A stretch of DNA of 64,000 nt, from NCBI RefSeq assembly GCF_001886735.1, contig NZ_CP018076.1:620001-684000 (forward strand), written 5' to 3'. Positions 1-64,000 of this stretch are shown here, one piece after another (the stretch's first letter is position 1; every line of letters begins with the position of its first letter). The notes under the pieces were generated by a model that saw only the letters and a list, made by a program, of their open reading frames with translations, was not told where the DNA came from and ran no database searches. The DNA is from Sulfitobacter alexandrii. Its GTDB lineage: Bacteria > Pseudomonadota > Alphaproteobacteria > Rhodobacterales > Rhodobacteraceae. The translations under genes were made by a program, and so were the position numbers.

Positions 1-2
1 AC

Positions 3-815
3 GAAAAAGTCCAACCGTCCGACAAGGACCCCAAGGTCTCGCAACTGTCCGATTTGCCGGGCGAGGTGCCCAACGAATTGCCGCACCAGACCGCGCTGAT
101 CGACCGCCACGCGATCCTCGAGAAAAGCCCGACGCTGCTGCTGACCTTCTCGCTTCTGGTCGTCACCGTCGGCGGCATCGTGGAGATCGCGCCGCTGTTC
201 TGGCTGGAGAACACGATCGAGAAGGTCGAAGGCGTGAGGCCCTACAGCCCGCTTGAGCTGACCGGGCGTGACATCTACGTGCGCGAAGGCTGCTATGTGT
301 GCCACAGCCAGATGGTCCGCCCGATGCGGGACGAGGTCGAACGCTACGGGCACTACAGCCTCGCGGCGGAATCCATGTACGACCACCCCTTCCAGTGGGG
401 GTCCAAGCGGACCGGGCCCGACCTGGCCCGTGTCGGCGGGCGGTATTCCGATGCCTGGCACGTGGATCACCTGATGAACCCGCAGTCGGTAGTGCCGGAA
501 AGCATCATGCCCAAGTACGCCTTTCTTGCCGATACCCCGATCGAGCCCGACCGGATCGAGGCGCTGATGTCCACCCACCGGCTGGTCGGCGTCCCCTACA
601 CCGAAGATCAGATCACCTCGGCCCGTGCCGATTTCCGGGTTCAGGCGGATCCGGAGGGCGATTGGGACGGGCTGGTGGAACGCTACCCCGGCGCGGCCGT
701 CGGCAACTTCGACGGCCAGCCCGCTCTGACCGAGATGGACGCGCTTATCGCATACCTGCAGGTCATGGGCACGATGGTCGATTTCTCGACCTTCACCCCG
801 GATGAAACCCGATAG
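3..815 (+). CDS. ccoO: cbb3-type cytochrome c oxidase subunit II (CcoO), 5' end not resolved
   Basis: Membrane-anchored monohaem cytochrome c subunit of the high-affinity cbb3 terminal oxidase. Counting from the TTG at 54, a membrane anchor lies at about residues 25-47 and the haem motif CYVCH at 80-84; the family phrases [16 protein letters not shown] and [11 protein letters not shown] are present. The frame is open to the left window edge. No ATG lies near the usual family start (just before the segment [10 protein letters not shown]); only TTG 54, GTG 66 and TTG 78 are available. The protein may therefore begin further upstream or be fused to CcoN. It is followed after 11 bp by ccoQ, with an AGGAGG ribosome site overlapping its stop. 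Identity is secure; the start is not. Confidence 0.93.
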
Positions 816-826
816 GAGGCACCGAC

Positions 827-1063
827 ATGGATACCTATTCCCTTCTTCGCCAGATCGCCGACAGCTGGGTACTGCTGGCCATGTTCGGCTTCTTCATGGG
901 CACGGCCATCTGGGCCTTCCTGCCGAGCCAGAGCCGCGCCCGCCAGGACGCCGCCATGATCCCCTTCCGCGAGACCGCTGCCAAGGCTCCCTGCAAGGGC
1001 ACCTGTGCCACCTGCGCCTGCGCACCGTCCCGCTTCACCTTCGAGGACAAGCACGATGTCTGA
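827..1063 (+). CDS. ccoQ: cbb3 oxidase small subunit CcoQ/FixQ with Cys-rich tail
   Basis: Small single-span subunit that stabilises the cbb3 oxidase. The N-terminus MDTYSLLRQIADSW followed by one hydrophobic span (about residues 15-32) is typical of alphaproteobacterial CcoQ. At 78 aa it has the usual family length. The tail is unusual: CKGTCATCAC at about residues 56-65 places four cysteines in ten residues, followed by an acidic end. The ATG at 827 follows an AGGAGG site, and the stop overlaps ccoP by 8 bp, so the two are probably translationally coupled. Confidence 0.9.
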   Translation: MDTYSLLRQIADSWVLLAMFGFFMGTAIWAFLPSQSRARQDAAMIPFRETAAKAPCKGTCATCACAPSRFTFEDKHDV

Positions 1064-1919
1064 GCGCAAGATCGACAAGACCACAGGGGTCGAGACCACG
1101 GGCCATTCCTGGGACGGCATCGAGGAACTGAACAACCCCTTGCCGCGCTGGTGGCTGTGGACGCTGTACGCCACGATCATCTGGGGCGTGGGCTATACCA
1201 TCGCCTATCCCGCCTGGCCGATGATATCGGGCGCGACATCGGGGCTGCTGGGATACTCCACGCGGGCCGAGGTCGCCGCCGACATCGCGGCTCACGAAGC
1301 GCGGAACGGTGAACTGGTCGCGGCGCTGGAGTCCGCCGACCTTGCCACCCTGGGCGAGACCGATGACCTGCGGCGCTATGCCGTCGCGCGGGGCGGGTCC
1401 GTCTTCCGCGCCCAGTGCAGCCAGTGCCACGGGGCCGGTGCGGCAGGAGCCAAGGGATACCCCAACCTGCTGGACGACGATTGGCTCTGGGGCGGCGACA
1501 TCGAAAGCATCGCCTACACGGTCAACCACGGCATCCGCAACGAGACCGATCCGGACGCGCGATATTCGCAGATGCCTGCCTTCGGCGATATCCTGCAGGA
1601 CGAGGAAATCACATCGGTGGTCGAATACGTGGTCAGCCTGTCGTCGGACGACTATGACCGCGCGCTGGCCGAGACCGGGAGCCAGGTCTTTGCCGACAAC
1701 TGCGCCGCCTGCCATGGCGACGCAGGCGAGGGCAACCGGGATCTGGGCGCGCCCGACCTTTCCGACGCGATCTGGCTTTATGGCGGCGACCGCGACACGC
1801 TGAGCACCACGGTGCGCAACGCGCGCTTCGGGGTGATGCCCGCATGGGGCCAGCGCCTGTCGGACGCCGATGTCCGCGCCGTTTCTGTCTACGTGCACAG
1901 CCTGGGAGGAGGCGAGTAG
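1056..1919 (+). CDS. ccoP: cbb3-type cytochrome c oxidase subunit III (CcoP), dihaem
   Basis: Dihaem cytochrome c subunit that passes electrons to CcoO and CcoN. The 287-aa protein starts MSERKIDK, has the WWLWTLYATIIWG anchor at residues 32-44, and carries two CxxCH sites (C121-H125 and C216-H220). Candidate axial methionines sit in QMPAFG (M173) and VMPAWG. An in-frame upstream start at 1005 was rejected because it lies inside ccoQ and adds low-complexity residues. It is the last structural gene; a UUCG-capped hairpin follows 9 bp after the stop. Confidence 0.96.
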   Translation: MSERKIDKTTGVETTGHSWDGIEELNNPLPRWWLWTLYATIIWGVGYTIAYPAWPMISGATSGLLGYSTRAEVAADIAAHEARNGELVAALESADLATLGETDDLRRYAVARGGSVFRAQCSQCHGAGAAGAKGYPNLLDDDWLWGGDIESIAYTVNHGIRNETDPDARYSQMPAFGDILQDEEITSVVEYVVSLSSDDYDRALAETGSQVFADNCAACHGDAGEGNRDLGAPDLSDAIWLYGGDRDTLSTTVRNARFGVMPAWGQRLSDADVRAVSVYVHSLGGGE

Positions 1920-1928
1920 ACAGACCCT

Positions 1929-1946
1929 GGCTGCCTTCGGGCAGCC
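1929..1946 (+). terminator. C(UUCG)G hairpin after ccoP
   Basis: GGCTGCC, TTCG, GGCAGCC form a perfect 7-bp stem closed by the very stable C(UUCG)G tetraloop, just after the ccoP stop. There is no T run, so it may act as a 3' mRNA stabiliser or a weak terminator rather than a classic intrinsic terminator. Confidence 0.6.
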
Positions 1947-1950
1947 CGAA

Positions 1951-1989
1951 CCCGAAGCGGCCCTGTTCGCAAAACGTCGCCGCTTCGGG
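1951..1989. repeat. 11-bp perfect inverted repeat
   Basis: CCCGAAGCGGC at 1951-1961 and GCCGCTTCGGG at 1979-1989 are exact reverse complements separated by 17 nt. This is the first of the palindromes in the ccoP-ccoG spacer. Confidence 0.7.
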
Positions 1990-2144
1990 TGCTGTCAGTT
2001 GCACGGGCCTGAGGACATTCGTGAAAGGTGCGGCGCATGGCAGGAACGACGCTGGAAAGACGTGAGGCGCAAGCCGGGTCTACCGTGGCTTGGCATCCCG
2101 AAACCTGAGGGGCGCGTCCGACCCGGGGCCGGAGGCCGTCTTGC

Positions 2145-2165
2145 AAAAGGTCCGGTGGACCTTTT
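2145..2165. repeat. 9-bp inverted repeat with 3-nt loop
   Basis: AAAAGGTCC, GGT, GGACCTTTT. The stem is perfect and sits between two direct copies of GGCCGGAGGC. It ends in TTTT on both strands, so it could terminate transcription in either direction or be the core of a dispersed REP-like element. Confidence 0.7.
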
Positions 2166-2207
2166 GAGGCCGGAGGCTGCGGCAGCACCGGGGGCGACGC
2201 AGTCGCG

Positions 2208-2256
2208 CCCGCCCAGGGGGCGGGTCGGGCGCGGCCCGGACGCGGGGCGTCCGGGC
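2208..2256. repeat. Two adjacent GC-rich hairpins
   Basis: CCCGCCC/GGGCGGG (2208-2214 and 2218-2224, 3-nt loop) is followed by GCCCGGACGC/GCGTCCGGGC (2234-2243 and 2247-2256, 3-nt loop). Both stems are perfect. Together with the hairpins upstream they give the spacer the look of a composite REP/BIME-like element. Confidence 0.65.
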
Positions 2257-2353
2257 GTTGTGGTTAACGGCAGCAAAGACCGCCGAACAGACAGCTGCAC
2301 GCGCCATGTCAAGGGGCCGGAAAGGGCCGGCACTGCGCGGCATTCTACAGGTC

Positions 2354-2367
2354 TTGATCCAGATCAA
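2354..2367. promoter_or_regulatory. FNR/FnrL/FixK box upstream of ccoG
   Basis: TTGATCCAGATCAA matches the TTGAT-N4-ATCAA consensus exactly. It lies 52 bp before the ccoG start. If used as a class II activator site near -41.5, transcription would begin near 2402, with a TAGACA -10-like sequence at 2390-2395. Oxygen-limited induction of ccoGHIS is the usual arrangement in this group. Confidence 0.88.
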
Positions 2368-2419
2368 GGCGGCCTGACGGATCCGGCCCTAGACAGGTCC
2401 TGCGAACAGGAATCATCAA

Positions 2420-3973
2420 ATGACCACTCCCACTCCAAGTCTCTACGCGGCCCGCGAGCCGATCTTTCCCCGCCGTGTCAGCGGGGCCTTCCGCCGTTTC
2501 AAGTGGTGGATCATGTTCATCACGCTGGGCATCTACTACCTGACGCCCTGGATTCGCTGGGACCGGGGGCCGAGCCTGCCGGATCAGGCGGTGCTCGTCG
2601 ACATGGCGCACCGGCGGTTCTATTTCTTCTGGATCGAGATCTGGCCGCACGAGTTCTATTTCGTCGCGGGCCTGTTGATCATGGCGGGCCTGGGCCTGTT
2701 CCTGTTCACCTCGGCCCTGGGGCGGGTCTGGTGCGGCTATGCCTGCCCGCAGACGGTCTGGACCGACCTTTTCCTGTTGGTCGAACGCTGGATCGAAGGC
2801 GATCGCAATGCGCGGCTTCGCCTGCACAAGGCAAAGTGGGACATGCGCAAATGGCGGTTGAGGCTGACCAAGTGGGCGGTCTGGCTGATGATCGCGGTGG
2901 CGACCGGCGGGGCCTGGGTGTTCTATTTCACGGATGCGCCGACGCTGCTGCGTGACCTCGTCCAGTTCCAGGCACATCCCGTGGCCTATGCCACGATAGC
3001 GGTTCTGACGGCGACCACCTTCGTCTTTGGCGGTTTCATGCGCGAACAGGTCTGCATCTACATGTGCCCCTGGCCCCGTATCCAGGCCGCGATGATGGAC
3101 CCCGACACGATCACCGTGGCCTATCGCGAATGGCGGGGCGAGCCGCGCGGCAAGGGCAATGTGCGCAAGCGCGACCGTGCCGCCGCCGAACGCGCGGAGC
3201 GCGACTCCTACGCCGCCGGTCCGGGAGAGGCGCGCTACCCCGCGACACCGTATCCAAACAAGGCGTTGCAGGTCGGTGGCCTGCCCGCCGCCACGGCGCA
3301 GGTGGAGGATCACGGCGATTGCATCGACTGCATGGCCTGCGTGAACGTCTGCCCGATGGGCATCGACATCCGCAACGGGCAGCAGATGGAATGTATCACC
3401 TGTGCCCTGTGCATCGACGCCTGCGACGACGTGATGGCCCGTATCGGCAAGCCGCGCGGGTTGATCGACTACATGGCGCTGTCGGACGAGGCGGCGGAGC
3501 GCGCGGGCGCCGCGCCGAAATCCATCTGGCGGCATGTGCTGCGGCCCCGCACCATCCTTTACACCGCCATCTGGCTGCTGATCGGTTTCGGGCTGGTCTA
3601 TGCGCTGTTCATCCGCTCGGACATCGAACTGACGGTCAGCCCGGTGCGCAACCCGACCTACGTGGTGCAATCGGACGGGTCGATCCGCAACATCTACGAC
3701 GTGCGGCTGCGCAACAAGCTGGGCGAGGACCGCGTGTTCCACCTGAGCCTGACCAGCGACGAAATCCTGCGGATCGAACTGGAAGGGAACGCCAACCGGC
3801 TGAACGTGACCGTGCCCGCCGACAGCACCGTGTTGCAGCGCGTCTATGTCACCGCGCGGCCGCAAGACCCGGCCGCCAGCACGGACACCACCGATCTGCG
3901 GCTCTGGGTCGAAGACATCGCCAGCGGTGAGCGGGCCAGCCGCGCCACAACCTTCAACGGGAGAGTGCAATGA
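2420..3973 (+). CDS. ccoG: cbb3 oxidase assembly ferredoxin-like membrane protein CcoG (RdxA/FixG)
   Basis: Membrane protein with two [4Fe-4S] clusters, implicated in copper handling during cbb3 assembly. Cluster ligands are visible as CIDCMACVNVC (C301-C311) and CITCALCIDAC (C325-C335). Membrane segments bear CGYACPQTVW and CIYMCPW, both family signatures, and a C-terminal periplasmic immunoglobulin-like domain follows the last span (about residue 375 onward). At 517 aa the length is normal. The ATG has a CAGGAA ribosome site, and the FNR box lies upstream. The stop overlaps ccoH as ATGA. Confidence 0.95.
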   Translation: MTTPTPSLYAAREPIFPRRVSGAFRRFKWWIMFITLGIYYLTPWIRWDRGPSLPDQAVLVDMAHRRFYFFWIEIWPHEFYFVAGLLIMAGLGLFLFTSALGRVWCGYACPQTVWTDLFLLVERWIEGDRNARLRLHKAKWDMRKWRLRLTKWAVWLMIAVATGGAWVFYFTDAPTLLRDLVQFQAHPVAYATIAVLTATTFVFGGFMREQVCIYMCPWPRIQAAMMDPDTITVAYREWRGEPRGKGNVRKRDRAAAERAERDSYAAGPGEARYPATPYPNKALQVGGLPAATAQVEDHGDCIDCMACVNVCPMGIDIRNGQQMECITCALCIDACDDVMARIGKPRGLIDYMALSDEAAERAGAAPKSIWRHVLRPRTILYTAIWLLIGFGLVYALFIRSDIELTVSPVRNPTYVVQSDGSIRNIYDVRLRNKLGEDRVFHLSLTSDEILRIELEGNANRLNVTVPADSTVLQRVYVTARPQDPAASTDTTDLRLWVEDIASGERASRATTFNGRVQ

Positions 3974-4422
3974 TACGCGAGATCAAGGGATGGCATGTCT
4001 TTGCCGGCTTCGCGACGGCCTTCGGGATCATCATCTCGGTCAACATGACGCTGGCCTTCAACGCCGTGCGGACCTTTCCGGGGCTTGAGGTCAAGAACTC
4101 CTACGTGGCCAGCCAATCCTTCGACCGGGAAAGAGCGGCGCAGCTGGGCCTCGGCTGGGACGTCTCCGCTACGCTGCGGGGCAATGACCTGGAGCTCGTG
4201 ATCCTGGACGCGGGCAGGGCCATCGCCCCGCGGATCGAAAGCGCCACCTTCGGGCGGGCCACCAGCGTCGCGCAGGACCAGACACCCGAGTTCACCTTTG
4301 ACGGCAGCGCCCTGCGCGCCACCGTGCAGGGCGGGCGCGGCAACTGGAACCTGCGCCTGCGCGCGCGTGCCGACGATGGCACGCTGTTTCAGCAGCGCAT
4401 CGTGGTGAGGCATCCGTCATGA
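3970..4422 (+). CDS. ccoH: FixH family assembly protein CcoH
   Basis: Small membrane protein needed for stable cbb3 oxidase assembly. MIREIKGWHVFAGF leads into one transmembrane span (about residues 8-32), followed by the FixH-type periplasmic domain with the phrase NSYVASQSFDRE. The 150-aa length is typical. It overlaps ccoG upstream and ccoI downstream by 4 bp each, so translation is coupled through the operon. Recognition rests on context plus the N-terminal pattern. Confidence 0.92.
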   Translation: MIREIKGWHVFAGFATAFGIIISVNMTLAFNAVRTFPGLEVKNSYVASQSFDRERAAQLGLGWDVSATLRGNDLELVILDAGRAIAPRIESATFGRATSVAQDQTPEFTFDGSALRATVQGGRGNWNLRLRARADDGTLFQQRIVVRHPS

Positions 4423-6536
4423 CCTCGGCCTGCCCCGCCTGCGATGCCGCCCCTTTCGCGCAGGAAATCGCCAGCGGTCCGGCGCTGCAATTCTCCCTGC
4501 CGGGGGTCCATTGCGCGGCCTGCATCGGCAAGATCGAACGGGGCCTTGCCGACGTGGTGGGGGTGCAGCATGTCCGCGTGAACCTGTCGCTCAAGCGGCT
4601 GTCGGTCTCGGGGCCGGTGAGAGCCGACCGTGTCCTCGCGGTGCTGACGGGGCTGGGCTTTGAGGCCTACCCGCTGGACCTCGTCGCGCTGGAACGCGAC
4701 AACGACACCGAGGGCCGGACGCTGCTGATCCGGATGGCCGTCGCCGGCTTTGCGATGATGAACGTCATGCTGCTGTCCGTCGCGGTGTGGTCCGGTGCCG
4801 AAGCAGCAACGCGCGACCTTTTCCACCTGATCTCGGCGCTGATCGCCCTGCCCGTGGTGGCCTATTCCGGACAGCCGTTCTTTCGCAACGCCTGGGCGGC
4901 GCTGCGGGTGCGGCGGCTGAACATGGACGTGCCGATCTCGCTGGCGATCGTGCTGGCGGCGGGCATGTCCCTGTTCGAGACGCTGAACAGCGGGGCGCAC
5001 GCCTATTTCGACGCGGCGCTCTCGCTGACCTTTTTCCTGCTGATCGGTCGCTACATGGACCACCGCACCCGAAGCGCCGCGCGATCCGCCGCGCGGGAAC
5101 TGACCGCGATGGAAGTGCATACCGCCGAACGTGTCACCGGAACCGGCACCCGGACCGTGCCGCTCTCGGCGCTGGCGGAGGGGGATGTGATCGCCGTGCC
5201 GTCGGGCGCGCGGGTGCCGGTGGACGGCGTGCTGCTGACCGACGCGGCGCTGATGGACCGGTCTTTCCTCACCGGCGAGACGGCCGCCGTTTCACTCGCC
5301 GCCGGGGCCGCGCTGCAGGCGGGCGAGATCAACCTCGCGGCACCCTTGCGGCTGCGGGCGACGGCGGTGGGCGAGGATACGTCGCTCCGCCGCATGGCGG
5401 CGCTGGTGGAAACGGCGGAACATGCCCGCAACGCCTATACCGCGCTTGCGGACCGGGCGGCTCGGATCTATGCGCCGCTGGTGCATCTGCTGGCCTTCGC
5501 GGCTTTCCTCGGCTGGGCGGCCGCCACGGGCGACCTGCGCCATGCGCTGAACGTGGCCATCGCCGTGCTCATCATCACCTGCCCCTGTGCGCTGGGCCTT
5601 GCCGTTCCGGCAGTGTCCACCGCTGCCGTCAGCCGACTGTTCGCGAACGGGTTTCTGGTGCGCAGCGCCTCCGCGCTCGAACGGCTGGCAGAGGCCACCT
5701 GCATCGTCTTCGACAAGACCGGCACCCTGACACAGCCGTCGGTCAAGGTGCCGCCGGAACTGCCGGCCGGGGAACGGGCCGTGGCACGGGCACTGGCGGA
5801 GGTGTCGCATCATCCGCTTTCGCGGGCGTTGGTCACGGCGCTGGCGGATACCGCGCCGGCAACTCTTGACGCAGTGCAGGAGGTTGCGGGGCAGGGCATC
5901 GAAGCGCGCCACGACGGTCTGCCGGTAAGGCTGGGGCGTGGCCCCTGGCTCGGGGCGCCTTTCGCCGGCCTGGGGCTGCGGATCGCGAAGGGCGCGGCGG
6001 TCCCGCTGGAGGCGGTTGATACCCTTCGCCCCGGTGTCCGCGACGCGCTGGCGGACCTCGACCTGCCCGCCGAGATCCTGACCGGAGATGCCGAGGCCCC
6101 CGCGCGCGGATTGGCCGCGACACTGGGCCTCCCGGTCACGGCCAATGCCCGACCGGAGGACAAGCTGAACCGGCTGGCTGCGCTGGCCGCGCAGGGGGAC
6201 AGAGTGCTCATGGTGGGCGACGGGCTCAACGACACGGCCGCGCTGGCCTCGGCCCATGTCTCCATCGCGCCTGCCAGCGCGCTCGACGCGTCGCGCAGCG
6301 CGGCGGACATCGTGGTGCTCAAGGACAGTTTTGCCGACCTGCCGCTGGTGCTGCGCGTGGCGCGTGCCACCGGGCGCCTGTCGCGGCAGAACTTCGCCAT
6401 CGCGGCGGCCTACAACTGCATCGCCATTCCCGTGGCGCTGGCCGGCTTCGCCACGCCGCTCGCCGCTGCACTGGCGATGTCGCTGTCTTCGATCACGGTG
6501 CTGCTGAATTCACAACGGATGAGGAGCCTGCGATGA
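4419..6536 (+). CDS. ccoI: P1B-type copper-transporting ATPase CcoI (FixI)
   Basis: Copper-exporting P-type ATPase that supplies copper for cbb3 oxidase biogenesis. An N-terminal heavy-metal domain carries HCAAC (C32, C35), with an extra CPAC at residues 5-8. The membrane CPC motif is at 388-390, the phosphorylation motif DKTGTLT starts at D432, and the hinge GDGLND lies near residue 600. The 705-aa length fits the family. It is the third gene of the ccoGHIS operon, overlapping both neighbours by 4 bp. Confidence 0.96.
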   Translation: MTSACPACDAAPFAQEIASGPALQFSLPGVHCAACIGKIERGLADVVGVQHVRVNLSLKRLSVSGPVRADRVLAVLTGLGFEAYPLDLVALERDNDTEGRTLLIRMAVAGFAMMNVMLLSVAVWSGAEAATRDLFHLISALIALPVVAYSGQPFFRNAWAALRVRRLNMDVPISLAIVLAAGMSLFETLNSGAHAYFDAALSLTFFLLIGRYMDHRTRSAARSAARELTAMEVHTAERVTGTGTRTVPLSALAEGDVIAVPSGARVPVDGVLLTDAALMDRSFLTGETAAVSLAAGAALQAGEINLAAPLRLRATAVGEDTSLRRMAALVETAEHARNAYTALADRAARIYAPLVHLLAFAAFLGWAAATGDLRHALNVAIAVLIITCPCALGLAVPAVSTAAVSRLFANGFLVRSASALERLAEATCIVFDKTGTLTQPSVKVPPELPAGERAVARALAEVSHHPLSRALVTALADTAPATLDAVQEVAGQGIEARHDGLPVRLGRGPWLGAPFAGLGLRIAKGAAVPLEAVDTLRPGVRDALADLDLPAEILTGDAEAPARGLAATLGLPVTANARPEDKLNRLAALAAQGDRVLMVGDGLNDTAALASAHVSIAPASALDASRSAADIVVLKDSFADLPLVLRVARATGRLSRQNFAIAAAYNCIAIPVALAGFATPLAAALAMSLSSITVLLNSQRMRSLR

Positions 6537-6673
6537 ACGTTCTGGTCGTCTTGATCCCGGTGTCCCTGATCCTTGGAGGGATCGGGCTGGTCGCGTTCCT
6601 GTGGACCGTGCGGTCGGACCAATACGACGACGACAAGGGCAACGCCGTGCGCATCCTGCTGGACGACGACTAG
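6533..6673 (+). CDS. ccoS: cbb3 oxidase maturation protein CcoS
   Basis: A 46-aa single-span protein, starting MNVLVVLIPVSLILGG and ending in an acidic tail (YDDDKGNAVRILLDDD). This matches CcoS, required for cofactor insertion into the cbb3 oxidase. Start at 6533 overlaps the ccoI stop as ATGA. The WTVRSDQYDD segment just after the span is the family signature. It closes the operon. Confidence 0.92.
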   Translation: MNVLVVLIPVSLILGGIGLVAFLWTVRSDQYDDDKGNAVRILLDDD

Positions 6674-6817
6674 GTCCGAAGGGGCCGCACCTTGGGTGTG
6701 GAATGTCGCGCAACTCCGGATGCTGGCGGCGAATTGGCTGTCTCATGTCAGTGGGCCGTGCCGAGAAAGTCTGACCCGAACCAGACTTTGGGGGTGGGTT
6801 GGGGCGAGGTCAGGTGA

Positions 6818-6838
6818 GCGGACTTCGCGGTCATTCGT
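6818..6838 (+). repeat. Dispersed repeat, copy 1
   Basis: GCGGACTTCGCGGTCATTCG. Its last 16 bp including the next T (6823-6838) recur exactly on the opposite strand at 7910-7925, across the DUF3800 gene. A 16/20 relative lies at 38729-38748. Confidence 0.6.
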
Positions 6839-6955
6839 ATTGGCTCGCAACCAAAGAGGCAAACCCCATCGAGATAGCGAAAGCTGTTCTTGAAAACTTC
6901 ACGATCTTGGCCTATGTAGAGGGCAGTAATGGGATGGTCTAACCGTCCGTTCATT

Positions 6956-6973
6956 GGCGAGCGTCTGCTCGCC
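6956..6973. terminator. Hairpin beyond the DUF3800 gene
   Basis: GGCGAGC, GTCT, GCTCGCC is a perfect 7-bp stem ending 8 bp from the DUF3800 stop codon. It is followed by TTTGAATTTTA on the plus strand. It may end transcription from the cco side, or act as a weak stop for the reverse-strand gene. Confidence 0.5.
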
Positions 6974-6981
6974 TTTGAATT

Positions 6982-7782
6982 TTATAGCCCTTCGTGAAAC
7001 ACGTCATATTTGCCGATTTCACAGGTCGTTCCTGAACAAAAGTGAAGTTTTTCAAGCAGTACTTCGGTGGCACGTTTATCTGTTTCTGACCGTTGATCAG
7101 TTGCATGAAGGTAGTGATTTCCAATCGGTCGGGCGGTGAGGTCAGCGATCTGAAGACCCGACGAGTTGCTTTTCTTGTCCATCAATTCAAGCCGAAAATT
7201 CGAATAGTTACGGGTGGCCACAGGAGCCAAGAGGGACCCTTGAACAGAAACCTGCTTATAGGCTTTGCTTAGAGCGGCATCATCGTCGCGGCCACGGGCT
7301 TCGAACACGATGTGCAGCTCTTTTGCCAATTCGTCCGGGTCGTAAACTTTCAGATAGGTCTCAATCTGGCGGAACCCCCTTGAAAGTGAGATATGATATG
7401 GATCGTAGGACTTGTGCCATTCCGGCACTTTAGGCTTGTCGATCACAACGCAGAAACAGCGAAACTGCGCGTCGCGCATGAGCTGCGTCAGCTCATCCAT
7501 AAAAGCGCGTCTGCGATCACCTTGGAGCCCTTCATATTTCGAGCGAACGGCAGGATCTCTGATCTTGTCGGATTTCCGCAAATCGCGTTCATGCAGAACG
7601 ATGTTGTCGCAGCCCCAATATTTGAATTTCAAACGGTTGAAACGCGGGATTAGCTCATCGATGTAGTGATCTTTCTCGAACATGCAGTAGTTGAGGCAGA
7701 GCAATGGATACTCTGGCGCAGCTTTCCAATTGGAGTGGCCGCTTTCGTCGACATAGACGACATATTTGCTGAACTCTGACAT
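6982..7782 (-). CDS. DUF3800 domain-containing protein
   Basis: Uncharacterised protein of the DUF3800 family. Two hallmark motifs are present: YVDESGH at about residues 9-15 and the C-terminal LQIADLTARPIGN at about 210. These acidic motifs are thought to form a metal-dependent RNase H-like fold, but no function is established. The 266-aa start is the ATG at 7782; a TTG one codon earlier is possible, and neither has a clear ribosome site. Codon use is AT-richer than its neighbours and the gene breaks an otherwise metabolic region, suggesting acquisition. Such genes are often found in accessory or mobile DNA. Confidence 0.85.
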   Translation of the reverse strand: MSEFSKYVVYVDESGHSNWKAAPEYPLLCLNYCMFEKDHYIDELIPRFNRLKFKYWGCDNIVLHERDLRKSDKIRDPAVRSKYEGLQGDRRRAFMDELTQLMRDAQFRCFCVVIDKPKVPEWHKSYDPYHISLSRGFRQIETYLKVYDPDELAKELHIVFEARGRDDDAALSKAYKQVSVQGSLLAPVATRNYSNFRLELMDKKSNSSGLQIADLTARPIGNHYLHATDQRSETDKRATEVLLEKLHFCSGTTCEIGKYDVFHEGL

Positions 7783-7785
7783 CAA

Positions 7786-8017
7786 TCACAGTCTAACGCA
7801 TTTTATCAAATGGTGCGAAGAGATATCCACGTTGGCCGACATGGTCCATTTCGCCTAACCCAATTACGCGTTCACTCCGGCCTCGTTCCCACCGTTCGCT
7901 GCATTTTCCACGAATGACCGCGAAGCTGCTGCGCCATCCCACGAACGTAGCGCCGCGCGCCGGGTCGGCGATGTGACCATAGGGCGGTTTCGCCCGCCAC
8001 CTGACACCGGGGCGCTC
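7786..8017. other. Spacer between DUF3800 gene and rpiR-type gene
   Basis: Nothing coding is supported. It contains the promoter side of the DUF3800 gene and, at 7910-7925, the inverted copy of the 16-bp repeat found at 6823-6838. No terminator with a T run is visible after the regulator gene. Confidence 0.5.
7910..7925 (-). repeat. Dispersed repeat, copy 2 (inverted)
   Basis: Read on the minus strand this is CTTCGCGGTCATTCGT, an exact match to 6823-6838. The pair brackets the DUF3800 gene in inverted orientation at a distance of about 1.1 kb. Confidence 0.65.
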
Positions 8018-8890
8018 CTAGGTGAATTTGCGGAACAGCTTGGTCTGGTCGAACATTTCCTCCAGCCCCTCCATGCGCCTGCGGGTGTTGTTCCAGTCGA
8101 GGTTCTGCACCGCAGAGATCATCGTCTCGGTCAACAGCAGTGTCGTCGCTGCCGAATCCCAGGCCGAGGGCACGACGATGCGGCTGCTGAAACAGATATC
8201 GGCAAGCTGGTGCACGGGCGACCGCCACTGGTCGGTGAAGAGGATGATCTTGGCCCCCTGCGCGTGGGCGAGCTCAGCCAGCTTGAGCGTGTTGTTCTCG
8301 TACCGGCGCACATCGTAGATCACGAAGACGTCGTCCGGCGTCACGTCGAGCAGGTAATGCGGCCAGGCGTTCGAGGTGGACTGGATGTGGGTGATGCGGG
8401 GGCGGATGACCTGCATGTGCAGGAACAGGTATTCCGCCAGCGTATGCGTCACCCGCCCGCCCACGATGTACAAGTGACGCCCGGTGTCGCCCACCAGCGC
8501 GCAGGCGGCGTCAAAGGCCTGCGGGTCGATCTGGCCCAGTGTGTGGCGGATGTTGTCGATCACCGCATCGGTGAAACGGTTCAGCATGTGTCCCTCGGGC
8601 GCGCCGTCCGCCCAGGTGTCGTGCTTGGCGATGGGGCCCTTGACCTTTGCCCGCAGTTCCTCGCGCAGTTCGGCCTGGAACTCGGGGTAGCCCTTGAAGC
8701 CGAGCTTCTGCACCATGCGCGCCACCGTGGGCACCGAAACTTCGGCATCCTTGGCCAGCGCGGTCAGCGGGCCCAGCCCCGAGGCCGGATAGTTCTCGAG
8801 AATCGAATGCGCCAGCTGCCGTTCCGCGCGGGTCAGCCCCTCCAGCTTCTGCTGGATGCGGTCGGAGATCGTCAGGGGTGCCTCGGGCAT
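8018..8890 (-). CDS. MurR/RpiR family transcriptional regulator
   Basis: Regulator with an N-terminal RpiR helix-turn-helix (about residues 1-80, with the phrase VSVPTVARMVQKLGFKGYPEF) and a C-terminal SIS sugar-isomerase-like domain (about 125-260, including HLYIVGGRV and KIILFTDQW). The 290-aa start MPEAPLTISDRIQ at 8890 was chosen over a longer frame because upstream residues are low-complexity and run through the promoter. It is divergent from the TRAP/gamma-glutamyl operon and is very probably its regulator. The SIS domain suggests it senses a phosphorylated or amino-sugar-like ligand, but ligands outside sugars are known in this family. Confidence 0.9.
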   Translation of the reverse strand: MPEAPLTISDRIQQKLEGLTRAERQLAHSILENYPASGLGPLTALAKDAEVSVPTVARMVQKLGFKGYPEFQAELREELRAKVKGPIAKHDTWADGAPEGHMLNRFTDAVIDNIRHTLGQIDPQAFDAACALVGDTGRHLYIVGGRVTHTLAEYLFLHMQVIRPRITHIQSTSNAWPHYLLDVTPDDVFVIYDVRRYENNTLKLAELAHAQGAKIILFTDQWRSPVHQLADICFSSRIVVPSAWDSAATTLLLTETMISAVQNLDWNNTRRRMEGLEEMFDQTKLFRKFT

Positions 8891-8907
8891 GGGTGCTCCG
8901 CTTGATC

Positions 8908-8947
8908 GAAAAATTATCAACAGGCCGCCGCATGTGATAAATTTTTC
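8908..8947. promoter_or_regulatory. Candidate RpiR operator in the divergent promoter
   Basis: GAAAAATTATCA (8908-8919) and TGATAAATTTTTC (8935-8947) form an AT-rich inverted repeat with one extra base in the right arm. It sits between the regulator and the hydrolase gene. A TTGACA -35 candidate for the rightward operon follows at 8957-8962. The AT-rich arms stand out against the GC-rich surroundings. Confidence 0.6.
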
Positions 8948-9006
8948 ACAATTCTGTTGACAGGTGCGCCGTTTGGCAAGCACTTTATCCGTGAAAAGGG
9001 GACGTG

Positions 9007-9786
9007 ATGGGCCGGACGACAGATCATGCAGAAGCGGTCGGTGTGGCGGAGGTGAACCCTTCGGGCACGTCATCCATCGTCCTGATCTGCGAGCATGCGA
9101 GCCATCATATTCCGGATGATTTCAAGGGGCTGGGTCTTGCCCCGGACGCGTTGCAGAGCCACGCCGCCTGGGATCCCGGCGCGATGGCGGTGGCGGAGCG
9201 GCTTTCGGCACGGCTGGACGCGAAGCTGCTGGCAGGCACCGTGTCGCGGCTGGTCTACGACCTGAACCGCCCGCCCGACGCACCCGGCGCAATGCCCGAG
9301 CAGAGCGAGGTGTTCGCCGTGCCGGGCAACCGCGACCTGACGCAGGCCGCCCGCGCGGAACGGGCCGCGCGTTACTACCAGCCGTTCCATGACCGGATCG
9401 AAGAGGTGATGGCGGTCATAGACGCGCCCATCCTCGTGACGGTTCACAGTTTCACGCCGGTTTTCCTCGGCCAGCGCCGCGCGGTGGAGATCGGCGTGCT
9501 TCACGATGCCGACAGCCGGCTGGCCGACGCCATGCTGGCCTGCGCCGAAGCGCATACGCAATCCGACGTGCAGCGAAATGCGCCCTATGGCCCGCAGGAC
9601 GGGGTGATGCACACGCTGCACCTGCACGGGATCGCGCAGGACCGGTTGAACGTCATGCTGGAAATCCGCAACGACCTGATCGGCACCGCCGACGATCAGG
9701 ACCGCATGGCACAGATGATCGCCGGCTGGCTGGCCGATGCCTGCGCACGGCTCGGGGCAGGGGAGCGCGTGTCATGCGTGGCCTGA
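9007..9786 (+). CDS. N-formylglutamate amidohydrolase family protein
   Basis: Zinc-type amidohydrolase of the N-formylglutamate deformylase (HutG2-like) family. Visible motifs are CEHASHHIP at about residues 27-35 and HSFTPVFLG at about 147-155. Length (259 aa) is typical. The ATG at 9007 is preferred over the GTG at 9004 because the AAGGGGA ribosome site is otherwise too close. No histidine-utilisation genes are adjacent. It heads an operon with a TRAP transporter, a glutamate-amine ligase-like enzyme and two dehydrogenases, so it may hydrolyse a glutamyl amide here. The family call is firm; the substrate is inferred. Confidence 0.85.
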   Translation: MGRTTDHAEAVGVAEVNPSGTSSIVLICEHASHHIPDDFKGLGLAPDALQSHAAWDPGAMAVAERLSARLDAKLLAGTVSRLVYDLNRPPDAPGAMPEQSEVFAVPGNRDLTQAARAERAARYYQPFHDRIEEVMAVIDAPILVTVHSFTPVFLGQRRAVEIGVLHDADSRLADAMLACAEAHTQSDVQRNAPYGPQDGVMHTLHLHGIAQDRLNVMLEIRNDLIGTADDQDRMAQMIAGWLADACARLGAGERVSCVA

Positions 9787-10343
9787 TGCGCGGGTATATC
9801 CGCGTTGCCGATGCGGTGAATTACCGGCTGGGCCGGATCGTGATGTACGGAATCTTCGTGCTGATGGGGGTGCTCCTGTGGTCGTCGATCAGCAAGACCT
9901 TCTTCCTGCCCTCGCTCTGGACCCTCGAGATGGCCCAGTTCATCATGGTGGGATATTACATCCTCGGCGGGCCTTATTCCCTTCAGCTCGGCTCGAACGT
10001 GCGGATGGACCTGCTTTATGGTGAGTGGTCGCTGCGGCGGAAGGCCTGGGTGGACCTCTTCACGGTGCTGCTGCTGATCTTCTACCTCGGCGTGCTGCTC
10101 TACGGTGCGATCAGCTCCACCGCCTACTCGCTGGGGTACTGGAAGGACGCGCCGGTCTCCTATCTCTTCGGCGTGCTGACCGGAACCGAAGAGGTCGGCA
10201 GGCTGGAACAATCCTCTTCCGCATGGCGGCCGTACATGTGGCCGATCAAGGTGGTGATGATCGTCGGGTTCTTCCTGATGATCGTCCAGTGCCTGTCGGA
10301 ATTCTGCAAGGACGTGTTGCGCCTGAAGGGTGAAGTGATCTGA
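9774..10343 (+). CDS. TRAP transporter small permease (DctQ family)
   Basis: Small membrane subunit of a tripartite ATP-independent periplasmic transporter. The 189-aa protein has four predicted spans (starting near residues 20, 55, 92 and 158), with the family phrase GGPYSLQLGSNVRMDLLYG in the second. A loop of about 40 residues before the last span is longer than in simple DctQ proteins. It overlaps the hydrolase gene by 13 bp and abuts dctM through a TGATG junction. Confidence 0.9.
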   Translation: MRGLMRGYIRVADAVNYRLGRIVMYGIFVLMGVLLWSSISKTFFLPSLWTLEMAQFIMVGYYILGGPYSLQLGSNVRMDLLYGEWSLRRKAWVDLFTVLLLIFYLGVLLYGAISSTAYSLGYWKDAPVSYLFGVLTGTEEVGRLEQSSSAWRPYMWPIKVVMIVGFFLMIVQCLSEFCKDVLRLKGEVI

Positions 10344-11668
10344 TGTCCTACGAGTTGATCGCCACCCTGATGTTCTCCACGATGATGCTGATGCTGCTGA
10401 CCGGCCAGCGTGTATTCGGCGCCATCGGTTTCGTCGCCGTCGTGGCCGCGCTGCTGCTTTGGGGCGACAGGGGCGGGTTCGACATCGGCTTCTCGGCCGC
10501 GATGAAGCTGATGAAGTGGTATCCGCTGCTGACGCTGCCGATGTTCATCTTCATGGGCTACGTACTGTCGGAATCGCGCATCGCGGACGACCTTTACAAG
10601 ATGTTCCACGTCTGGATGGGCGGGCTGCGCGGCGGCCTTGCGATCGGGACCATCGGGCTCATGGTGCTGATCTCGGCCATGAACGGGCTCAGCGTGGCGG
10701 GCATGGCCATCGGTGCCACCATCGCGCTGCCGGAACTGCTGAAGCGGGGTTACGACAAGCGCATGGTAACCGGGGTGATCCAGGCGGGGTCGAGCCTGGG
10801 CATCCTCGTGCCGCCGTCGGTTGTGCTCGTGCTCTACGCCATGATCGCGCGCCAGCCGGTCGGCCAGTTGTGGCTTGCGGGCGTGGTGCCGGGCCTGTTG
10901 ATGGCCGCGATGTTCATCGCCTACATCGCGTTGCGCTGCCGGCTGAACCCGGCGCTCGGTCCGGTGCTGGACCCGGCGGAGCGCGACCTGCCGCGCGCCG
11001 AGAAACTGCGCCTGCTGCGCGCCGGCATTCTCCCCTTGGTGATCTTCGCCGTGATGATGGTGCCCTTCATCAACGGCTGGACCTCACTGGTCGAAAGCTC
11101 GGCCATCGGTGCCATCGCCGCTTTCCTCGCCGCGGTGATGAAGGGGCGGATGACACGCGAGGTATTCGAGAACTCGGTGCGCAACACGCTGGGCATCACC
11201 TGCATGTTCATGTGGATCATCCTCGCCGCGCTGGCCTTCGGCGCCGTCTTTGACGGGCTCGGCGCGGTCAAGGCGATCGAAAGCCTGTTCACCGAGAAGC
11301 TGGGCCTGAGCCCCTGGATGATCCTGATCCTGATGCAGCTTTCCTTCATCGTGATGGGCACGTTCCTGGACGATACGGCCATGCTTGTCATCGTCGCGCC
11401 GCTCTACGTGCCGCTGGTGGGCGCGCTCGGCTTCGACCTGATCTGGTACGGCATTCTCTATACCATCACGACGCAGATCGCCTACATGACACCGCCGTTC
11501 GGCTACAACCTGTTCCTGATGCGTGCCATGGCCCCGCCCGAGATCACGCTTCGCGACATCTATGCCTCGATCACGCCGTTCGTTCTGGTGATGATCGCGG
11601 CGCTGACCATGGTGATGGTCTTTCCGGGCATCGCGACATGGCTGCCCACCTACGTCTACGGAAACTGA
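10343..11668 (+). CDS. TRAP transporter large permease (DctM family)
   Basis: Main transport subunit of the TRAP system, with about 12 membrane spans over 441 aa, a normal length. Family features include GQRVFGAIGFVA near the N-terminus, MNGLSVAGMAIGATIALPELLKRGY at about residues 113-137, and GTFLDDTAMLVIVAPL near 337. It couples import to an ion gradient. Its ATG overlaps the dctQ stop. A small hairpin (11677-11691) and an AAGGAG ribosome site lead to the binding-protein gene. Confidence 0.94.
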   Translation: MSYELIATLMFSTMMLMLLTGQRVFGAIGFVAVVAALLLWGDRGGFDIGFSAAMKLMKWYPLLTLPMFIFMGYVLSESRIADDLYKMFHVWMGGLRGGLAIGTIGLMVLISAMNGLSVAGMAIGATIALPELLKRGYDKRMVTGVIQAGSSLGILVPPSVVLVLYAMIARQPVGQLWLAGVVPGLLMAAMFIAYIALRCRLNPALGPVLDPAERDLPRAEKLRLLRAGILPLVIFAVMMVPFINGWTSLVESSAIGAIAAFLAAVMKGRMTREVFENSVRNTLGITCMFMWIILAALAFGAVFDGLGAVKAIESLFTEKLGLSPWMILILMQLSFIVMGTFLDDTAMLVIVAPLYVPLVGALGFDLIWYGILYTITTQIAYMTPPFGYNLFLMRAMAPPEITLRDIYASITPFVLVMIAALTMVMVFPGIATWLPTYVYGN

Positions 11669-11718
11669 ACCCATAAGCCGGGCCAACCGGCATCCAACCC
11701 CAACAAGGAGACAACGAC

Positions 11719-12750
11719 ATGACCACAAGACGCAAGTTCATCCAGGGGGCCGCGCTCGCAGGGCCCGCCGCCCTAGCCACGCCCGCACTGGCGCAGAACA
11801 AGATCACCTGGAGGCTCCAGACCTACGCCGGCGCGGCGCTGGCCGAACACGTGCTCGACCCCGCGATCAAGATGTTCAACCAGATCGCAGGCGACCGCAT
11901 GCAGATCGAAACCTACTACGCGGACCAGATCGTCCCCACTGGCGAGCTTTTCCAGGCGATGCAGCGCGGCACCATCGACGCTGTGCAGTCGGACGACGAT
12001 TCGATGGCGTCGCCGACCGAGGTGACGGTCTTCGGCGGATACTTCCCGTTCGGGTCGCGCTACAGCCTCGATGTGCCGGTGCTGTTCAACCAGTACGGGC
12101 TGAACGAGATCTGGGCGGAGGAGTACGCGAAGGTCGGCGTGAAGCACATCAGCGCCGGTGCCTGGGACCCGTGCCATTTCGCCACCAAGGATCCGATCAA
12201 CAGCCTTGAGGACATGAAGGGCAAGCGCATCTTCACCTTCCCGACCGCGGGGCGTTTCCTGTCGCAGTTCGGCGTCGTGCCGGTGAACCTGCCGTGGGAG
12301 GACATCGAGGTCGCCGTGCAGACCGGTGAACTGGATGGCATCGCATGGTCCGGCATCACCGAGGACTACACCGTGGGTTGGGCGGATGTGACGAACTACT
12401 TCCTGACCAACAACATCTCCGGCGCGTGGATCGGCCACTTCTTCGCCAACATGGAGCGCTGGAACGAATTGCCCGAAGACCTCAAGATGCTGTTCGAGGT
12501 TTGCTGCCAGCAGTCGCACTACTACCGCCAGCACTGGTACTGGGGCGGCGAGGCGCGCCTGCGCGTGCACGGCGAGAAGCTGAAGCTGACCACGATCCCC
12601 GATGCCGAGTGGGCCACGGTCGAAAGCGCCGCGCGCGAGTTCTGGGAAGAGATCGCGGCGGAGTCGGACGTGAAGCGCCGGGTCGTCGACATCTTCAAGC
12701 AGTACAACACGGACATGGAGAAGGCTGGACGGCCCTATCGTTACACCTAA
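11719..12750 (+). CDS. TRAP transporter substrate-binding protein (DctP family), Tat-exported
   Basis: Periplasmic solute receptor for the adjacent TRAP permease. The N-terminus TTRRKFIQGAALAG is a twin-arginine signal with cleavage likely after ALA near residue 25. The mature part has DctP features such as YYADQIVPTGELFQAMQRG and the later GELDGIAWSG. At 343 aa it is of usual length and resembles the TakP-like branch of carboxylate binders. Export by Tat is common for TRAP receptors in this group. A terminator-like hairpin follows, which would favour excess receptor over downstream enzymes. Confidence 0.93.
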   Translation: MTTRRKFIQGAALAGPAALATPALAQNKITWRLQTYAGAALAEHVLDPAIKMFNQIAGDRMQIETYYADQIVPTGELFQAMQRGTIDAVQSDDDSMASPTEVTVFGGYFPFGSRYSLDVPVLFNQYGLNEIWAEEYAKVGVKHISAGAWDPCHFATKDPINSLEDMKGKRIFTFPTAGRFLSQFGVVPVNLPWEDIEVAVQTGELDGIAWSGITEDYTVGWADVTNYFLTNNISGAWIGHFFANMERWNELPEDLKMLFEVCCQQSHYYRQHWYWGGEARLRVHGEKLKLTTIPDAEWATVESAAREFWEEIAAESDVKRRVVDIFKQYNTDMEKAGRPYRYT

Positions 12751-12785
12751 TCTGCGCGGGCGCGCCGCGCACCGCCACGATCAAC

Positions 12786-12815
12786 GGCACTCCGGGGTCT
12801 GCCCGGGGTGCCTTT
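12786..12815 (+). terminator. Attenuator-like hairpin between dctP and the ligase gene
   Basis: GGCACTCCGGG and CCCGGGGTGCC form an 11-bp stem (one U-G pair, 5-nt loop GTCTG) followed by TTT. It lies 19 bp before the ligase start, so it would reduce rather than abolish read-through and cover the region just upstream of the AGAGGA ribosome site. Confidence 0.65.
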
Positions 12816-12834
12816 CATACCAGAGGACTTCTTC

Positions 12835-14196
12835 ATGCCCGGCACCCTGAGTTTTGACGACCTGAAATCCCGCGTCGCGGACGGCACCATCGACACGGTT
12901 CTGGTCTGCGCCGTCGACATGCAGGGCCGACTGATGGGCAAGCGCTTTCACGCGGTCAATTTTGTCGAGACGTCGTTCAAGGAAACGCACTGCTGCAATT
13001 ACCTGCTGGCCACGGATCTGGAGATGGCCACTCCCGAAGGCTATGCCGCGACGTCCTGGCGCAAGGGGTACGGCGACTACGTCATGGCTCCCGATCTTTC
13101 CACCCTGCGCCAGGTGCCGTGGCTGGAAGGTACGGCGATGGTACTTTGCGACATCCTGGACCACCACCACGATCCGGTGCCCCACGATCCGAGGGGGATG
13201 CTGAAGAAGCAGATCGCCCGCCTTGCCGACCTCGGGTTCGAGGCGCAGATGGCGACCGAACTGGAATTCTTCCTTTTCGAAAAGAGCCTGGACGACATCC
13301 GCAAGAGCGGCTTTGCCGATCTCACACCGATCAGCGGCTACAACGAGGATTATCACATCTTCCAGACGACCAAGGAAGAACACGTGATGCGCCCGCTGCG
13401 CAATCACCTGTTTGCCGCCGGACTGCCGATCGAGAATTCCAAGGGCGAGGCCGAGGCGGGGCAGGAGGAGCTGAACATCCGATACGCCCCCGCACTCGAC
13501 TGCGCGGACCATCACACCATCGCGAAGCACGCGGTGAAGGAGATTGCATGGCAGCAGGGCCATGCGGCCAGTTTCCTGCCGAAGTGGCGTCCGGACCGCG
13601 TCGGGTCGTCGAGCCACGTTCACCAGTCCCTGTGGCAAGACGGCAAGCCGGCCTTCCACGATCCGCAGGCCGACCTGGGCATGTCCGACCTGATGCGCCA
13701 CTACATGGCGGGCCTGATCGCCTATGCGCCGGACTACACCTTTTTCCTTGCGCCTTACGTGAACAGTTACAAGCGGTTCGCCAAGGGCACCTTCGCGCCG
13801 ACCAAGACGGTCTGGTCCATCGACAACCGCACCGCGGGTTTCCGCCTGTGCGGCGACGGAACCAAGGGAATCCGTGTGGAGTGCCGCATCGGCGGGTCCG
13901 ACCTGAATCCCTACCTTGCACAGGCCGCGATGCTCGCCGCCGGCATCAAGGGGATCGAGGACAGGATGGAACTCGCCCCGCCTACCAAGGGTGATGTCTA
14001 CGATGACGCCAAGGCGGCGGACATTCCCCGGACGCTGCGCGATGCGACCGAAACGCTGCGTCGGTCCGATTTCCTGCGGCAGGCGATGGGCGACGACGTG
14101 ATCGACCATTACACCCGCTGCGCCGAATGGGAGCAGGAGGAATTCGACCGCGCGGTGACGGACTGGGAAATCAAACGCGGATTTGAAAGGGCCTGA
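12835..14196 (+). CDS. Glutamine synthetase family protein, candidate gamma-glutamyl amine/amino-alcohol ligase
   Basis: Glutamine-synthetase fold enzyme of the PuuA-like group that joins glutamate to amines using ATP. Active-site motifs are visible: ELEFFLF (about residues 139-145), the AEAGQEELN region (about 210-219), SSHVHQSLW (about 259-267), WSIDNRTAGFRL (about 325-336) and RVECRIGGSD (about 342-351). At 453 aa it matches PuuA-like proteins rather than housekeeping GlnA. The ATG at 12835 has an AGAGGA site; an earlier in-frame ATG at 12808 lies in the hairpin. Neighbouring alcohol and aldehyde dehydrogenases suggest the amine carries a hydroxyl group. Substrate is inferred. Confidence 0.88.
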   Translation: MPGTLSFDDLKSRVADGTIDTVLVCAVDMQGRLMGKRFHAVNFVETSFKETHCCNYLLATDLEMATPEGYAATSWRKGYGDYVMAPDLSTLRQVPWLEGTAMVLCDILDHHHDPVPHDPRGMLKKQIARLADLGFEAQMATELEFFLFEKSLDDIRKSGFADLTPISGYNEDYHIFQTTKEEHVMRPLRNHLFAAGLPIENSKGEAEAGQEELNIRYAPALDCADHHTIAKHAVKEIAWQQGHAASFLPKWRPDRVGSSSHVHQSLWQDGKPAFHDPQADLGMSDLMRHYMAGLIAYAPDYTFFLAPYVNSYKRFAKGTFAPTKTVWSIDNRTAGFRLCGDGTKGIRVECRIGGSDLNPYLAQAAMLAAGIKGIEDRMELAPPTKGDVYDDAKAADIPRTLRDATETLRRSDFLRQAMGDDVIDHYTRCAEWEQEEFDRAVTDWEIKRGFERA

Positions 14197-14197
14197 C

Positions 14198-15568
14198 ATG
14201 ATCAGATGCATCTCCCCCATCGACGGATCGGTCTATGCCGAGCGACCCGTCCTGACACTCGACGAGGCGCGGCGCGCCGTGTCCGAGGCAAAGGCGGCCC
14301 AGGCTACCTGGGCGGCGTTACCGCTCGAGGACCGGATCGCGCGGGTGCAGGCCGGTGTCGCGAACGTGGGCGCCATGAACGAGGCCATCGTGCCGGAACT
14401 GGCTCACCAGATGGGGCGGCCCGTGCGCTACGGCGGTGAATTCGGCGGGTTCAACGAACGTGCCACCTACATGGCGGGCATTGCAGAAAAGGCCCTGGCG
14501 GATATCGAGATCGAGGACAGCGAAAGCTTTCGGCGCTTCATCCGCCGGGTGCCGCACGGCGTGGTCCTTGTCATCGCGCCGTGGAACTATCCCTACATGA
14601 CTGCGATCAACACGGTCGCGCCCGCGCTCATCGCGGGCAGTGCGGTGATGCTGAAACATGCCAGCCAGACGCCGTTGGTCGGGGAACGTCTGGCCGAAGC
14701 CTTTCATGCGGCGGGCGTGCCCGAAGCGGTGTTCCGAAACGTCTTTCTCGACCACCAGACCACGTCCGACCTGATCGCGGCGAAATCTTTCGGGTTCGTC
14801 AATTTCACCGGTTCGGTCAGCGGGGGGCAGGCCATCGAACGGGCGGCGGCAGGCACCTTCACCGGGTTGGGGCTGGAACTGGGCGGCAAGGATCCGGGAT
14901 ACGTGAGGGCCGATGCCGACGTCGAGGCGGCGGCGGACAGCCTGATCGACGGCGCGATGTTCAACTCGGGCCAATGCTGCTGCGGGATCGAACGGATCTA
15001 CGTCCACGAAGACGTCTACGATGCCTTCGTGTCCCGGGCGGTGTCCATTGTCGAGGGCTACCGGCTGGGCGACCCGCTCGACCCCGAGACGACGCTGGGC
15101 CCGATGGCGCAGCCGCGCTTCGCGGACCTCGTCCGCGCCCAGACCGCCGAGGCCGTCGAAATGGGGGCGAAGGCGCTCATCGACCCCGCGCTTTTCCCGA
15201 AGGATGGCGGCGCGTACCTGATGCCCCAGATCCTGACGGACGTGACCCACGACATGCGGGTGATGCGTGAAGAAAGCTTTGGCCCCGTCGTGGGCATCAT
15301 GCGTGTCTCGGGGGACGATGAGGCGGTCGCGCTTATGAACGACAGCGACTACGGGCTGACCGCGGCCGTCTGGACACGCGATGCCGCGGCTGCCGAGGCC
15401 CTGGGCGACCGGATCGAAACCGGCACGGTCTTCATGAACCGGGCCGACTATCTGGACCCGGCCCTGTGCTGGACCGGCTGCAAGGACACCGGGCGGGGCG
15501 GGGGGCTGTCGGTGATCGGCTATCACAACCTCACCCGTCCGAAATCATACCACCTCAAGAAAGCCTGA
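14198..15568 (+). CDS. NAD(P)-dependent aldehyde dehydrogenase
   Basis: Aldehyde dehydrogenase oxidising an aldehyde to its acid. The nucleotide-site phrase APWNYPYMT lies at about residues 127-135, the general-base Glu in LELGGKDPG at about 226-234, and the catalytic Cys within SGQCCCGIERIY near 259. The 456-aa length is slightly short for the family, as in the succinate-semialdehyde-like branch. It starts 2 bp after the ligase stop. In context it would oxidise a gamma-glutamyl aminoaldehyde made by the next gene's product. Start taken as the ATG at 14198, with GAAAGG upstream. Confidence 0.92.
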   Translation: MIRCISPIDGSVYAERPVLTLDEARRAVSEAKAAQATWAALPLEDRIARVQAGVANVGAMNEAIVPELAHQMGRPVRYGGEFGGFNERATYMAGIAEKALADIEIEDSESFRRFIRRVPHGVVLVIAPWNYPYMTAINTVAPALIAGSAVMLKHASQTPLVGERLAEAFHAAGVPEAVFRNVFLDHQTTSDLIAAKSFGFVNFTGSVSGGQAIERAAAGTFTGLGLELGGKDPGYVRADADVEAAADSLIDGAMFNSGQCCCGIERIYVHEDVYDAFVSRAVSIVEGYRLGDPLDPETTLGPMAQPRFADLVRAQTAEAVEMGAKALIDPALFPKDGGAYLMPQILTDVTHDMRVMREESFGPVVGIMRVSGDDEAVALMNDSDYGLTAAVWTRDAAAAEALGDRIETGTVFMNRADYLDPALCWTGCKDTGRGGGLSVIGYHNLTRPKSYHLKKA

Positions 15569-15571
15569 CTC

Positions 15572-16717
15572 ATGACGCTTACCGCCAACTGGTCCTATCC
15601 TACCGCCGTCCGCTTTGGCGCCGGACGCATCTCGGAAATCGCGGAGGCCTGCATCGCGGCAGGCATCCAGAACCCGCTGCTGGTCACGGACCGGGGGCTG
15701 GCGGCGATGGAGATCACGACCCGCACGCTCGATCTGCTGGAGGCCGCGGGACTTGGCCGTGCCATCTTCGCCGAAGTGGATCCGAACCCCACCGACCGGA
15801 ACGCCGAGGAAGGTGTGCGCGTCTACCGCGAAGGCGGGCACGACGGCGTCGTCGCCTTCGGCGGCGGATCCGGTCTGGACCTTGGCAAGGTCGTTGCCTT
15901 CATGGCCGGGCAGTCGCGCCCGCTGATGGATTTCGAGGACATCGGCGACTGGTGGACGCGGGCCGACGCCGACGCCATCGCGCCCATCGTGGCGGTGCCG
16001 ACCACTGCGGGCACCGGTTCGGAAGTTGGCCGCGCCAGCGTCATCACCAAGTCGGACACGGCGGAAAAGAAGATCATCTTTCACCCCCGAATGCTGCCGG
16101 CGGTGGTGATCTGCGATCCCGAACTCACGATCGGGATGCCGCCCTTCATCACTGCGGGCACCGGGCTGGATGCCTTTGCCCATTGCGTCGAGGCCTACTG
16201 CTCGCCCCATTATCATCCGATGTCGCAGGGCATGGCGCTTGAGGGGATGCGGCTGGTCAAGGACTTCCTGCCGCGGGCCTATGCCGACGGCGGCGACATC
16301 GAGGCGCGGGCGCAGATGATGGCGGCGGCGGCGATGGGGGCCACCGCGTTTCAAAAGGGGTTGGGGGCGATCCACGCCTTGTCGCATCCCATCGGCGCGA
16401 TCTACCACACCCACCACGGGACCACGAACGCCGTGTGCATGCCCGCCGTGTTGCAGTTCAACCGGCCCGAGATCGAGGGCGTCATCGACCGCGCCGCGCG
16501 CTACCTCGACATCGATGGCGGCTTTGATGGTTTCGCGAGCTTCGTGGACGATCTGAACGCATCGATGAAGATCCCGACATCGCTGAGCGCGATGGGGATC
16601 GAAGAGGTGGACATCGACCGCGTCGTCAAAGGGGCGCTGGCCGATCCCAGCACCGGCGGCAACCCGGTCAAGATGACCGAGGAAAACACCCGCGCGCTGC
16701 TGGAACGGATCGTCTGA
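15572..16717 (+). CDS. Iron-containing (group III) alcohol dehydrogenase
   Basis: Metal-dependent alcohol dehydrogenase. The NAD site GGGSGLDLGK is at about residues 93-102. Likely metal ligands occur in GLDAFAHCVEAY (Asp and His, about 193-204) and in the HALSHPIGAIYHTHHG segment (about 268-283). At 381 aa it is typical. It starts 3 bp after the aldehyde dehydrogenase stop. In this operon it would oxidise a glutamylated amino alcohol to the aldehyde. Substrate not shown by sequence. Confidence 0.92.
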   Translation: MTLTANWSYPTAVRFGAGRISEIAEACIAAGIQNPLLVTDRGLAAMEITTRTLDLLEAAGLGRAIFAEVDPNPTDRNAEEGVRVYREGGHDGVVAFGGGSGLDLGKVVAFMAGQSRPLMDFEDIGDWWTRADADAIAPIVAVPTTAGTGSEVGRASVITKSDTAEKKIIFHPRMLPAVVICDPELTIGMPPFITAGTGLDAFAHCVEAYCSPHYHPMSQGMALEGMRLVKDFLPRAYADGGDIEARAQMMAAAAMGATAFQKGLGAIHALSHPIGAIYHTHHGTTNAVCMPAVLQFNRPEIEGVIDRAARYLDIDGGFDGFASFVDDLNASMKIPTSLSAMGIEEVDIDRVVKGALADPSTGGNPVKMTEENTRALLERIV

Positions 16718-16747
16718 CCGCGTCGTGGCGGGGCTGCGCCGGCCGGT

Positions 16748-17218
16748 TCAATCCTCGAATACGGCCAGCCCCAGCCATTCCGCGATGAGGGCGGGGGTTT
16801 CCTCGCCCTCGATCTCGATGGTCATCAGGTTCTCGCGCATCATCTTGTCCTTGCCGCGCGCACGGACCGCCTGAAGCGTGAACCGCCCCCGCAGGCGCGA
16901 TCCGGCCAGCACCGGCTTGAGAAACCGCACCTTGTTCATGCCATAGTTCACGCCCATGAGCTGACCGGGCATCATCGAAAAACAGTCGTAGGCAAAGCGG
17001 CTCGCCAGCGACAATGTCAGGAAGCCATGCGCGATGGCCCCGCCGAAAGGCGATTCAGCCGCCGCGCGTTCCGGGTCGACGTGGATCCACTGGGTGTCGT
17101 GTGTCGTCTCGGCGAACTGGTCGATCATCGCCTGGTCGACCGTGATCCAGTTCGACACCCCCACTTCGGTGCCGATCAGTTTTTCGCTGGCCTCCAGGGC
17201 CTTCTGCATGGCGGACAT
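16748..17218 (-). CDS. MaoC family dehydratase
   Basis: Single hot-dog-fold (R)-specific enoyl-CoA hydratase-like protein. The catalytic Asp and His are in TTHDTQWIHVDPERA (about residues 39-53), followed by the family phrase FGGAIAHGFLTLSL. At 156 aa it is the expected size for a single-domain MaoC protein. It lies downstream of a medium-chain reductase gene on the same strand with 12 bp between them, so the pair is probably co-transcribed. The role is hydration of an enoyl-CoA intermediate, with substrate unknown. Confidence 0.9.
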   Translation of the reverse strand: MSAMQKALEASEKLIGTEVGVSNWITVDQAMIDQFAETTHDTQWIHVDPERAAAESPFGGAIAHGFLTLSLASRFAYDCFSMMPGQLMGVNYGMNKVRFLKPVLAGSRLRGRFTLQAVRARGKDKMMRENLMTIEIEGEETPALIAEWLGLAVFED

Positions 17219-17230
17219 ATTCCTGCTCCT

Positions 17231-18235
17231 TCAGTTCTGGTCTGCGGCAACGCGCACCATGCGCTTTCCCCTGTTATCGCCGGCCAGCAGGCCGATCAGT
17301 GCCTGAGGGGCATTCTCCAGCCCCTCGACGATATCTTCCGTTACCTTGATTTGCCCGCTTTCCACCCAGTGACGCAAGGCGCGCAGGCAGGTGTCGTCGT
17401 CGCGGGCATGGTCCATCACGATGAAACCCTCCATCCGCAATCGCTTGACCACGATCAGGCCGGGCAGGTTGCGCGGACCGGAGGGCGCGTCGGTATCGTA
17501 CTGGCTGACAGCCCCGCAGCAGATCACGCGGCCGCGTTCGTTCATCACGTTCAGCGCGGATTCGAGCACCTTGCCGCCCACGTTGTCGAAATAGACATCC
17601 GCCCCGTCCGGGCAAGCCGCCGCCAAAGCCCGCGACAGGCCGCCCGCGCGGTAGTCCACGCAGGCGTCGAAACCCAGCTCTTCCTCGACCCAGCGGCATT
17701 TTTCGGGGCCGCCGGCGATTCCCACGACCCGGCACCCCAATGCCTTTGCGATCTGGCCGACGTATCCGCCGACCGATCCGGCGGCAGCCGATACCACGAC
17801 GATTTCACCGGCCACGGGCCGCCCGATCGAGATCAGTCCGTGGTAGGCCGTCTTGCCGGCGACCCCGTAGACCGACAGGAGATGCGACAGCTGCGGTACC
17901 TTCGGCAGCTTCTGAGCCTTGCTTGCGGGCAGGGTGACATAGTCGGACCATGTCGCCTCCGCCGCGACGATGTCGCCCACTGCAAGTGTGTCGCTTTTGG
18001 ATTGCACGACCTCGCAGATCGCGTAGGTGGGCATGGTGTCTCCCGTTTTCACTGCCGCGCGATAGGTGGCCCCGCGCATCCACGAGCGGTTCGCGGCGTC
18101 GATGGACATCAATATCACCCGCAGTTGCACCTCGCCCTCACCGGGGGCGGGCGCCTCGGCTTCGGTCAGTCGGAAATGCTCGGGGCGCAGGGTATCGCCC
18201 GGCAATTCCGCGATCACGATCTGGCGGTTCTTCAT
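17231..18235 (-). CDS. NADP-dependent oxidoreductase, zinc-free MDR family (CurA-like)
   Basis: Medium-chain reductase of the leukotriene B4 12-hydroxydehydrogenase/CurA group, which reduces carbon-carbon double bonds of enones. The Rossmann motif AAAGSVGGYVGQIAK lies at about residues 152-166, and the phrase YFDNVGGKVLESAL follows at about 230. Its 334 aa is typical. The start MKNRQIVIAE (18235) has a TAGGAC site; longer frames upstream overlap the divergent phosphatase gene and are low-complexity. It forms a reverse pair with the MaoC gene. Confidence 0.9.
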   Translation of the reverse strand: MKNRQIVIAELPGDTLRPEHFRLTEAEAPAPGEGEVQLRVILMSIDAANRSWMRGATYRAAVKTGDTMPTYAICEVVQSKSDTLAVGDIVAAEATWSDYVTLPASKAQKLPKVPQLSHLLSVYGVAGKTAYHGLISIGRPVAGEIVVVSAAAGSVGGYVGQIAKALGCRVVGIAGGPEKCRWVEEELGFDACVDYRAGGLSRALAAACPDGADVYFDNVGGKVLESALNVMNERGRVICCGAVSQYDTDAPSGPRNLPGLIVVKRLRMEGFIVMDHARDDDTCLRALRHWVESGQIKVTEDIVEGLENAPQALIGLLAGDNRGKRMVRVAADQN

Positions 18236-18275
18236 GGGATATGTCCTAATGGTCTGAAGTGAATGGGAGAAAGTC

Positions 18276-18929
18276 ATGAGCAACGAGGCACGACAGCACC
18301 GGTTCCGGCCGCCGCAGGGGGCCGCGGATCTTTTGCTGATCCGGCACGGCGAAACGCAGGCGGCCGTGCGGGGGCAGGATTTCCCGATGGTGGAAGGGCA
18401 GGGCAACCCGGCGCTGCGCCCGGAAGGCGAGGCGCAGGCCCGTGCCGTGGCGGCGCGGCTGAAGGGCGAGAACATCGGTGCGATCTATGTCACGACCATG
18501 CAGCGCACGCACCAGACCGCGGCCCCCCTGGCCGAGGCGCTGGGCCTTGTTCCGAAGGTTGAGCGTGACCTGCGCGAGGTCCATCTGGGAGACTGGGACG
18601 GCGGCGAATACCGCTTTCGCGTGGCAGAGAACGATCCGATCATTCAACGGATGCACGAAACCCAGGACTGGGGCGAAATCCCCGGCGCCGAGAAACGCGA
18701 GGCCTTTTTCGACCGCGTGCGGCGCGGCCTGCTGCGCATCGCCGCGGCGCATCCGGATGAACTGGTCGCGGTCGTCGTCCATGGCGGGGTCATCGGCGCG
18801 GCATTGGCCATCGCCACGGGGTCGCGGCCCTTCGGCTTTACCGGGGCCGACAACGGCTCCATCAGCCGCCTTGTGGTGCAAGGCGACCGGATGATCCTGC
18901 GCGGTTTCAACGACGTGTCGCATCTCTGA
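18276..18929 (+). CDS. Histidine phosphatase family protein (phosphoglycerate-mutase-like)
   Basis: Phosphohydrolase with the RHGE catalytic motif (LLIRHGETQ, about residues 20-28), the second catalytic region TMQRTHQTAAPLAE and the later VVVHGGVIGAAL (about 166-177). 217 aa. It is divergent from the reductase gene and convergent with the next reverse gene. A second, distinct member of the family lies at 26477-27127, so the acyl-CoA region has two. Substrate unknown; a phosphorylated acyl or sugar compound is possible. Confidence 0.9.
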   Translation: MSNEARQHRFRPPQGAADLLLIRHGETQAAVRGQDFPMVEGQGNPALRPEGEAQARAVAARLKGENIGAIYVTTMQRTHQTAAPLAEALGLVPKVERDLREVHLGDWDGGEYRFRVAENDPIIQRMHETQDWGEIPGAEKREAFFDRVRRGLLRIAAAHPDELVAVVVHGGVIGAALAIATGSRPFGFTGADNGSISRLVVQGDRMILRGFNDVSHL

Positions 18930-18938
18930 AGCGGTCGG

Positions 18939-18961
18939 CGGGGGGCGCGAGGCGCCCCCCG
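18939..18961. terminator. Bidirectional hairpin between convergent genes
   Basis: CGGGGGGCGC, GAG, GCGCCCCCCG forms a perfect 10-bp GC stem with a 3-nt loop between the stops of the phosphatase (+) and the quinone reductase (-). No T run is present on either strand, but position and strength fit a shared terminator. Confidence 0.7.
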
Positions 18962-18966
18962 TGCCC

Positions 18967-19962
18967 TTAGTCCACGGTCACGACGACCTTGCCCAGCACC
19001 TTGCGGTCTTCCATCATTTCCAGCGCCTCAGCGGCCTTTTCCAGCGGGAAACGTGCCGAGATGCGGGGCTTTATCTTTCCGTCTGCGTACATGCGGAAAA
19101 GATCCTGCATGTTCTCGGCGTGCGCTTCGGGTTCGCGGGCGGTGTGCGCGCCCCAGAAAACCCCGACCACCTGGCAGCCCTTCAGCAGCGTGAGGTTCAG
19201 CGGCAGCTTGGGAATCCCCGCGGGGAAGCCCACCACGAGGAACCGGCCCTTCCATGCGAGAGCGCGAACGGCGGGTTCGGCATAGTTTCCGCCCACCGCG
19301 TCGTACACCACGTCGACGCCGTCGCCCCCCGCCAGCTTCTTGATCTGGGCAGAGAATTCCTTTTGCGCGTCACGGTCCAGTTCGCGCGGGTAGATCAGTG
19401 TCTCGTCCGCGCCGAGGTCGCGGCAGAACTGCGCCTTTTCCTCCGAGGAGACCGCAGCGATCACCCGCGCGCCCGCCGCCTTGCCCAGCTCGATCGCCGC
19501 CGCGCCGACACCGCCGGCCGCACCGAGAATCAACAGCGTCTCGCCCGGCTGGATGGCCGCGCGATCCTTGAGCGCATGGTGCGAGGTGCCATAGGTCAGC
19601 ACGAGACACGATGCCTCGTCATATGGCATCGCGTCGGGGATCTTGATAACCTTTGCCGCGTCTGCCACCACATGCGTGGCGAACCCGCCGAAGCCGGTCA
19701 TCGCCAGCACGCGGTCGCCCTTGGCCAGCCCGCTGACACCCTCGCCCACCGCGTCGATCTCGCCCGCGACCTCGCCGCCGGGGGCGAAGGGGCGGGGCGG
19801 TTTCATCTGGTACATGTCGCGGATGATCAGCGTGTCTGGAAAGTTCAGACCCGCCGCATGGACCCGCAGGCGGACTTGGCCCTTGCCGGGTTCGGGGGTT
19901 TCGACCTCCTTCAGAACCAGTGTTTCCGGACCGCCGGTTGCCTCGCTCAGCATCGCTTTCAT
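18967..19962 (-). CDS. NADPH:quinone oxidoreductase-like MDR protein
   Basis: Zinc-free medium-chain reductase of the quinone oxidoreductase/enoyl reductase group. It has the family phrase GLNFPDTLIIRDMYQ (about residues 39-53), the Rossmann motif LGAAGGVGAAAIELGK (about 145-160) and a YDAVGG segment at about 221. 331 aa is standard. It is divergent from the acyl-CoA dehydrogenase operon; the 141-bp gap holds a candidate IclR-type palindrome. It may reduce an enoyl or quinone intermediate of that pathway. Confidence 0.9.
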   Translation of the reverse strand: MKAMLSEATGGPETLVLKEVETPEPGKGQVRLRVHAAGLNFPDTLIIRDMYQMKPPRPFAPGGEVAGEIDAVGEGVSGLAKGDRVLAMTGFGGFATHVVADAAKVIKIPDAMPYDEASCLVLTYGTSHHALKDRAAIQPGETLLILGAAGGVGAAAIELGKAAGARVIAAVSSEEKAQFCRDLGADETLIYPRELDRDAQKEFSAQIKKLAGGDGVDVVYDAVGGNYAEPAVRALAWKGRFLVVGFPAGIPKLPLNLTLLKGCQVVGVFWGAHTAREPEAHAENMQDLFRMYADGKIKPRISARFPLEKAAEALEMMEDRKVLGKVVVTVD

Positions 19963-20041
19963 CTTGATTTACTCCCGAATTCAATTTCGCCTCAGTAGGG
20001 GACGCAGCGTCTATCCTTGTCAATCCAATTTCGAAAGGGCA

Positions 20042-20056
20042 TTCTGCTCTGCGGAA
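20042..20056. promoter_or_regulatory. Candidate IclR-type operator
   Basis: TTCTGC-TCT-GCGGAA is a 15-bp imperfect palindrome (one mismatch between arms, A/T flanks extend it to 17). It lies 48 bp before the acyl-CoA dehydrogenase start. Similar palindromes occur at 29014-29028 and 29047-29062, upstream of the liv operon. The iclR-type gene at 28173-28964 ends the operon that this site would control. Confidence 0.5.
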
Positions 20057-20103
20057 TGTTGCGACAGGGAGTGACGCTGCGTTCTCAAGGGAGGGAGACC
20101 GAT

Positions 20104-21276
20104 ATGAGCGCCGAATCGACGCCAGAAGCCTTCCGCGCGGAATTGCGCGCGTGGCTTGAGGAAAATTGCCCGCAGGAAATGCGGGACGGCAAAATGACCG
20201 AAGAGGGGATCTGCTGGGGCGGCAAGAACTGGACGTTCACCTCCGATGCGCAGAAAGTCTGGCTCGAACGCTGTGCGGCCAAGGGGTATACGGTCCCGAC
20301 CTGGCCGACCGAGTATGGCGGCGCCGGTCTGAACCGCGCGCAGGAAAAGATCTTCTACCAGGAGATGAGCCGCATCAACGCGCGCCGCCCCGTGCAGAGC
20401 TTCGGCATCTGGATGCTGGGGCCCGCCCTGCTGCATTTCGGCAGCTACGAACAGAAGCTGCATTACCTGCCCCCGATCGCGCGCGGCGAAGTGCGGTGGT
20501 GCCAGGGGTATTCCGAACCGGGCGCCGGGTCCGATCTGGCGTCGGTCCAGACAAGGGGCGAGGACAAGGGCGATCATTGGCTGGTCAACGGACAGAAGAT
20601 CTGGACTTCCTACGCGGACAAGGCCGACTGGATCTTCGCGCTGGTACGCACCGACCGCGAGGCTCCCAAGCACAAGGGCATTTCGTTCCTGCTGATCGAC
20701 ATGGAAGACCCGGGCGTCGAGACGCGCCCGATCAAGATGATCAGCGGCATCTCGCCCTTTTGCGAGACGTTCTTTACCGACGTGAAGGTGCCGAAGGACC
20801 AGATCGTGGGCGAGGAGAACCGCGGCTGGGACGTGGCGAAATACCTGCTGACCCACGAGCGCGAGATGATCTCGGCCGGCGGGGCCGGGCTGTCGGGCGG
20901 CGGTCGTGCACTCGGGGCGGTCATCAAAGACACGATGGAAGACCTGACGGACGCGACCCTGCGCGCCGACGCCATGCGCTGCGAGATCGATTCGCTGGCC
21001 ATCGGCCTCACGCTGGAGCGCTACAAGGATCAGGCCGAAGCCGGGCAGGGTGCCGGCGATGCCTCGGCCATGCTGAAATACATGGGCACCGAGCTGAACA
21101 AGCGGCGGCACGAGCTGATGATGACCGCCGGCGGATCGGACGCGCTGGAATGGGACGGCCCGCTGGGCAATCGTGCGGGCGACTGGCTGCGCACCAAGGC
21201 GAACTCGATCGAGGGCGGCACCAGCGAGGTGATGCTTTCCATCGTGTCGCGCCGTGTTCTGGGATTGCCGGGGTAA
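20104..21276 (+). CDS. Acyl-CoA dehydrogenase, catalytic subunit of a likely heteromeric pair
   Basis: FAD-dependent acyl-CoA dehydrogenase. The substrate/FAD phrase CQGYSEPGAGSDLAS sits at about residues 132-146, and the catalytic Glu is probably in SIEGGTSEVMLS near residue 374. 390 aa. Start MSAESTPEAF (20104) has a GGGAGG site; a longer frame from 20017 reads through the promoter region. It is followed after 4 bp by a second, divergent acyl-CoA dehydrogenase. Such adjacent pairs often form alpha2beta2 enzymes acting on steroid- or terpenoid-like CoA esters. Substrate unknown. Confidence 0.93.
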   Translation: MSAESTPEAFRAELRAWLEENCPQEMRDGKMTEEGICWGGKNWTFTSDAQKVWLERCAAKGYTVPTWPTEYGGAGLNRAQEKIFYQEMSRINARRPVQSFGIWMLGPALLHFGSYEQKLHYLPPIARGEVRWCQGYSEPGAGSDLASVQTRGEDKGDHWLVNGQKIWTSYADKADWIFALVRTDREAPKHKGISFLLIDMEDPGVETRPIKMISGISPFCETFFTDVKVPKDQIVGEENRGWDVAKYLLTHEREMISAGGAGLSGGGRALGAVIKDTMEDLTDATLRADAMRCEIDSLAIGLTLERYKDQAEAGQGAGDASAMLKYMGTELNKRRHELMMTAGGSDALEWDGPLGNRAGDWLRTKANSIEGGTSEVMLSIVSRRVLGLPG

Positions 21277-21280
21277 AATC

Positions 21281-22396
21281 ATGGAAAAGCTTGTACTGAC
21301 CGAAGAAGAAACGATGCTCGCAGACATGGCGCGCGGGTATCTGGATGGCGCGGCGCCTGTCGCCAAGCTGCGCAAGATGCGTGATGCGGGTGAAACGCAT
21401 GACGCGGCGCTGTGGAAGGAAATGGCGGACATGGGCTGGGCCGGTGTTCTGGTGCCCGAAGCGCAAGGCGGGTCCGACATGGGCCATGCCGCCGCGAACC
21501 TGCTGGCGGGCGAAATGGGCAAGACACTGACAGTCAGCCCCTTCATCTCGACCGCGGTCATCGCCGCGACGGCGCTCCGTCAGGTTGCCGATACCCGGGC
21601 AGAAGCGGCGCTGGCCCGCATCGCCGCAGGCGAGGCGACCTATGCGCTGGCGGTGGACGAGGGGATCAAGTTCGATCCCGAGGCCGCGCAGATGACCGCG
21701 CGCGCCGACGGCAACGGCTTCCGGCTCGACGGCAAGAAGCAGTTCGTCGTCGATGGCGCGATGGCCGACCGGCTGCTGGTGCTGGCGCGCTCCGACAACG
21801 GCCTGACCCTGTTCGACATTCCCGCCGACCGGGCGGGCGTGACCCGCGACCGCAGCAACATGATCGACGCGCGCGACGCCGCACGGATCACCTTCGACAA
21901 CGTCGAGGCCACGGGCGAAGACGTGCTGGGGCAGGTCGATCAGGCGATGACCGTTCTGAAACCCGCGCTGATGGCGGGACAGGGGGCGCTCGCCGCCGAG
22001 ATGACGGGGCTGGCCGCCGGCGCTTTCGACATGACGGTGGGCTACATCAAGGAGCGCAAGCAGTTCGGCATCGAGATTGCCCGCTTTCAGGCGTTGCAGC
22101 ATCGTGCCGCACATCTGTGGTGCGAGATCGAGGTGACGGCGTCTGCCATCCTGAACGCCGGGCGTATGCTGGATGCCGACCCCGAAAACGCGGCCTTGGC
22201 CGTGTCGCTGGCCAAGGCGCGCGCGACCCAGACCGCGACCCTCGCTGTACAGGAGGGCGTGCAGATGCACGGTGGCATCGGGATGACCGACGCCTACGAT
22301 ATGGGGTTCTACATGAAACGCGCGCGGGTCGGTGCGGAATGGCTGGGCGACTACAGCTATCACGCCGAGCAGGTCGCAGCGGCACGGGGGTTCTGA
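21281..22396 (+). CDS. Acyl-CoA dehydrogenase, likely non-catalytic partner subunit
   Basis: Acyl-CoA dehydrogenase fold protein of 371 aa starting MEKLVLTEEETMLADMARG. Middle-domain and C-terminal features are present (YIKERKQFGIEIARFQALQH at about 250-269; VQMHGGIGMTDAYDM at about 322-336). The C-terminus ends GAEWLGDYSYHAEQ and lacks the EGT/EGG motif that carries the catalytic Glu in its neighbour. This fits the beta subunit of a heteromeric acyl-CoA dehydrogenase. It abuts the next SDR gene with no gap. Confidence 0.91.
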   Translation: MEKLVLTEEETMLADMARGYLDGAAPVAKLRKMRDAGETHDAALWKEMADMGWAGVLVPEAQGGSDMGHAAANLLAGEMGKTLTVSPFISTAVIAATALRQVADTRAEAALARIAAGEATYALAVDEGIKFDPEAAQMTARADGNGFRLDGKKQFVVDGAMADRLLVLARSDNGLTLFDIPADRAGVTRDRSNMIDARDAARITFDNVEATGEDVLGQVDQAMTVLKPALMAGQGALAAEMTGLAAGAFDMTVGYIKERKQFGIEIARFQALQHRAAHLWCEIEVTASAILNAGRMLDADPENAALAVSLAKARATQTATLAVQEGVQMHGGIGMTDAYDMGFYMKRARVGAEWLGDYSYHAEQVAAARGF

Positions 22397-23218
22397 ATGG
22401 ATATCGACACGCTGTTCGGGCTGCAGGGCAAGACCGCCCTGGTGACCGGCGGGGCCACCGGCATCGGTCGCATGGCCTCCGAAGCCCTTGTGCGGGCGGG
22501 GGCGACAGTGCTGCTGGCCAGTCGCAAGGGCGCTGCCTGCGTGGCCGTCGCGGAAGAGCTTAACGGGCTGGGCGCGTCGGGGCGGGCCATCGGTTTCGCC
22601 GGTGACGTCGCCACGAAGGAGGGCGTCGAGGCGTTGGTCGCCGCGGTAGGGGATCGGACCGATACGCTGGACATTCTGATGAACAATGCGGGTGTCACCT
22701 GGGGAGCCCCCCTGGGCGAATTCCCCTACGAAGCCTGGGACAAGGTGATGAGCATCAATGTCGCCGGGCTGTTCCATCTGACGCAGGCGCTGCTGCCGAT
22801 GCTGCGCGCCTCGGGCAGCGCCGACGACCCTGCGCGGGTGGTCAACGTCGGTTCCGTCATGGGCGAACGCGAGATGGGCGACGGCGTCTACAGCTACGCC
22901 GCCTCGAAGGCCGCGGTGATCCACCTCAGCAAGATCCTGGCCAAGGAGCTGGCCGGCGAGGCGATCACCGTCAACGCGCTCGCACCCGGCCCCTTCGTGA
23001 GCCGGATGACGGCGTTTGCAACACAGGACGCGGACATGCGCGACAAGGTGGGGCAGGATGTGCCGCTCGGCCGCGTGGGCCGCGACGAAGACATCGCGGG
23101 CTGCATGTTGTTCCTTTGCGGGCGCGGCGGCGCCTATGTGACCGGCGCGGTGATCCCGGTTTCGGGCGGGATCAACGTGATGTCCGGACCCAACATCTTT
23201 GAACAGGCGCTGCACTGA
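22397..23218 (+). CDS. SDR family oxidoreductase
   Basis: Short-chain dehydrogenase with cofactor motif TGGATGIGR (about residues 18-26), NNAGV at about 95, and the catalytic Ser-Tyr-Lys set visible in NVGSVMGE and YSYAASKAA (about 167-175). 273 aa. It starts immediately after the acyl-CoA dehydrogenase stop and overlaps the next SDR by TGATG. It probably oxidises a 3-hydroxyacyl-CoA or ring hydroxyl in the same pathway. Confidence 0.91.
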   Translation: MDIDTLFGLQGKTALVTGGATGIGRMASEALVRAGATVLLASRKGAACVAVAEELNGLGASGRAIGFAGDVATKEGVEALVAAVGDRTDTLDILMNNAGVTWGAPLGEFPYEAWDKVMSINVAGLFHLTQALLPMLRASGSADDPARVVNVGSVMGEREMGDGVYSYAASKAAVIHLSKILAKELAGEAITVNALAPGPFVSRMTAFATQDADMRDKVGQDVPLGRVGRDEDIAGCMLFLCGRGGAYVTGAVIPVSGGINVMSGPNIFEQALH

Positions 23219-24144
23219 TGGCTGATATTCGATTCGACGGAAAAGTGGCAATCGTCACCGGCGCGGGCGTCGGGCTGGGCAGGTCGCACGCGCTTGGCCT
23301 CGCCGCGCGCGGGGCCAAGGTCGTGGTCAACGACCTCGGCGTGTCGCGTGACGGCACCGGCAGTTCGTCCGAGGCGGCAAAGGCCGTGGTGGCCGAGATC
23401 CGCGACATGGGCGGCGAGGCGATGAGCCATGGCGCCGATGTATCGGACGAAGCCGCCGTCAGGGACATGGTGGCGCAGGCGATGGATGCCTGGGGCCGTG
23501 TCGACATCTGCGTGAACAACGCGGGCATCCTGCTGGACAAGACATTCGCCAAGATGGAAATGTCCGCCTTTCGCAAGGTCGTGGACGTGCACCTGATCGG
23601 TTCGGCCAACGTGGCGCATGCCTGCTGGCCGCACATGCGGGAACAGAAGTACGGGCGCATCGTGCTGACCTCTTCTGCATCCGGTCTCTATGGCAACTTC
23701 GGTCAGTCCAACTACGGCGCTGCCAAGGCGGCGATGGTGGGCCTCATGAACGTGCTGCACATGGAGGGCGCGCGGGACAACATCCGGGTCAACACCCTGG
23801 CCCCCACCGCGGCCACCCGGATGACCGCCGACCTGCTGCCTGCCGAAGCGCAGGAACTGCTGGCGCCCGAAACCATCACGCCGGGACTTCTGTACCTCGT
23901 GAGCGAGGACGCGCCCAGCCAGGTCATCCTTGGCGCGGGCGCCGGCAGCTATGCCGAGACCCGGATCTACGAGACCGCCGGCATCACCCTGATGGAGGAT
24001 GCCAACACCCCCGAAGACGTGGCCGCGAGGTTCGCAGAGATCCGCGATCCCGAAGGCCAGCAACAACTTGGCGATGCCTTCGGGCAGACCAAGAAGTACG
24101 CCCTCAATGCAGCCCGGGCCAAGGGCCTGAAGCTCGACTGGTAA
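23218..24144 (+). CDS. SDR family oxidoreductase, multifunctional-enzyme (HSD17B4-like) type
   Basis: Short-chain dehydrogenase with TGAGVGLGRSHALGLAARGA (about residues 13-32) and VVNDLGVSRDGTGSSSEAA. This extended N-terminal pattern is typical of the dehydrogenase part of peroxisomal multifunctional enzyme 2 and of bacterial steroid/acyl-CoA SDRs. NNAGILLDKTF and the active-site QSNYGAAKAAMVG are present. 308 aa, with a C-terminal tail longer than simple SDRs. A MaoC-type hydratase encoded separately at 16748-17218 could supply the hydratase step. Confidence 0.92.
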   Translation: MADIRFDGKVAIVTGAGVGLGRSHALGLAARGAKVVVNDLGVSRDGTGSSSEAAKAVVAEIRDMGGEAMSHGADVSDEAAVRDMVAQAMDAWGRVDICVNNAGILLDKTFAKMEMSAFRKVVDVHLIGSANVAHACWPHMREQKYGRIVLTSSASGLYGNFGQSNYGAAKAAMVGLMNVLHMEGARDNIRVNTLAPTAATRMTADLLPAEAQELLAPETITPGLLYLVSEDAPSQVILGAGAGSYAETRIYETAGITLMEDANTPEDVAARFAEIRDPEGQQQLGDAFGQTKKYALNAARAKGLKLDW

Positions 24145-24159
24145 AATAGGAGACCACCC

Positions 24160-25356
24160 ATGCGCGACGCAGTCATTGTATCCACCGCCCGCACCCCGAT
24201 CGGCAAGGCCTATCGCGGTGCATTCAACAACACCACGCCGCAGGCGCTGGCAGCGCACGCCATCGAACACGCGGTGAAGCGCGCCGGCGTCGATCCGTCG
24301 GAAATCCGGGATTGCATCATCGGTGCCGCCCTGCAGCAGGGTCACTCGGCCGGGAACATCGCCCGGCAGGCGGCGATCCGGGCGGGCCTACCCGTCACCG
24401 TGGCGGGCATGTCGCTCGATCGCCAGTGCGCCTCGGGCATGATGGCCATCGCCACGGCGGCCAAGCAGGTCGTGATGGACGGCATGGACGTCGTCGTCGG
24501 CGGCGGCGTGGAAAGCATTTCGATGGTGCAGACCCCGGAAATGCGCGTCAGCCGCGATCCGTGGCTCAAGGAGCACAAGCCCGAGATCTACATGTCGATG
24601 CTCGAGACCGCGGAAACCGTGGCCGAACGCTACAACGTCAGCCGCGAGCGTCAGGACGAATACGCCGCCCGCTCGCAAGAGCTGACCCACCAGGCGCAGG
24701 AAGCCGGCAAGTTCGACGACGAAATCGTGCCGCTGACCAGCAAGATGATGGTGCAGAACAAGGAAACCAAGGAAATCACCGAACACGAGGTGACGCTGGA
24801 GAAGGACGAGGGCAATCGCCCCGGCACCACGGCGGAAAGCCTTGCGGGCCTCCAGCCGGTGCACAAGAACGGCATCCACATCGCCGAGGGCAAATACATC
24901 ACCGCCGGGAACGCCTCGCAGCTTTCCGATGGCGCGTCCGCGACCGTGGTGATGGAGGCCAAGAAGGCCGAGCAGATGGGCCTGCAGCCGCTGGGCCGCT
25001 ACGTCGGCGTCATGGCAGCAGGGTGCGAGCCCGACGAAATGGGGATCGGCCCCATCTACGCGGTGCCGCCGCTGCTCAAGGCGCACGGGCTGACGATGGA
25101 CGACATCGGCCTGTGGGAACTGAACGAGGCTTTCGCGGTGCAGGTGATCCAGTCGCGTGACGTGCTGGGCATCCCGGACGAGCTGCTGAACGTGAACGGC
25201 GGCGCGATCTCCATCGGGCACCCCTACGGCATGTCGGGCGCGCGCATGGTCGGCCACGCGCTGATCGAGGGCAAGCGCCGTGGCGTCAAGTACGTGGTCT
25301 GCACCATGTGCGTCGGCGGCGGCATGGGTGCTGCCGGCCTGTTCGAAGTGCTCTGA
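24160..25356 (+). CDS. Thiolase family protein (acetyl-CoA C-acyltransferase)
   Basis: Thiolase that cleaves 3-ketoacyl-CoA. The acyl-accepting Cys is C90 in DRQCASGMM; the His is in [16 protein letters not shown] (about 346-361) and the second Cys in [13 protein letters not shown] near the C-terminus. 398 aa is standard. It follows the SDR after 15 bp. With the paired dehydrogenases and SDRs it completes a beta-oxidation-type module. Confidence 0.95.
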
Positions 25357-25450
25357 AGCGCTTGAGGGCGTACCGATCGTGCGCTTCGCCAACAAGAGGG
25401 GCGGGTTCACCCGCCCCCTGACCGTAAACATGAACCTGACAGGAGCCACG

Positions 25451-26443
25451 ATGCCCCGCGACGATTCCCATCTGCCCCACGCGCTACAGGGTCTGCGACT
25501 GCCCATGATCGGCTCGCCGCTGTTCATCATCTCGGTCCCGAAACTGGTGATAGCCCAGTGCAAGGCGGGTATCGTCGGGGCCTTTCCCGCGCTCAACGCA
25601 CGCGAGGCCGAGGGCGAGCATCCGCTGCTCGATACCTGGCTGACCGAGATCCGCGAGGAACTGGACCGTCACAACCAGGAAAACCCGGATCACCCGGCGG
25701 CACCCTACGCAGTGAACCAGATCGTCCACCGGTCCAACGGCCGACTGGAGCGAGACCTCGAAATCTGCGCAAAGCACGAGGTGCCGATCTGGATCACATC
25801 GCTCGGCGCAAGGGTCGAAGTCAACGAGGCCGCGCATTCCTGCGGCGGCATCGTGTTGCATGACATCATCAACAACACCTTCGCCAGGAAGGCGATCGAG
25901 AAAGGCGCCGACGGCCTTGTCGCGGTCGCGGCGGGCGCGGGCGGCCACGCGGGCCAGCAGTCCCCCTTCGCCCTTGTGCGCGAGATCCGCGAATGGTTCG
26001 ACGGTCCTCTGGCCCTGTCGGGGTCGATCGCCACCGGAGAGGCATTGCTGGCCGCCCGTGCGGCGGGGGCCGATCTGGGCTACACGGGATCGCCCTTCAT
26101 CGCCACGGACGAGGCCAATGCCGATGCGGACTACAAGAAGATGATCGTCGAGGGTGGGGCGGAGGATATCGTTTATTCGTCGCTCTTTACCGGGGTCTGG
26201 GGCAACTACCTCAAGGACTCGGTACGCAAGGCCGGCATGGACCCGGACAACCTGCCGACGGCGGATGCGTCCTCGATGAATTTCGGTCAGGACCGCGAGA
26301 AACCGAAGGCTTGGAAGACCATCTGGGGGTCCGGCCAGGGCATCGGCGCTGTCAAGTCCGTCGGTCCCGCCAGTGCCATCGTCGACCGCATGGCCGAGGA
26401 ATATCTCGCAGCGGGCCGCAAGCTGGCCGCCGAATTCTCGTGA
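25451..26443 (+). CDS. Nitronate monooxygenase / 2-nitropropane dioxygenase-like FMN protein
   Basis: TIM-barrel FMN enzyme of the nitronate monooxygenase family. The signature AAGAGGHAGQQSPFALV lies at about residues 159-175, with GSIATGEALLAARAAGADLGY further on. 330 aa. The ATG at 25451 has a GGAG site; earlier in-frame starts run into the thiolase gene. In acyl-CoA operons of this kind, family members are common without a nitronate substrate and may act as flavin-dependent enoyl reductases. That role is an inference. Confidence 0.9.
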   Translation: MPRDDSHLPHALQGLRLPMIGSPLFIISVPKLVIAQCKAGIVGAFPALNAREAEGEHPLLDTWLTEIREELDRHNQENPDHPAAPYAVNQIVHRSNGRLERDLEICAKHEVPIWITSLGARVEVNEAAHSCGGIVLHDIINNTFARKAIEKGADGLVAVAAGAGGHAGQQSPFALVREIREWFDGPLALSGSIATGEALLAARAAGADLGYTGSPFIATDEANADADYKKMIVEGGAEDIVYSSLFTGVWGNYLKDSVRKAGMDPDNLPTADASSMNFGQDREKPKAWKTIWGSGQGIGAVKSVGPASAIVDRMAEEYLAAGRKLAAEFS

Positions 26444-26476
26444 TGCGGGCCGGAACCGGGAAAACGGGAGGACCAG

Positions 26477-27127
26477 ATGGCTGAAATGCTGGTCATCCGC
26501 CATGGGCAGGCGTCGTTCGGGCAGGACGATTACGACGTGCTTTCGGACCTCGGCAAGCGTCAGTCCGCCGCCGTCGGTGCGGTGTTGCGCGACCTCGGCT
26601 GGGTGCCCGACCGTCTTGTGACGGGGACGCTGACCCGGCAAAAGGACACGCTGTCCGAGATGGGTTTTTCAGATCCGCCGGAGGAGCACGCCGGCTTCAA
26701 CGAATACGATTTCCACGACCTGCTGCACGCGCGCTATGCAGGGCAGGTGCCCGACCTCGTGAAGGGTGACCGCAAGGCGCACTTCCGGGCATTGCGCGAT
26801 ACCATCTTTGAATGGCAGGACGAAAAATTCGACGGTGCGGCCGAGACATGGGAGCAGTTCGCGGAACGGATCGAGGCCGCGCGCAGCTTTGCCACCGACA
26901 CCGATGCGCGCCGGGTTCTGGTGATCTCGTCGGGCGGGGTGATCGGCCAATTGGTCGCCACCGCCCTCGGCGCGCCCCGGCGGCAGATGATGAACCTCAA
27001 TCTCCAGATCAGGAACACATCGATCACCCGGTTCGTGTTCTCGGGGGACAATTTCTCATTGGCCGAATTCAATGCCACCCCTCATTTTTCGCATGCCGAG
27101 GGCGCGAAACTGATAAGCTACAGTTAA
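26477..27127 (+). CDS. Histidine phosphatase family protein
   Basis: Phosphohydrolase with LVIRHGQASFGQDDYDVLSD at the N-terminus, where RHG is the catalytic motif, and the later VISSGGVIGQLVATALG (about residues 152-168). 216 aa. In the C-terminal motif the usual second His is replaced by Ser (SSGG rather than SHGG), which may lower or alter activity. It lies 10 bp upstream of the APH-type kinase gene, forming a kinase/phosphatase pair within the acyl-CoA operon. Confidence 0.9.
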   Translation: MAEMLVIRHGQASFGQDDYDVLSDLGKRQSAAVGAVLRDLGWVPDRLVTGTLTRQKDTLSEMGFSDPPEEHAGFNEYDFHDLLHARYAGQVPDLVKGDRKAHFRALRDTIFEWQDEKFDGAAETWEQFAERIEAARSFATDTDARRVLVISSGGVIGQLVATALGAPRRQMMNLNLQIRNTSITRFVFSGDNFSLAEFNATPHFSHAEGAKLISYS

Positions 27128-27137
27128 GGACGCAAGC

Positions 27138-28166
27138 ATGACCGCAGACACACAGACATTGGACCAGGACGCCGTCAGCGCCTACCTGCGCGAACACCTG
27201 CCGGGTTTCGAGCGTCTCACGGGGGTAACGAAGTTCCAGGGCGGCCAGTCCAACCCGACCTTCCTGCTGGAAACCCCCGCGCACAATTACGTGCTGCGGC
27301 GCAAGCCGCCCGGCGTGCTGCTGAAATCGGCTCATGCGGTCGACCGCGAGTACCGCGTGCAAAGCGCGCTGGCCGACACGGATGTGCCGGTCGCAAAGAT
27401 GCACCTGCTTTGTGAAGACGACAGCGTGATCGGCTCTGCCTTCTACATCATGGATCACGTGCCGGGCCGCAACTTCAACCTGCCCTCGATGGAGGGCGTA
27501 TCGGTGGAGGATCGCGGTCGCATCATCGACGAGATGAACCGGGTGCTGGCCGCACTGCACGAGGTGGACATCGATGCTGTCGGGCTTGCCGACTACGGTC
27601 CGGAAGGAAACTACTTCGAGCGCCAGGTGGGCCGCTGGTCCAAGCAATACAAGGCGTCGGAGACCGAGGACATCCCGGCGATGAATCACCTGATGGAGGC
27701 GCTGGTGGAACAGCGCCCCGAAGACGACGGCCAGCGCACGCTGGTGCACGGCGACTACCGGCTGGACAACATGATCTTCGATGCCGACAAGCCCGAGTGC
27801 CGGGCGGTGCTGGACTGGGAACTATCCACCATCGGGCATCCGTTCGCCGACCTCGCGGCGGTCATCATGCAGTGGCAGATGCCTGCGGGGCCCGAAGGGC
27901 GCGGCATGGCCGGGCTGGATCGCGCGGCCCTGGGACTGCCATCGGACGAGGCCTTCATCGCGGCCTACTGCGAACGTCGCGGGCTGCCGGAAATCGAGCA
28001 TTTCGGGTATTACCTGGCTTTCAACTTCTTTCGCATGGCGGCGATCATACAGGGCGTGCTGAAGCGCGCGCTGGACGGCAATGCCTCGAACCCCGAGCGG
28101 GCGATGAAGGTCGGAAAATACGTGCCCATCTTCGCACAGCACGGGGCGGATGCCCTTAAACGGTAG
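27138..28166 (+). CDS. APH-type phosphotransferase, ACAD10/11 kinase-domain-like
   Basis: Aminoglycoside-phosphotransferase-fold kinase. The catalytic loop LVHGDYRLDNMIFD (H204 onward) and the metal-binding LDWELSTIGHPFADLA (about 224-239) are both intact. 342 aa. Family relatives form the N-terminal kinase domain of ACAD10/11 and the levulinate-pathway kinase LvaA, which phosphorylate 4-hydroxyacyl-CoA. An ACAD10/11-type dehydrogenase is encoded apart, at 41169-42482. Position in an acyl-CoA operon supports that role over antibiotic resistance. Confidence 0.9.
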   Translation: MTADTQTLDQDAVSAYLREHLPGFERLTGVTKFQGGQSNPTFLLETPAHNYVLRRKPPGVLLKSAHAVDREYRVQSALADTDVPVAKMHLLCEDDSVIGSAFYIMDHVPGRNFNLPSMEGVSVEDRGRIIDEMNRVLAALHEVDIDAVGLADYGPEGNYFERQVGRWSKQYKASETEDIPAMNHLMEALVEQRPEDDGQRTLVHGDYRLDNMIFDADKPECRAVLDWELSTIGHPFADLAAVIMQWQMPAGPEGRGMAGLDRAALGLPSDEAFIAAYCERRGLPEIEHFGYYLAFNFFRMAAIIQGVLKRALDGNASNPERAMKVGKYVPIFAQHGADALKR

Positions 28167-28172
28167 GGAAAC

Positions 28173-28964
28173 ATGGACGATTTTGACGCCGACCTCGGTG
28201 AAGGCAAGGACCGCAACTTCGTGACCGCTCTGGCGCGGGGGCTCGACATTCTTCGCGCGTTCCGCCCGAACGAGGCAACGTTGACGAACTCGGATCTCGC
28301 CGAGCGGACGGGCCTGCCGAAGGCAACGGTGTCGCGGCTCACCCACACGCTCTGCGCGCTGGACTACCTCGTGGCGGACACCCGCGTCGGGACGTACCGG
28401 CTCAGCGCAGGGGTGCTGCGGCTCGGCTTCAGCGCGTTGAGCGCCATGGACATTTCGGCCCGCGCGGAAACGGAAATGCGGGCCTTGCGTGACGGGCCGA
28501 ACAGCTACATCACCGTCGCCCTGGGCGAGCAGCACCGGCTCGAGGTGATCTACGTCGCCACCCAGAATTCCTTCGAAGGGGTTTCGCTGACTCTGCCGGT
28601 GGGCTCCCGGCTGCCGCTTTTCCGGTCGGCCATCGGCAAGGCGATCCTCGTCGGCATGACGGAGGCGGACCGCGACCGTATCTTTGCCACCGCCGCGCAG
28701 GCCGGACCGGATGTCGAGGACGAGGGCCGCGCCAACTATGAACTGGCGCTGGCGGAATACCGCGCCAACGGCTTCTGCTCGGGCTATGGCAGCTGGCGCA
28801 GCGACGTGAACGGAATTGCGGTTCCGATCGTCAGCTTGGACGGCCGGCGGGTCTATGGCCTGAACGTCGGGGGGCCCTCCTTCGGGGTCAAGAAAAAGCA
28901 ACTCGAAACCGTTTATGCACCCCGTCTGATCAAGGCGGCGGAGCTGATCGGGCTGAGGGGCTGA
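28173..28964 (+). CDS. IclR family transcriptional regulator
   Basis: Regulator with a winged helix-turn-helix (about residues 10-75; the recognition region is GLPKATVSRLTHTL) and the IclR effector domain containing GSRLPLFRSAIGKAIL (about 144-159). 263 aa. It is the last gene of the operon that starts at 20104, 6 bp after the kinase gene, so it is probably autoregulated through that promoter. Palindromes resembling each other at 20042, 29014 and 29047 are candidate operators. Confidence 0.92.
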   Translation: MDDFDADLGEGKDRNFVTALARGLDILRAFRPNEATLTNSDLAERTGLPKATVSRLTHTLCALDYLVADTRVGTYRLSAGVLRLGFSALSAMDISARAETEMRALRDGPNSYITVALGEQHRLEVIYVATQNSFEGVSLTLPVGSRLPLFRSAIGKAILVGMTEADRDRIFATAAQAGPDVEDEGRANYELALAEYRANGFCSGYGSWRSDVNGIAVPIVSLDGRRVYGLNVGGPSFGVKKKQLETVYAPRLIKAAELIGLRG

Positions 28965-29013
28965 CAGCCGCCGAAGGGCGCCGAGAATCGGCAATCGGCT
29001 GCGCGGCGAGTTG

Positions 29014-29028
29014 TTTCGCAGAGCGGAA
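29014..29028. promoter_or_regulatory. Candidate IclR-type operator
   Basis: TTTCGC-AGA-GCGGAA: arms match at five of six positions as reverse complements. It closely resembles the palindrome at 20042-20056 (same GCGGAA right arm and 3-nt centre). Confidence 0.45.
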
Positions 29029-29046
29029 TTTTCCCGCGACATTTTA

Positions 29047-29062
29047 TTTCGCATCTGCGGAA
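29047..29062. promoter_or_regulatory. Candidate IclR-type operator, second copy
   Basis: TTTCGCATCTGCGGAA: 16 bp, with arms TTTCGCA and TGCGGAA around a 2-nt centre. It lies 18 bp from the previous site, so the two may be bound cooperatively. The centre is one base longer than in the other two sites. Confidence 0.4.
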
Positions 29063-29327
29063 AAAGGCGGGCTTCAAGGCGGGTCGCGATCGTTTTTTCG
29101 ATCACTTTTCCGCTGCCGGGAGTGCCCGTCAAACAGGCAAAAAATGCTGACATTACAGTCATTTCAGGCCTTATCTTCTACCATCCATCCGACCCGCCTT
29201 TTCATTTGTTATTCAAATTCAGCGCCTTATGCCGTGTCTTGCACTCGGCGGTTGAAATCGAGCCCCGGAGGCAGATGCGTCACGGGGGCCGCCGGCATCC
29301 AAAGTGACGCTAGGTTCATTGCCATCA

Positions 29328-29363
29328 CGAGCCTTGACTTTGCCCCGTGGTGTGCAAGGCTCG
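29328..29363. promoter_or_regulatory. Inverted repeat overlapping the livK promoter candidate
   Basis: CGAGCCTTG (29328-29336) and CAAGGCTCG (29355-29363) are exact reverse complements 18 nt apart. The left arm overlaps a TTGACT -35 candidate (29334-29339), and the right arm sits where the -10 would be. A repressor bound here would block transcription of the liv operon. Confidence 0.5.
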
Positions 29364-29421
29364 ACCTGCGATCGAAAGCGTCAGAAGCACGCGCCAAACA
29401 GGTCGCCATAGGGAGGAAAAC

Positions 29422-30669
29422 ATGAAAAGCATTACCAAGCTGGGCGCGGTCTCGGCCCTGTCACTTGTCATCGGTGCATCCGCATCATTTGCCGAAACCA
29501 TCAAGATCGCCTTCATCGATCCGCTCAGCGGACCGTTTGCGAGCACCGGCACGAACGGTCTGCACCAGTTCCAGTTCGCGGCCGACTACATGGTCAACGA
29601 AAAGGGCGGCGTTCTTGACGGCGACACCTTCGAGGTCGTCGGCTTCGACAACCAGACCAGCCCCAAGGAATCCCTGATCCAGCTTCAGGTCGCGATCGAC
29701 CAGGGCATCCGCTACATCGTGCAGGGCAACAGCTCGGGCGTGGCGAACGCGCTGACCGAAGCCATCGACAAGCACAACCGCCGCAATCCCGACAGCCGCG
29801 TGCTGTTCCTCAACTACGCCGCCGTCGATCCGGCGCTGACCAATGACAAGTGCAACTTCTGGCACTTCCGTTTCGACGCCAACGCCGACATCAAGATGGA
29901 CGCGCTGACCGACGTGATCGTCGCGGACGAGAACATCAAGAAGGTCTACATCATCGGCCAGGACTATTCCTTCGGCAAGGCGGTGTCGGATGCCGCCAAC
30001 AAGATGCTGGGCGAAAAGCGCGACGACATCGAGGTCGTGGGCGACGAACTGCACCCCATCGGCAAGGTGAAGGACTTCACCCCCTACGCCCGCAAGGTCG
30101 TGTCTTCGGGCGCCGATGCCGTGATCACCGGCAACTGGGGCGCCGACATGCTGGGGCTGGGCAAGGCGATCATCGACAACGGTTTCGAGGGTCCGATCTT
30201 CACCTACTACGCGGCCGGCTCCGGCATGACGGCGGCCTTCGGTGAAACCGGCAAGGACCGCATCCGCCTGATTTCCCAGGGCAGCATCAACCCGATCGGT
30301 TCGGAAGAAGCCCGCGAGACCTATAACGCCTTCAAGGAAAAGTATCCCGAGGGCAACATCGACCAGAGCCGGATCTTCAACACCATCGGCATGCTGGCCA
30401 CGGCCATCGAGGAAGCGGGCACCGCGGATGACGTGGTCGCTGTCGCCTCGGCACTCGAGGGGATGGAGTACGACAGCATGTGGGGCGGCAAGCTGTTCAT
30501 GCGTCCGCAGGACCACCAGCTGATCCAGGACATGCACGTCGGCGTCCACACCAATGAAAACGTCGAATTCGACTACGACAACTCCGGTTTCGGCGTGGTG
30601 AACGAGTCGACCATCGAGATGGCTGGCATGGACAGTGCCACCACCTGCGAGATGAAGCGCCCCGAATAA
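29422..30669 (+). CDS. Branched-chain amino-acid-type ABC transporter substrate-binding protein (LivK family)
   Basis: Periplasmic receptor of a Liv-type importer. A Sec signal (MKSITKLGAVSALSLVIGAS) is cleaved after ASFA near residue 24; the mature part begins ETIKIAFIDPLSGPFASTG, the standard family start. 415 aa. Start at 29422 follows GGGAGGA; a longer frame from 29347 runs through the promoter. Genes around it handle acyl-CoA chemistry, so the ligand may be a carboxylate or aromatic/alicyclic acid rather than leucine. It is followed by a strong terminator before livH. Confidence 0.93.
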   Translation: MKSITKLGAVSALSLVIGASASFAETIKIAFIDPLSGPFASTGTNGLHQFQFAADYMVNEKGGVLDGDTFEVVGFDNQTSPKESLIQLQVAIDQGIRYIVQGNSSGVANALTEAIDKHNRRNPDSRVLFLNYAAVDPALTNDKCNFWHFRFDANADIKMDALTDVIVADENIKKVYIIGQDYSFGKAVSDAANKMLGEKRDDIEVVGDELHPIGKVKDFTPYARKVVSSGADAVITGNWGADMLGLGKAIIDNGFEGPIFTYYAAGSGMTAAFGETGKDRIRLISQGSINPIGSEEARETYNAFKEKYPEGNIDQSRIFNTIGMLATAIEEAGTADDVVAVASALEGMEYDSMWGGKLFMRPQDHQLIQDMHVGVHTNENVEFDYDNSGFGVVNESTIEMAGMDSATTCEMKRPE

Positions 30670-30677
30670 GGCGTTCG

Positions 30678-30715
30678 AGGTCCGTTCCCGGCCCGGCCGG
30701 GAGCGGACCTTTTTT
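30678..30715 (+). terminator. Intrinsic terminator/attenuator after livK
   Basis: AGGTCCG-T-TCCCGG, a CCCGG loop, then CCGGGA-G-CGGACCT, followed by six T residues (30710-30715). The stem has one T/G internal mismatch. Partial read-through would give more receptor than permease and ATPase. Confidence 0.88.
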
Positions 30716-30761
30716 CATCCGATAAAACACGACCTTTGTGACACCCTAGCCGGAGGGGCCA

Positions 30762-31718
30762 ATGGACCTCATTCTCGTCAATATCATCGACGGGCTTGTG
30801 ACCGGACTGCTGCTGTTCATGCTGTCTGCCGGTCTGACCCTGATCTTCTCAATGATGGGCGTTCTGAACTTTGCCCACGCCAGCTTCTACATGCTGGGGG
30901 CCTATTTTGCCTACCAGATCAGCCAGGGACTGGGGTTCTGGATGGGGCTTCTGATCGCGCCGCTGATCGTCGGTGTGCTGGGCGCGGGGGTCGAACGCTA
31001 TGGGCTCAGGCGCGTGCACCAGTATGGCCACGTGCCCGAACTGATCTTCACCTTCGGTCTGGCTCTGCTGATCGAGGAGCTGGTGCAATTCGTCTGGGGC
31101 AAGAACCAGATGCCCTATTTCGTCCCCGAGGCGCTGAACTTCTCGGCTTTCGCCATCGCGGGCAACTCCATCCCTGCCTACAAGATCTTCATGATCTTCA
31201 TCTCGCTCGCGATCTTCATCGGGTTGCTCTTCATCCTGACCCGGACGCGCGTGGGCATGATCATTCAGGCCGCGCTCAGCTATCCCCGTACCGTCGAGGC
31301 GCTGGGCCACAACGTGCCGCTGATCTTCATGGGTGTCTTCGGCGTCGGCACCGCGCTGGCCGGTGTGGCCGGGGTGATCGCGGGACCGGTGCTGGGCACT
31401 TTCCCGGGCATGGCCTTCGTGCTGGGGTCCATCGTCTTCGTGACCATCGTGATCGGCGGTCTCGGGTCGCTTTGGGGCGCGTTGGTCGCGTCGCTGCTGA
31501 TCGGCTGGATCACCACGTTCGCCAAGGCCTACAACATTGCGATGGCCGATATCCTGAACGGCATCGGGTTCGCGACCCCCGAGAACCTCGACGATAACCT
31601 GTTCCGCGACCTGTGGACCGTCACATCGCCGCAGATCGCTGATATCCTGCCCTACATCCTGATGGTGCTGATCCTGATCTTCCGGCCTTCGGGACTCTTT
31701 GGAAAGCGCCACTCATGA
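30762..31718 (+). CDS. Branched-chain-type ABC transporter permease (LivH family)
   Basis: Membrane permease with eight or so spans over 318 aa. Family features are INIIDGLVTG-like N-terminus, SMMGVLNFAHASFYMLGAY at about residues 29-47, and the C-terminal GGLGSLWGALVASLLIGW (about 233-250) that contacts the ATPase. The CGGAGGGG site precedes the ATG. It follows the livK attenuator and overlaps livM by ATGA. Confidence 0.94.
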   Translation: MDLILVNIIDGLVTGLLLFMLSAGLTLIFSMMGVLNFAHASFYMLGAYFAYQISQGLGFWMGLLIAPLIVGVLGAGVERYGLRRVHQYGHVPELIFTFGLALLIEELVQFVWGKNQMPYFVPEALNFSAFAIAGNSIPAYKIFMIFISLAIFIGLLFILTRTRVGMIIQAALSYPRTVEALGHNVPLIFMGVFGVGTALAGVAGVIAGPVLGTFPGMAFVLGSIVFVTIVIGGLGSLWGALVASLLIGWITTFAKAYNIAMADILNGIGFATPENLDDNLFRDLWTVTSPQIADILPYILMVLILIFRPSGLFGKRHS

Positions 31719-33052
31719 CACAGATGGACACGAAATCAGACGTCAAGGGCGCCCGCGGCGACGAACAGATCACGACCGATCCGCGTTCCCCCGCGCAACA
31801 GATGGGCGCCGGCAACATGACGTTGACCTTCGCGCCATGGATCGTGGCGGCGGTGCTGTTGGCGATCCTGCCTTTCATCTTCACCAACAACTCCTCGATC
31901 ACGATCATGAACCAGATGTGGATCACCGTGATCTTCGCGCTGGCCTACAACATGCTGCTGGGCCAGGGGGGCATGCTGTCCTTCGGTCACGCGGTCTATG
32001 CCGGGGTCGGCGGCTTTGCCTGCATGCACATCATGAATGCCTCCGACTTCTTTTCGGTGCTTCCACTTCCGGTCCTGCCAGTGTTCGGCGGGCTGTTCGG
32101 CATGGGGCTGGCGATCATCGTGGGCAGCTTCTCCACACGCAGCGCGGGCACCGTTTTCGCCATGATCTCCCTTGGCGTCGGTGAATTGATCGCGGCCTGT
32201 TCCGTGATCATCGTCGCCTTCTTCGGCGGCGAGGAAGGCATCTCGGGCGACCGGACCTATGCGCAGCCGTTCTTCGGTGTCGAGTTCCTGCAGCAGATCG
32301 AGGTGTACTACCTGATTTCGGCGTGGGTGCTGATCTCTGCCGCGCTCATGTACCTCTGGTCACGCACCCCTGTCGGCCGCATGGCCAACGCGGTACGCGA
32401 CAATCCCGAACGGGCCGAGTTCCTGGGCTATTCCGCCCGCTGGGTGCGGTTCTACAGCTTCGTCGCCTCGGGCTTCTTTGCCGGGGTCGCTGGGGGGCTC
32501 TTTGCCATCAACTACGAGATCCTGACCGAGGAGAACCTGAACACCGCGTCGTCCGGCGTGATCCTTCTGGTCACCTTCCTCGGCGGTGTCGGCTTCTTCT
32601 TCGGGCCGATCATCGGCGCCATCGCCTTCACCCTGCTGCAAACGGTTCTCAGCCTGCAGACGGACCTCTGGGCCTTCTACGCCGGTACGCTGTTCGTCGC
32701 GACGGTGATGTTCTTTCCGGGCGGTCTGGCCGGGCTGCTGATGATGCACGTGCCCGTGTTCAGGCTGGGTAACGCGCGGTCGTTGATCGTGCCCTATTTC
32801 AAGACCCTGCTGCCCGCCCTGATCGGCATTCTCGGTCTCGCGGCCCTCGTCGAGATGGTCTTTCACGTCCGGCACGCCGCGCCCGGCGACGACGAGATGA
32901 CGCTGTTCTGGACCACTTTCGACAGCCATGCCGTCCTGCCCTGGGTCATCGCCATCGGCGTCACCCTGATTGCGCTGGGCATCACCCGCGCCACGGCTCC
33001 CGGCCTGCGCGAAGCATGGAACGAGGCGACCACCCCAGGAGCGCGCGCATGA
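31715..33052 (+). CDS. Branched-chain-type ABC transporter permease (LivM family)
   Basis: Second permease of the importer, 445 aa. It has a hydrophilic N-terminal extension of about 40 residues, then LLGQGGMLSFGHAVYAGVGG (about 86-105) and the LSDNPERAEFLGY-type coupling region seen here as VRDNPERAEFLGYSARW (about 226-242). A C-terminal extension with two or three extra spans after about residue 345 is longer than in E. coli LivM. It overlaps livH and livG by 4 bp each. Confidence 0.93.
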   Translation: MTQMDTKSDVKGARGDEQITTDPRSPAQQMGAGNMTLTFAPWIVAAVLLAILPFIFTNNSSITIMNQMWITVIFALAYNMLLGQGGMLSFGHAVYAGVGGFACMHIMNASDFFSVLPLPVLPVFGGLFGMGLAIIVGSFSTRSAGTVFAMISLGVGELIAACSVIIVAFFGGEEGISGDRTYAQPFFGVEFLQQIEVYYLISAWVLISAALMYLWSRTPVGRMANAVRDNPERAEFLGYSARWVRFYSFVASGFFAGVAGGLFAINYEILTEENLNTASSGVILLVTFLGGVGFFFGPIIGAIAFTLLQTVLSLQTDLWAFYAGTLFVATVMFFPGGLAGLLMMHVPVFRLGNARSLIVPYFKTLLPALIGILGLAALVEMVFHVRHAAPGDDEMTLFWTTFDSHAVLPWVIAIGVTLIALGITRATAPGLREAWNEATTPGARA

Positions 33053-33810
33053 GCACACCGGCACTCGAACTCAACGGACTGAAGAAGAGCTTCGGCAAGG
33101 CCGAGATCATCCGTGGCATCGACCTGTCCATCGGCCAGTCGGAACGCCACGCGATCATCGGACCCAACGGCGCGGGCAAGTCCACGCTCTTCAACCTCAT
33201 CACCGCACGCTTCGCGCCGACTTCGGGCACCGTGAAGCTGCACGGAGAGGATCTGACCGGGCTCCAGCCCTTCCAGATCAACCGCAAGGGGCTGTCGCGG
33301 TCGTTCCAGATCACCAACATCTTTCCCAAGATGTCGGTGTTCGAGAACGTGCGATGCGCGTTGTTGTGGTCACAGGGGTACAAGTACAGTTTCTGGAACC
33401 TTGTCAGCCGCAGCCGCGACCTGACCGCAGGCACCGAAGCGATCCTCGAGCAGATCAACCTCACCGCACGGCGAGATCTGCCCGCGGGCACGCTTTCCTA
33501 CGCCGAACAGCGCGCGCTCGAGATCGGGATCACCATCGCGGGCGGGGCCGACGTGATCATGCTGGACGAACCCACCGCCGGCATGAGCCACTCGGAAACC
33601 GATTATATCACGGACCTGATCATGCGCGTGACCGAGAACAAGACGCTGGTCATGGTCGAGCACGACATGGGCGTGGTGTTCGGTCTCGCGGACCGCATCT
33701 CGGTGCTGGTCTACGGCGAGATCATCGCGACCGGCAGACCGGAGGAGGTGCGGGGCGACCCGAAAGTCCAGGAAGCCTACCTCGGCGCGGCATTGGAGGC
33801 CGAACACTGA
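33049..33810 (+). CDS. Liv-type ABC transporter ATP-binding protein (LivG family) with altered signature
   Basis: ATPase subunit, 253 aa. Walker A GPNGAGKST (38-46), Walker B VIMLDEPTAGMS and the H-loop VEHDMGVVF are canonical. The ABC signature reads LSYAE (149-153): the conserved Gly at position four is Ala (codon GCC). Start at 33049 overlaps the livM stop; an upstream in-frame ATG at 33016 lies inside livM. It pairs with LivF encoded next. See the LivF entry for the matching change. Confidence 0.93.
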   Translation: MSTPALELNGLKKSFGKAEIIRGIDLSIGQSERHAIIGPNGAGKSTLFNLITARFAPTSGTVKLHGEDLTGLQPFQINRKGLSRSFQITNIFPKMSVFENVRCALLWSQGYKYSFWNLVSRSRDLTAGTEAILEQINLTARRDLPAGTLSYAEQRALEIGITIAGGADVIMLDEPTAGMSHSETDYITDLIMRVTENKTLVMVEHDMGVVFGLADRISVLVYGEIIATGRPEEVRGDPKVQEAYLGAALEAEH

Positions 33811-34511
33811 TGATCGAAGTCACCGACATGCACGCCTATTACGGCAAGTCGCACATTCTTCAGGGCGTGACGCTGAACGTCCGCGAGGGCGAGATCGTGG
33901 CCCTTCTGGGCCGCAACGGCGTGGGGCGCTCCACCACCTGCAAGGCGATCATGGGCGAAGTCGAGCCGAAAGGCTCGGTCAAGTTCAAGGGGCAGGAGAT
34001 TGCCGGCAAGAAGGCCTACGAGATCGCCAACATGGGTGTCGGCTACGTCCCCGAGAACCGCGATATCTTTCCGGGCCTCACCACCCGCCAGAACCTGACA
34101 CTGGGCCTCAAGCCGGGTCAGAAGGACGGTGCCGGCCGCTGGTCCATGCAGGCGATGTTCGACATGTTCGAAAACCTCAGCCGCCGCGCGGATGTCGAGG
34201 CGTCGGTGCTTTCGGGCGGCGAACAGCAGATGCTGACCATGTGCCGCACCCTGATGGGCGATCCGGATTTCATCATGATCGACGAACCGACCGAAGGCCT
34301 GTCGCCGCAGATGGTGCAGAAGGTGGCCGAAGTGCTCAAGGCCATCGCCGACAAGGGGATCTCGACCCTGCTGGTTGAGCAGAAACTGTCCATTGCAATG
34401 GACATCGCCCATCGTGTTTATGTGATGGGGCACGGACAGGTCGTCTTTGAAGGGACACCCGCCGAACTCAAGGCCCGTGACGATGTACGCAAGGAATGGC
34501 TAGAGGTCTGA
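33810..34511 (+). CDS. Liv-type ABC transporter ATP-binding protein (LivF family) with altered Walker A
   Basis: ATPase subunit, 233 aa. The Walker A motif reads GRNGVGRST (34-42): the invariant Lys is Arg at residue 40 (codon CGC). The signature LSGGE (134-138) and Walker B FIMIDEPTEGLS are canonical; the H-loop position has Gln (LVEQKLS), as is usual for LivF. The altered Walker A pairs in the dimer with the altered LivG signature, so one of the two composite ATP sites is likely degenerate. Overlaps livG by one base (TGATG). Confidence 0.93.
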   Translation: MIEVTDMHAYYGKSHILQGVTLNVREGEIVALLGRNGVGRSTTCKAIMGEVEPKGSVKFKGQEIAGKKAYEIANMGVGYVPENRDIFPGLTTRQNLTLGLKPGQKDGAGRWSMQAMFDMFENLSRRADVEASVLSGGEQQMLTMCRTLMGDPDFIMIDEPTEGLSPQMVQKVAEVLKAIADKGISTLLVEQKLSIAMDIAHRVYVMGHGQVVFEGTPAELKARDDVRKEWLEV

Positions 34512-34514
34512 AGT

Positions 34515-35720
34515 ATGGGCGGATTTGATGCTGGGCGCCTGGATCGCATCGCGGTCTGGATGCAATCTTACGTGGAGCAGCGCCGTTTCGCCGGATGTTC
34601 CGTCCTTCTCGCCCAGGGCGGGAAGGAGGTTTGCTACCATCAGGCCGGGCTGCGGGACGTGGCCGCGGGCAAACCGTGGGAGCGCGACACCGTCGCCCGC
34701 ATCTATTCAATGACCAAGCCGGTCACCAGCCTCGTGCTGATGACCCTTGCCGAAGAGGGGTTGTTTCACCTCGACGCGCCGGTGTCGGATTTTCTGCCCG
34801 CCTTCTCGGACATGACCTGCCTCGTGCCCGGTGCCACCCGCGCCGACCAGGTGGAGCCTTGCGCGCCGCCGACGCTTCACCAGCTGCTCACACATACGTC
34901 GGGCCTCAGCTATGCCTTCAACCCCGGCCCGCTGGGGAAGCTGATGGCCGAACACAAGATCGAGTTCCGGGCCAGTCAGCCCGGTCTCGCGCCGATGTGC
35001 GACGCGCTGGCCGCGCTGCCGCTGGCCTTCCGCCCCGGCACCCGCTGGGAATATTCCGTCGGCATCGATGTCATCGGCCGCGTGATCGAGGTCGTCACCG
35101 GCCAGACCCTCGAAGAGGTCTTCATCGAGCGCGTCTTCGACCCGCTGGGGATGCATGAGACCCGGTTCTCGGTGCCGCCCGCGGCGCGGGACCGTTTCGC
35201 GGCGTGCTATACCCCGCTGGCCGAGGGCGGCTTTACCGTGGGCAAGGCCGAAAAGGGGCCTGACCCGCTGCGCCTGATCGACGGCGCGGAGAAGTCTCCG
35301 TTTCTGTCCGCCACCCTGATGTCCGGCGGCGGCGGGCTGGTCGGCACGATCGACGACTACCTCAAGTTCACCGAAATGCTGCGCACCGGTGGCGCGGGGA
35401 TCATCGGCCCCATGACGCTGGAGTTCATGATGCGCAACCACCTGCCGGGCGAGATCGCGTCGATGGGGCCGCAAAGCTTTGCCGAGCAGCCGATGGAAGG
35501 CATGGGCTTCGGCATCGGCGGGGCGGTCCTGCTGAATCCGGGCCGTGCACGGTCGCCCGGATCGGTCGGCGATTTCAGCTGGGGCGGCATGGCCTCGACC
35601 TTCTTCTGGGTCGATCCGGTGCTCGAACTCTCCGCCATTTTCTTCACCCAACTCGTGCCGAGCAGTTCCTATCCCGCGCGACCCCAGCTCAAGGCACTGG
35701 TCCACGGGGCAATGACATGA
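34515..35720 (+). CDS. Serine hydrolase, beta-lactamase/penicillin-binding-like (class C fold)
   Basis: Hydrolase of the beta-lactamase-related family. SxxK is SMTK (S65, K68) and the Tyr motif is in WEYSVGIDV near residue 177. Family members include esterases and D-aminopeptidases; no signal peptide is visible, so a cytoplasmic esterase is likely. 401 aa. It starts 3 bp after livF and overlaps the acetoacetyl-CoA synthetase gene by ATGA, so it belongs to the acyl-CoA operon and may open an ester or lactone of the imported compound. Confidence 0.9.
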   Translation: MGGFDAGRLDRIAVWMQSYVEQRRFAGCSVLLAQGGKEVCYHQAGLRDVAAGKPWERDTVARIYSMTKPVTSLVLMTLAEEGLFHLDAPVSDFLPAFSDMTCLVPGATRADQVEPCAPPTLHQLLTHTSGLSYAFNPGPLGKLMAEHKIEFRASQPGLAPMCDALAALPLAFRPGTRWEYSVGIDVIGRVIEVVTGQTLEEVFIERVFDPLGMHETRFSVPPAARDRFAACYTPLAEGGFTVGKAEKGPDPLRLIDGAEKSPFLSATLMSGGGGLVGTIDDYLKFTEMLRTGGAGIIGPMTLEFMMRNHLPGEIASMGPQSFAEQPMEGMGFGIGGAVLLNPGRARSPGSVGDFSWGGMASTFFWVDPVLELSAIFFTQLVPSSSYPARPQLKALVHGAMT

Positions 35721-37672
35721 GCGCCGACGTCCTCTGGGAACCCTCCGCCGACCGGCGCGAGGCCAGCACCATGGCCGCGTTCGAAGGCTGGCTGGAAGAA
35801 AACCGCGGCCTGACCTTCGATGACTACAACGCCATGTGGCGGTGGAGTGTCGATGACCTCGAAGGGTTCTGGTCCGCCATATGGGAGTTCTTCGACGTGC
35901 GGGCCAGCTTGCGGCCCGAAAAGTTGCTGGTCCGGCGTCAGATGCCCGGTGCCGAATGGGGCACCGGCGCGCGGCTCAACTATGTCGATCAAGTGATGAA
36001 ACATGCCGAGGGTCGCGAGGACGCGACGGCGCTGATCGTTCAGTCCGAAACCGTCGGGCGCCGCGAAATCACCTGGGGCGAGTTGCGCCGCCAGGTTGCC
36101 AGCGTCGCCGCGCATCTCGCGGAAATGGGCGTAGGCAAGGGCGACCGGGTCGTCGCGATCCTGCCCAACACCGACACCGCGCTCATCGCCTTTCTGGCGA
36201 CGGCGAGCATCGGTGCGATCTGGTCGCTTTGCGCGCCGGACATGGGGCATGTGGCGATCCTGGACCGGTTCAAGCAGATCGAGCCCAAGGTGCTGATCGC
36301 GCAGGACGGCTACATTCATGCGGGCAAAATGATCGACCGCCGCGCCGTGCTCTCGGACATTGCCGCGGGCCTGCCCAGCGTTACGCATTGCGTCACCGTG
36401 GCCGTTGCGGGCGACCTGCCCGAAACGCACCTGTCCTGGGACAGCCTGACAGGGGACGATGCCACCTATCGCTCGGAACAGGTGGAATTCGAACATCCCC
36501 TCTGGATCGTCTATTCTTCGGGCACCACGGGCAATCCGAAACCCATCGTGCACGGCCACGGCGGCATCATTCTGGAGGCGGCCAAGCAGTCGCTGCACCA
36601 CGACCTGACCAACCGCGACAGGTTCTGCTGGCTCACGTCCTCGGGGTGGATCATGTGGAATGCCCAGTGGATGGCGCTGGGGCAGGGGGCGACCGTGGCC
36701 CTGTTCGACGGGGCGCCGAACCATCCCGACATGGGCGTCGTCTGGCGGTTCATCGCGGATGAACGGCTGACCTACTTCGGCGCCGGTGCCGCGTTCTTCT
36801 CGGGCTGCATGAAGGCGGGCGTGACCCCGCGCACCGAAGTGGACCTGTCCGCTCTGCGCTCGCTCGGTTCCACCGGCTCGCCCCTGTCGTCGGATGCCTA
36901 CGACTGGATCTACCGTGACGTGAAGCCGGACCAGTGGCTCGCACCGATCTCGGGCGGGACGGACCTCGCCGGGGCTTTCGTTCTGGGCCATCCGGGCATG
37001 GCCGTGCGCGCGGGCGAGATGCAATGCCGCGCGCTCGGCAATGCCGTGCGTGCCTATGACCCGCAGGGCAACGAACTGGTCGGCGAGGTGGGAGAACTGG
37101 TCTGTACCGAACCGCTGCCGTCCATGCCGCTGTTCTTCTGGGGCGACGACGACGGCAGCCGGCTGTTCGACAGCTATTACGCGGATTACCCCGGCGTCTG
37201 GAGGCACGGCGACTGGATCAGCATCGACGCCGACGGCCACAGCGTGATCTACGGGCGCTCGGACGCCACCATCAACCGCAAGGGCCTGCGCCTGGGGTCC
37301 GCCGAAATCTATCAGGCGGTGGAGGGACTGGACAGCGTGCTGGACAGTCTCGTGGTCGACCTCGAATTCCTGGGCCGCGACAGTTTCATGCCGCTTTTCG
37401 TGGTGCCCGCCCCCGGCGTGGCCTTTGACGACGCGCTCAAGGACCAGATCAACGCGGCCATCCGCAGCGGCGTGTCGGCACGATTTATTCCGAATGAAAT
37501 CATAGAGATACAGGAAGTTCCCCGCACCCTGTCGGGCAAGAAGCTTGAGGTTCCGGTCAAAAAGCTGTTGTTGGGAGGCGATCCCGAAACGGTCGTGAAC
37601 CGCGATTCCATGGCCAATCCGTACAGCTTCGACTTCTTTATCGCCTATGCCGCGGCACGGGCCCCGACCTGA
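35717..37672 (+). CDS. Acetoacetyl-CoA synthetase-type acid-CoA ligase
   Basis: Adenylate-forming ligase that activates acetoacetate or a related keto acid. The AMP-binding P-loop is YSSGTTGNPKPIVHGHGG (about residues 264-281), and the C-terminal ligase motif YGRSDATINRKGLRLGSAE is at about 512-530. Length 651 aa and the N-terminal FDDYNAMWRWSVDDLEGFW pattern point to the acetoacetate-CoA ligase branch. It is translationally coupled to the hydrolase gene upstream. Confidence 0.92.
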   Translation: MSADVLWEPSADRREASTMAAFEGWLEENRGLTFDDYNAMWRWSVDDLEGFWSAIWEFFDVRASLRPEKLLVRRQMPGAEWGTGARLNYVDQVMKHAEGREDATALIVQSETVGRREITWGELRRQVASVAAHLAEMGVGKGDRVVAILPNTDTALIAFLATASIGAIWSLCAPDMGHVAILDRFKQIEPKVLIAQDGYIHAGKMIDRRAVLSDIAAGLPSVTHCVTVAVAGDLPETHLSWDSLTGDDATYRSEQVEFEHPLWIVYSSGTTGNPKPIVHGHGGIILEAAKQSLHHDLTNRDRFCWLTSSGWIMWNAQWMALGQGATVALFDGAPNHPDMGVVWRFIADERLTYFGAGAAFFSGCMKAGVTPRTEVDLSALRSLGSTGSPLSSDAYDWIYRDVKPDQWLAPISGGTDLAGAFVLGHPGMAVRAGEMQCRALGNAVRAYDPQGNELVGEVGELVCTEPLPSMPLFFWGDDDGSRLFDSYYADYPGVWRHGDWISIDADGHSVIYGRSDATINRKGLRLGSAEIYQAVEGLDSVLDSLVVDLEFLGRDSFMPLFVVPAPGVAFDDALKDQINAAIRSGVSARFIPNEIIEIQEVPRTLSGKKLEVPVKKLLLGGDPETVVNRDSMANPYSFDFFIAYAAARAPT

Positions 37673-37683
37673 GAAAGCCCCCC

Positions 37684-38553
37684 ATGACCGCCGTCGCCGA
37701 AGAACTTCTGGACCTGCTGGACATCGAACAGCTCGAGGTGGACCTGTTTCGCGGCATCGGCTCGGGCGGGGAAACGACGACCCGGATTTTCGGCGGGCAC
37801 GTGATCGCGCAGGCGCTGATGGCGGCGTACCGAACCGTGCCCGACCGGCTTTGTCATTCCCTGCACGCCTATTTCATCCGTCCCGGCGACCCGTCGATAC
37901 CGGTGATCTACCAGGTGGACCGCGCCCGCGACGGCGGCAGCTTCACGACACGGCGGGTGGTGGCGATCCAGCACGGCAAGCAGATCTTCAATCTTTCCGC
38001 CTCGTTCCATGTGGCGGAGGAGGGCTGGGAGTATCAGCACCCCATGCCGGACGCGGACACACCGGAAAACTGGCCGGACCGACCCGCCCTGCGCGCCGCC
38101 AATGTCGAGAAGATACCCGAGAAATACCGCGAGGATTTCCTGCGCGAACGCCCCATCGAGATCCGCGAGATCGAACCGCGCGACCTGATCGAACCGGACC
38201 GGGCGGACGACCGCAACCAGCTCTGGTTCCGGATGGAAGCTGCGCGCGGGCAGGGGCCGCAGATGCAGCACTGCCTGCTGGCCTATGCGTCGGACATGAA
38301 CCTGCTGGGGTCATCGCTGCGGCCCCACGGGCTGACCTGGTTCCAGGGCAAGGTGATGACCGCGAGCCTCGACCACGCGATGTGGTTCCACGCCCCGATC
38401 GAGTTCTCGGACTGGCACCTCTACGACCTAGACGCGCCCTGGACAGGGGGCGGCCGCGGCTTCAACCGCGGCCTGATCTACAGCCAGACCGGCCAGCTTG
38501 TCGCATCGGTCACGCAGGAAGGTCTGATGCGCCCGCTGAAGAAGCGGGGGTAG
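37684..38553 (+). CDS. Acyl-CoA thioesterase II (TesB family)
   Basis: Double hot-dog thioesterase that hydrolyses acyl-CoA. Family phrases are RIFGGHVIAQAL (about residues 38-49), SLHAYFIRPGDPSIPVIYQV (about 61-80), the catalytic Asp region LAYASDMNLLG (about 200-210) and the C-terminal FNRGLIYSQTGQLVASVTQEGL. 289 aa is standard. It ends the rightward operon and may release CoA or control acyl-CoA pools. Confidence 0.94.
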   Translation: MTAVAEELLDLLDIEQLEVDLFRGIGSGGETTTRIFGGHVIAQALMAAYRTVPDRLCHSLHAYFIRPGDPSIPVIYQVDRARDGGSFTTRRVVAIQHGKQIFNLSASFHVAEEGWEYQHPMPDADTPENWPDRPALRAANVEKIPEKYREDFLRERPIEIREIEPRDLIEPDRADDRNQLWFRMEAARGQGPQMQHCLLAYASDMNLLGSSLRPHGLTWFQGKVMTASLDHAMWFHAPIEFSDWHLYDLDAPWTGGGRGFNRGLIYSQTGQLVASVTQEGLMRPLKKRG

Positions 38554-38719
38554 TACGGCTGGTTCGGGGACTTGGTCGTCAGGTCCAACATCCGAGACAG
38601 ATCGCGCCCGCCCCGTGGGGGCGGCTCGGGCGCTGCCAAAGCCTTGCTTTGGCAATAGGTCTTCTCATTGAGAGTGGAGCATCGGCTCGAAGCGGCCCTT
38701 CGCTGCGCTATGCACGAAC

Positions 38720-38748
38720 GTCCGCAAAGCGGACTTTACCGACATTCG
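38720..38748 (+). repeat. Palindrome plus dispersed repeat, copy 3
   Basis: GTCCGC-AAA-GCGGAC (38720-38734) overlaps GCGGACTTTACCGACATTCG (38729-38748), which matches 16 of 20 positions of the repeat at 6818-6837. The match suggests a short intergenic repeat family. Confidence 0.5.
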
Positions 38749-38856
38749 CCAAATGCACGTCGATGTCCGGTTCGGGTGAAAAAATAATGGTTGTCATCAG
38801 CCGAACTGGGTTGTCCCTTGGAAAGGGCAATGCGTCGTTAGTGTGGGACTTCACAT

Positions 38857-39057
38857 ATGAACTATATTGATTTTGCTATGTTAAATGCGCTTTCGCTCCT
38901 TACTATCTCCGCAATGGACCTCAGTAGAAGATCAGGAACCAACGCAGAACAAGGCAATAAAAACAGGGCGACTCTCCTGCTGTTTGCCGCTGGTTTTTTG
39001 CAGGTCGCGACAGTGTTTCTTGCTATTCACGTCGGATTTCGACTTTTCTCGATTTGA
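38857..39057 (+). CDS. Doubtful small membrane protein
   Basis: A 66-codon frame starting MNYIDFAMLNALSL, with two hydrophobic stretches (about residues 4-18 and 39-62) and a polar middle. It has an ATG but no convincing ribosome site. Composition is AT-richer than real neighbours. I do not recognise it; it may be spurious or a remnant of an acquired gene. Confidence 0.2.
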   Translation: MNYIDFAMLNALSLLTISAMDLSRRSGTNAEQGNKNRATLLLFAAGFLQVATVFLAIHVGFRLFSI

Positions 39058-39238
39058 GTGCCATTTAACGAGGACAGTCATTCAAAGGGCAGAACCGGCC
39101 ACTCAAGTTCTCAAAGCTGCCGTTCGCCGGGTTCGCGAACCGCAGGGAGCGTCGGAGGGCAGTTATGCGGACCACAGCTGCCGGTCAATAGGAGCTCTTT
39201 AGGTCCTGATCCTAGACCCCAGCGCGGCGCGCTTCACA

Positions 39239-39607
39239 TCACCCGAAAACGAAGAAACACAGCTTGTTGCCGTCCGGATCACGGACGTAGGCACCGTAGA
39301 ACTGGTCCTTGATGCGCTGGCCCGGCGCGCCCTCGTCGGGTGCGTCGAGGTCGCGGGCGCGCGCGTACATCGCGTCCACCTCGGCCTTGTCTTCGCAGGT
39401 GAAGGCGATCATCGTCCCGTTGCCGGGGTTGGGTGCATTGCCGTCGTAAGGCTCGCACATGGCCAGCATCGGCTTGCCTCGCCCCGCCGACAGAAAGGCG
39501 ATGCGCCCCTGGTCCATGACCACCTTGGCCTTGCCCTCGAACAGGTCGCCGTAAAACTTCTTGGCGCGGGCCATGTCCGCCACGCCGATTGTTGCATATC
39601 CGATCAT
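39239..39607 (-). CDS. VOC (glyoxalase/bleomycin-resistance-like) family protein
   Basis: Small vicinal-oxygen-chelate protein of 122 aa. The N-terminus MIGYATIGVADMARAKKFYGDLF and the C-terminal FYGAYVRDPDGNKLCFFVFG are typical of single-domain glyoxalase-like proteins. It is the last gene of a reverse operon, 16 bp after the SDR gene. Substrate unknown; not obviously part of beta-oxidation. Confidence 0.9.
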   Translation of the reverse strand: MIGYATIGVADMARAKKFYGDLFEGKAKVVMDQGRIAFLSAGRGKPMLAMCEPYDGNAPNPGNGTMIAFTCEDKAEVDAMYARARDLDAPDEGAPGQRIKDQFYGAYVRDPDGNKLCFFVFG

Positions 39608-39623
39608 TCTCTGTCCCTCGCGG

Positions 39624-40397
39624 TTAGCGGTCGAAATTGCCGAAGCGGCGGTTCAGCTTGCGCATCCCCCCGATCCAGCGGTCGTAGTTCTCGGTCTTGT
39701 TGCGCATGTAGGCCAGCACTTCAGGGTGCGGCAGCACGAGGAAGGTCTCGTCCCGGATCGCCTGCACGCAGGCTTCGGCCACCGGGGCGGGTTCCATCAT
39801 GCCGTCGATCGCCGCCACGTGGTCTTCGTGGCCGCGCGTCATTTCCGTGCGCACCGCCTGCGGACACAGGACGCTCACCTTGATGCCCTGATCGCCGTAC
39901 GTCAGGGCGATCCACTCCGCCAGCCCGACGGCCGCATGCTTTGTCACGCCGTAGGGCGCCGAGCCGACCTGGTTCAGCAGGCCGGCGGCAGACGCGGTGT
40001 TCAGGAAATACCCGCCGCCGCGTTCGGCCATCTTCGGCACCAGATGGCGTGCGGCCCAGACATGGGCCATCACGTTGATCTCCCAGATGCGCTGCCAGGC
40101 GTCGTCCTCGACCTCGACACCGCCCGCGACGGAAATGCCCGCGTTGGAGCAGAAAAGGTCGATCGGCCCGGCCTCGGCCTCGACCTTGTCGATCATGCCG
40201 GTCAGCTGGTCGCGGTCCCGGACATCGACCATGTGGGCGCTGCCGCCCATCATGGCTGCCGTTTCCTCCGCGCCTTTCAGGTCGCGGTCCACGCAGGCGA
40301 TATGTTTCGCGCCTTCTTCGGCAAACCTTTGGCACATGGCGCGGCCGATGCCGCTGGCGGCACCAGTCACGACGATGATCCTGTCTTTCAATTCCAT
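39624..40397 (-). CDS. SDR family oxidoreductase
   Basis: Short-chain dehydrogenase of 257 aa. Cofactor motif VTGAASGIGRAM (about residues 10-21), CSNAGISVAGG (about 83-93, with Cys-Ser replacing the usual Asn), and active-site Ser and YGVTKHAAVGL (about 149-159) are visible. It follows the next SDR gene after 4 bp in a reverse operon with ligase, dehydrogenases and hydratase, and likely acts on a hydroxyacyl-CoA or alcohol intermediate. Confidence 0.91.
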   Translation of the reverse strand: MELKDRIIVVTGAASGIGRAMCQRFAEEGAKHIACVDRDLKGAEETAAMMGGSAHMVDVRDRDQLTGMIDKVEAEAGPIDLFCSNAGISVAGGVEVEDDAWQRIWEINVMAHVWAARHLVPKMAERGGGYFLNTASAAGLLNQVGSAPYGVTKHAAVGLAEWIALTYGDQGIKVSVLCPQAVRTEMTRGHEDHVAAIDGMMEPAPVAEACVQAIRDETFLVLPHPEVLAYMRNKTENYDRWIGGMRKLNRRFGNFDR

Positions 40398-40401
40398 GTC
40401 G

Positions 40402-41172
40402 TCACGTCCACATGTTGGAGCCGCCGCAGACGGTCAGGGCCTGACCGGTCATGTAGCGGCTTGCATCGGAGGCAAGGAAGACGGCGAGTCCCGCGAAATC
40501 CTCCGGCTCGCCCAGGCGGCGCAGGGGGATCTCTTCCTTGATGCGTTTCTCGACCTCGGGATTGTCCCACAGTTCGCGTGCGAATTCGGTCTTGACCAGC
40601 CCCGGACAGATCGCGTTGAAACGCAGGCCCTTCGGCCCGAATTCCGCCGCGAGGTTGCGGCACAGCCCGATGAGCGCGAGCTTGGACATGCCGTAGGTGC
40701 CCAGCATGACCGACGGCTTGAACGCGCCGATGGACGAGGTGAACGCCATCGACCCCGACCCCTTCTCGATCATGTCGGGGGCCACCATCTGGGCCAGCCA
40801 GAGGTTGGATTTGACGTTGGCGTTCATCGTCTTGTCATAGGCGTCGTCGGGGATTTCCGAGGTCTTGCCGTAATAGGGGTTCACGCCAGCGTTGCCGATC
40901 ACCACGTCGATCTTGCCCGCCTTTTCGTGGGTCTGATCGACCAGCGCCTGAAGCTGGTCCTTGTAGCCCACGTTGCAGGCCACCGCGTGGGCCGTTCCCT
41001 TGCCGAGGGCGTTGATGCCCTCGGCGGCTTCGTCAAGCTGATCCTGCTTGCGGGCCGAGATCACGACGGTGGCGCCGTGCTGGGCGAGGGCCGTGGCCAT
41101 CGCCAGTCCCATCCCCTTGGAGGCGCCGGTCAGCAGCGCCACCTTGCCGGTGAGGTCGAAAAGATCGCTCAT
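40402..41172 (-). CDS. SDR family oxidoreductase
   Basis: Short-chain dehydrogenase of 256 aa. TGASKGMGLAMA (about residues 14-25), GNAGVNPYYGK (about 88-98), the catalytic FTSSIGAFKP and YGMSKLALIGLC (about 156-167), and the terminal GQALTVCGGSNMWT are visible. The start MSDLFDLTGKVALL (41172) overlaps the stop of the upstream dehydrogenase gene by 4 bp; a longer frame is low-complexity. Pattern resembles SDRs next to ACAD10/11-type dehydrogenases. Confidence 0.92.
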   Translation of the reverse strand: MSDLFDLTGKVALLTGASKGMGLAMATALAQHGATVVISARKQDQLDEAAEGINALGKGTAHAVACNVGYKDQLQALVDQTHEKAGKIDVVIGNAGVNPYYGKTSEIPDDAYDKTMNANVKSNLWLAQMVAPDMIEKGSGSMAFTSSIGAFKPSVMLGTYGMSKLALIGLCRNLAAEFGPKGLRFNAICPGLVKTEFARELWDNPEVEKRIKEEIPLRRLGEPEDFAGLAVFLASDASRYMTGQALTVCGGSNMWT

Positions 41173-42482
41173 CCCATGAACCCCGCGCTGCCACGGTTTT
41201 CCGTGTGCTGCTTGGCGGCGTCCTGACGCGCGTTGCTTTCCTTGTAGGTGTTGACCTCGTGCCGGGCGATGACGTGGTGGTGCACCTCGTCCGGGCCATC
41301 GGCGTAGCGCAGGGTGCGTTGCTGGGCGTACATGCCCGACAGCGGCGACCACTGCGAGATCCCCGTGGCACCATGCACCTGCATCGCCTGGTCGATGATC
41401 TCGCAGACCTGTTCGGGGACCTTCGCCTTGATCATCGACACCCAGATGCGGGCTTCCTTGTTGCCCAGAACGTCCATCGCCTTGGCGGCCTTGAGAACCA
41501 GAAGGCGCATCGCCTCGATCTCGATCTTGGCGCGGCTGATGGTTTCCATGTTCTTGCCAAGGTCGATGATCCGCTTGCCGAAGGCTTCGCGCGACAGGCC
41601 GCGTTCGATCATCAGGTCCAGCGCCTTTTCCGCCTGCCCGATGGAGCGCATGCAGTGGTGAATGCGGCCCGGTCCAAGGCGGACCTGGCTGATCTCGAAC
41701 CCCCTGCCTTCGCCCCAGAGGATGTTGCTTTCCGGCACGCGGACATTGGTGAACCGGATGTGCATGTGACCGTGCGGCGCGTCGTCATGGCCGAAGACAT
41801 GCATCGGCCCGAGGATTTCCACGCCGGGCGTGTCCATCGGCACGAGGATCTGCGATTGCTGGCGGAAGGGTTCCGCGTCGGGCGAGGTCTTGACCATGAC
41901 GATCATGATCTTGCAGCGCGGATCGCCCGCACCGGAGATATAGTATTTCTCGCCGTTCATCACCCATTCGCCGTTTTCCAGCACGGCGGACATGGCGATG
42001 TTCTTGGCATCCGACGACGCGCGGTCCGGTTCGGTCATCGCAAAGGCCGAGCGGATTTCACCGGCCAGCAGGGGCTTGAGCCACTTTTCCTTCTGCTCTT
42101 TCGTGCCGACCCGTTCCAGCACTTCCATGTTGCCCGTGTCGGGGGCCGAACAGTTCAGTGTCTGCGAGGCGAGGGGGTTCTTGCCCAGTTCCGCCGCGAT
42201 GTAGGCATAGTCGAGGTTCGACAGGCCTTCGCCGGTTTCCGCGTTGGGCAGGAAAAAATTCCACAGCCCCGCGTCGCGGGCCTTCTGCTTGGCCCCTTCC
42301 AGCAGTTCCAGCTGGCGCGGATGATAGCTCCAGCGATCCTCCTGCGCGTCGCCCAGCCGGTGGAATTCCTCGGTGATCGGGTCCACGTTCTCGCGGATGT
42401 GCTTGATCACCGCGTTCAGCAGGGGCTTGTTGGCCTCCGACATCTCGAGGTTGTTCAGTTCCGGTGGGTTCATGTCGCTCAT
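41169..42482 (-). CDS. Acyl-CoA dehydrogenase, ACAD10/11 (LvaC-like) type
   Basis: FAD-dependent acyl-CoA dehydrogenase of 437 aa. The ACAD10/11 pattern is seen in FAMTEPDRASSDAKNI (about residues 151-166), GHDDAPHGHMHIRFTNVRVP (about 227-246), RLGPGRIHHCMRSIGQAEKAL (about 265-285) and LRYADGPDEVHHHVIARHE (about 395-413). In family relatives this enzyme converts 4-phosphoacyl-CoA to an enoyl- or 3-hydroxyacyl-CoA. The separately encoded kinase at 27138-28166 would supply that substrate. ATG at 42482 has a GGAGG site. Confidence 0.93.
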   Translation of the reverse strand: MSDMNPPELNNLEMSEANKPLLNAVIKHIRENVDPITEEFHRLGDAQEDRWSYHPRQLELLEGAKQKARDAGLWNFFLPNAETGEGLSNLDYAYIAAELGKNPLASQTLNCSAPDTGNMEVLERVGTKEQKEKWLKPLLAGEIRSAFAMTEPDRASSDAKNIAMSAVLENGEWVMNGEKYYISGAGDPRCKIMIVMVKTSPDAEPFRQQSQILVPMDTPGVEILGPMHVFGHDDAPHGHMHIRFTNVRVPESNILWGEGRGFEISQVRLGPGRIHHCMRSIGQAEKALDLMIERGLSREAFGKRIIDLGKNMETISRAKIEIEAMRLLVLKAAKAMDVLGNKEARIWVSMIKAKVPEQVCEIIDQAMQVHGATGISQWSPLSGMYAQQRTLRYADGPDEVHHHVIARHEVNTYKESNARQDAAKQHTENRGSAGFMG

Positions 42483-42522
42483 CAAATGTGCCTCCTTGGG
42501 CGTTGTTCCGTCAGTCTGTTTC

Positions 42523-42562
42523 CGGTTCCCTCGGAACCGCGAATTGGTGTCCCCGCGGGGAC
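42523..42562 (-). terminator. Two hairpins between dehydrogenase and enoyl-CoA hydratase genes
   Basis: CGGTTCC-CTC-GGAACCG (42523-42539) and GTCCCC-GC-GGGGAC (42549-42562), both perfect, lie in the 82-bp gap of the reverse operon. Neither has a T run. They may stop, slow or process the transcript between the upstream ligase-HCDH-hydratase genes and the downstream dehydrogenase-SDR genes. Confidence 0.5.
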
Positions 42563-42564
42563 GG

Positions 42565-43344
42565 TCACTTGTTCACCCAGTTGGGTTTCCGTTTTTCCAC
42601 GAAGGCGTTGACGCCTTCCTTGAAGTCCTCGGTCTTGGCCAGATCCGCCTGCACCTCGCGCGAGTAGGCGAGGCTTTCGGGGAGGCCGTCGGCAACCGCC
42701 ATGGAGTTCAGGATGCGTTTCGTCGCCTTCACGGACGATGGCGAGACGCTGCACAGTTCCTCGGCCTTGGCCATGGCGCGGTCCATCAGATCGCCCGCAG
42801 GCAGGACTTCGTTGACGCAGCCCAGGCTCAAGGCCTCGGCGGCGTCGATGGTCCGGCCGGTCAGCATCAGTTCCTGCGCGGCAAGGCGCCCGATGTAGCG
42901 CGACAGGCGCTGCACGCCGGAAGCGGAGGCGAAGAAGCCGACCTTGACCTCGGGCAGGGCGAACTTGGCGTTTTCCGAAGCGAGGATGATGTCGCAGGAC
43001 AACGCGGTTTCGAAACCGCCGCCCATCGCGAAACCGTTCACGGCGGCGATCAGCGGTTTTTCCAGATCGAAGCGCGAGGACAGGCCGGCAAACCCGGTCT
43101 GCGGCAGGCCCTTCTTGATGCCGCCCTGCTGTGTCGCCTTGAGGTCGTTGCCGGCGGAGAACGCCTTGTCCCCCGCGCCGGTCAGCACGGCGACCCACAG
43201 GTCCTGGTCCGCCGCGAAGGCATCCCAGCAATCGCTCATCTCGTGGTGCATGTCCTCGTTGACGGCATTGTAGACGTCGGGCCGGTTCATCGTCACGACC
43301 AGGATATGGCCCTTCTTTTCGGTCTTGATGTACTCGTAGCTCAT
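42565..43344 (-). CDS. Enoyl-CoA hydratase/isomerase (crotonase) family protein
   Basis: Crotonase-fold enzyme of 259 aa. The oxyanion hole is formed by FSAGNDLKA (about residues 62-70) and GFAMGGGFETAL (about 103-114). The catalytic Glu position is within LPEVKVGFFASASG (about 129-142). Only one of the two classic hydratase acids is evident, so isomerase or other crotonase chemistry is possible. It overlaps the 3-hydroxyacyl-CoA dehydrogenase gene by 4 bp. Confidence 0.91.
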   Translation of the reverse strand: MSYEYIKTEKKGHILVVTMNRPDVYNAVNEDMHHEMSDCWDAFAADQDLWVAVLTGAGDKAFSAGNDLKATQQGGIKKGLPQTGFAGLSSRFDLEKPLIAAVNGFAMGGGFETALSCDIILASENAKFALPEVKVGFFASASGVQRLSRYIGRLAAQELMLTGRTIDAAEALSLGCVNEVLPAGDLMDRAMAKAEELCSVSPSSVKATKRILNSMAVADGLPESLAYSREVQADLAKTEDFKEGVNAFVEKRKPNWVNK

Positions 43345-44633
43345 ACCTTGAGCCCTCCAGTGTCGATTTCGGTGAATTTGCCGCCCGACTCGGCGAGCTT
43401 GCGCAGGGTGTCGGCGGGGGCGAACTCGGGGTCCTCCGCGCCCAACTGCTCCATGCGGTTCAGCACGGCCTGCGCGCCGACCATGTCGCCGTAGAACATC
43501 GGGCCGCCCTTGTCAGCCGGCCAGCCGTAGCCGTTAAGCCAGACCACATCGATGTCGCTGGGGCGTTGGGCCTTGTTCTCTTCCAGGATCTTCACCGCCT
43601 CGTTGATCATCGGATAGATGCAGATCTCGATGATCTCCTCGGGGTCCATCTTGCGCGGTTCGGCCCCGGTGATGTCGCGGATGATCCCCGCGGTCACGTC
43701 CGACGGAATCGGGCGGCGGTTCTCGTCGTAGTCGTAGTAACCCGCCTGGGTCTTCTGGCCGCGGCGGTCCATCTCGCACAGGGCATCGCGGATCGGGTTC
43801 TGGGTCTTGGCGCCCTTGGACCAGCCGATGTCGAGCCCCGCGAGGTCGCTCATCTGGAAGGGGCCCATCTTGAACCCGAACCGGTTCAGCGCCGCGTCCA
43901 CGTCCCATGGCATGACGCCGGAATCGACCAGCTTGTTCGCCTGCTTCTGACGCGCAAAGAGGATGCGGTTTCCGACGAAGCCGGGACAGACCCCGACCAG
44001 TACCGCGACCTTGTTGATCTCGCGGGCCAGTGCCATGCAGGTCGCGACCACGTCGTCGGCGGTGTGCTTCGCGCGCACGATCTCGAGCAGCTTCATCACG
44101 TTCGCGGGCGAGAAGAAATGCAGACCGATCACGTCCTCGGGGCGCTTGGTCATGCCCGCGATTTCGTCGATGTCCAGCGCAGATGTGTTGGTGGCCAGGA
44201 TCGCGCCCCGCTTCATCACGCTGTCGAGTTCGGTGAAGATCTTGCGCTTCAGTTCCATGTCCTCGAACACCGCCTCGATCACCAGGTCGCAGTCGGCCAG
44301 GTCGGAGAGGGACAGCCGCCCGTCGAAACGGCCCATCCGGATCTCGACCTCGTCCTGCGGGAAGCGCCCCTTGTCGGCGCTGCGCTGGTAGTTGCCGCGC
44401 ACCACCTTCAGACCCCGGTCCAGCGCTTCCTGCGTCGTCTCGACGATCCTGACGTTGTAGCCTGCGGTCGCGAAGTTCATCGCGATGCCGCCCCCCATGG
44501 TGCCTGCGCCGATGATGCCCACGGTTTCGATCTTGCGATGCGCGGTATCGTCCGGCAGGTCCGGAACCTCCCAGGCGGCCTTGCCCGCCTCGGCGATGTA
44601 CTGGCCGATTTCTTGTTCAGTCGGATGGGTCAT
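43341..44633 (-). CDS. 3-hydroxyacyl-CoA dehydrogenase
   Basis: NAD-dependent dehydrogenase of 430 aa. GIIGAGTMGGGIAMNFATAG (about residues 39-58) is the nucleotide site; ATNTSALDIDEIAG and HFFSPANVMKLLEIV (about 164-178) are substrate and active-site phrases. Two C-terminal dehydrogenase domains follow, as in the second half of FadB, while the hydratase half is encoded separately by the overlapping crotonase gene. Start MTHPTEQEI (44633) overlaps the ligase stop. Confidence 0.94.
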   Translation of the reverse strand: MTHPTEQEIGQYIAEAGKAAWEVPDLPDDTAHRKIETVGIIGAGTMGGGIAMNFATAGYNVRIVETTQEALDRGLKVVRGNYQRSADKGRFPQDEVEIRMGRFDGRLSLSDLADCDLVIEAVFEDMELKRKIFTELDSVMKRGAILATNTSALDIDEIAGMTKRPEDVIGLHFFSPANVMKLLEIVRAKHTADDVVATCMALAREINKVAVLVGVCPGFVGNRILFARQKQANKLVDSGVMPWDVDAALNRFGFKMGPFQMSDLAGLDIGWSKGAKTQNPIRDALCEMDRRGQKTQAGYYDYDENRRPIPSDVTAGIIRDITGAEPRKMDPEEIIEICIYPMINEAVKILEENKAQRPSDIDVVWLNGYGWPADKGGPMFYGDMVGAQAVLNRMEQLGAEDPEFAPADTLRKLAESGGKFTEIDTGGLKV

Positions 44634-46348
44634 GCAGTCTCTTCCATTTGTTTTAAACAGGCCGCGCGCAGGGCGCGGCGGTCGATCTTGTCGGTGGCGC
44701 CACGGGTCAGTGGCTCCTGCTGGCACCAGAGCAGCGCCGGTATCTTGAAGCTGGCGAGGTGCCCCTCGAGCGCCCGCGCCATTTCATCCCGAGTGAGGCT
44801 GGTGTCAGGGCGCAGTTGCACCACGGCGCCCACGATTTCGCCCAGCCGCTCGTCGGGAACGGAAAAGGCGCAGGCTTCGGCCACTTGCGGCAGCCGGTGC
44901 AGCGCGCCTTCGACATCGAGGCAGGCGATGTTCTCTCCGCCCCGGATGATGATGTTCTTCTTGCGGTCGAGGATGGTGACGTAGCCGTCTTCGTCGATCA
45001 CACCCAGATCGCCGGTCCGCAGCCAGCCGTCCTGCATCGTTTCGGCTGTCGCCTCGGGCATGTTGAGGTAGCAGCGCATGTTGGCAGGGCTCTTGACCGT
45101 GATTTCGCCCAGCGTGCCCGGCGGGACATCCTTGCCCGCGTCGTCGAGAAAACGCAGTTCCTGCACGGGCGGGTGCAGCTTGCCCGCGCAGTCGGGCCTG
45201 GCCTTGTAGTCGTCGCCGATCATGCCGATCCCCAATGCTTGGGTTTCCGTCATGCCCCAGCCGGTGGCGACGCCCGCGTCCGGAAAGGTTTCGGCGATGG
45301 CTGCGACCTGCGCCGCGGGCCGTTTTGCCCCGCCCGCGCCGATGTAATCGAGGGAGGGCAGGGTTTCACCCATGCGGCGCGCCGCCTCGGACAATTCGGC
45401 GGATTGCGTGGGCACCCCCAGAAAGCGGGTGATGTTGCCATCGCGGATCAGGCGGACCGCCTCGGCGGCGTCCCAGCGGTACATCAGCGTGACCTTGGCC
45501 CCGGCAGGCATCGACAGCAAAAAGACAGGATGCGTCGCCGTCACGTGGAACAGCGGCGTGACCACCAGCACCGAGGGGCGCGGCGGTTCCGGGGCGTCGG
45601 GTTCGGGCGGTGTGACCAGCGGCGCTACGACGGACTGCATCAGCCAGCTGAACACCGCGTTGACGGCGCCCCGGTGGGTCTGCACCACGCCCTTGGGGTG
45701 TCCGGTCGTGCCCGAGGAATACATCACGGCGAAATCGTCGTCTGTATCGATCGCGACGTCGGGCGGCGCATCGCTGGCGGCGGCATCGTAGAGCGCACGG
45801 TAATCGTGATCGCCCTGTCCCTCGCCGTCGCGGCAGCCGATCAGCGTCAGGCCCAGCCCGTCTTTCAGCGGCGACAACCGGTCGATCCTCGGACGGTCGG
45901 CAAAGACGATGCGGGCGCCGCTGTCGCGCAGGGCATAGTCCAGTTCTTCGGTGGTCCACCATGCATTGAGAAACACCACCGTCGCCCCGAGCGACGAGAT
46001 CGCCATGATCGCCGTCAGCAGTTCGGGGTAGTTGCGCATGGCAATGGCCACGCGGTCACCCTGGCGCACGCCAAGGTCGTCGCGCAGCGCATGGGCGATG
46101 CGGTGGGCGTGGCCCCGGAATTCGTCGAATGTCAGGCTTTCGCCCTCGTAGGAGAGATAGTCGAGCGCGCCATCTCCCTGCTTGGCCCGGCTGGCCGCCA
46201 TCAGGGCGGGTACCGTTCCGGGGATGTTGCGGAACGCCTTGAAAGTCACGCCGCGGATCTCGACCTCTTCGACGGCGAAGGTGGGGTCGGTCGCAACCAC
46301 ATGGCGCACCGCCTCTTCGGGGGTCATGGCGGTCACGATGTCGGGCAC
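44630..46348 (-). CDS. Acyl-CoA synthetase (AMP-forming), class I adenylate-forming
   Basis: Fatty or carboxylic acid-CoA ligase. The P-loop is YSSGTTGHPKGVVQTHRG (about residues 211-228), then GWGMTETQALG (about 337-347) and TGDLGVIDEDGYVTILDRKKNIIIRGGEN-type C-terminal motifs (about 438-466). 572 aa from GTG 46348; an ATG at 46327 gives 565 aa. The only strong ribosome site upstream (GGGAGG) serves an ATG in another frame that makes a 15-residue leader ending 5 nt before ATG 46327, so the start is uncertain. First gene of the reverse operon. Confidence 0.9.
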   Translation of the reverse strand: MPDIVTAMTPEEAVRHVVATDPTFAVEEVEIRGVTFKAFRNIPGTVPALMAASRAKQGDGALDYLSYEGESLTFDEFRGHAHRIAHALRDDLGVRQGDRVAIAMRNYPELLTAIMAISSLGATVVFLNAWWTTEELDYALRDSGARIVFADRPRIDRLSPLKDGLGLTLIGCRDGEGQGDHDYRALYDAAASDAPPDVAIDTDDDFAVMYSSGTTGHPKGVVQTHRGAVNAVFSWLMQSVVAPLVTPPEPDAPEPPRPSVLVVTPLFHVTATHPVFLLSMPAGAKVTLMYRWDAAEAVRLIRDGNITRFLGVPTQSAELSEAARRMGETLPSLDYIGAGGAKRPAAQVAAIAETFPDAGVATGWGMTETQALGIGMIGDDYKARPDCAGKLHPPVQELRFLDDAGKDVPPGTLGEITVKSPANMRCYLNMPEATAETMQDGWLRTGDLGVIDEDGYVTILDRKKNIIIRGGENIACLDVEGALHRLPQVAEACAFSVPDERLGEIVGAVVQLRPDTSLTRDEMARALEGHLASFKIPALLWCQQEPLTRGATDKIDRRALRAACLKQMEETA

Positions 46349-46380
46349 CGGACAAGCGGGGTCGGCTGTTGGTGTCGCAT
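46333..46380 (-). CDS. Possible 15-aa leader peptide before the ligase
   Basis: ATG at 46380 sits 4 nt after a GGGAGGATATC-type ribosome site and encodes MRHQQPTPLVRCPTS, then TGA (46335-46333). It overlaps the GTG start of the ligase in a different frame, and its stop lies 5 nt before an in-frame ligase ATG. It may be a translational-coupling leader, or a sign of a one-base frameshift at the true ligase N-terminus. Confidence 0.35.
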   Translation of the reverse strand: MRHQQPTPLVRCPTS

Positions 46381-46655
46381 GATATCCTCCCAGATCATCT
46401 GCCGCGCCGCCTCCTCCTCAGGTTGCGCGACTCTCACGCGGGAGGCTAGCCAGTAAATGCGGCGGTGCCAATACCGCAGGTCGGAACTTCGTTTCGCAAA
46501 GTTTCACTTCCCTTGCGTCACACCGCGCGGCGGCCTGCGCACTGCGTCAAAAGATGTCACTCGGCGCAAACGATTTTTCCCCGCTCGCCCTTGAGAAACC
46601 CGAAAAAAATGCTCAACAATACGGGACTGCACAGGCTGACAGACCAGGAGTTCAA
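46349..46655. other. Divergent spacer between ligase operon and mrp operon
   Basis: No gene beyond the possible leader peptide. It carries the promoters of both operons. A rightward candidate is TTGAGA (46591-46596), 18 bp, AACAAT (46615-46620). The mrpA ribosome site CAGGAG lies at 46645-46650. Confidence 0.5.
46591..46620 (+). promoter_or_regulatory. Candidate mrp operon promoter
   Basis: TTGAGA, 18-bp spacer, AACAAT: five of six and four of six matches to the housekeeping consensus. It ends 35 bp before the mrpA GTG. Only a sequence-based suggestion. Confidence 0.4.
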
Positions 46656-49532
46656 GTGTCCCTCTTTCTTATCGTTGCCCTGCCGTTTCTGGGTGCTCTT
46701 CTGCCCGGACTGATGAATCCGGCGGGGCGCTCTGCCTGTGCCGGCGTGACGTTCACCGTGACCCTTGCCGCCTTCATCGGCCTGCTGACCAACCTTCCGG
46801 CCGTTCTGGCGGGCGACGTGGTGACGGCGGGCGTCGACTGGCTGCCGATGCTGGGCATGAACGTCAACCTGATGCTGGACGGCCTGGGCTTCTTCTTTGC
46901 CGCGTTGATCCTGGGTATCGGGCTGCTGATCATCACCTACGGGCGGTTCTACCTGTCGCGCAAGGACAACATGGGAGAGTTCTTTACCTACCTGTTGCTT
47001 TTCCAGGGCGCGATGGTGGGCATCGTGCTGTCCGACAACATCCTGCTTTTGCTGGTATTCTGGGAACTCACCTCGCTGTCGTCCTTTCTGTTGATCGGGT
47101 ACTGGAAGCATCTGCCCGAAGGACGGCAGGGCGCGCGCATGGCCTTGACGGTGACCGGGATGGGGGGCCTTGCCATGATCGGGGGAATGCTGATCCTGGG
47201 CCAGATCGTGGGCAGCTACGACCTGAGCGTGATCCTGCAAAACCGCGATATGATCCAGGCCAGCCCGCTTTACATGCCCGCGCTGATCCTGATCCTGCTG
47301 GGGTGCTTCACCAAGTCGGCGCAGTTCCCCTTCCACTTCTGGCTGCCGCACGCCATGGCGGCGCCCACGCCGGTCAGCGCCTACCTGCACTCCGCCACGA
47401 TGGTAAAGGCGGGCATCTTCCTGATGGCGCGGATGTGGCCGGTGCTGTCGGGCACGCCGGAATGGTTCGTGATCGTGACCACGGCGGGGCTGGTGACGAT
47501 GGTTCTTGGCGCAGTCATCGCGCTGTTCAAGCATGATCTCAAGGCGCTGCTGGCCTTTTCGACCGTGTCGCACCTGGGGCTGATCACGATGCTGCTGGGC
47601 ACCGGCACGGCCTTTGGCGCGATGGCGGCGGTGTTCCACATTCTCAACCACGCGACCTTCAAGGCGGCGCTTTTCATGTCGGCGGGCATCGTCGACCACG
47701 AGGCGCATACCCGCGACATCCGGCGGCTGGGCGGGTTGCGTCACCTGATGCCCATCACCTTTGTCATCGCCACGGTGGCGGCGCTGTCGATGGCCGGTAT
47801 CCCGTTGCTGAACGGGTTTCTCAGCAAGGAGATGATGCTGGAGGAGGCCACCCATACGGTGCTTTTCGATACCTGGTGGCTGGTGCCGGCGCTGGCGCTG
47901 ATCGGGTCGTTGTTCTCCGCCGCCTATTGTTTCCGTCTGATCGGTCACACTTTCCTTGGCCCGAAGCGCGACGACTATCCGGCGCACCCGCACGATCCGC
48001 CCTTTGGCATGTGGGCGCCGCCCGCGCTGCTGGTGGTGCTGGTCGTGGTGATCGGAATTGCGCCTTTCCTCGTTCAGGATTTCGTCTTCCTCGTGGCGCG
48101 CGCCGTGATCGGCGGTGTGGCCGAGCTGGATGTGCACTATATCAAGATCTGGCATGGCCTTGTGCCCGCGCTCTACATGTCCGTCGCCGCGGTGGTCGGG
48201 GGCCTTATCGTGCTGGCACTGTTCAATCCCTTGCTGCGCATGTGGGACGCGGCCCCGCGGCCCGAGGCCAAGACCATCTTCGAGGCGATCATCGCCGGCG
48301 CGGTCGCGCTGGCGCGGCGGAGCATTCACGGGCTGAACAACGGGGCCTTCACCCGCTACGCTGCGATCATGGCTGTGACCGTGGTGGCACTGGGATATCA
48401 CGCATGGCGGACCGGCACGATCGGCCCCGCGACCCGGACCATGCAGCCCGCCGGCGCGATCGAGATCGCGGGCTGGGCGATGCTGGTGGCGGCGACGCTG
48501 GGGCTGGTGTTCCTGCACCGCAACCGCCTGCTGTCGCTGATCCTGATCGCCATCGTGGGGCTGATGGTGTCGGTCGGTTTCGTCGTGTTCAGCGCGCCCG
48601 ACCTCGCCATGACCCAGCTTACCGTCGAGGTGGTGACGATCATCCTGCTGTTGCTGGCTCTGAACTTTCTGCCGAACCGCACGCCGGTGGAAAGCACCGT
48701 GCTGCGGCGCATGCGCGACGTGGCGGTGGCGATTGCCGGTGGTGTGACGGCGGCGTTCATGTCGTGGCATTTCCTGCTGCGGGACGCGGTGGCCCCCCCG
48801 ATTTCCGAGTTCCACCTCGCCAACTCCTACAAGGGCGGGGGCGGCACCAACGTCGTGAACGTGATCCTCGTGGACTTCCGGGGCTTCGATACCTTTGGCG
48901 AGATCATCGTGCTGGGCATCGCGGCGCTGCTGATCTACGCCCTGACGGAAACCCTGCTGGACGGCCCGGTACGGGCGCGGCTGCTGAACCGCAAGCCGGA
49001 CCAGCCGCGCGCCGGCGACATGCATCCGATGATGATGGTGGTGCTGACGCGCGTGATCATGCCGGTGGTGCTGATGGTGGGTTTCTACATCTTCCTGAGG
49101 GGGCATAACGAACCGGGCGGCGGGTTCATCGCGGGTCTGGTGGTGTCCATCGCCGTGGTGATGCAGTACATGGCCAGCGGCTTCAGCTGGGCCGCCGCGC
49201 GGCAGCGCTATCCCTATCATGGGATCATCGGCGCGGGCGTGCTCGTGGCCGGGCTGACCGGCATCGGGTCGTGGTTCGTGAGCAAGCCCTTCCTGACCTC
49301 GGATTACACCTATGTCCGCATACCGCCTTTCCACGAGTTCGAACTGGCGACGGCGGCGCTGTTCGACCTGGGCGTCTTCCTCGCCGTCGTCGGCGCGGTG
49401 ATGCTGTCCCTGGAGAGCTTCTCGCGGCTGGCGCGCCGCGCGCACATGCCCGAAACGGACCACGCGATGGACATCGACCCCTCGCGCGATCCCGACGATC
49501 CCACAAATCCCAAACTCGAAGGGGGCGTGTGA
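46656..49532 (+). CDS. mrpA: Mrp-type Na+/H+ antiporter subunit A, fused with subunit B domain
   Basis: Largest subunit of the multi-subunit Mrp/Mnh cation-proton antiporter, related to NADH dehydrogenase antiporter-like subunits. The GTG start at 46656 has a CAGGAG site and gives VSLFLIVALPFLGALLPG; a longer frame from 46554 is polar and unlike the family. Key regions are FWELTSLSSFLLIGYW, FPFHFWLPHAMAAPTPVSAYLHSATMVKAG (about residues 228-257) and the MrpB-like C-terminal part MMVVLTRVIMPVVLMVGFY with GHNEPGGGFIAG (about 790-830). 958 aa matches an A-B fusion; no separate mrpB follows. Confidence 0.94.
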   Translation: MSLFLIVALPFLGALLPGLMNPAGRSACAGVTFTVTLAAFIGLLTNLPAVLAGDVVTAGVDWLPMLGMNVNLMLDGLGFFFAALILGIGLLIITYGRFYLSRKDNMGEFFTYLLLFQGAMVGIVLSDNILLLLVFWELTSLSSFLLIGYWKHLPEGRQGARMALTVTGMGGLAMIGGMLILGQIVGSYDLSVILQNRDMIQASPLYMPALILILLGCFTKSAQFPFHFWLPHAMAAPTPVSAYLHSATMVKAGIFLMARMWPVLSGTPEWFVIVTTAGLVTMVLGAVIALFKHDLKALLAFSTVSHLGLITMLLGTGTAFGAMAAVFHILNHATFKAALFMSAGIVDHEAHTRDIRRLGGLRHLMPITFVIATVAALSMAGIPLLNGFLSKEMMLEEATHTVLFDTWWLVPALALIGSLFSAAYCFRLIGHTFLGPKRDDYPAHPHDPPFGMWAPPALLVVLVVVIGIAPFLVQDFVFLVARAVIGGVAELDVHYIKIWHGLVPALYMSVAAVVGGLIVLALFNPLLRMWDAAPRPEAKTIFEAIIAGAVALARRSIHGLNNGAFTRYAAIMAVTVVALGYHAWRTGTIGPATRTMQPAGAIEIAGWAMLVAATLGLVFLHRNRLLSLILIAIVGLMVSVGFVVFSAPDLAMTQLTVEVVTIILLLLALNFLPNRTPVESTVLRRMRDVAVAIAGGVTAAFMSWHFLLRDAVAPPISEFHLANSYKGGGGTNVVNVILVDFRGFDTFGEIIVLGIAALLIYALTETLLDGPVRARLLNRKPDQPRAGDMHPMMMVVLTRVIMPVVLMVGFYIFLRGHNEPGGGFIAGLVVSIAVVMQYMASGFSWAAARQRYPYHGIIGAGVLVAGLTGIGSWFVSKPFLTSDYTYVRIPPFHEFELATAALFDLGVFLAVVGAVMLSLESFSRLARRAHMPETDHAMDIDPSRDPDDPTNPKLEGGV

Positions 49533-49533
49533 G

Positions 49534-49884
49534 ATGGAATTTCTCGTTGCTTCGGCCATTGGCGTGATGACCGCCGGGGGGCTGTACCTTGTGCTGCGCC
49601 TGCGGACCTTTCCGGTGATCATGGGCATTTCGCTGCTGACCTATGCGGTCAACGTGTTCCTGTTCGCGTCTGGGCGGTTGACCCTTGGGGCGCCGCCGAT
49701 CCTGACGGATGCGGAACGCTATACCGATCCGCTGCCGCAGGCGCTGGTGCTGACCGCCATCGTGATCTCCTTCGGGATGACGGCGGTGATCGTGATGATC
49801 GCGCTGGGGGCCTACCTCGGCGCGGATGACGATCACGTCGACGATCCTGCCAAGGGCGATACCGCAGCGGAGGACAAGGCATGA
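49534..49884 (+). CDS. mrpC: Mrp-type Na+/H+ antiporter subunit C
   Basis: Membrane subunit homologous to NuoK, 116 aa with three spans. MEFLVASAIGVMTAGGLYLVLRLRTFPVIMG and the middle TYAVNVFLFASGRLTLGAPPI are characteristic. The second half contains DPLPQALVLTAIVISFGMTA (about 68-87), the MrpC/NuoK signature. It begins 1 bp after mrpA and overlaps mrpD by 4 bp. Confidence 0.94.
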   Translation: MEFLVASAIGVMTAGGLYLVLRLRTFPVIMGISLLTYAVNVFLFASGRLTLGAPPILTDAERYTDPLPQALVLTAIVISFGMTAVIVMIALGAYLGADDDHVDDPAKGDTAAEDKA

Positions 49885-51545
49885 CCCACTGGATCATCGC
49901 CCCCGTCGTTCTGCCCGCGATGCTGGCCCCGTTCATCGTACTGGCCGCGCGCTATCACATCGGCATCCAGCGGGTTTTCTCGGTCGCCGGTGTGCTGGCG
50001 CTGATCGCGATTGCCGCCGGGCTGACATGGCAGGCATCGGATGGCACGGTCACGCTGTACCAGCTTGGTGACTGGGCCGCGCCCTTCGGCATCGTGCTGG
50101 TGGCCGACCGGCTGAGCACGATGATGGTCCTGCTGACGGGTGTCCTGGCGCTCTTCGTGGTGCTCTACGCGATCGGGTCCGGATGGGACAGCAGGGGGCG
50201 GCATTTCCACGCGCTGTTCCAGTTCCAGTTGATGGGGATCATGGGCGCTTTCCTGACCGGCGACCTGTTCAACCTCTTCGTGTTCTTCGAGGTGCTGCTG
50301 ATCGCCTCCTACGGGCTGATGATCCACGCGGGCGGCAACGCACGGCTGCGGGCCGGGGTGCAATATGTGCTCTACAACCTGCTGGGATCGACGCTGTTCC
50401 TGTTTGCGCTGGGGGCGCTTTACGCCCAGACCGGCACGCTGAACATGGCCGACCTGGCGGAACGTGTCGCGATGATCGATGCCGCCGATACGGTGGGCAT
50501 CCGCATCGCGTCGGTGATGCTGCTGATGGTCTTTGCCGTCAAGGCGGCGCTGGTGCCGCTGCATTTCTGGCTGCCGTCGAGCTATGCCGAGGCCCCGGCG
50601 CCCGTGGCGGCGCTGTTCGCGATCATGACCAAGGTGGGCGCCTATGCGATCATCCGGGTCTACACGCTGATCTTTGGCCCCGACGTAGCGGCGACAGAGG
50701 GGCTGCACGGGCTGTGGCTGATGCCGCTGGCGCTGGTGTCGCTGGCCATCGGGATGGTCGGCGTGCTGGCCGCGCGGCAGTTCGACCGGCTGGTCGCCTA
50801 TTCCGTGATCGGGTCGATGGGGATGGTCATGGTTTCCATCGCGCTGTTCACCCAGGCGGGCATCGCCGCAGCGCTCTATTACATCATCCATTCGACACTG
50901 GCGGCGGGGGCCCTGTTCCTGATCACCGATCTTGCGCGGGCGGGGCGATCGGATCTCGATCTGACGGCGCAGCCGCCCATCGCGGGCGGGCCGCTGACGG
51001 CGGCGCTGTTCTTTGTCGCGGCCATCGCGATGGCAGGCCTGCCGCCGCTGTCGGGGTTCGTCGGCAAGCTGCTGATCCTCGACGCCGGCTTCGCCAGCGG
51101 CTGGGTGATCTGGATCTGGGCGGTGGTGCTTGGTTCCAGCCTCGTCTCGGTGGTCGGATTTGCCCGCGCGGGCAGCACCCTGTTCTGGAAAGCGCGCAGC
51201 GTGACGGTGCCCGACGACGTGGACGAGCCCGAGGATACCAAGAGCCTCGAGAACGCCGAAGCGACCCTGCACGGCGAAGCCAGACTGGTGCCGTCCACCC
51301 TGTCGTACGCGGCTGTTGGCGGTCTGCTGTCGCTGCTGGTGCTGCACACGGTTCTCGCCGGGCCGGTCTATCGCTACACCGACGCGACGGCGTCGCAGCT
51401 CTTCGGACCGGACGACTACGTCTCGACCGTACTGGACACGAAGGGCAAGCTGACGCGACCCAAGGCCGAGAGCCCGGAGGGTTCATACGGCGGCGCGGGG
51501 GATCACGGCGCGCCCGAGGGCGACGCGAAAGAGGAGGGACACTGA
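49881..51545 (+). CDS. mrpD: Mrp-type Na+/H+ antiporter subunit D
   Basis: Antiporter-like membrane subunit homologous to NuoM/NuoN, 554 aa with about 14 spans. Proton-channel regions include FVFFEVLLIASYGLMIHAGG (about residues 133-152, with the conserved Glu) and KAALVPLHFWLPSSYAEAPAPVAA (about 219-242, with the conserved Lys). A hydrophilic acidic loop (about 440-470) and a polar C-terminal tail rich in Glu and Gly are longer than in Bacillus MrpD. It overlaps mrpC and abuts mrpE. Confidence 0.94.
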   Translation: MTHWIIAPVVLPAMLAPFIVLAARYHIGIQRVFSVAGVLALIAIAAGLTWQASDGTVTLYQLGDWAAPFGIVLVADRLSTMMVLLTGVLALFVVLYAIGSGWDSRGRHFHALFQFQLMGIMGAFLTGDLFNLFVFFEVLLIASYGLMIHAGGNARLRAGVQYVLYNLLGSTLFLFALGALYAQTGTLNMADLAERVAMIDAADTVGIRIASVMLLMVFAVKAALVPLHFWLPSSYAEAPAPVAALFAIMTKVGAYAIIRVYTLIFGPDVAATEGLHGLWLMPLALVSLAIGMVGVLAARQFDRLVAYSVIGSMGMVMVSIALFTQAGIAAALYYIIHSTLAAGALFLITDLARAGRSDLDLTAQPPIAGGPLTAALFFVAAIAMAGLPPLSGFVGKLLILDAGFASGWVIWIWAVVLGSSLVSVVGFARAGSTLFWKARSVTVPDDVDEPEDTKSLENAEATLHGEARLVPSTLSYAAVGGLLSLLVLHTVLAGPVYRYTDATASQLFGPDDYVSTVLDTKGKLTRPKAESPEGSYGGAGDHGAPEGDAKEEGH

Positions 51546-51546
51546 G

Positions 51547-52047
51547 ATGATGCGTGCCATTCGGTGGCTGTTGCCACATCCGTTCCTGACCCTGCTGCTG
51601 GCCGTGGTCTGGACGCTGCTTCAGAACGACGTCACCGCGGGGATGGTCGTTTTCGGCCTGATCCTGGGAATCTTCATCCCCATCGCCACGGCCCAGTGGT
51701 GGCCAGACCGGCCCGGCGGGATCAGGCCCTTCCGGATGCTCAGCTATTGCCTGCTGGTCATGTGGGACATCATCGTGGCCAACATCGAGGTTGCCTGGAT
51801 CGTGTTGACCAAGTCCAACGCGGCGATGCGTCCGGCGTGGGTCGTGATCCCGCTGGACCTGCGCAAGCCCGAGGCGATCACGATTCTCGCCGGCACCATC
51901 ACCCTCACGCCGGGGACCGTGTCGGCTGACTTGTCCGACGAGGGGCACAGCCTGCTGGTCCATGCGCTCGACGCGCCGGACCCGGACGCCGTCCGGGACG
52001 AGATCAAGCAGCGGTACGAACGCCGATTGAAGGAGATTTTCGCATGA
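51547..52047 (+). CDS. mrpE: Mrp-type Na+/H+ antiporter subunit E
   Basis: Subunit E, 166 aa with two or three N-terminal spans and a cytoplasmic domain. TLLLAVVWTLLQNDVTAGMVVFGLILGI, then LLVMWDIIVANIEVAWIVL and ILAGTITLTPGTVSADL (about 116-132) are the family signatures. ATGs at 51547 and 51550 are both possible after a GAGGGA site. It overlaps mrpF by ATGA. Confidence 0.93.
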   Translation: MMRAIRWLLPHPFLTLLLAVVWTLLQNDVTAGMVVFGLILGIFIPIATAQWWPDRPGGIRPFRMLSYCLLVMWDIIVANIEVAWIVLTKSNAAMRPAWVVIPLDLRKPEAITILAGTITLTPGTVSADLSDEGHSLLVHALDAPDPDAVRDEIKQRYERRLKEIFA

Positions 52048-52331
52048 CCCTTGCCAATGACGTGATGCAATGGTGCCTGGTCGCGGCCTTCGTCTGTGTC
52101 GCGCTGAGCCAGCTTGGCGCGATGGTGCGGCTGTTGATCGGGCCGTCCACGGGCGACCGGATTCTGGCCCTCGACACGATGGTGATCAACGCCATCGGCC
52201 TGATCGTGCTTCTGGGCCTGGCTCAGGGAACCGCCATCTATTTCGAGGCTTCGCTGATCATCGCCATGCTCGGCTTCGTGTCGACCGTGGCCTACGCGCG
52301 GTTCGTGCTGCGGGGGGACATCATCGAATGA
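52044..52331 (+). CDS. mrpF: Mrp-type Na+/H+ antiporter subunit F
   Basis: Subunit F, 95 aa with three spans. The central LLIGPSTGDRILALDTMVIN (about residues 30-49) is the family hallmark, with the conserved Asp pair between spans. It overlaps mrpE and mrpG by 4 bp each. Confidence 0.93.
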   Translation: MTLANDVMQWCLVAAFVCVALSQLGAMVRLLIGPSTGDRILALDTMVINAIGLIVLLGLAQGTAIYFEASLIIAMLGFVSTVAYARFVLRGDIIE

Positions 52332-52726
52332 CGTTCGAAGTGATTGGAACCTATGCCGCGGCCTTCTGCCTTGTCGTGGGCGCGGTTTTTGCCCTAGTGG
52401 CGGCAATCGGCCTTCTGAAGCTGAACGATTCCATGACCCGGCTGCACGCCCCCACCAAGGTGGGGACGGTGGGGATCGGGTCGCTGCTGCTGGCGTCGAT
52501 GATCCATTCCTTCGTCGTCGGCGAAGGCTCGCTGCACGAGCTGCTGATCATCGCTTTCCTGTTCGTGACGGCACCGATTTCGGCGAATTTCATCGCCAAG
52601 GTGAACATCCACAAGCGTGCCTGCGACATGCCGCCGGCACCGCCCCGGGATGACACGTGGTCGACCCTGAATGTGCCGGCGGCGGACCTCGAGATCGAGG
52701 AAACGGAAACTGAGCCGACGCGCTAA
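52328..52726 (+). CDS. mrpG: Mrp-type Na+/H+ antiporter subunit G
   Basis: Subunit G, 132 aa with three spans and an acidic C-terminal tail. The hallmark is GLLKLNDSMTRLHAPTKVGT (about residues 28-47), followed by GIGSLLLASMIHSF. The ATG at 52328 overlaps the mrpF stop. The stop lies only 2 bp from the stop of the convergent secreted-protein gene, with no room for a terminator. Confidence 0.93.
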   Translation: MTFEVIGTYAAAFCLVVGAVFALVAAIGLLKLNDSMTRLHAPTKVGTVGIGSLLLASMIHSFVVGEGSLHELLIIAFLFVTAPISANFIAKVNIHKRACDMPPAPPRDDTWSTLNVPAADLEIEETETEPTR

Positions 52727-52728
52727 GT

Positions 52729-53991
52729 TTACGGTTGGCGCGTCCGGATCAGCGCCTTGAGTTCTGCGAGTTCGGCGCGCAACGCGTCGACCTCCGCCAG
52801 ACGGGCCTCCTGCTCCAGCGTATATAGCGTCAGTTCCTCGACCTTTTTCAGCAGGGTCATCTGCATCTGCGTCAGGTCGACACCCTCCGCCCTGATCTCG
52901 GCCTCGGAGGGCACGTCCGGTAGGTGGCTGTTCGCGTCGATGAAGGCGCGGACCTCGGGCAGGGGTTTGAGGGCGTAGTCATCGGCGAACACGTAGTCCG
53001 GCACGTTCATGTCGATGTTGTTGACGACGAGCGTGCCGGTCACGACGACCTCGTCCGGGCGGCCGTTGCGGCCCAGCCGCAGCAAATTGTTGGCCGCGAG
53101 GTTGTCGATCTTGAAAGGGGTGTTCCCGCCCGCGATGCCGACGTTCAGCCGGCCCGAGCTTTGCTGGTTGCGGAACTCCCAGGTGGTCGGGATGGTGCCG
53201 TTCTGCCGGATCCGGAACGCCGAGTCGGACCCGGCCCCCTGGGCGTCGAACAGCGCGAAGGAGTCCGTGTTCGGCGCGGTGGTCAAGATGTGCAGCTTTT
53301 CCTCGGGTACAGCGGTGCCCAGACCGACGTCGCCATTGTCCTTGATCCGGAACGCGGCGTAGGGCGCATCCGCCTCGATGACGAAACTGGCTGCGCTGCG
53401 GATGATCGAAAATTCGTTGTGGTTGCCTTGCATCCGCCATGTCGATGCGGGGTTTCCCGTCGATGTTGATTGCTCCAGCCGGATGGAGGGAAAGGAGGGG
53501 CCGACGATGTGCAGTTCGGATGCGGGAAACATCGTTCCCAGCCCCAGTTTGCCGTCACTCGCGAGGAACAGGGCGTTGTCTGGCGCACCACCGGCAATGG
53601 TGAAGGGTGTGGTTCCCGCCGTGGCGTCCTCGACTGCGAATTTCTCCAGCCCCCCTGCGTCGTTGTCGTTGATCCGCAGAACCCAGTCGCGATCAGGATT
53701 GGAGGGTCCGGAGGTGTCGTTGAACTCGATCGTGTTCTGAGTGTACTGGAAACGCAGTGTCACATCGTTCGCGAAGGTCTCGTTCGTGGTGCAGGTATTG
53801 CCGATGCACAGACTGCCGTCGATGACGCTGTCGTCTTCGACGTAGAGACTGCCGGAGGCGGGGGATGTGGACTCACTGATGGTCAGATCGCCCTGGATGG
53901 TCGTGTCTCCGGGGATGACCGTCTGAGCCGAAAGGGGCGCCGCGGCCAGCACACACGCCAGACAGTATAGAACCTTGAAATCGGATTTCAT
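52729..53991 (-). CDS. Secreted repeat-family protein, tandem copy 1
   Basis: Uncharacterised exported protein of 420 aa. A Sec signal (MKSDFKVLYCLACVLAAAPLSA) precedes the mature part. It has the family LCIGNTC motif (two Cys four residues apart), LGLGTMFPASELHIV and VGLGTAVPEEKLHIL repeats, the block GRLNVGIAGGNTPFKIDN, and a C-terminal module from about residue 325 (MNVPDYVFADDY, then HLPDVPSEAEI) ending in a coiled coil. Similar GxGTxxPxxxLH repeats occur in phage tail-fibre and bacterial surface proteins, but no S74 autoprotease motif is seen. It is the most divergent in its N-terminus of the four. Own promoter at 54071-54100. Function unknown. Confidence 0.88.
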   Translation of the reverse strand: MKSDFKVLYCLACVLAAAPLSAQTVIPGDTTIQGDLTISESTSPASGSLYVEDDSVIDGSLCIGNTCTTNETFANDVTLRFQYTQNTIEFNDTSGPSNPDRDWVLRINDNDAGGLEKFAVEDATAGTTPFTIAGGAPDNALFLASDGKLGLGTMFPASELHIVGPSFPSIRLEQSTSTGNPASTWRMQGNHNEFSIIRSAASFVIEADAPYAAFRIKDNGDVGLGTAVPEEKLHILTTAPNTDSFALFDAQGAGSDSAFRIRQNGTIPTTWEFRNQQSSGRLNVGIAGGNTPFKIDNLAANNLLRLGRNGRPDEVVVTGTLVVNNIDMNVPDYVFADDYALKPLPEVRAFIDANSHLPDVPSEAEIRAEGVDLTQMQMTLLKKVEELTLYTLEQEARLAEVDALRAELAELKALIRTRQP

Positions 53992-54065
53992 GAGCTTGCT
54001 CCCGCCGGTCAAAATGAACCGGCCTAATGATACTTTGAAATGATCCAGCCCGTTTCGGGGTGGTG

Positions 54066-54091
54066 GGCAAAGGCTATGCGAAGCCTTTGCC
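54066..54091 (-). repeat. 10-bp inverted repeat over the copy 1 promoter
   Basis: GGCAAAGGCT, ATGCGA, AGCCTTTGCC: a perfect stem that overlaps the -10 and spacer of the copy 1 promoter. It could be an operator, or a terminator-like hairpin for copy 2 although no T run follows. Confidence 0.55.
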
Positions 54092-54100
54092 GTCTGTCAA
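54071..54100 (-). promoter_or_regulatory. Promoter of tandem copy 1
   Basis: Minus strand: TTGACA (54100-54095), 18-bp spacer, TAGCCT (54076-54071). The same TTTGACAG...TAGNCT layout with an 18-bp spacer precedes copies 2 and 3. The -35 lies 4 bp past the copy 2 stop. Confidence 0.65.
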
Positions 54101-54104
54101 AGAA

Positions 54105-55295
54105 TCACCGATCTGCCATCAGTTTTTCCACCATGGCGCGAAGCTCCGCGATTTCGGCGCGTTGCGCCGTGATTTCGCGGTCCTGCGAAATCGTGTGCAG
54201 TGTCAGTTCCTCGATCTTCTCGAGCTGCGCCATCTGCATCCGGGACATGTCGAGCCCTGTCTCCGCTACATCGGCCGCAGAGGGGACGCCGGGCAGATGG
54301 CCGTTGTCCGCGATGAAGGCATCGACTTCCGCAAGGGTCGGCAGGTCGTAGCCGGGTTCAAACACGTAGTCAGGCACGTTCATGTCGGTGTTGTTGACCA
54401 CGAGCGTGCCGGTCACGACGACTTCGTTCCGGCGGCCGTCACGTCCAATCTTGAGCAGGTTGTCTGCGGCCCGATTGTCGATCTTGAGAGGGGTGTTGCC
54501 GTTCTTAAGCCCGATATTCAGACGGCCGGAGCCCTGCTTGTTTCTGATTTCCCACGTGCTTCCGACGTCACCGCTCTGGCCCAGAAGGAGACCTGCGTCC
54601 GAGCCTTCGCCAAAGGCATAGACGTGGATGAGGGCATCGGTGTCAGGCGCGTCCGTGGCGACATCGAGCACTTCGGACGGGATTCTTCTCCCGATCCCTA
54701 CCTTGCCTTCGGAGCTCACGAAGAACGCGCCGTTGGGCGCACCCGCGCGTATCTCGAAAGGCGTCGTCCGGTCCTGCAGGTCGTAGAGGGAAAATCCTGT
54801 GTTGCTCGCTCGAAGGTCCCAAGTGTAGTTCGGAGCCACCGTTTCTTCGAAACGGATCCCGGCGTAATCTCGACCGATGATATGGATATCCTGCTGCGGA
54901 AAGGCCGTTCCCAGCCCGAGGTTGCCATTGGGCTGAAGCCGGAGGCTATTTGTCTGCGCGTTTGCATCCACGCGGAACGGGACCGAACCGGAATTGGAAT
55001 GCTCGATCGCGAAATAGTTGTCGAAGCCGCCTGCGCCGTCGTTGATGAGGATCCGCCAGTCGTCGTTCGTCGACTGGCCAGGCGAGGACGTGTCTTCGAA
55101 ATCTAGACGCACCGTGCTGTTCTTGAGACGAAGCTGATTGTCATCGCGTGTCTCGGCGTCCAGGCAGGGGCCGCCGACGCAGAGAAAGCTCCGGATGGTT
55201 GGACTGCTGTTCGAGAGTACTTCGGCTTGGGCGGACAACGGAGCCAGCAGGCCGAGCGCGGTGGAAAAGAAAACGGATATTTGGAAACGGGTCAA
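54105..55295 (-). CDS. Secreted repeat-family protein, tandem copy 2
   Basis: Exported protein of 396 aa. Sec signal MTRFQISVFFSTALGLLAPL, cleaved after AQA near residue 25. The mature protein has NPTIRSFLCVGGPC-type start (here SSPTIRSFLCVGGPC), the NDDWRILINDG block, LGLGTAFPQQDIHII, then the C-terminal module NTDMNVPDYVFEPGYDLPTL and a terminal coiled coil. The start codon is TTG at 55295, in the same position as the ATG of copy 3 and after a GGGAG site. Its middle region (GLKNGNTPLKIDNRAADNLL) is divergent from the other three. Function unknown. Confidence 0.88.
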   Translation of the reverse strand: MTRFQISVFFSTALGLLAPLSAQAEVLSNSSPTIRSFLCVGGPCLDAETRDDNQLRLKNSTVRLDFEDTSSPGQSTNDDWRILINDGAGGFDNYFAIEHSNSGSVPFRVDANAQTNSLRLQPNGNLGLGTAFPQQDIHIIGRDYAGIRFEETVAPNYTWDLRASNTGFSLYDLQDRTTPFEIRAGAPNGAFFVSSEGKVGIGRRIPSEVLDVATDAPDTDALIHVYAFGEGSDAGLLLGQSGDVGSTWEIRNKQGSGRLNIGLKNGNTPLKIDNRAADNLLKIGRDGRRNEVVVTGTLVVNNTDMNVPDYVFEPGYDLPTLAEVDAFIADNGHLPGVPSAADVAETGLDMSRMQMAQLEKIEELTLHTISQDREITAQRAEIAELRAMVEKLMADR

Positions 55296-55386
55296 GAAAA
55301 ACTCCCTGCATTTTGCGGGGGCACTAATAATAACCCTGAGTAATCAGGGGTTTGATCGCTCGCTGCCCCCTCCGGCGAGCAGGAAA

Positions 55387-55416
55387 AGTCTAGGCGAGGG
55401 GGCGGCAGCCTGTCAA
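55387..55416 (-). promoter_or_regulatory. Promoter of tandem copy 2
   Basis: Minus strand: TTGACA (55416-55411), 18-bp spacer, TAGACT (55392-55387). The transcript would have an untranslated leader of about 85 nt containing a CCCTGA/TCAGGG hairpin (55334-55349) and the GGGGCACT element shared with copy 3 (plus strand 55317-55324). Confidence 0.7.
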
Positions 55417-55468
55417 ATCTGCCGCCCGTCGGCACGCCAGCCGGGGCCGTCTTCATGCCGCTGGACGG

Positions 55469-56659
55469 TCAGCGATCGGCCAACAGGGCTTCGATCATGC
55501 CTTCGAGCAGGGCAATGCGGTCGCGCTGTTCTGCATTCGCCTTGCCCAGGTCGATGACATGCAGCGTCAGTTCCTCGATCTTCTCCAGCTGGGCCATCTG
55601 CATCCGGGTCATGTCGAGACCAGACTCAGCCACTTCGGCGGCCGAGGGGACGCCGGGCAGATGGCCGTTGTCCGCGATGAAGGCATCGACTTCCGCAAGG
55701 GTCGGCAGGTCGTAGCCGGGTTCGAACACGTAGTCTGGCACGTTCATGTCGGTGTTGTTGACCACCAGCGTGCCGGTCACGACGACCTCGTCCGGGCGGC
55801 CGTTGCGGCCCAGCCGCAGCAGGTTGTTGGCTGCGAGGTTATCGATCTTGAAGGGGGTATTCCCGCCCGCGATGCCGACGTTCAGCCGCCCCGAGGTCTG
55901 CTGGTTGCGGAACTCCCATGTGGTCGGGATCAGGCCGTTCTGCCGGATCCGGAACGCCGAGTCGGACCCGGGCCCCTGGGCGTCGAACAGCGCGAAGGAA
56001 TCGGTGTTCGGCGTCGTGGTCACGATGTGCAGCTTTTCTTCGGGGTTTCGGGTACCGATGCCGGTAAACCCGACCGAGTCGATCAGGAAGGCACCGTTGG
56101 GCGCGCCCCCGCGGACTTCGAAAGGAATACCGCTGCTTTGAGGATCAAAGAGGTAGAAGCCCGCACTGTTGCCTCTCAGCTCCCAGGCGAATGCCCCGCC
56201 AGAAAATTCTTCGAAACGAATCCCGGCTTCGCCACTGCCGACGATATGCAGGTTCTGTTGCGGCAGGGCCGTTCCCAGCCCCAGGTTCCCCGCGGCATTC
56301 ACCTTCAGCGCGTTCGTGGGGGCGCCGGCATCGACGCGGAACGGCGTGAGGCCGGCGCTTGCATCGTTAATCGAGAAGTAGCTCTCGCCGCCGCCGAAAG
56401 TATCGTTGATCACGATCCTCCAATCATTGGTCGGCAAGCCAGCAACGTCAGAGTCGTCTTCGAAATGCAGCCGGACGCTATTTCCTTTCAAGCGCAGCTC
56501 GTCGCCTTGGGGGTTCTCGGGATCGATGCAACCGGGGCCGACACAGAGGAAGCTTCTGATCGTCGGGTTCGTCGTGGAAAGCACCTCGGCGTAGGCGGTA
56601 ATGGGCGCGAGCAGGCTCAGCGCGGCTGAGAACAGGAAAGTGGAACGAAAACGGGTCAT
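55469..56659 (-). CDS. Secreted repeat-family protein, tandem copy 3
   Basis: Exported protein of 396 aa. Sec signal MTRFRSTFLFSAALSLLAPI, cleaved after AYA near residue 25. It has NPTIRSFLCVGPGC, the NDWRIVINDTFGGGESYFSI block, LGLGTALPQQNLHIV, TGIGTRNPEEKLHIV and the C-terminal NTDMNVPDYVFEPGYDLPTL module with coiled coil. At DNA level its end matches copy 2, its central part copy 1 and its last coiled-coil coding segment copy 4, a mosaic. ATG after a GGGAG site. Function unknown. Confidence 0.89.
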   Translation of the reverse strand: MTRFRSTFLFSAALSLLAPITAYAEVLSTTNPTIRSFLCVGPGCIDPENPQGDELRLKGNSVRLHFEDDSDVAGLPTNDWRIVINDTFGGGESYFSINDASAGLTPFRVDAGAPTNALKVNAAGNLGLGTALPQQNLHIVGSGEAGIRFEEFSGGAFAWELRGNSAGFYLFDPQSSGIPFEVRGGAPNGAFLIDSVGFTGIGTRNPEEKLHIVTTTPNTDSFALFDAQGPGSDSAFRIRQNGLIPTTWEFRNQQTSGRLNVGIAGGNTPFKIDNLAANNLLRLGRNGRPDEVVVTGTLVVNNTDMNVPDYVFEPGYDLPTLAEVDAFIADNGHLPGVPSAAEVAESGLDMTRMQMAQLEKIEELTLHVIDLGKANAEQRDRIALLEGMIEALLADR

Positions 56660-56751
56660 GGCAATGCTCCCAATATATGAAGGGGCACTGAAAATGGGTC
56701 TGCAAATCGCAGGAATTCAAATATCCGCCGCCCCCGGTCGCGGACGGCGTC

Positions 56752-56781
56752 AGGCTAGTGCGACGGGCGGTGCCCTGTCAA
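56752..56781 (-). promoter_or_regulatory. Promoter of tandem copy 3
   Basis: Minus strand: TTGACA (56781-56776), 18-bp spacer, TAGCCT (56757-56752). The leader carries the GGGGCACT element (plus strand 56682-56689) at about the same distance from the start codon as in copy 2. Confidence 0.68.
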
Positions 56782-56823
56782 ACGCGCCGATCGGGACGCG
56801 TCCGGCAGGGCAATCATTCGGTC

Positions 56824-58014
56824 TCAGCGGTTCGAGAGCAGGTCTGTGACCATGCCTTCGAGCAGGGCAATGCGGGCGCGCTGTTCTGCATTCGCCTTGC
56901 CAAGGTCGATGACATGCAGCGTCAGTTCCTCGATCTTCTCGAGCTGGGCAAGCTGCATCCGGGTCATATCAAGCCCTGTTTCGGCTACATCCTCTGCCGA
57001 GGGGACGCCGGGCAGATGACCGTTTTCCGCGATGAAAGCGTCGATTTCCGCGAGGGTCGGCAGATCGTATCCGGGTTCGAAAACGTAGTCCGGCACGTTC
57101 ATCTCGGTATCGTTGACGACCAGCGTGCCGGTGATGACCACCTCGTCCGGGCGGCCGTTGCGGCCCAGCCGCAGCAGGTTGTTGGCGGCGGTGTTGTCGA
57201 TCTTGAAGGGCGTGTTGCCGCCCGCGATGCCGACGTTCAGCCGCCCCGAGGTCTGCTGGTTGCGGAACTCCCACGTGGTGGGGATCAGGCCGTTCTGCTT
57301 GATGCGGAAGGCGGAATCCGATCCGCTCCCCGCCGCCTCGAACAGCGCGAAGGCATCGGTATCGGGGGCGGTGGTGCGGATGTGCAGCAACTCTTCCGGC
57401 GCAGAGGTGCCCAGACCGACGAAGCCACTGCTGACGACGCTGAAGCTGCCGTCGGGGGCGCCCGGTTCGATGCTATAGGGCGTGGTGCCGTTGGTGGCGT
57501 CCGAGACGTAGAATGCGTTGTGGTTCGCATTGATGTCCCAGACCTGCACCGGGGCGCTGCCGCCCCGCTGGTCCATGCGCAGGCTGACGGTACTGGCGTC
57601 CACCATGTGCAATTCCCGCAGCGGCATCGCGGTCTTGAGCCCGATCCGCCCGGTCGGCGCCATGAACAGCGCGTTTTCGGGAGCACCCGCGGAGAGGCGG
57701 AAGATCTGCGGCCCGCGGGTGGCGTCCTGAATGGCAAAGTATTCTTCCGTTCCGCTGGCACTGTCGTTGATCATGATGCGCCAGTCGTTGTCGGGGCTGC
57801 TGGAACTCGACACATCGTCGAAGTGGATGCGGATCGTGTTGTCCTTGATGCGGAAATCGTCGATTCCCGCGATGTCCTGATCGGCGCAGTTGAAACCGAC
57901 GCAAAGAAAGCTCCGGATGGTCGGATTGTCTTCGCTCAGGACTTCGGCCTGGGCGCAGGCAGGTAGGGTGACTGCCGCGACCGCAACAGCGCTGAGATAG
58001 GTCTTCAAGGGCAT
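56824..58014 (-). CDS. Secreted repeat-family protein, tandem copy 4
   Basis: Exported protein; the ATG at 58014 after GAGGA gives 396 aa, the same length as copies 2 and 3. An ATG at 58026 is the alternative. Signal MPLKTYLSAVAVAAVTLPAC ends in AQA near residue 23. Mature features are NPTIRSFLCVGFNC, NDWRIMINDSASGTEEYFAI, VGLGTSAPEELLHI, the shared GRLNVGIAGGNTPFKIDN block, and the C-terminal MNVPDYVFEPGYDLPTL module plus coiled coil. A TTTGACGG -35-like element lies at 58135-58141 (minus strand), but no clear -10 follows. Function unknown. Confidence 0.88.
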   Translation of the reverse strand: MPLKTYLSAVAVAAVTLPACAQAEVLSEDNPTIRSFLCVGFNCADQDIAGIDDFRIKDNTIRIHFDDVSSSSSPDNDWRIMINDSASGTEEYFAIQDATRGPQIFRLSAGAPENALFMAPTGRIGLKTAMPLRELHMVDASTVSLRMDQRGGSAPVQVWDINANHNAFYVSDATNGTTPYSIEPGAPDGSFSVVSSGFVGLGTSAPEELLHIRTTAPDTDAFALFEAAGSGSDSAFRIKQNGLIPTTWEFRNQQTSGRLNVGIAGGNTPFKIDNTAANNLLRLGRNGRPDEVVITGTLVVNDTEMNVPDYVFEPGYDLPTLAEIDAFIAENGHLPGVPSAEDVAETGLDMTRMQLAQLEKIEELTLHVIDLGKANAEQRARIALLEGMVTDLLSNR

Positions 58015-58026
58015 TGGTGTCCTCAT

Positions 58027-58339
58027 CGTTCGTTATTGGCCTGTGGAATTGGAAATCGGGAGCGCGGATGGCGCGGCCCGTGGCTTCGCGGTCGGTCGGG
58101 CACGCGTGCTGAAAACAGCCATGATGCCGGTGTCCGTCAAACCTGTTGCTCCGCTGTGAGTTGCCTTTCGAACGGCACCTTGCCCGGACGATTTGGCTTA
58201 AACTGGGCGAAGGAATGGCATCTGGGCGGCAAAATGGCCGTTGCGGTTGCGGCGGGTTGGCCGGCGCATCCGCGGTCCCGGCCGGTCGGCGCAAAGGCAC
58301 GCAAGGTGGCGGTCATCCACGGCGGGCAGGGGGGGCTGG
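58027..58339. other. Spacer between tandem copy 4 and hpaR
   Basis: 313 bp with no supportable gene. It includes a GCACGCGTGC palindrome (58100-58109), a TTTGACGG element matching the tandem-copy promoters in its -35 part, and GC-rich sequence after the hpaR stop with no clear terminator. Confidence 0.5.
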
Positions 58340-58819
58340 CTACCGGAAGTCCTGAAGCGCGCCCAGCAGGTCCAGCAGTTTCTCGTAGTTTTCGTGCCCC
58401 AGCGACCTGCGGATACGGTCTGCGATGCGCAGCGCCTCGGCGTGATTGTCCTCGATCACCTGCTGACCCGCAGGGGTGATCGCCAACATCTGCCGGCGGC
58501 GGTCGCCGTTGTCACGGGTGCGGGTGACAAAGCCTCGGTCCGACAGGCTGCGCACGATCCGCGTGAGACTGGGAAGCAGGAGGCTTGCGCGTTCGGCCAC
58601 TTCCGTCGCGTCGAGCGTGCCGCCCTCGGACAGGACGCGCAGCACGCGCCACTGCTGTTCGGTGATGCCTGTCTCGCTCAACATCTCGCGGACCGGGGCC
58701 ATCACCCTTTCCCGCGCGCGGATCAGCGCGATCGGCAGGGACCGGTCGGTGGGGGGCAGCGTGGATGGTCTGGGATCGTCTGGATCGGTCACGGCAAACC
58801 TGCTTTCGGGTGGGTTCAT
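58340..58819 (-). CDS. hpaR: Homoprotocatechuate operon regulator HpaR (MarR family)
   Basis: MarR-type repressor of 159 aa. RSLPIALIRARERVMAPVREML, GITEQQWRVLRVLSEGGTLDATE (about residues 51-73) and LLLPSLTRIVRSLSDRGFVTR (about 81-101) match the HpaR subgroup closely. It is divergent from hpaF-E-D-G-H, the expected position for their repressor. No strong ribosome site precedes the ATG at 58819. Confidence 0.92.
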   Translation of the reverse strand: MNPPESRFAVTDPDDPRPSTLPPTDRSLPIALIRARERVMAPVREMLSETGITEQQWRVLRVLSEGGTLDATEVAERASLLLPSLTRIVRSLSDRGFVTRTRDNGDRRRQMLAITPAGQQVIEDNHAEALRIADRIRRSLGHENYEKLLDLLGALQDFR

Positions 58820-58833
58820 CTGGGATTTTGCGA

Positions 58834-58873
58834 TTGACAGTGCAAGGTCATATTGCTTTACATGTTAACTAAA
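58834..58873. promoter_or_regulatory. hpa promoter and candidate HpaR operator
   Basis: TTGACA (58834-58839), 17-bp spacer, TTTACA (58857-58862) forms a rightward promoter candidate. TTTACATGTTAACTAAA (58857-58873) overlaps its -10 and has TTTA/TAAA arms, as expected of a MarR-type operator. Palindromy is imperfect. Confidence 0.5.
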
Positions 58874-58892
58874 TGGAAGGGGAGTTTCGGCC

Positions 58893-59276
58893 TTGCCGCA
58901 TCTCATCATCGACTACTCGGCAAATCTTGAAGATGCGATCGATATGGCCGGGCTGTGCGAACGGCTGCGCGTCGTGGCGACGGGGCTGGAGGCGTTTCCG
59001 GCGGCGGGGGTGCGGGTGCGCGCCCATGCGGCGCGGCACTACGCCATCGCGGACGGCAACTCGGCGCATGGCTTCATCGACGTGTCGGTGCGGCTCCGGG
59101 CGGGGCGCGATCCGGAGGTGAAGAAGGCTGCCACCCAGGCGCTGTTCGATGCGGCGGAAGCCTTCATCGCGCCCGTCATGGCGACCCGTCCCATCGCCCT
59201 GTCCTTCGAGATGCGGGACATAGATCCCGCGCTGTCGCCCAAGACGGGCACCATTCGTGACCATCTGGAGGGTTGA
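58893..59276 (+). CDS. hpaF: 5-carboxymethyl-2-hydroxymuconate delta-isomerase
   Basis: Tautomerase-fold isomerase of the homoprotocatechuate meta-cleavage pathway, 127 aa. It begins MPHLIIDYSANLED: the Pro exposed after Met removal is the catalytic base. GFIDVSVRLRAGR and SFEMRDIDPALSPKTGTIRDHL are family phrases. The start codon is TTG at 58893 after AAGGGGAG; this is the only start that places Pro second. hpaE follows with 2 bp between. Confidence 0.92.
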   Translation: MPHLIIDYSANLEDAIDMAGLCERLRVVATGLEAFPAAGVRVRAHAARHYAIADGNSAHGFIDVSVRLRAGRDPEVKKAATQALFDAAEAFIAPVMATRPIALSFEMRDIDPALSPKTGTIRDHLEG

Positions 59277-59278
59277 TC

Positions 59279-60790
59279 GTGTCAAAGTTGAACGAGAACG
59301 TCGAGAAGCTGGAGCGCCACCTGGCACGCTTCCGCGAAGGCGGCATCGCCAATCGCATCGGGGGGCAGGACCGTTCCGGTGCGGGTGGCACATTCCAGAC
59401 CGTGTCCCCCGTGGACAAGAGCGTCATCTGCGATGTGGCGCGGGGGCAGGCGGCGGACATCGACGCGGCGGCGCAAGCGGCCCATGGTGCGTTTCCCGCG
59501 TGGCGGGACATGCCCGCGAAGGAACGCCGAGCGATCCTGATCCGCATCGCCGAGGGAATCGAGGCACGGGCCGAGGAGATCGCGCTCTGCGAATGCTGGG
59601 ATACCGGGCAGGCGTGGAAGTTCATGTCAAAGGCAGCCCTGCGCGGGGCCGAGAACTTTCGCTATTTCGCCGACCAGGTCACATCGGCGCGGGACGGGCG
59701 GCACCTGCCGTCGCCCACGTTGATGAATGTCACGACCCGCAAACCCATCGGGCCCGTGGGTGTCATCACGCCGTGGAACACGCCTTTCATGCTCTCCACG
59801 TGGAAGATCGCCCCGGCGCTGGCGGCGGGCTGCACGGTGGTGCACAAACCCGCCGAAGCCTCGCCCCTCACGGCGCGCCTGCTTGTCGAGATCGCCGAGG
59901 AAGCGGGATTGCCTCCCGGCGTGCTGAATACCGTCAACGGTTTTGGCGAGGAGGCGGGCAAGGCCCTGTGCGAGCATCCGATGATCCGGGCCATCGCCTT
60001 TGTCGGGGAAAGCCGGACGGGCAGCATGATCGTGAAACAGGGGGCGGACACGCTCAAGCGCAACCACCTCGAGCTGGGCGGCAAGAACCCGGTGATCGTC
60101 TTTGACGACGCCGATCTGGACCGCGCGCTGGATGCGGTGATCTTCATGATTTACTCCATCAATGGCGAACGCTGCACCTCTTCCTCGCGGCTGCTGGTGC
60201 AGGACACGATCCGCGCCGAGTTCGAGGCAAAGCTGATCGAAAGGGTCAATGCCATCAAGGTCGGTCATCCGCTGGACCCCGCGACCGAGGTTGGCCCGCT
60301 GATCGGCGAGGAACATTTCGCCAAGGTGAGATCCTATTTCGACATCGCCCGGCAGGACGGGGCGACCGTCGCGGCAGGGGGCGAGACGCTGGGCGACACG
60401 GGATATTTCGTCCGCCCGACGCTGTTCACCGATGCCCGCAACGACATGCGGATCGCGCGGGAGGAGATATTCGGCCCCGTGCTGACCTCCATCCCCTTCT
60501 CGACGGAGGAGGAAGCGCTGGCGCTGGCCAATGACACCGAATACGGGCTGACCGGCTACGTCTGGACAAACGACCTGACCCGCGCCCTGCGCTTTACCGA
60601 CGCGCTGGAGGCGGGGATGATCTGGGTGAATTCCGAGAACGTCCGCCATCTTCCCACCCCCTTTGGCGGGGTCAAAGCCAGCGGCATCGGCCGTGACGGC
60701 GGCGATTGGAGCTTCGAGTTCTACATGGAGCAGAAGCACATCGGTTTCGCCACCGGGCAGCACAAGATTACCCGCCTCGGCGCTGAATAG
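59279..60790 (+). CDS. hpaE: 5-carboxymethyl-2-hydroxymuconate semialdehyde dehydrogenase
   Basis: Aldehyde dehydrogenase of the homoprotocatechuate pathway, 503 aa. TPWNTPFMLSTWKIAPALAAG (about residues 164-184), the catalytic Glu in LELGGKNPV (about 264-272) and Cys in NGERCTSSSR (about 295-304) are present; the HpaE branch is supported by LNENVEKLERHLARF at the N-terminus and EFYMEQKHIGFA near the end. GTG 59279 is preferred, with GGAGGG upstream. Confidence 0.94.
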   Translation: MSKLNENVEKLERHLARFREGGIANRIGGQDRSGAGGTFQTVSPVDKSVICDVARGQAADIDAAAQAAHGAFPAWRDMPAKERRAILIRIAEGIEARAEEIALCECWDTGQAWKFMSKAALRGAENFRYFADQVTSARDGRHLPSPTLMNVTTRKPIGPVGVITPWNTPFMLSTWKIAPALAAGCTVVHKPAEASPLTARLLVEIAEEAGLPPGVLNTVNGFGEEAGKALCEHPMIRAIAFVGESRTGSMIVKQGADTLKRNHLELGGKNPVIVFDDADLDRALDAVIFMIYSINGERCTSSSRLLVQDTIRAEFEAKLIERVNAIKVGHPLDPATEVGPLIGEEHFAKVRSYFDIARQDGATVAAGGETLGDTGYFVRPTLFTDARNDMRIAREEIFGPVLTSIPFSTEEEALALANDTEYGLTGYVWTNDLTRALRFTDALEAGMIWVNSENVRHLPTPFGGVKASGIGRDGGDWSFEFYMEQKHIGFATGQHKITRLGAE

Positions 60791-60799
60791 GAGATCCGC

Positions 60800-61783
60800 A
60801 TGAGCGTTCCCGCACCCAATCTGTATCCGCCTTTCAACGTCGTCCGGCTGAGCCATACCTGCCTCAATGTCTCGGATCTGGACACAAGCCGGGCCTTCTA
60901 TACCGACACGCTCGGACTGCAAGTCACGGACGAGGAGGGCGACCGCGTCTATCTGCGCGCGATGGAGGAACGGGGCCATCACTGCGTGATCCTGCAGAAA
61001 TCCGACCGGCCCGGCACGGTCGAGGTGATGGGCTTCAAGGTGTGGGACGAGGATGACCTCGACCGGGCGGAGACCTATTTCCGTGAGCGCGGGCAGCCGA
61101 CCGAGTGGGTTGAACGGCCTTACCAGGGCCGCACGCTGCTGACCCGCGACAACATCGGCATCCCGCTGGAATTCTATCACAAGATGGACCGTTTGCCGCC
61201 GATCCATCAGCAGTACGCGCTGTATCGCGGGGTCAAGCCGCTGCGGATCGACCATTTCAACTGCTTCTCGCCGGACGTGGATGCGTCGGTCGCATTCTAC
61301 AATGACTTCGGTTTCCGCGTCAGCGAATACACCGAGGACGAGGAAAGCGGGCACCTCTGGGCCGCGTGGATGCACCGGAAGGGTGGCGTGCACGACATGG
61401 CATTCACCAACGGGCGGGGGCCACGCATGCACCACGTCGCCTTCTGGGTGCCGACGCCCCTCAACATCATCGACCTGCTGGACCTGATGGCCACCACGGG
61501 TTTCGTCAAGAACATCGAGCGGGGGCCGGGACGACACGGCATCTCGAATGCCTTCTTCCTTTACATCCTTGATCCCGACGGTCACCGGATCGAGATCTAC
61601 TGCTCTGATTATCAGACGCTCGACCCCGATCACGAGCCGATCAAGTGGGATCTCAAGGATCCGCAGCGCCAGACGCTCTGGGGGGCGGCCGCCCCCAAAA
61701 GCTGGTTCGAACATGGATCGAATTTCGTCGGTCAGGAAACGACGGAGGCGGTGCTGAAGGCCACGCCGATCGTCGCGCCATGA
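60800..61783 (+). CDS. hpaD: 3,4-dihydroxyphenylacetate 2,3-dioxygenase
   Basis: Extradiol ring-cleavage dioxygenase of the vicinal-oxygen-chelate class, 327 aa with two repeats. Metal ligands are expected at His in RLSHTCLNVSDLD-like repeat 1 and, in the active second half, His of MHHVAFWV (about residue 214) and Glu of RIEIYCSDYQTL (about 267). LDPDGHRIEIYCSDY matches Brevibacterium/Arthrobacter-type homoprotocatechuate dioxygenases. AGGAG site; overlaps the next gene by ATGA. Confidence 0.94.
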   Translation: MSVPAPNLYPPFNVVRLSHTCLNVSDLDTSRAFYTDTLGLQVTDEEGDRVYLRAMEERGHHCVILQKSDRPGTVEVMGFKVWDEDDLDRAETYFRERGQPTEWVERPYQGRTLLTRDNIGIPLEFYHKMDRLPPIHQQYALYRGVKPLRIDHFNCFSPDVDASVAFYNDFGFRVSEYTEDEESGHLWAAWMHRKGGVHDMAFTNGRGPRMHHVAFWVPTPLNIIDLLDLMATTGFVKNIERGPGRHGISNAFFLYILDPDGHRIEIYCSDYQTLDPDHEPIKWDLKDPQRQTLWGAAAPKSWFEHGSNFVGQETTEAVLKATPIVAP

Positions 61784-62640
61784 GGGACGCACGGTTCGCC
61801 AGCTTCCTCGCCGACGGAGCCCGCCACTACGGCGCGGTGACGGACGCCGGAATGATCGCGCTGTCGCCGCAGTTTCCCCAGTGGCCGACGTTGCAGGCGG
61901 CCATCGCGGACGGCGGTTTGCCCCTTCTGGCCGAGGCGGCCCGGGGCGCTGCCGTCAGCCATGCCGATTTCACCTATGACATTCCGCTTCCCGATGCGCG
62001 GCGCATCATCTGTGTCGGCGTGAACTTTCCCGACCGAAACGCCGAATACAAGGACGGCAGCGCGCAGCCGAAGTACATGTCGCTCTTTCCCCGTTTCGCG
62101 AGCGGATTCACAGGGCACAACACCCCGCTGATCCGGCCGCCCGAGAACCACACGCTGGACTACGAAGGGGAGGTGGCGGTGGTCATCGGCACGTCCGGAC
62201 GCAGGATCGCGGCCAGTGATGCCTATGACCACATCGCGGCGCTGACGCTGTGCAACGAGGGGACGATCCGCGACTGGGTGCGCCATGCCAAGTTCAACGT
62301 CACGCAAGGCAAGAACTGGGACCGGTCCGGCGCGATGGGGCCGTGGCTCGTGCCCTTCACCGACGCGGCGCAGATCGACGACGCGCATCTGGTGACGCGC
62401 GTGAACGGCGAAGTGCGGCAGGACGATCACCTGCGCAACATGGTCTTCCCGATCCGCGAGCAGATCGCCTACATCTCAACGTTCATGACATTGCAGCCGG
62501 GCGACATCATCGTCACCGGTACGCCCACCGGGGCAGGCGCGCGCTTCGACCCGCCGCGCTACCTGGTGCCGGGTGACGTGGTTGAGGTCGAAGTGTCCGG
62601 CATCGGGACGCTGCGCAACGGGGTGGAGGACGAAGCATGA
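61780..62640 (+). CDS. hpaG: Fumarylacetoacetate hydrolase family protein (HpaG-like decarboxylase/isomerase)
   Basis: FAH-fold metal enzyme, 286 aa from ATG 61780, which overlaps hpaD. The C-terminal catalytic part shows ICVGVNFPDRNAEYKD (about residues 71-86), LDYEGEVAVVIG (about 126-137, with the metal-binding Glu pair) and TGTPTGAGARFDPPRYL (about 246-262). In the hpa pathway the bifunctional HpaG decarboxylates and isomerises the ring-fission product. Only one FAH domain is present, so another subunit may exist outside the window, or hydratase HpaH follows directly. Confidence 0.85.
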   Translation: MRDARFASFLADGARHYGAVTDAGMIALSPQFPQWPTLQAAIADGGLPLLAEAARGAAVSHADFTYDIPLPDARRIICVGVNFPDRNAEYKDGSAQPKYMSLFPRFASGFTGHNTPLIRPPENHTLDYEGEVAVVIGTSGRRIAASDAYDHIAALTLCNEGTIRDWVRHAKFNVTQGKNWDRSGAMGPWLVPFTDAAQIDDAHLVTRVNGEVRQDDHLRNMVFPIREQIAYISTFMTLQPGDIIVTGTPTGAGARFDPPRYLVPGDVVEVEVSGIGTLRNGVEDEA

Positions 62641-63437
62641 CGCCGCAGGATCACGCAAAGGTTGCAGCGGACCTGCTGCGCGCGGAACAGACCGGCAAGC
62701 AGATCGGCCTCATTTCCAAGGCATATCCCGGGATCACGATGGACGATGCCTATGCGATCCAGTCCGCGATCCTCGCGTCCAAGCTGGCGGCGGGCCGCAG
62801 TGTCATCGGCTGGAAAATCGGCCTGACCTCAAAGGCGATGCAGACTTCTCTGGGCATCGACATTCCCGACAGCGGAATCCTGTTCGACGACATGGCGTTC
62901 GAGGACGGCGCGGTGGTGCCCGAGGGGCGGTTCATCCAGCCGCGGGTGGAGGCCGAGATCGCCTTTGTCATGGGTTCCGCATTGGGCGGAGAAGAGGTGA
63001 CGCGGGCCGAGGTACTGGCGGCGACCGACCATGTGGCGCCGGCGCTGGAGATTCTGGACACGCGTGTGCAACGGAAGGATCCCGAGACCGGGGCGGCGCG
63101 GGTGATCTTTGACACGATCAGCGACAACGCGGCGAACGCGGGTATCGTGCTCGGACCCCAGCGGCACGCGCCCGACAGTCATGACCTGCGCTGGGTTGGC
63201 GCGATCGTCACCCGCGATGGCGCCGTCGAGGAGACGGGTCTGGGCGCCGGTGTCCTGAACAATCCCGTGGAAAGCGTGGTGTGGCTGGCCCGGCGCATGG
63301 CGCAATACGGGCAGAAGATCGAGGCGGGCCAGATCATCCTGTCGGGCAGCTTCATCCGCGCGGTGGAATGCCCGCCGGGGGCGGTCATCGCGGCGGACTT
63401 CGGCACGTTCGGATCGGTCGGCGTCAGCTTTGCCTGA
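62637..63437 (+). CDS. hpaH: 2-oxo-hept-4-ene-1,7-dioate hydratase
   Basis: Hydratase of the homoprotocatechuate pathway, 266 aa. GWKIGLTSKAMQTSLGIDIPDSGILFDDM (about 61-89) and VEAEIAFVMG (about 103-112) are characteristic, and AALEILDTR-like APALEILDTRV follows with the metal-binding Glu and Asp. GAGVLNNPVESVVWLARRMAQYGQ and the terminal FGTFGSVGVSF match the family. It overlaps hpaG by 4 bp and ends the recognised hpa genes; the aldolase and upper pathway lie outside the window. Confidence 0.94.
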   Translation: MTPQDHAKVAADLLRAEQTGKQIGLISKAYPGITMDDAYAIQSAILASKLAAGRSVIGWKIGLTSKAMQTSLGIDIPDSGILFDDMAFEDGAVVPEGRFIQPRVEAEIAFVMGSALGGEEVTRAEVLAATDHVAPALEILDTRVQRKDPETGAARVIFDTISDNAANAGIVLGPQRHAPDSHDLRWVGAIVTRDGAVEETGLGAGVLNNPVESVVWLARRMAQYGQKIEAGQIILSGSFIRAVECPPGAVIAADFGTFGSVGVSFA

Positions 63438-63503
63438 TCGGTTGACAAGGGCCGTTCGGCAGGGACCGTCGCGGCCTGACCAGACGGCGAAGGGGCCCGC
63501 GCG

Positions 63504-64000
63504 ATGACATTCCGCCTGTTTTCGGACAAGCACCGCCCGGTGCACATGGGCCCCTATCCCTCCGAGCTGCTGGCGCGGCAGGACGGGCCGGCGGACCTGT
63601 CCGGCGTGCCGGAGATGCGGCAGCTCGGCTTTGCCCGACCGGACGACCCGCATTCCATCCTGAACGCGATGCGCGAACATCAGGCGATGCTGGACGCGAT
63701 CCGGGACGGGCTGATCAACCGGGGCGTTTCCGAGGTGCCGGAGGACCTGCAGGAGCGTGCCAATCATCTGAAAGCGTTCGGGTACTTCTCGGACGCGGCG
63801 GTGGTGGGGGTCTGCGAACTGCCCGCCGCGGCGGTGCTCGGGACACCCTTTCGCAACCCCGACATCGACCGTCTGGCGCAGGATCTGCGGACGCGGCAGA
63901 CCAAGACGCTGGCCTCGGGGATCGACATGATCATGGCGGACCTCAAGGAATCGATGGAAGCGCCGCCGGGCACGATCGACGGACATACCCATGCGTTGGT
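63504..64000 (+). CDS. 5' part of a large protein, possibly reductive-dehalogenase-like (truncated by window end)
   Basis: Open frame of at least 165 codons from ATG 63504 to the right edge with no stop. It starts MTFRLFSDKHRPVHMGPYPS and includes RANHLKAFGYFSDAAVVGVC and TKTLASGIDMIMADL. I have a tentative recollection of similar N-termini in large (about 1000-aa) proteobacterial proteins annotated as reductive dehalogenases; no cofactor motif is within the visible part. The 66-bp gap after hpaH has a TTGACA but no matching -10, so co-transcription with hpa genes is plausible. Existence of a gene is likely; identity is weak. Confidence 0.5.
   Translation, partial: MTFRLFSDKHRPVHMGPYPSELLARQDGPADLSGVPEMRQLGFARPDDPHSILNAMREHQAMLDAIRDGLINRGVSEVPEDLQERANHLKAFGYFSDAAVVGVCELPAAAVLGTPFRNPDIDRLAQDLRTRQTKTLASGIDMIMADLKESMEAPPGTIDGHTHAL

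Follow-up and report, generated by a model that had tools for sequence, protein, structure and literature searches.

We propose that four neighbouring minus-strand genes (A-D) in the window, i.e., the whole 64,000-nucleotide stretch of Sulfitobacter alexandrii DNA analysed here, encode secreted trimeric tail-fibre-like surface fibres, and the probability of this reading is put at roughly 0.6. Adhesion is the role assigned to these fibres with somewhat less confidence, and the polarity in which the N-terminal half provides specificity and the C-terminal half acts as the carrier is put forward more cautiously still. The four adjacent reverse-strand paralogues of 420, 396, 396 and 396 aa expected from the original prediction were borne out by the reading frames and the pairwise identities. 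The array and its flanks are as follows:

52070..52726, plus strand: MnhG (Mrp antiporter), left flank; empty-site homology ends at 52733
52729..53991, minus strand: gene D, putative secreted fibre protein, 420 aa, with a longer N-terminus
54105..55295, minus strand: gene C, putative secreted fibre protein, 396 aa, TTG start
55469..56659, minus strand: gene B, putative secreted fibre protein, 396 aa, structure predicted
56824..58014, minus strand: gene A, first in the array, putative secreted fibre protein, 396 aa
58340..58819, minus strand: HpaR-like MarR regulator, right flank; empty-site homology resumes at 58346

Genes A-D are considered paralogues because of their mutual identities, which are 52, 55 and 45% for A, B and C against D, and 65 and 60% for B against A and C, respectively. 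At the DNA level, units of 300 nt recur in the array every 1355-1373 bases. The N-terminal half of gene A has orthologues of 91% identity in Sulfitobacter EhC04 (G007) and DFL-14 (G073), and that of gene D has an orthologue of 80% identity in DFL-14. An alternative ATG four codons upstream is possible for the start of gene A. The neighbours are the Mrp antiporter operon on one side and the MarR regulator with hpa-type catabolic genes on the other, and among these nearest genes tested there are indeed none for phage, secretion or sugar functions. Signals for promoters and terminators of the array were at chance level only, and with respect to phase variation only short tandem repeats were found in or near the array, the longest of 43 bases.

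The N-termini of all four proteins are Sec-like and were read by eye as apparent signal peptides. The parts of gene B are as follows:

56588..56659, minus strand: Sec-type signal peptide read by eye, residues 1-24; residues 1-23 have pLDDT under 50
56528..56545, minus strand: cysteine pair C-x4-C, residues 39-44
56045..56527, minus strand: N-terminal beta half, residues 45-205, which is variable; residues 126-139 form the first capping loop
Residues about 199-212: second capping loop
55754..56044, minus strand: exchangeable block (GRLNVGIAGGNTPFKIDN), residues 206-302, with silent sites much alike in several paralogues
55613..55753, minus strand: C-terminal module (MNVPDYVF..HLPGVPS..), residues 303-349, also present in phage tail-fibre-like proteins
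55475..55612, minus strand: predicted terminal helix/coiled coil, residues 350-395, in which the RhxxhE motif is RIALLE

The LCxGxxC cysteine pair occurs once in each of the four proteins, and in all 41 aligned paralogues it represents the sole two cysteines of the mature protein, with a spacing of x4 in 38 and x5 in 3 of them. All four likewise contain the MNVPDYVF..HLPxVPS module and a block of the GRLNVGIAGGNTPFKIDN type. Instead of the "two or three" GxGTxxPxxxLH-type repeats counted earlier, there are two capping loops per protein. A loosened regular expression matched 2, 1, 2 and 2 times in A, B, C and D, since the second loop of gene B (TGIGTRNPEEKLHI) begins with T and was missed; the same expression gave no match in 5000 shuffles of each protein. 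The capping-loop motif was absent from the other 47 of the 51 genes found in the window by a simple gene caller. As for the proposed terminal coiled coil, a long terminal helix is indeed predicted, and this prediction covers gene B only. No Pfam anchor or barrel was found in A-D, and no lipobox was seen by eye.

When a profile of 93 relatives was compared with the PDB, solved Bdellovibrio mosaic adhesive trimer (MAT) fibres took all five top rows; three rows had E ≤ 0.001, and 8ond scored best (E 6.4e-15). The predicted structure of gene B has a mean pLDDT of 84.9 and a pTM of 0.59. Foldseek yielded nine matches at E ≤ 0.001, to Bd2133, Bd3182 and T4 gp34, the likeness in fold being local. MAT fibres are the best match of the array proteins in both sequence and fold. 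Furthermore, 130 viral models passed 1e-3 in the fold search; among the 50 viral models listed, 14 have a name that refers to S74, an intramolecular chaperone or a tail fibre, and most others have uninformative names. The PHROGs matches were tail-fibre families 18345 and 9942, gene A matching 18345 only. The RhxxhE motif was found in 76 of 140 tails (shuffle maximum 10, reversed control 29) and in 26 of 41 tails (shuffle maximum 7). The fibre reading is supported by sequence profile, fold and coiled-coil motif statistics, and the array proteins are probably secreted, tail-fibre-like, trimeric and adhesive. An enzyme or cytoplasmic family was rejected as a candidate, with no Pfam family at E ≤ 1 for the four proteins and NCBIfam matches (e.g., MTA/SAH nucleosidase) far below cut-off.

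The C-terminal module (NVPDYVF..HLPxVPS with the coil) also forms the end of phage tail-fibre-like proteins that adjoin tail sheath, baseplate wedge and head-tail adaptor genes. It is shared by the tail-fibre-like proteins L109, L116 and L117 of IMG/VR contigs; its best segments are 54% identical to L109 and 44% to L117, while L116 aligns over residues 106-380 at 29% identity and itself matches PHROGs 18345 and 9942 (1e-41 and 1e-50), families which the array proteins also match. Two further proteins, L030 and L032, have an 'NVGPT' ending, which is a divergent version of the module (97.5%, 86 columns, two sequences). In the proteins scanned, nothing in Pfam or NCBIfam exceeded a model's cut-off over the module, and the Pfam rows in ten other carriers were all sub-threshold (e.g., Miff in P0159, with 16.1 bits where the cut-off is 23). 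The profile comparison of the module with S74 did not show homology, aligning the coiled coil only (83.9%, 35 columns). Nor was a known fold found for it, the best Foldseek match being barnase at E 3.6, which was judged to be chance; the VIA comparison for the fold of the module covered 17 chains. The original prediction, made from the sequence alone, could not show either the module in phage tail-fibre-like proteins or the prophage-borne paralogue described below.

Silent-site tests showed that the C-terminal half has been exchanged between gene copies. Among the 41 paralogues, the entropy per site was higher in the N half (2.05 and 1.95 bits) than in the C half (0.80-1.35 bits), and the best match of the N halves was mostly in another strain (37 and 35 of 41). 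Positive selection at the codon level has left little trace: 14 chosen orthologous pairs were compared in five regions, and dN was lower than dS in 69 of the 70 comparisons, with three dS values saturated. The sole exception was region N1 of G007_L055_6716 against G073_L061_5120 (0.16 vs. 0.10), and among the paralogues of the window pN exceeded pS once, in the cysteine region of C against D, at saturated sites. Thus, of the "diversifying expansion" proposed earlier, the increased copy number in a few Sulfitobacter strains and the exchange of segments stand, and codon-level diversifying selection is unsupported. Purifying selection would also suit periplasmic or outer-membrane structural proteins (parts of an envelope matrix or stalk) with no specific ligand, whose many copies would have arisen by neutral duplication and been homogenised in part by conversion. 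The broken copies present in the arrays of other strains agree with this, as do the missing Pfam anchor, barrel and lipobox. We nevertheless consider it unlikely: homogenisation would erase the distinctness which the N halves keep, and the tail-fibre-like architecture, together with the S74 and T9SS endings of relatives, points to surface fibres. The T9SS ending is a sorting domain matched near threshold in a Saprospirales relative, and such a domain marks a protein as exported to the surface.

The distribution of the family is patchy. Of 62 genomes in the genus, five carry it, the host genome among them, with 10, 20 and 17 match rows in three, 4 and 1 in two more, and none in the other 57. 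The site of the window array is common to three strains and empty in one relative. The host genome carries 10 copies, and a prophage record ends with one of them, preceded by an endolysin and a small membrane-type protein. Such patchiness, the prophage-borne copy, and the tail-fibre folds and PHROGs profiles would be expected if the proteins were derived from or supplied by prophages as cargo (lysogenic conversion), altering the surface of the lysogen, e.g., by blocking phage adsorption or as decoys, and not serving as attachment adhesins. On the other hand, the nearest genes of the window array are housekeeping genes, which recur in three strains, and those of the second array also look housekeeping by eye. 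Moreover, Sec signals are not expected in virion fibres, and only 4 of 50,697 phage records match, with at most 34% of the query covered, which leaves the prophage origin with a low probability. No shared word of at least 14 bases, as an attachment repeat, was found between the tRNA-Arg end and the downstream stretch. Exchange between the prophage copy and arrays of other strains was not significant: of the 820 pairs tested, one reached p 0.001. The tail-fibre likeness would also fit a role as alternative fibres that are exported first and then loaded onto a tailocin or gene transfer agent (GTA). These particles are assembled in the cytoplasm, the array proteins have apparent Sec signals, and the neighbours tested include neither tail nor GTA genes; this explanation is very improbable.

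We hypothesize that the products of the array are short homotrimeric beta-helical fibres, exported through Sec, which would act like tail fibres and Bdellovibrio MAT fibres. The three chains would zip up starting at the C-terminal coil and the HLPxVPS module, which may do the job of the S74 chaperone in relatives, minus the protease, and the N-terminal cysteine pairs could seal the opposite end through disulphides. Binding specificity would sit in the variable N-terminal half, and the C-terminal half would be a common carrier passed around by gene conversion. Surface display and adhesion are what we infer for the fibre; its ligands may be glycans or the surface of an alga or another cell, and the arrays would then be a repertoire of fibres. 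As a tentative extension, the C-terminal module could be a general equivalent of the S74 chaperone that works without proteolysis, serving as nucleus and cap at the C-terminus of trimeric fibres. It would be used by phages and bacteria across phyla and be the carrier of the Sulfitobacter repertoire, in which N-terminal recognition heads keep their identity across strains, gene conversion swaps carriers, the polarity is opposite to that of Bdellovibrio, and prophages ferry members between strains. If it nucleates trimers without cleavage, it would be a ready-made assembly tag, and many 'hypothetical protein' genes would become annotatable; it is apparently widespread, common to phages and bacteria, and reaches no curated Pfam or NCBIfam cut-off here.

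The array proteins resemble phage tail fibres turned into secreted needles, and swapped tail halves would give a changeable set of surface-binding fibres. Secreted tail-fibre-like adhesins are best known from a bacterial predator, and Sulfitobacter is not known to be a predatory genus. If our reading is true, such adhesins extend to roseobacters, some strains of which were isolated from algae. The presence of arrays in some strains and of an empty site in a relative makes the role of the repertoire accessible to a clean-deletion test.

In comparison with known systems, a phage tail fibre is cytoplasmic and encoded in a virion operon, whereas the array proteins have an apparent signal peptide and metabolic and antiporter neighbours. 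Unlike them, L109, L116 and L117 are 559-1862 aa long and lie inside virion gene clusters; L109 and L117 have no evident signal peptide, and the start of L116 is outside the locus. With regard to YadA-type trimeric autotransporters, some proteins (P0127) join YadA head repeats to the array-type C-terminal module, but the array proteins are without a YadA anchor or any Pfam match, and gene B is predicted to end in a helix in place of the anchor barrel. Of 20 relatives belonging to other genera, 12 combine the N-terminal module of the window proteins with S74 (PF13884), in several phyla. In contrast to endosialidase-chaperone tail spikes and their secreted bacterial relatives, all four array proteins lack PF13884, and the single S74 match of the genome is elsewhere. 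Structures of the MAT fibres of Bdellovibrio bacteriovorus are available (PDB 8ond, 8ojn, 8onc, 8oml, 8ol4 and 8on4; PMC10769870), and these entries are C-terminal pieces of the fibres. The MAT superfamily is defined by a homotrimer along the whole fibre, a signal peptide with export, and surface display with ligand binding; behind the signal its members have a conserved N-terminal beta domain of about 130 aa (Caulton et al., 2024). Its capping-loop beta-helix repeats were found in the array proteins, as profile matches to MAT chains and as two loops per protein. The array proteins are about 400 aa long compared with typically about 1,000 for MAT fibres, are without the S74 domain, and have a different end module with a coiled coil. 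MAT proteins combine a constant N-terminus with a variable C-terminal tip (Caulton et al., 2024), and the array family is reversed, with a varying N-terminus and a shared C-terminus. The capping-loop beta-helix, many paralogues and modular ends are shared with the Bdellovibrio MAT fibres (PMC10769870), as export would be, and by analogy the array proteins, yet not classed as a MAT member, would work like a MAT fibre.

In this work, the array proteins are read as secreted trimeric surface fibres of the tail-fibre-like kind, a reading to which we give a probability of about 0.62. The window (G000:C1:620001-684000) lies in a source genome of 4.69 Mb from the same genus as Sulfitobacter EhC04 and DFL-14. 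The four genes are arranged head-to-tail:

56824-58014, minus strand, gene A, 396 aa
55469-56659, minus strand, gene B, 396 aa
54105-55295, minus strand, gene C, 396 aa, TTG start
52729-53991, minus strand, gene D, 420 aa

Judged by their sequences, genes A-D are paralogues. The product of each has an N-terminus of Sec type, as judged by eye, together with a single LCxGxxC, two motifs of the capping-loop kind, the GRLN(V/I)G block and the MNVPDYVF..HLPxVPS module (C module); structure prediction of gene B gave a long terminal helix. In all 41 aligned full-length paralogues from the three array-bearing strains (broken or partial frames and the divergent G010 and G006 copies being omitted), the mature protein contains exactly two cysteines, both within the pair, with a spacing of four residues in 38 and five in 3. 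Such a pair in an exported protein suggests a disulphide.

We regard a trimer as very probable. The RhxxhE motif specifies trimeric coiled coils. It was found in the tails of 26 of the 41 Sulfitobacter paralogues and in 76 of 140 non-redundant tails, against maxima of 7 and 10, respectively, in 2000 shuffles; the reversed motif gave 8 and 29, and KhxxhE 2 and 6. Within the window, genes A and B have RhxxhE and genes C and D lack it. The C module predicted alone reached a pLDDT of 89, with no PDB match at E <= 0.001. Residues 296-396 as a query matched 469 proteins, and among the 120 listed the C module was in some cases joined to YadA head repeats, fn3 or CBM domains. No family above cut-off was assigned to it in ten carriers searched against Pfam and ten against NCBIfam. 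The precomputed family PF26696 was found in just 1 of the 120 listed carriers and was therefore rejected as its identity.

Thirty loci were obtained in the genome scan: 7 from Sulfitobacter and 23 from elsewhere in several phyla. Of these 23, all but the partial L047, L050 and L051 were searched against Pfam, 20 in total. The S74 chaperone domain (PF13884) was present at the end of or within 12 of these relatives, one (L044) showed Por_Secre_tail at 25.4 bits, below the cut-off of 27, and seven had no significant Pfam family. Of these, L028, L048 and L049 were seen by eye to carry the HLPxVPS module at their end, and L030, L031 and L032 its NVGPT variant. Thus, the ends are interchangeable partners of a single conserved N-terminal module. 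The HLPxVPS module occupies the position held by S74 in other relatives and would do the same job; homology between the two was not detectable. Gene B also matches at 18 places on plasmid CP012864.1 (Persicobacter) and 8 on NZ_CP034347.1 (Roseovarius faecimaris), suggesting that related proteins have expanded on a large scale there too. A separate oddity of the source genome is a fibre-less, isolated S74 protein of 159 aa (L098 1429-1908, C1 about 1483k), consisting of a signal/membrane segment and the domain, and flanked by lon-like and HU-like genes (by eye).

The source genome holds ten copies, of which four form the window's array, four lie at C1:968-974k and two stand singly, at C1:139k and C1:1722k. 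A family match was observed in 5 of the 62 genomes of the genus, source included, with 10 match rows in the source genome, 20 in EhC04, 17 in DFL-14 (fragments included), 4 in G010 and 1 in G006. In the taxonomic family, 14 of 246 genomes, source included, matched at E <= 1e-20, the remaining 13 with one or two rows, in a count that scored only part of the first-look candidates (e.g., 7 of 25 for the source genome). MnhG and an HpaR-like regulator flank the window's array in all three array-bearing strains. In G074, which has no family match, both flanking genes are present and the homology breakpoints lie about 345 bases apart, compared with 5.6 kb in the source genome, where homology breaks at window 52733 and 58346; by this alignment, the G074 MnhG-HpaR site is an empty site. 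The second array has right-hand neighbours common to three strains and left-hand neighbours common to two (matched by eye; the EhC04 contig begins inside it). A fibre gene of G010 (L065 5620-8294), divergent at about 30% identity, adjoins MnhG, the HpaR-like match being on another contig; such genes may thus have settled repeatedly where the Mrp operon ends. In EhC04 and DFL-14, some fibre genes are split across two frames or truncated to fragments (L059 2416-3734; G073:C24:244884-245210), which is attributed to copy turnover. Also in the window, a 992-aa protein (46554-49532) combines Mrp antiporter parts of Proton_antipo, MbhD, MbhE and MnhB type.

The copy at C1:1722438-1723601 (L054, L126), a paralogue with a signal peptide, stands last in a prophage record, preceded by an integrase beside tRNA-Arg, terminase, major head protein, tape measure, tail fibres and endolysin. 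An IMG/VR viral record matches here at 100% identity across 5,185 bases and ends directly past the fibre gene, a boundary that is IMG/VR's own; an attachment repeat was sought and not found. Scanning IMG/VR with one C-module pattern gave 26 loci encoding relatives, 14 of which were read. Six of them, which may be host DNA, carry an apparent signal peptide; in the other eight none was seen. These eight include two near-duplicate pairs, two with the start outside the locus and one pair with uncertain starts. Phage neighbours were tested for four of the eight: L117 lies near a tail sheath (9e-72), L109 near a baseplate wedge (1.6e-14), L116 near a head-tail adaptor (2.5e-15) and L124 near a weak match to a tail fibre (4.7e-7).

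The copies also exchange sequence. At the DNA level, B and D share 92% identity over residues 213-302 (pS 0.21) compared with 40-55% in the blocks from the signal to there, and B and C share 95% over 303-345 (pS 0.19) compared with 66% in the preceding block and 67% in the coil. A silent-site permutation test was significant (p <= 0.001) for 36 of 270 within-genome pairs (14 of 45 in the source genome) compared with 24 of 550 between-genome pairs (odds ratio 3.4, the pairs not being independent), and 35 of the 36 within-genome segments begin at residue 200 or beyond. Silent identity within the own genome exceeded that of non-orthologous between-genome pairs in the block (0.584 vs 0.564; 1 of 2000 label shuffles) and in the C module (0.540 vs 0.513; 3 of 2000), an excess that is real, small on average, and absent from both N parts and the coil. 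The best amino-acid match fell in the own genome for 4 (N1), 6 (N2), 18 (block), 12 (C module) and 6 (coil) of the 41 paralogues, where chance predicts 13.5. In some orthologous pairs, such as G007_L055_9569 and G073_L060_8877, dS is low in the N half (0.15-0.17) but reaches 0.9-1.1 in the C module and coil, which points to a probable replacement of the C end. Taken together, these tests indicate that N halves retain their identity from strain to strain, with C halves being exchanged. This contrast may reflect function, or only the need of recombination for identity.

We hypothesize that the exported chains would trimerise starting from the C-terminal coil and C module and fold into a needle of about 20 nm (an estimate only, based on the dimensions of MAT fibres and a rise of 1.5 A for each helical residue). 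N-terminal disulphides would staple the needle, which would be displayed at the cell surface with the variable N half binding. A surface fibre is likely, and an adhesive repertoire is slightly favoured. In a limited literature search, we met no description of a phage-shared end module, reversed constancy polarity, arrays with an empty site or a prophage-borne member. Secreted tail-fibre-like adhesins are already known from the mosaic adhesive trimer (MAT) fibres of Bdellovibrio, and other bacteria, predatory and otherwise, are mentioned in the discussion of the MAT paper (PMC10769870). The array proteins are not filed as MAT members because one defining feature, a constant N-terminus with a variable C-terminal tip, was tested and not found here. 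They would work like MAT fibres, although with the polarity of constancy reversed.
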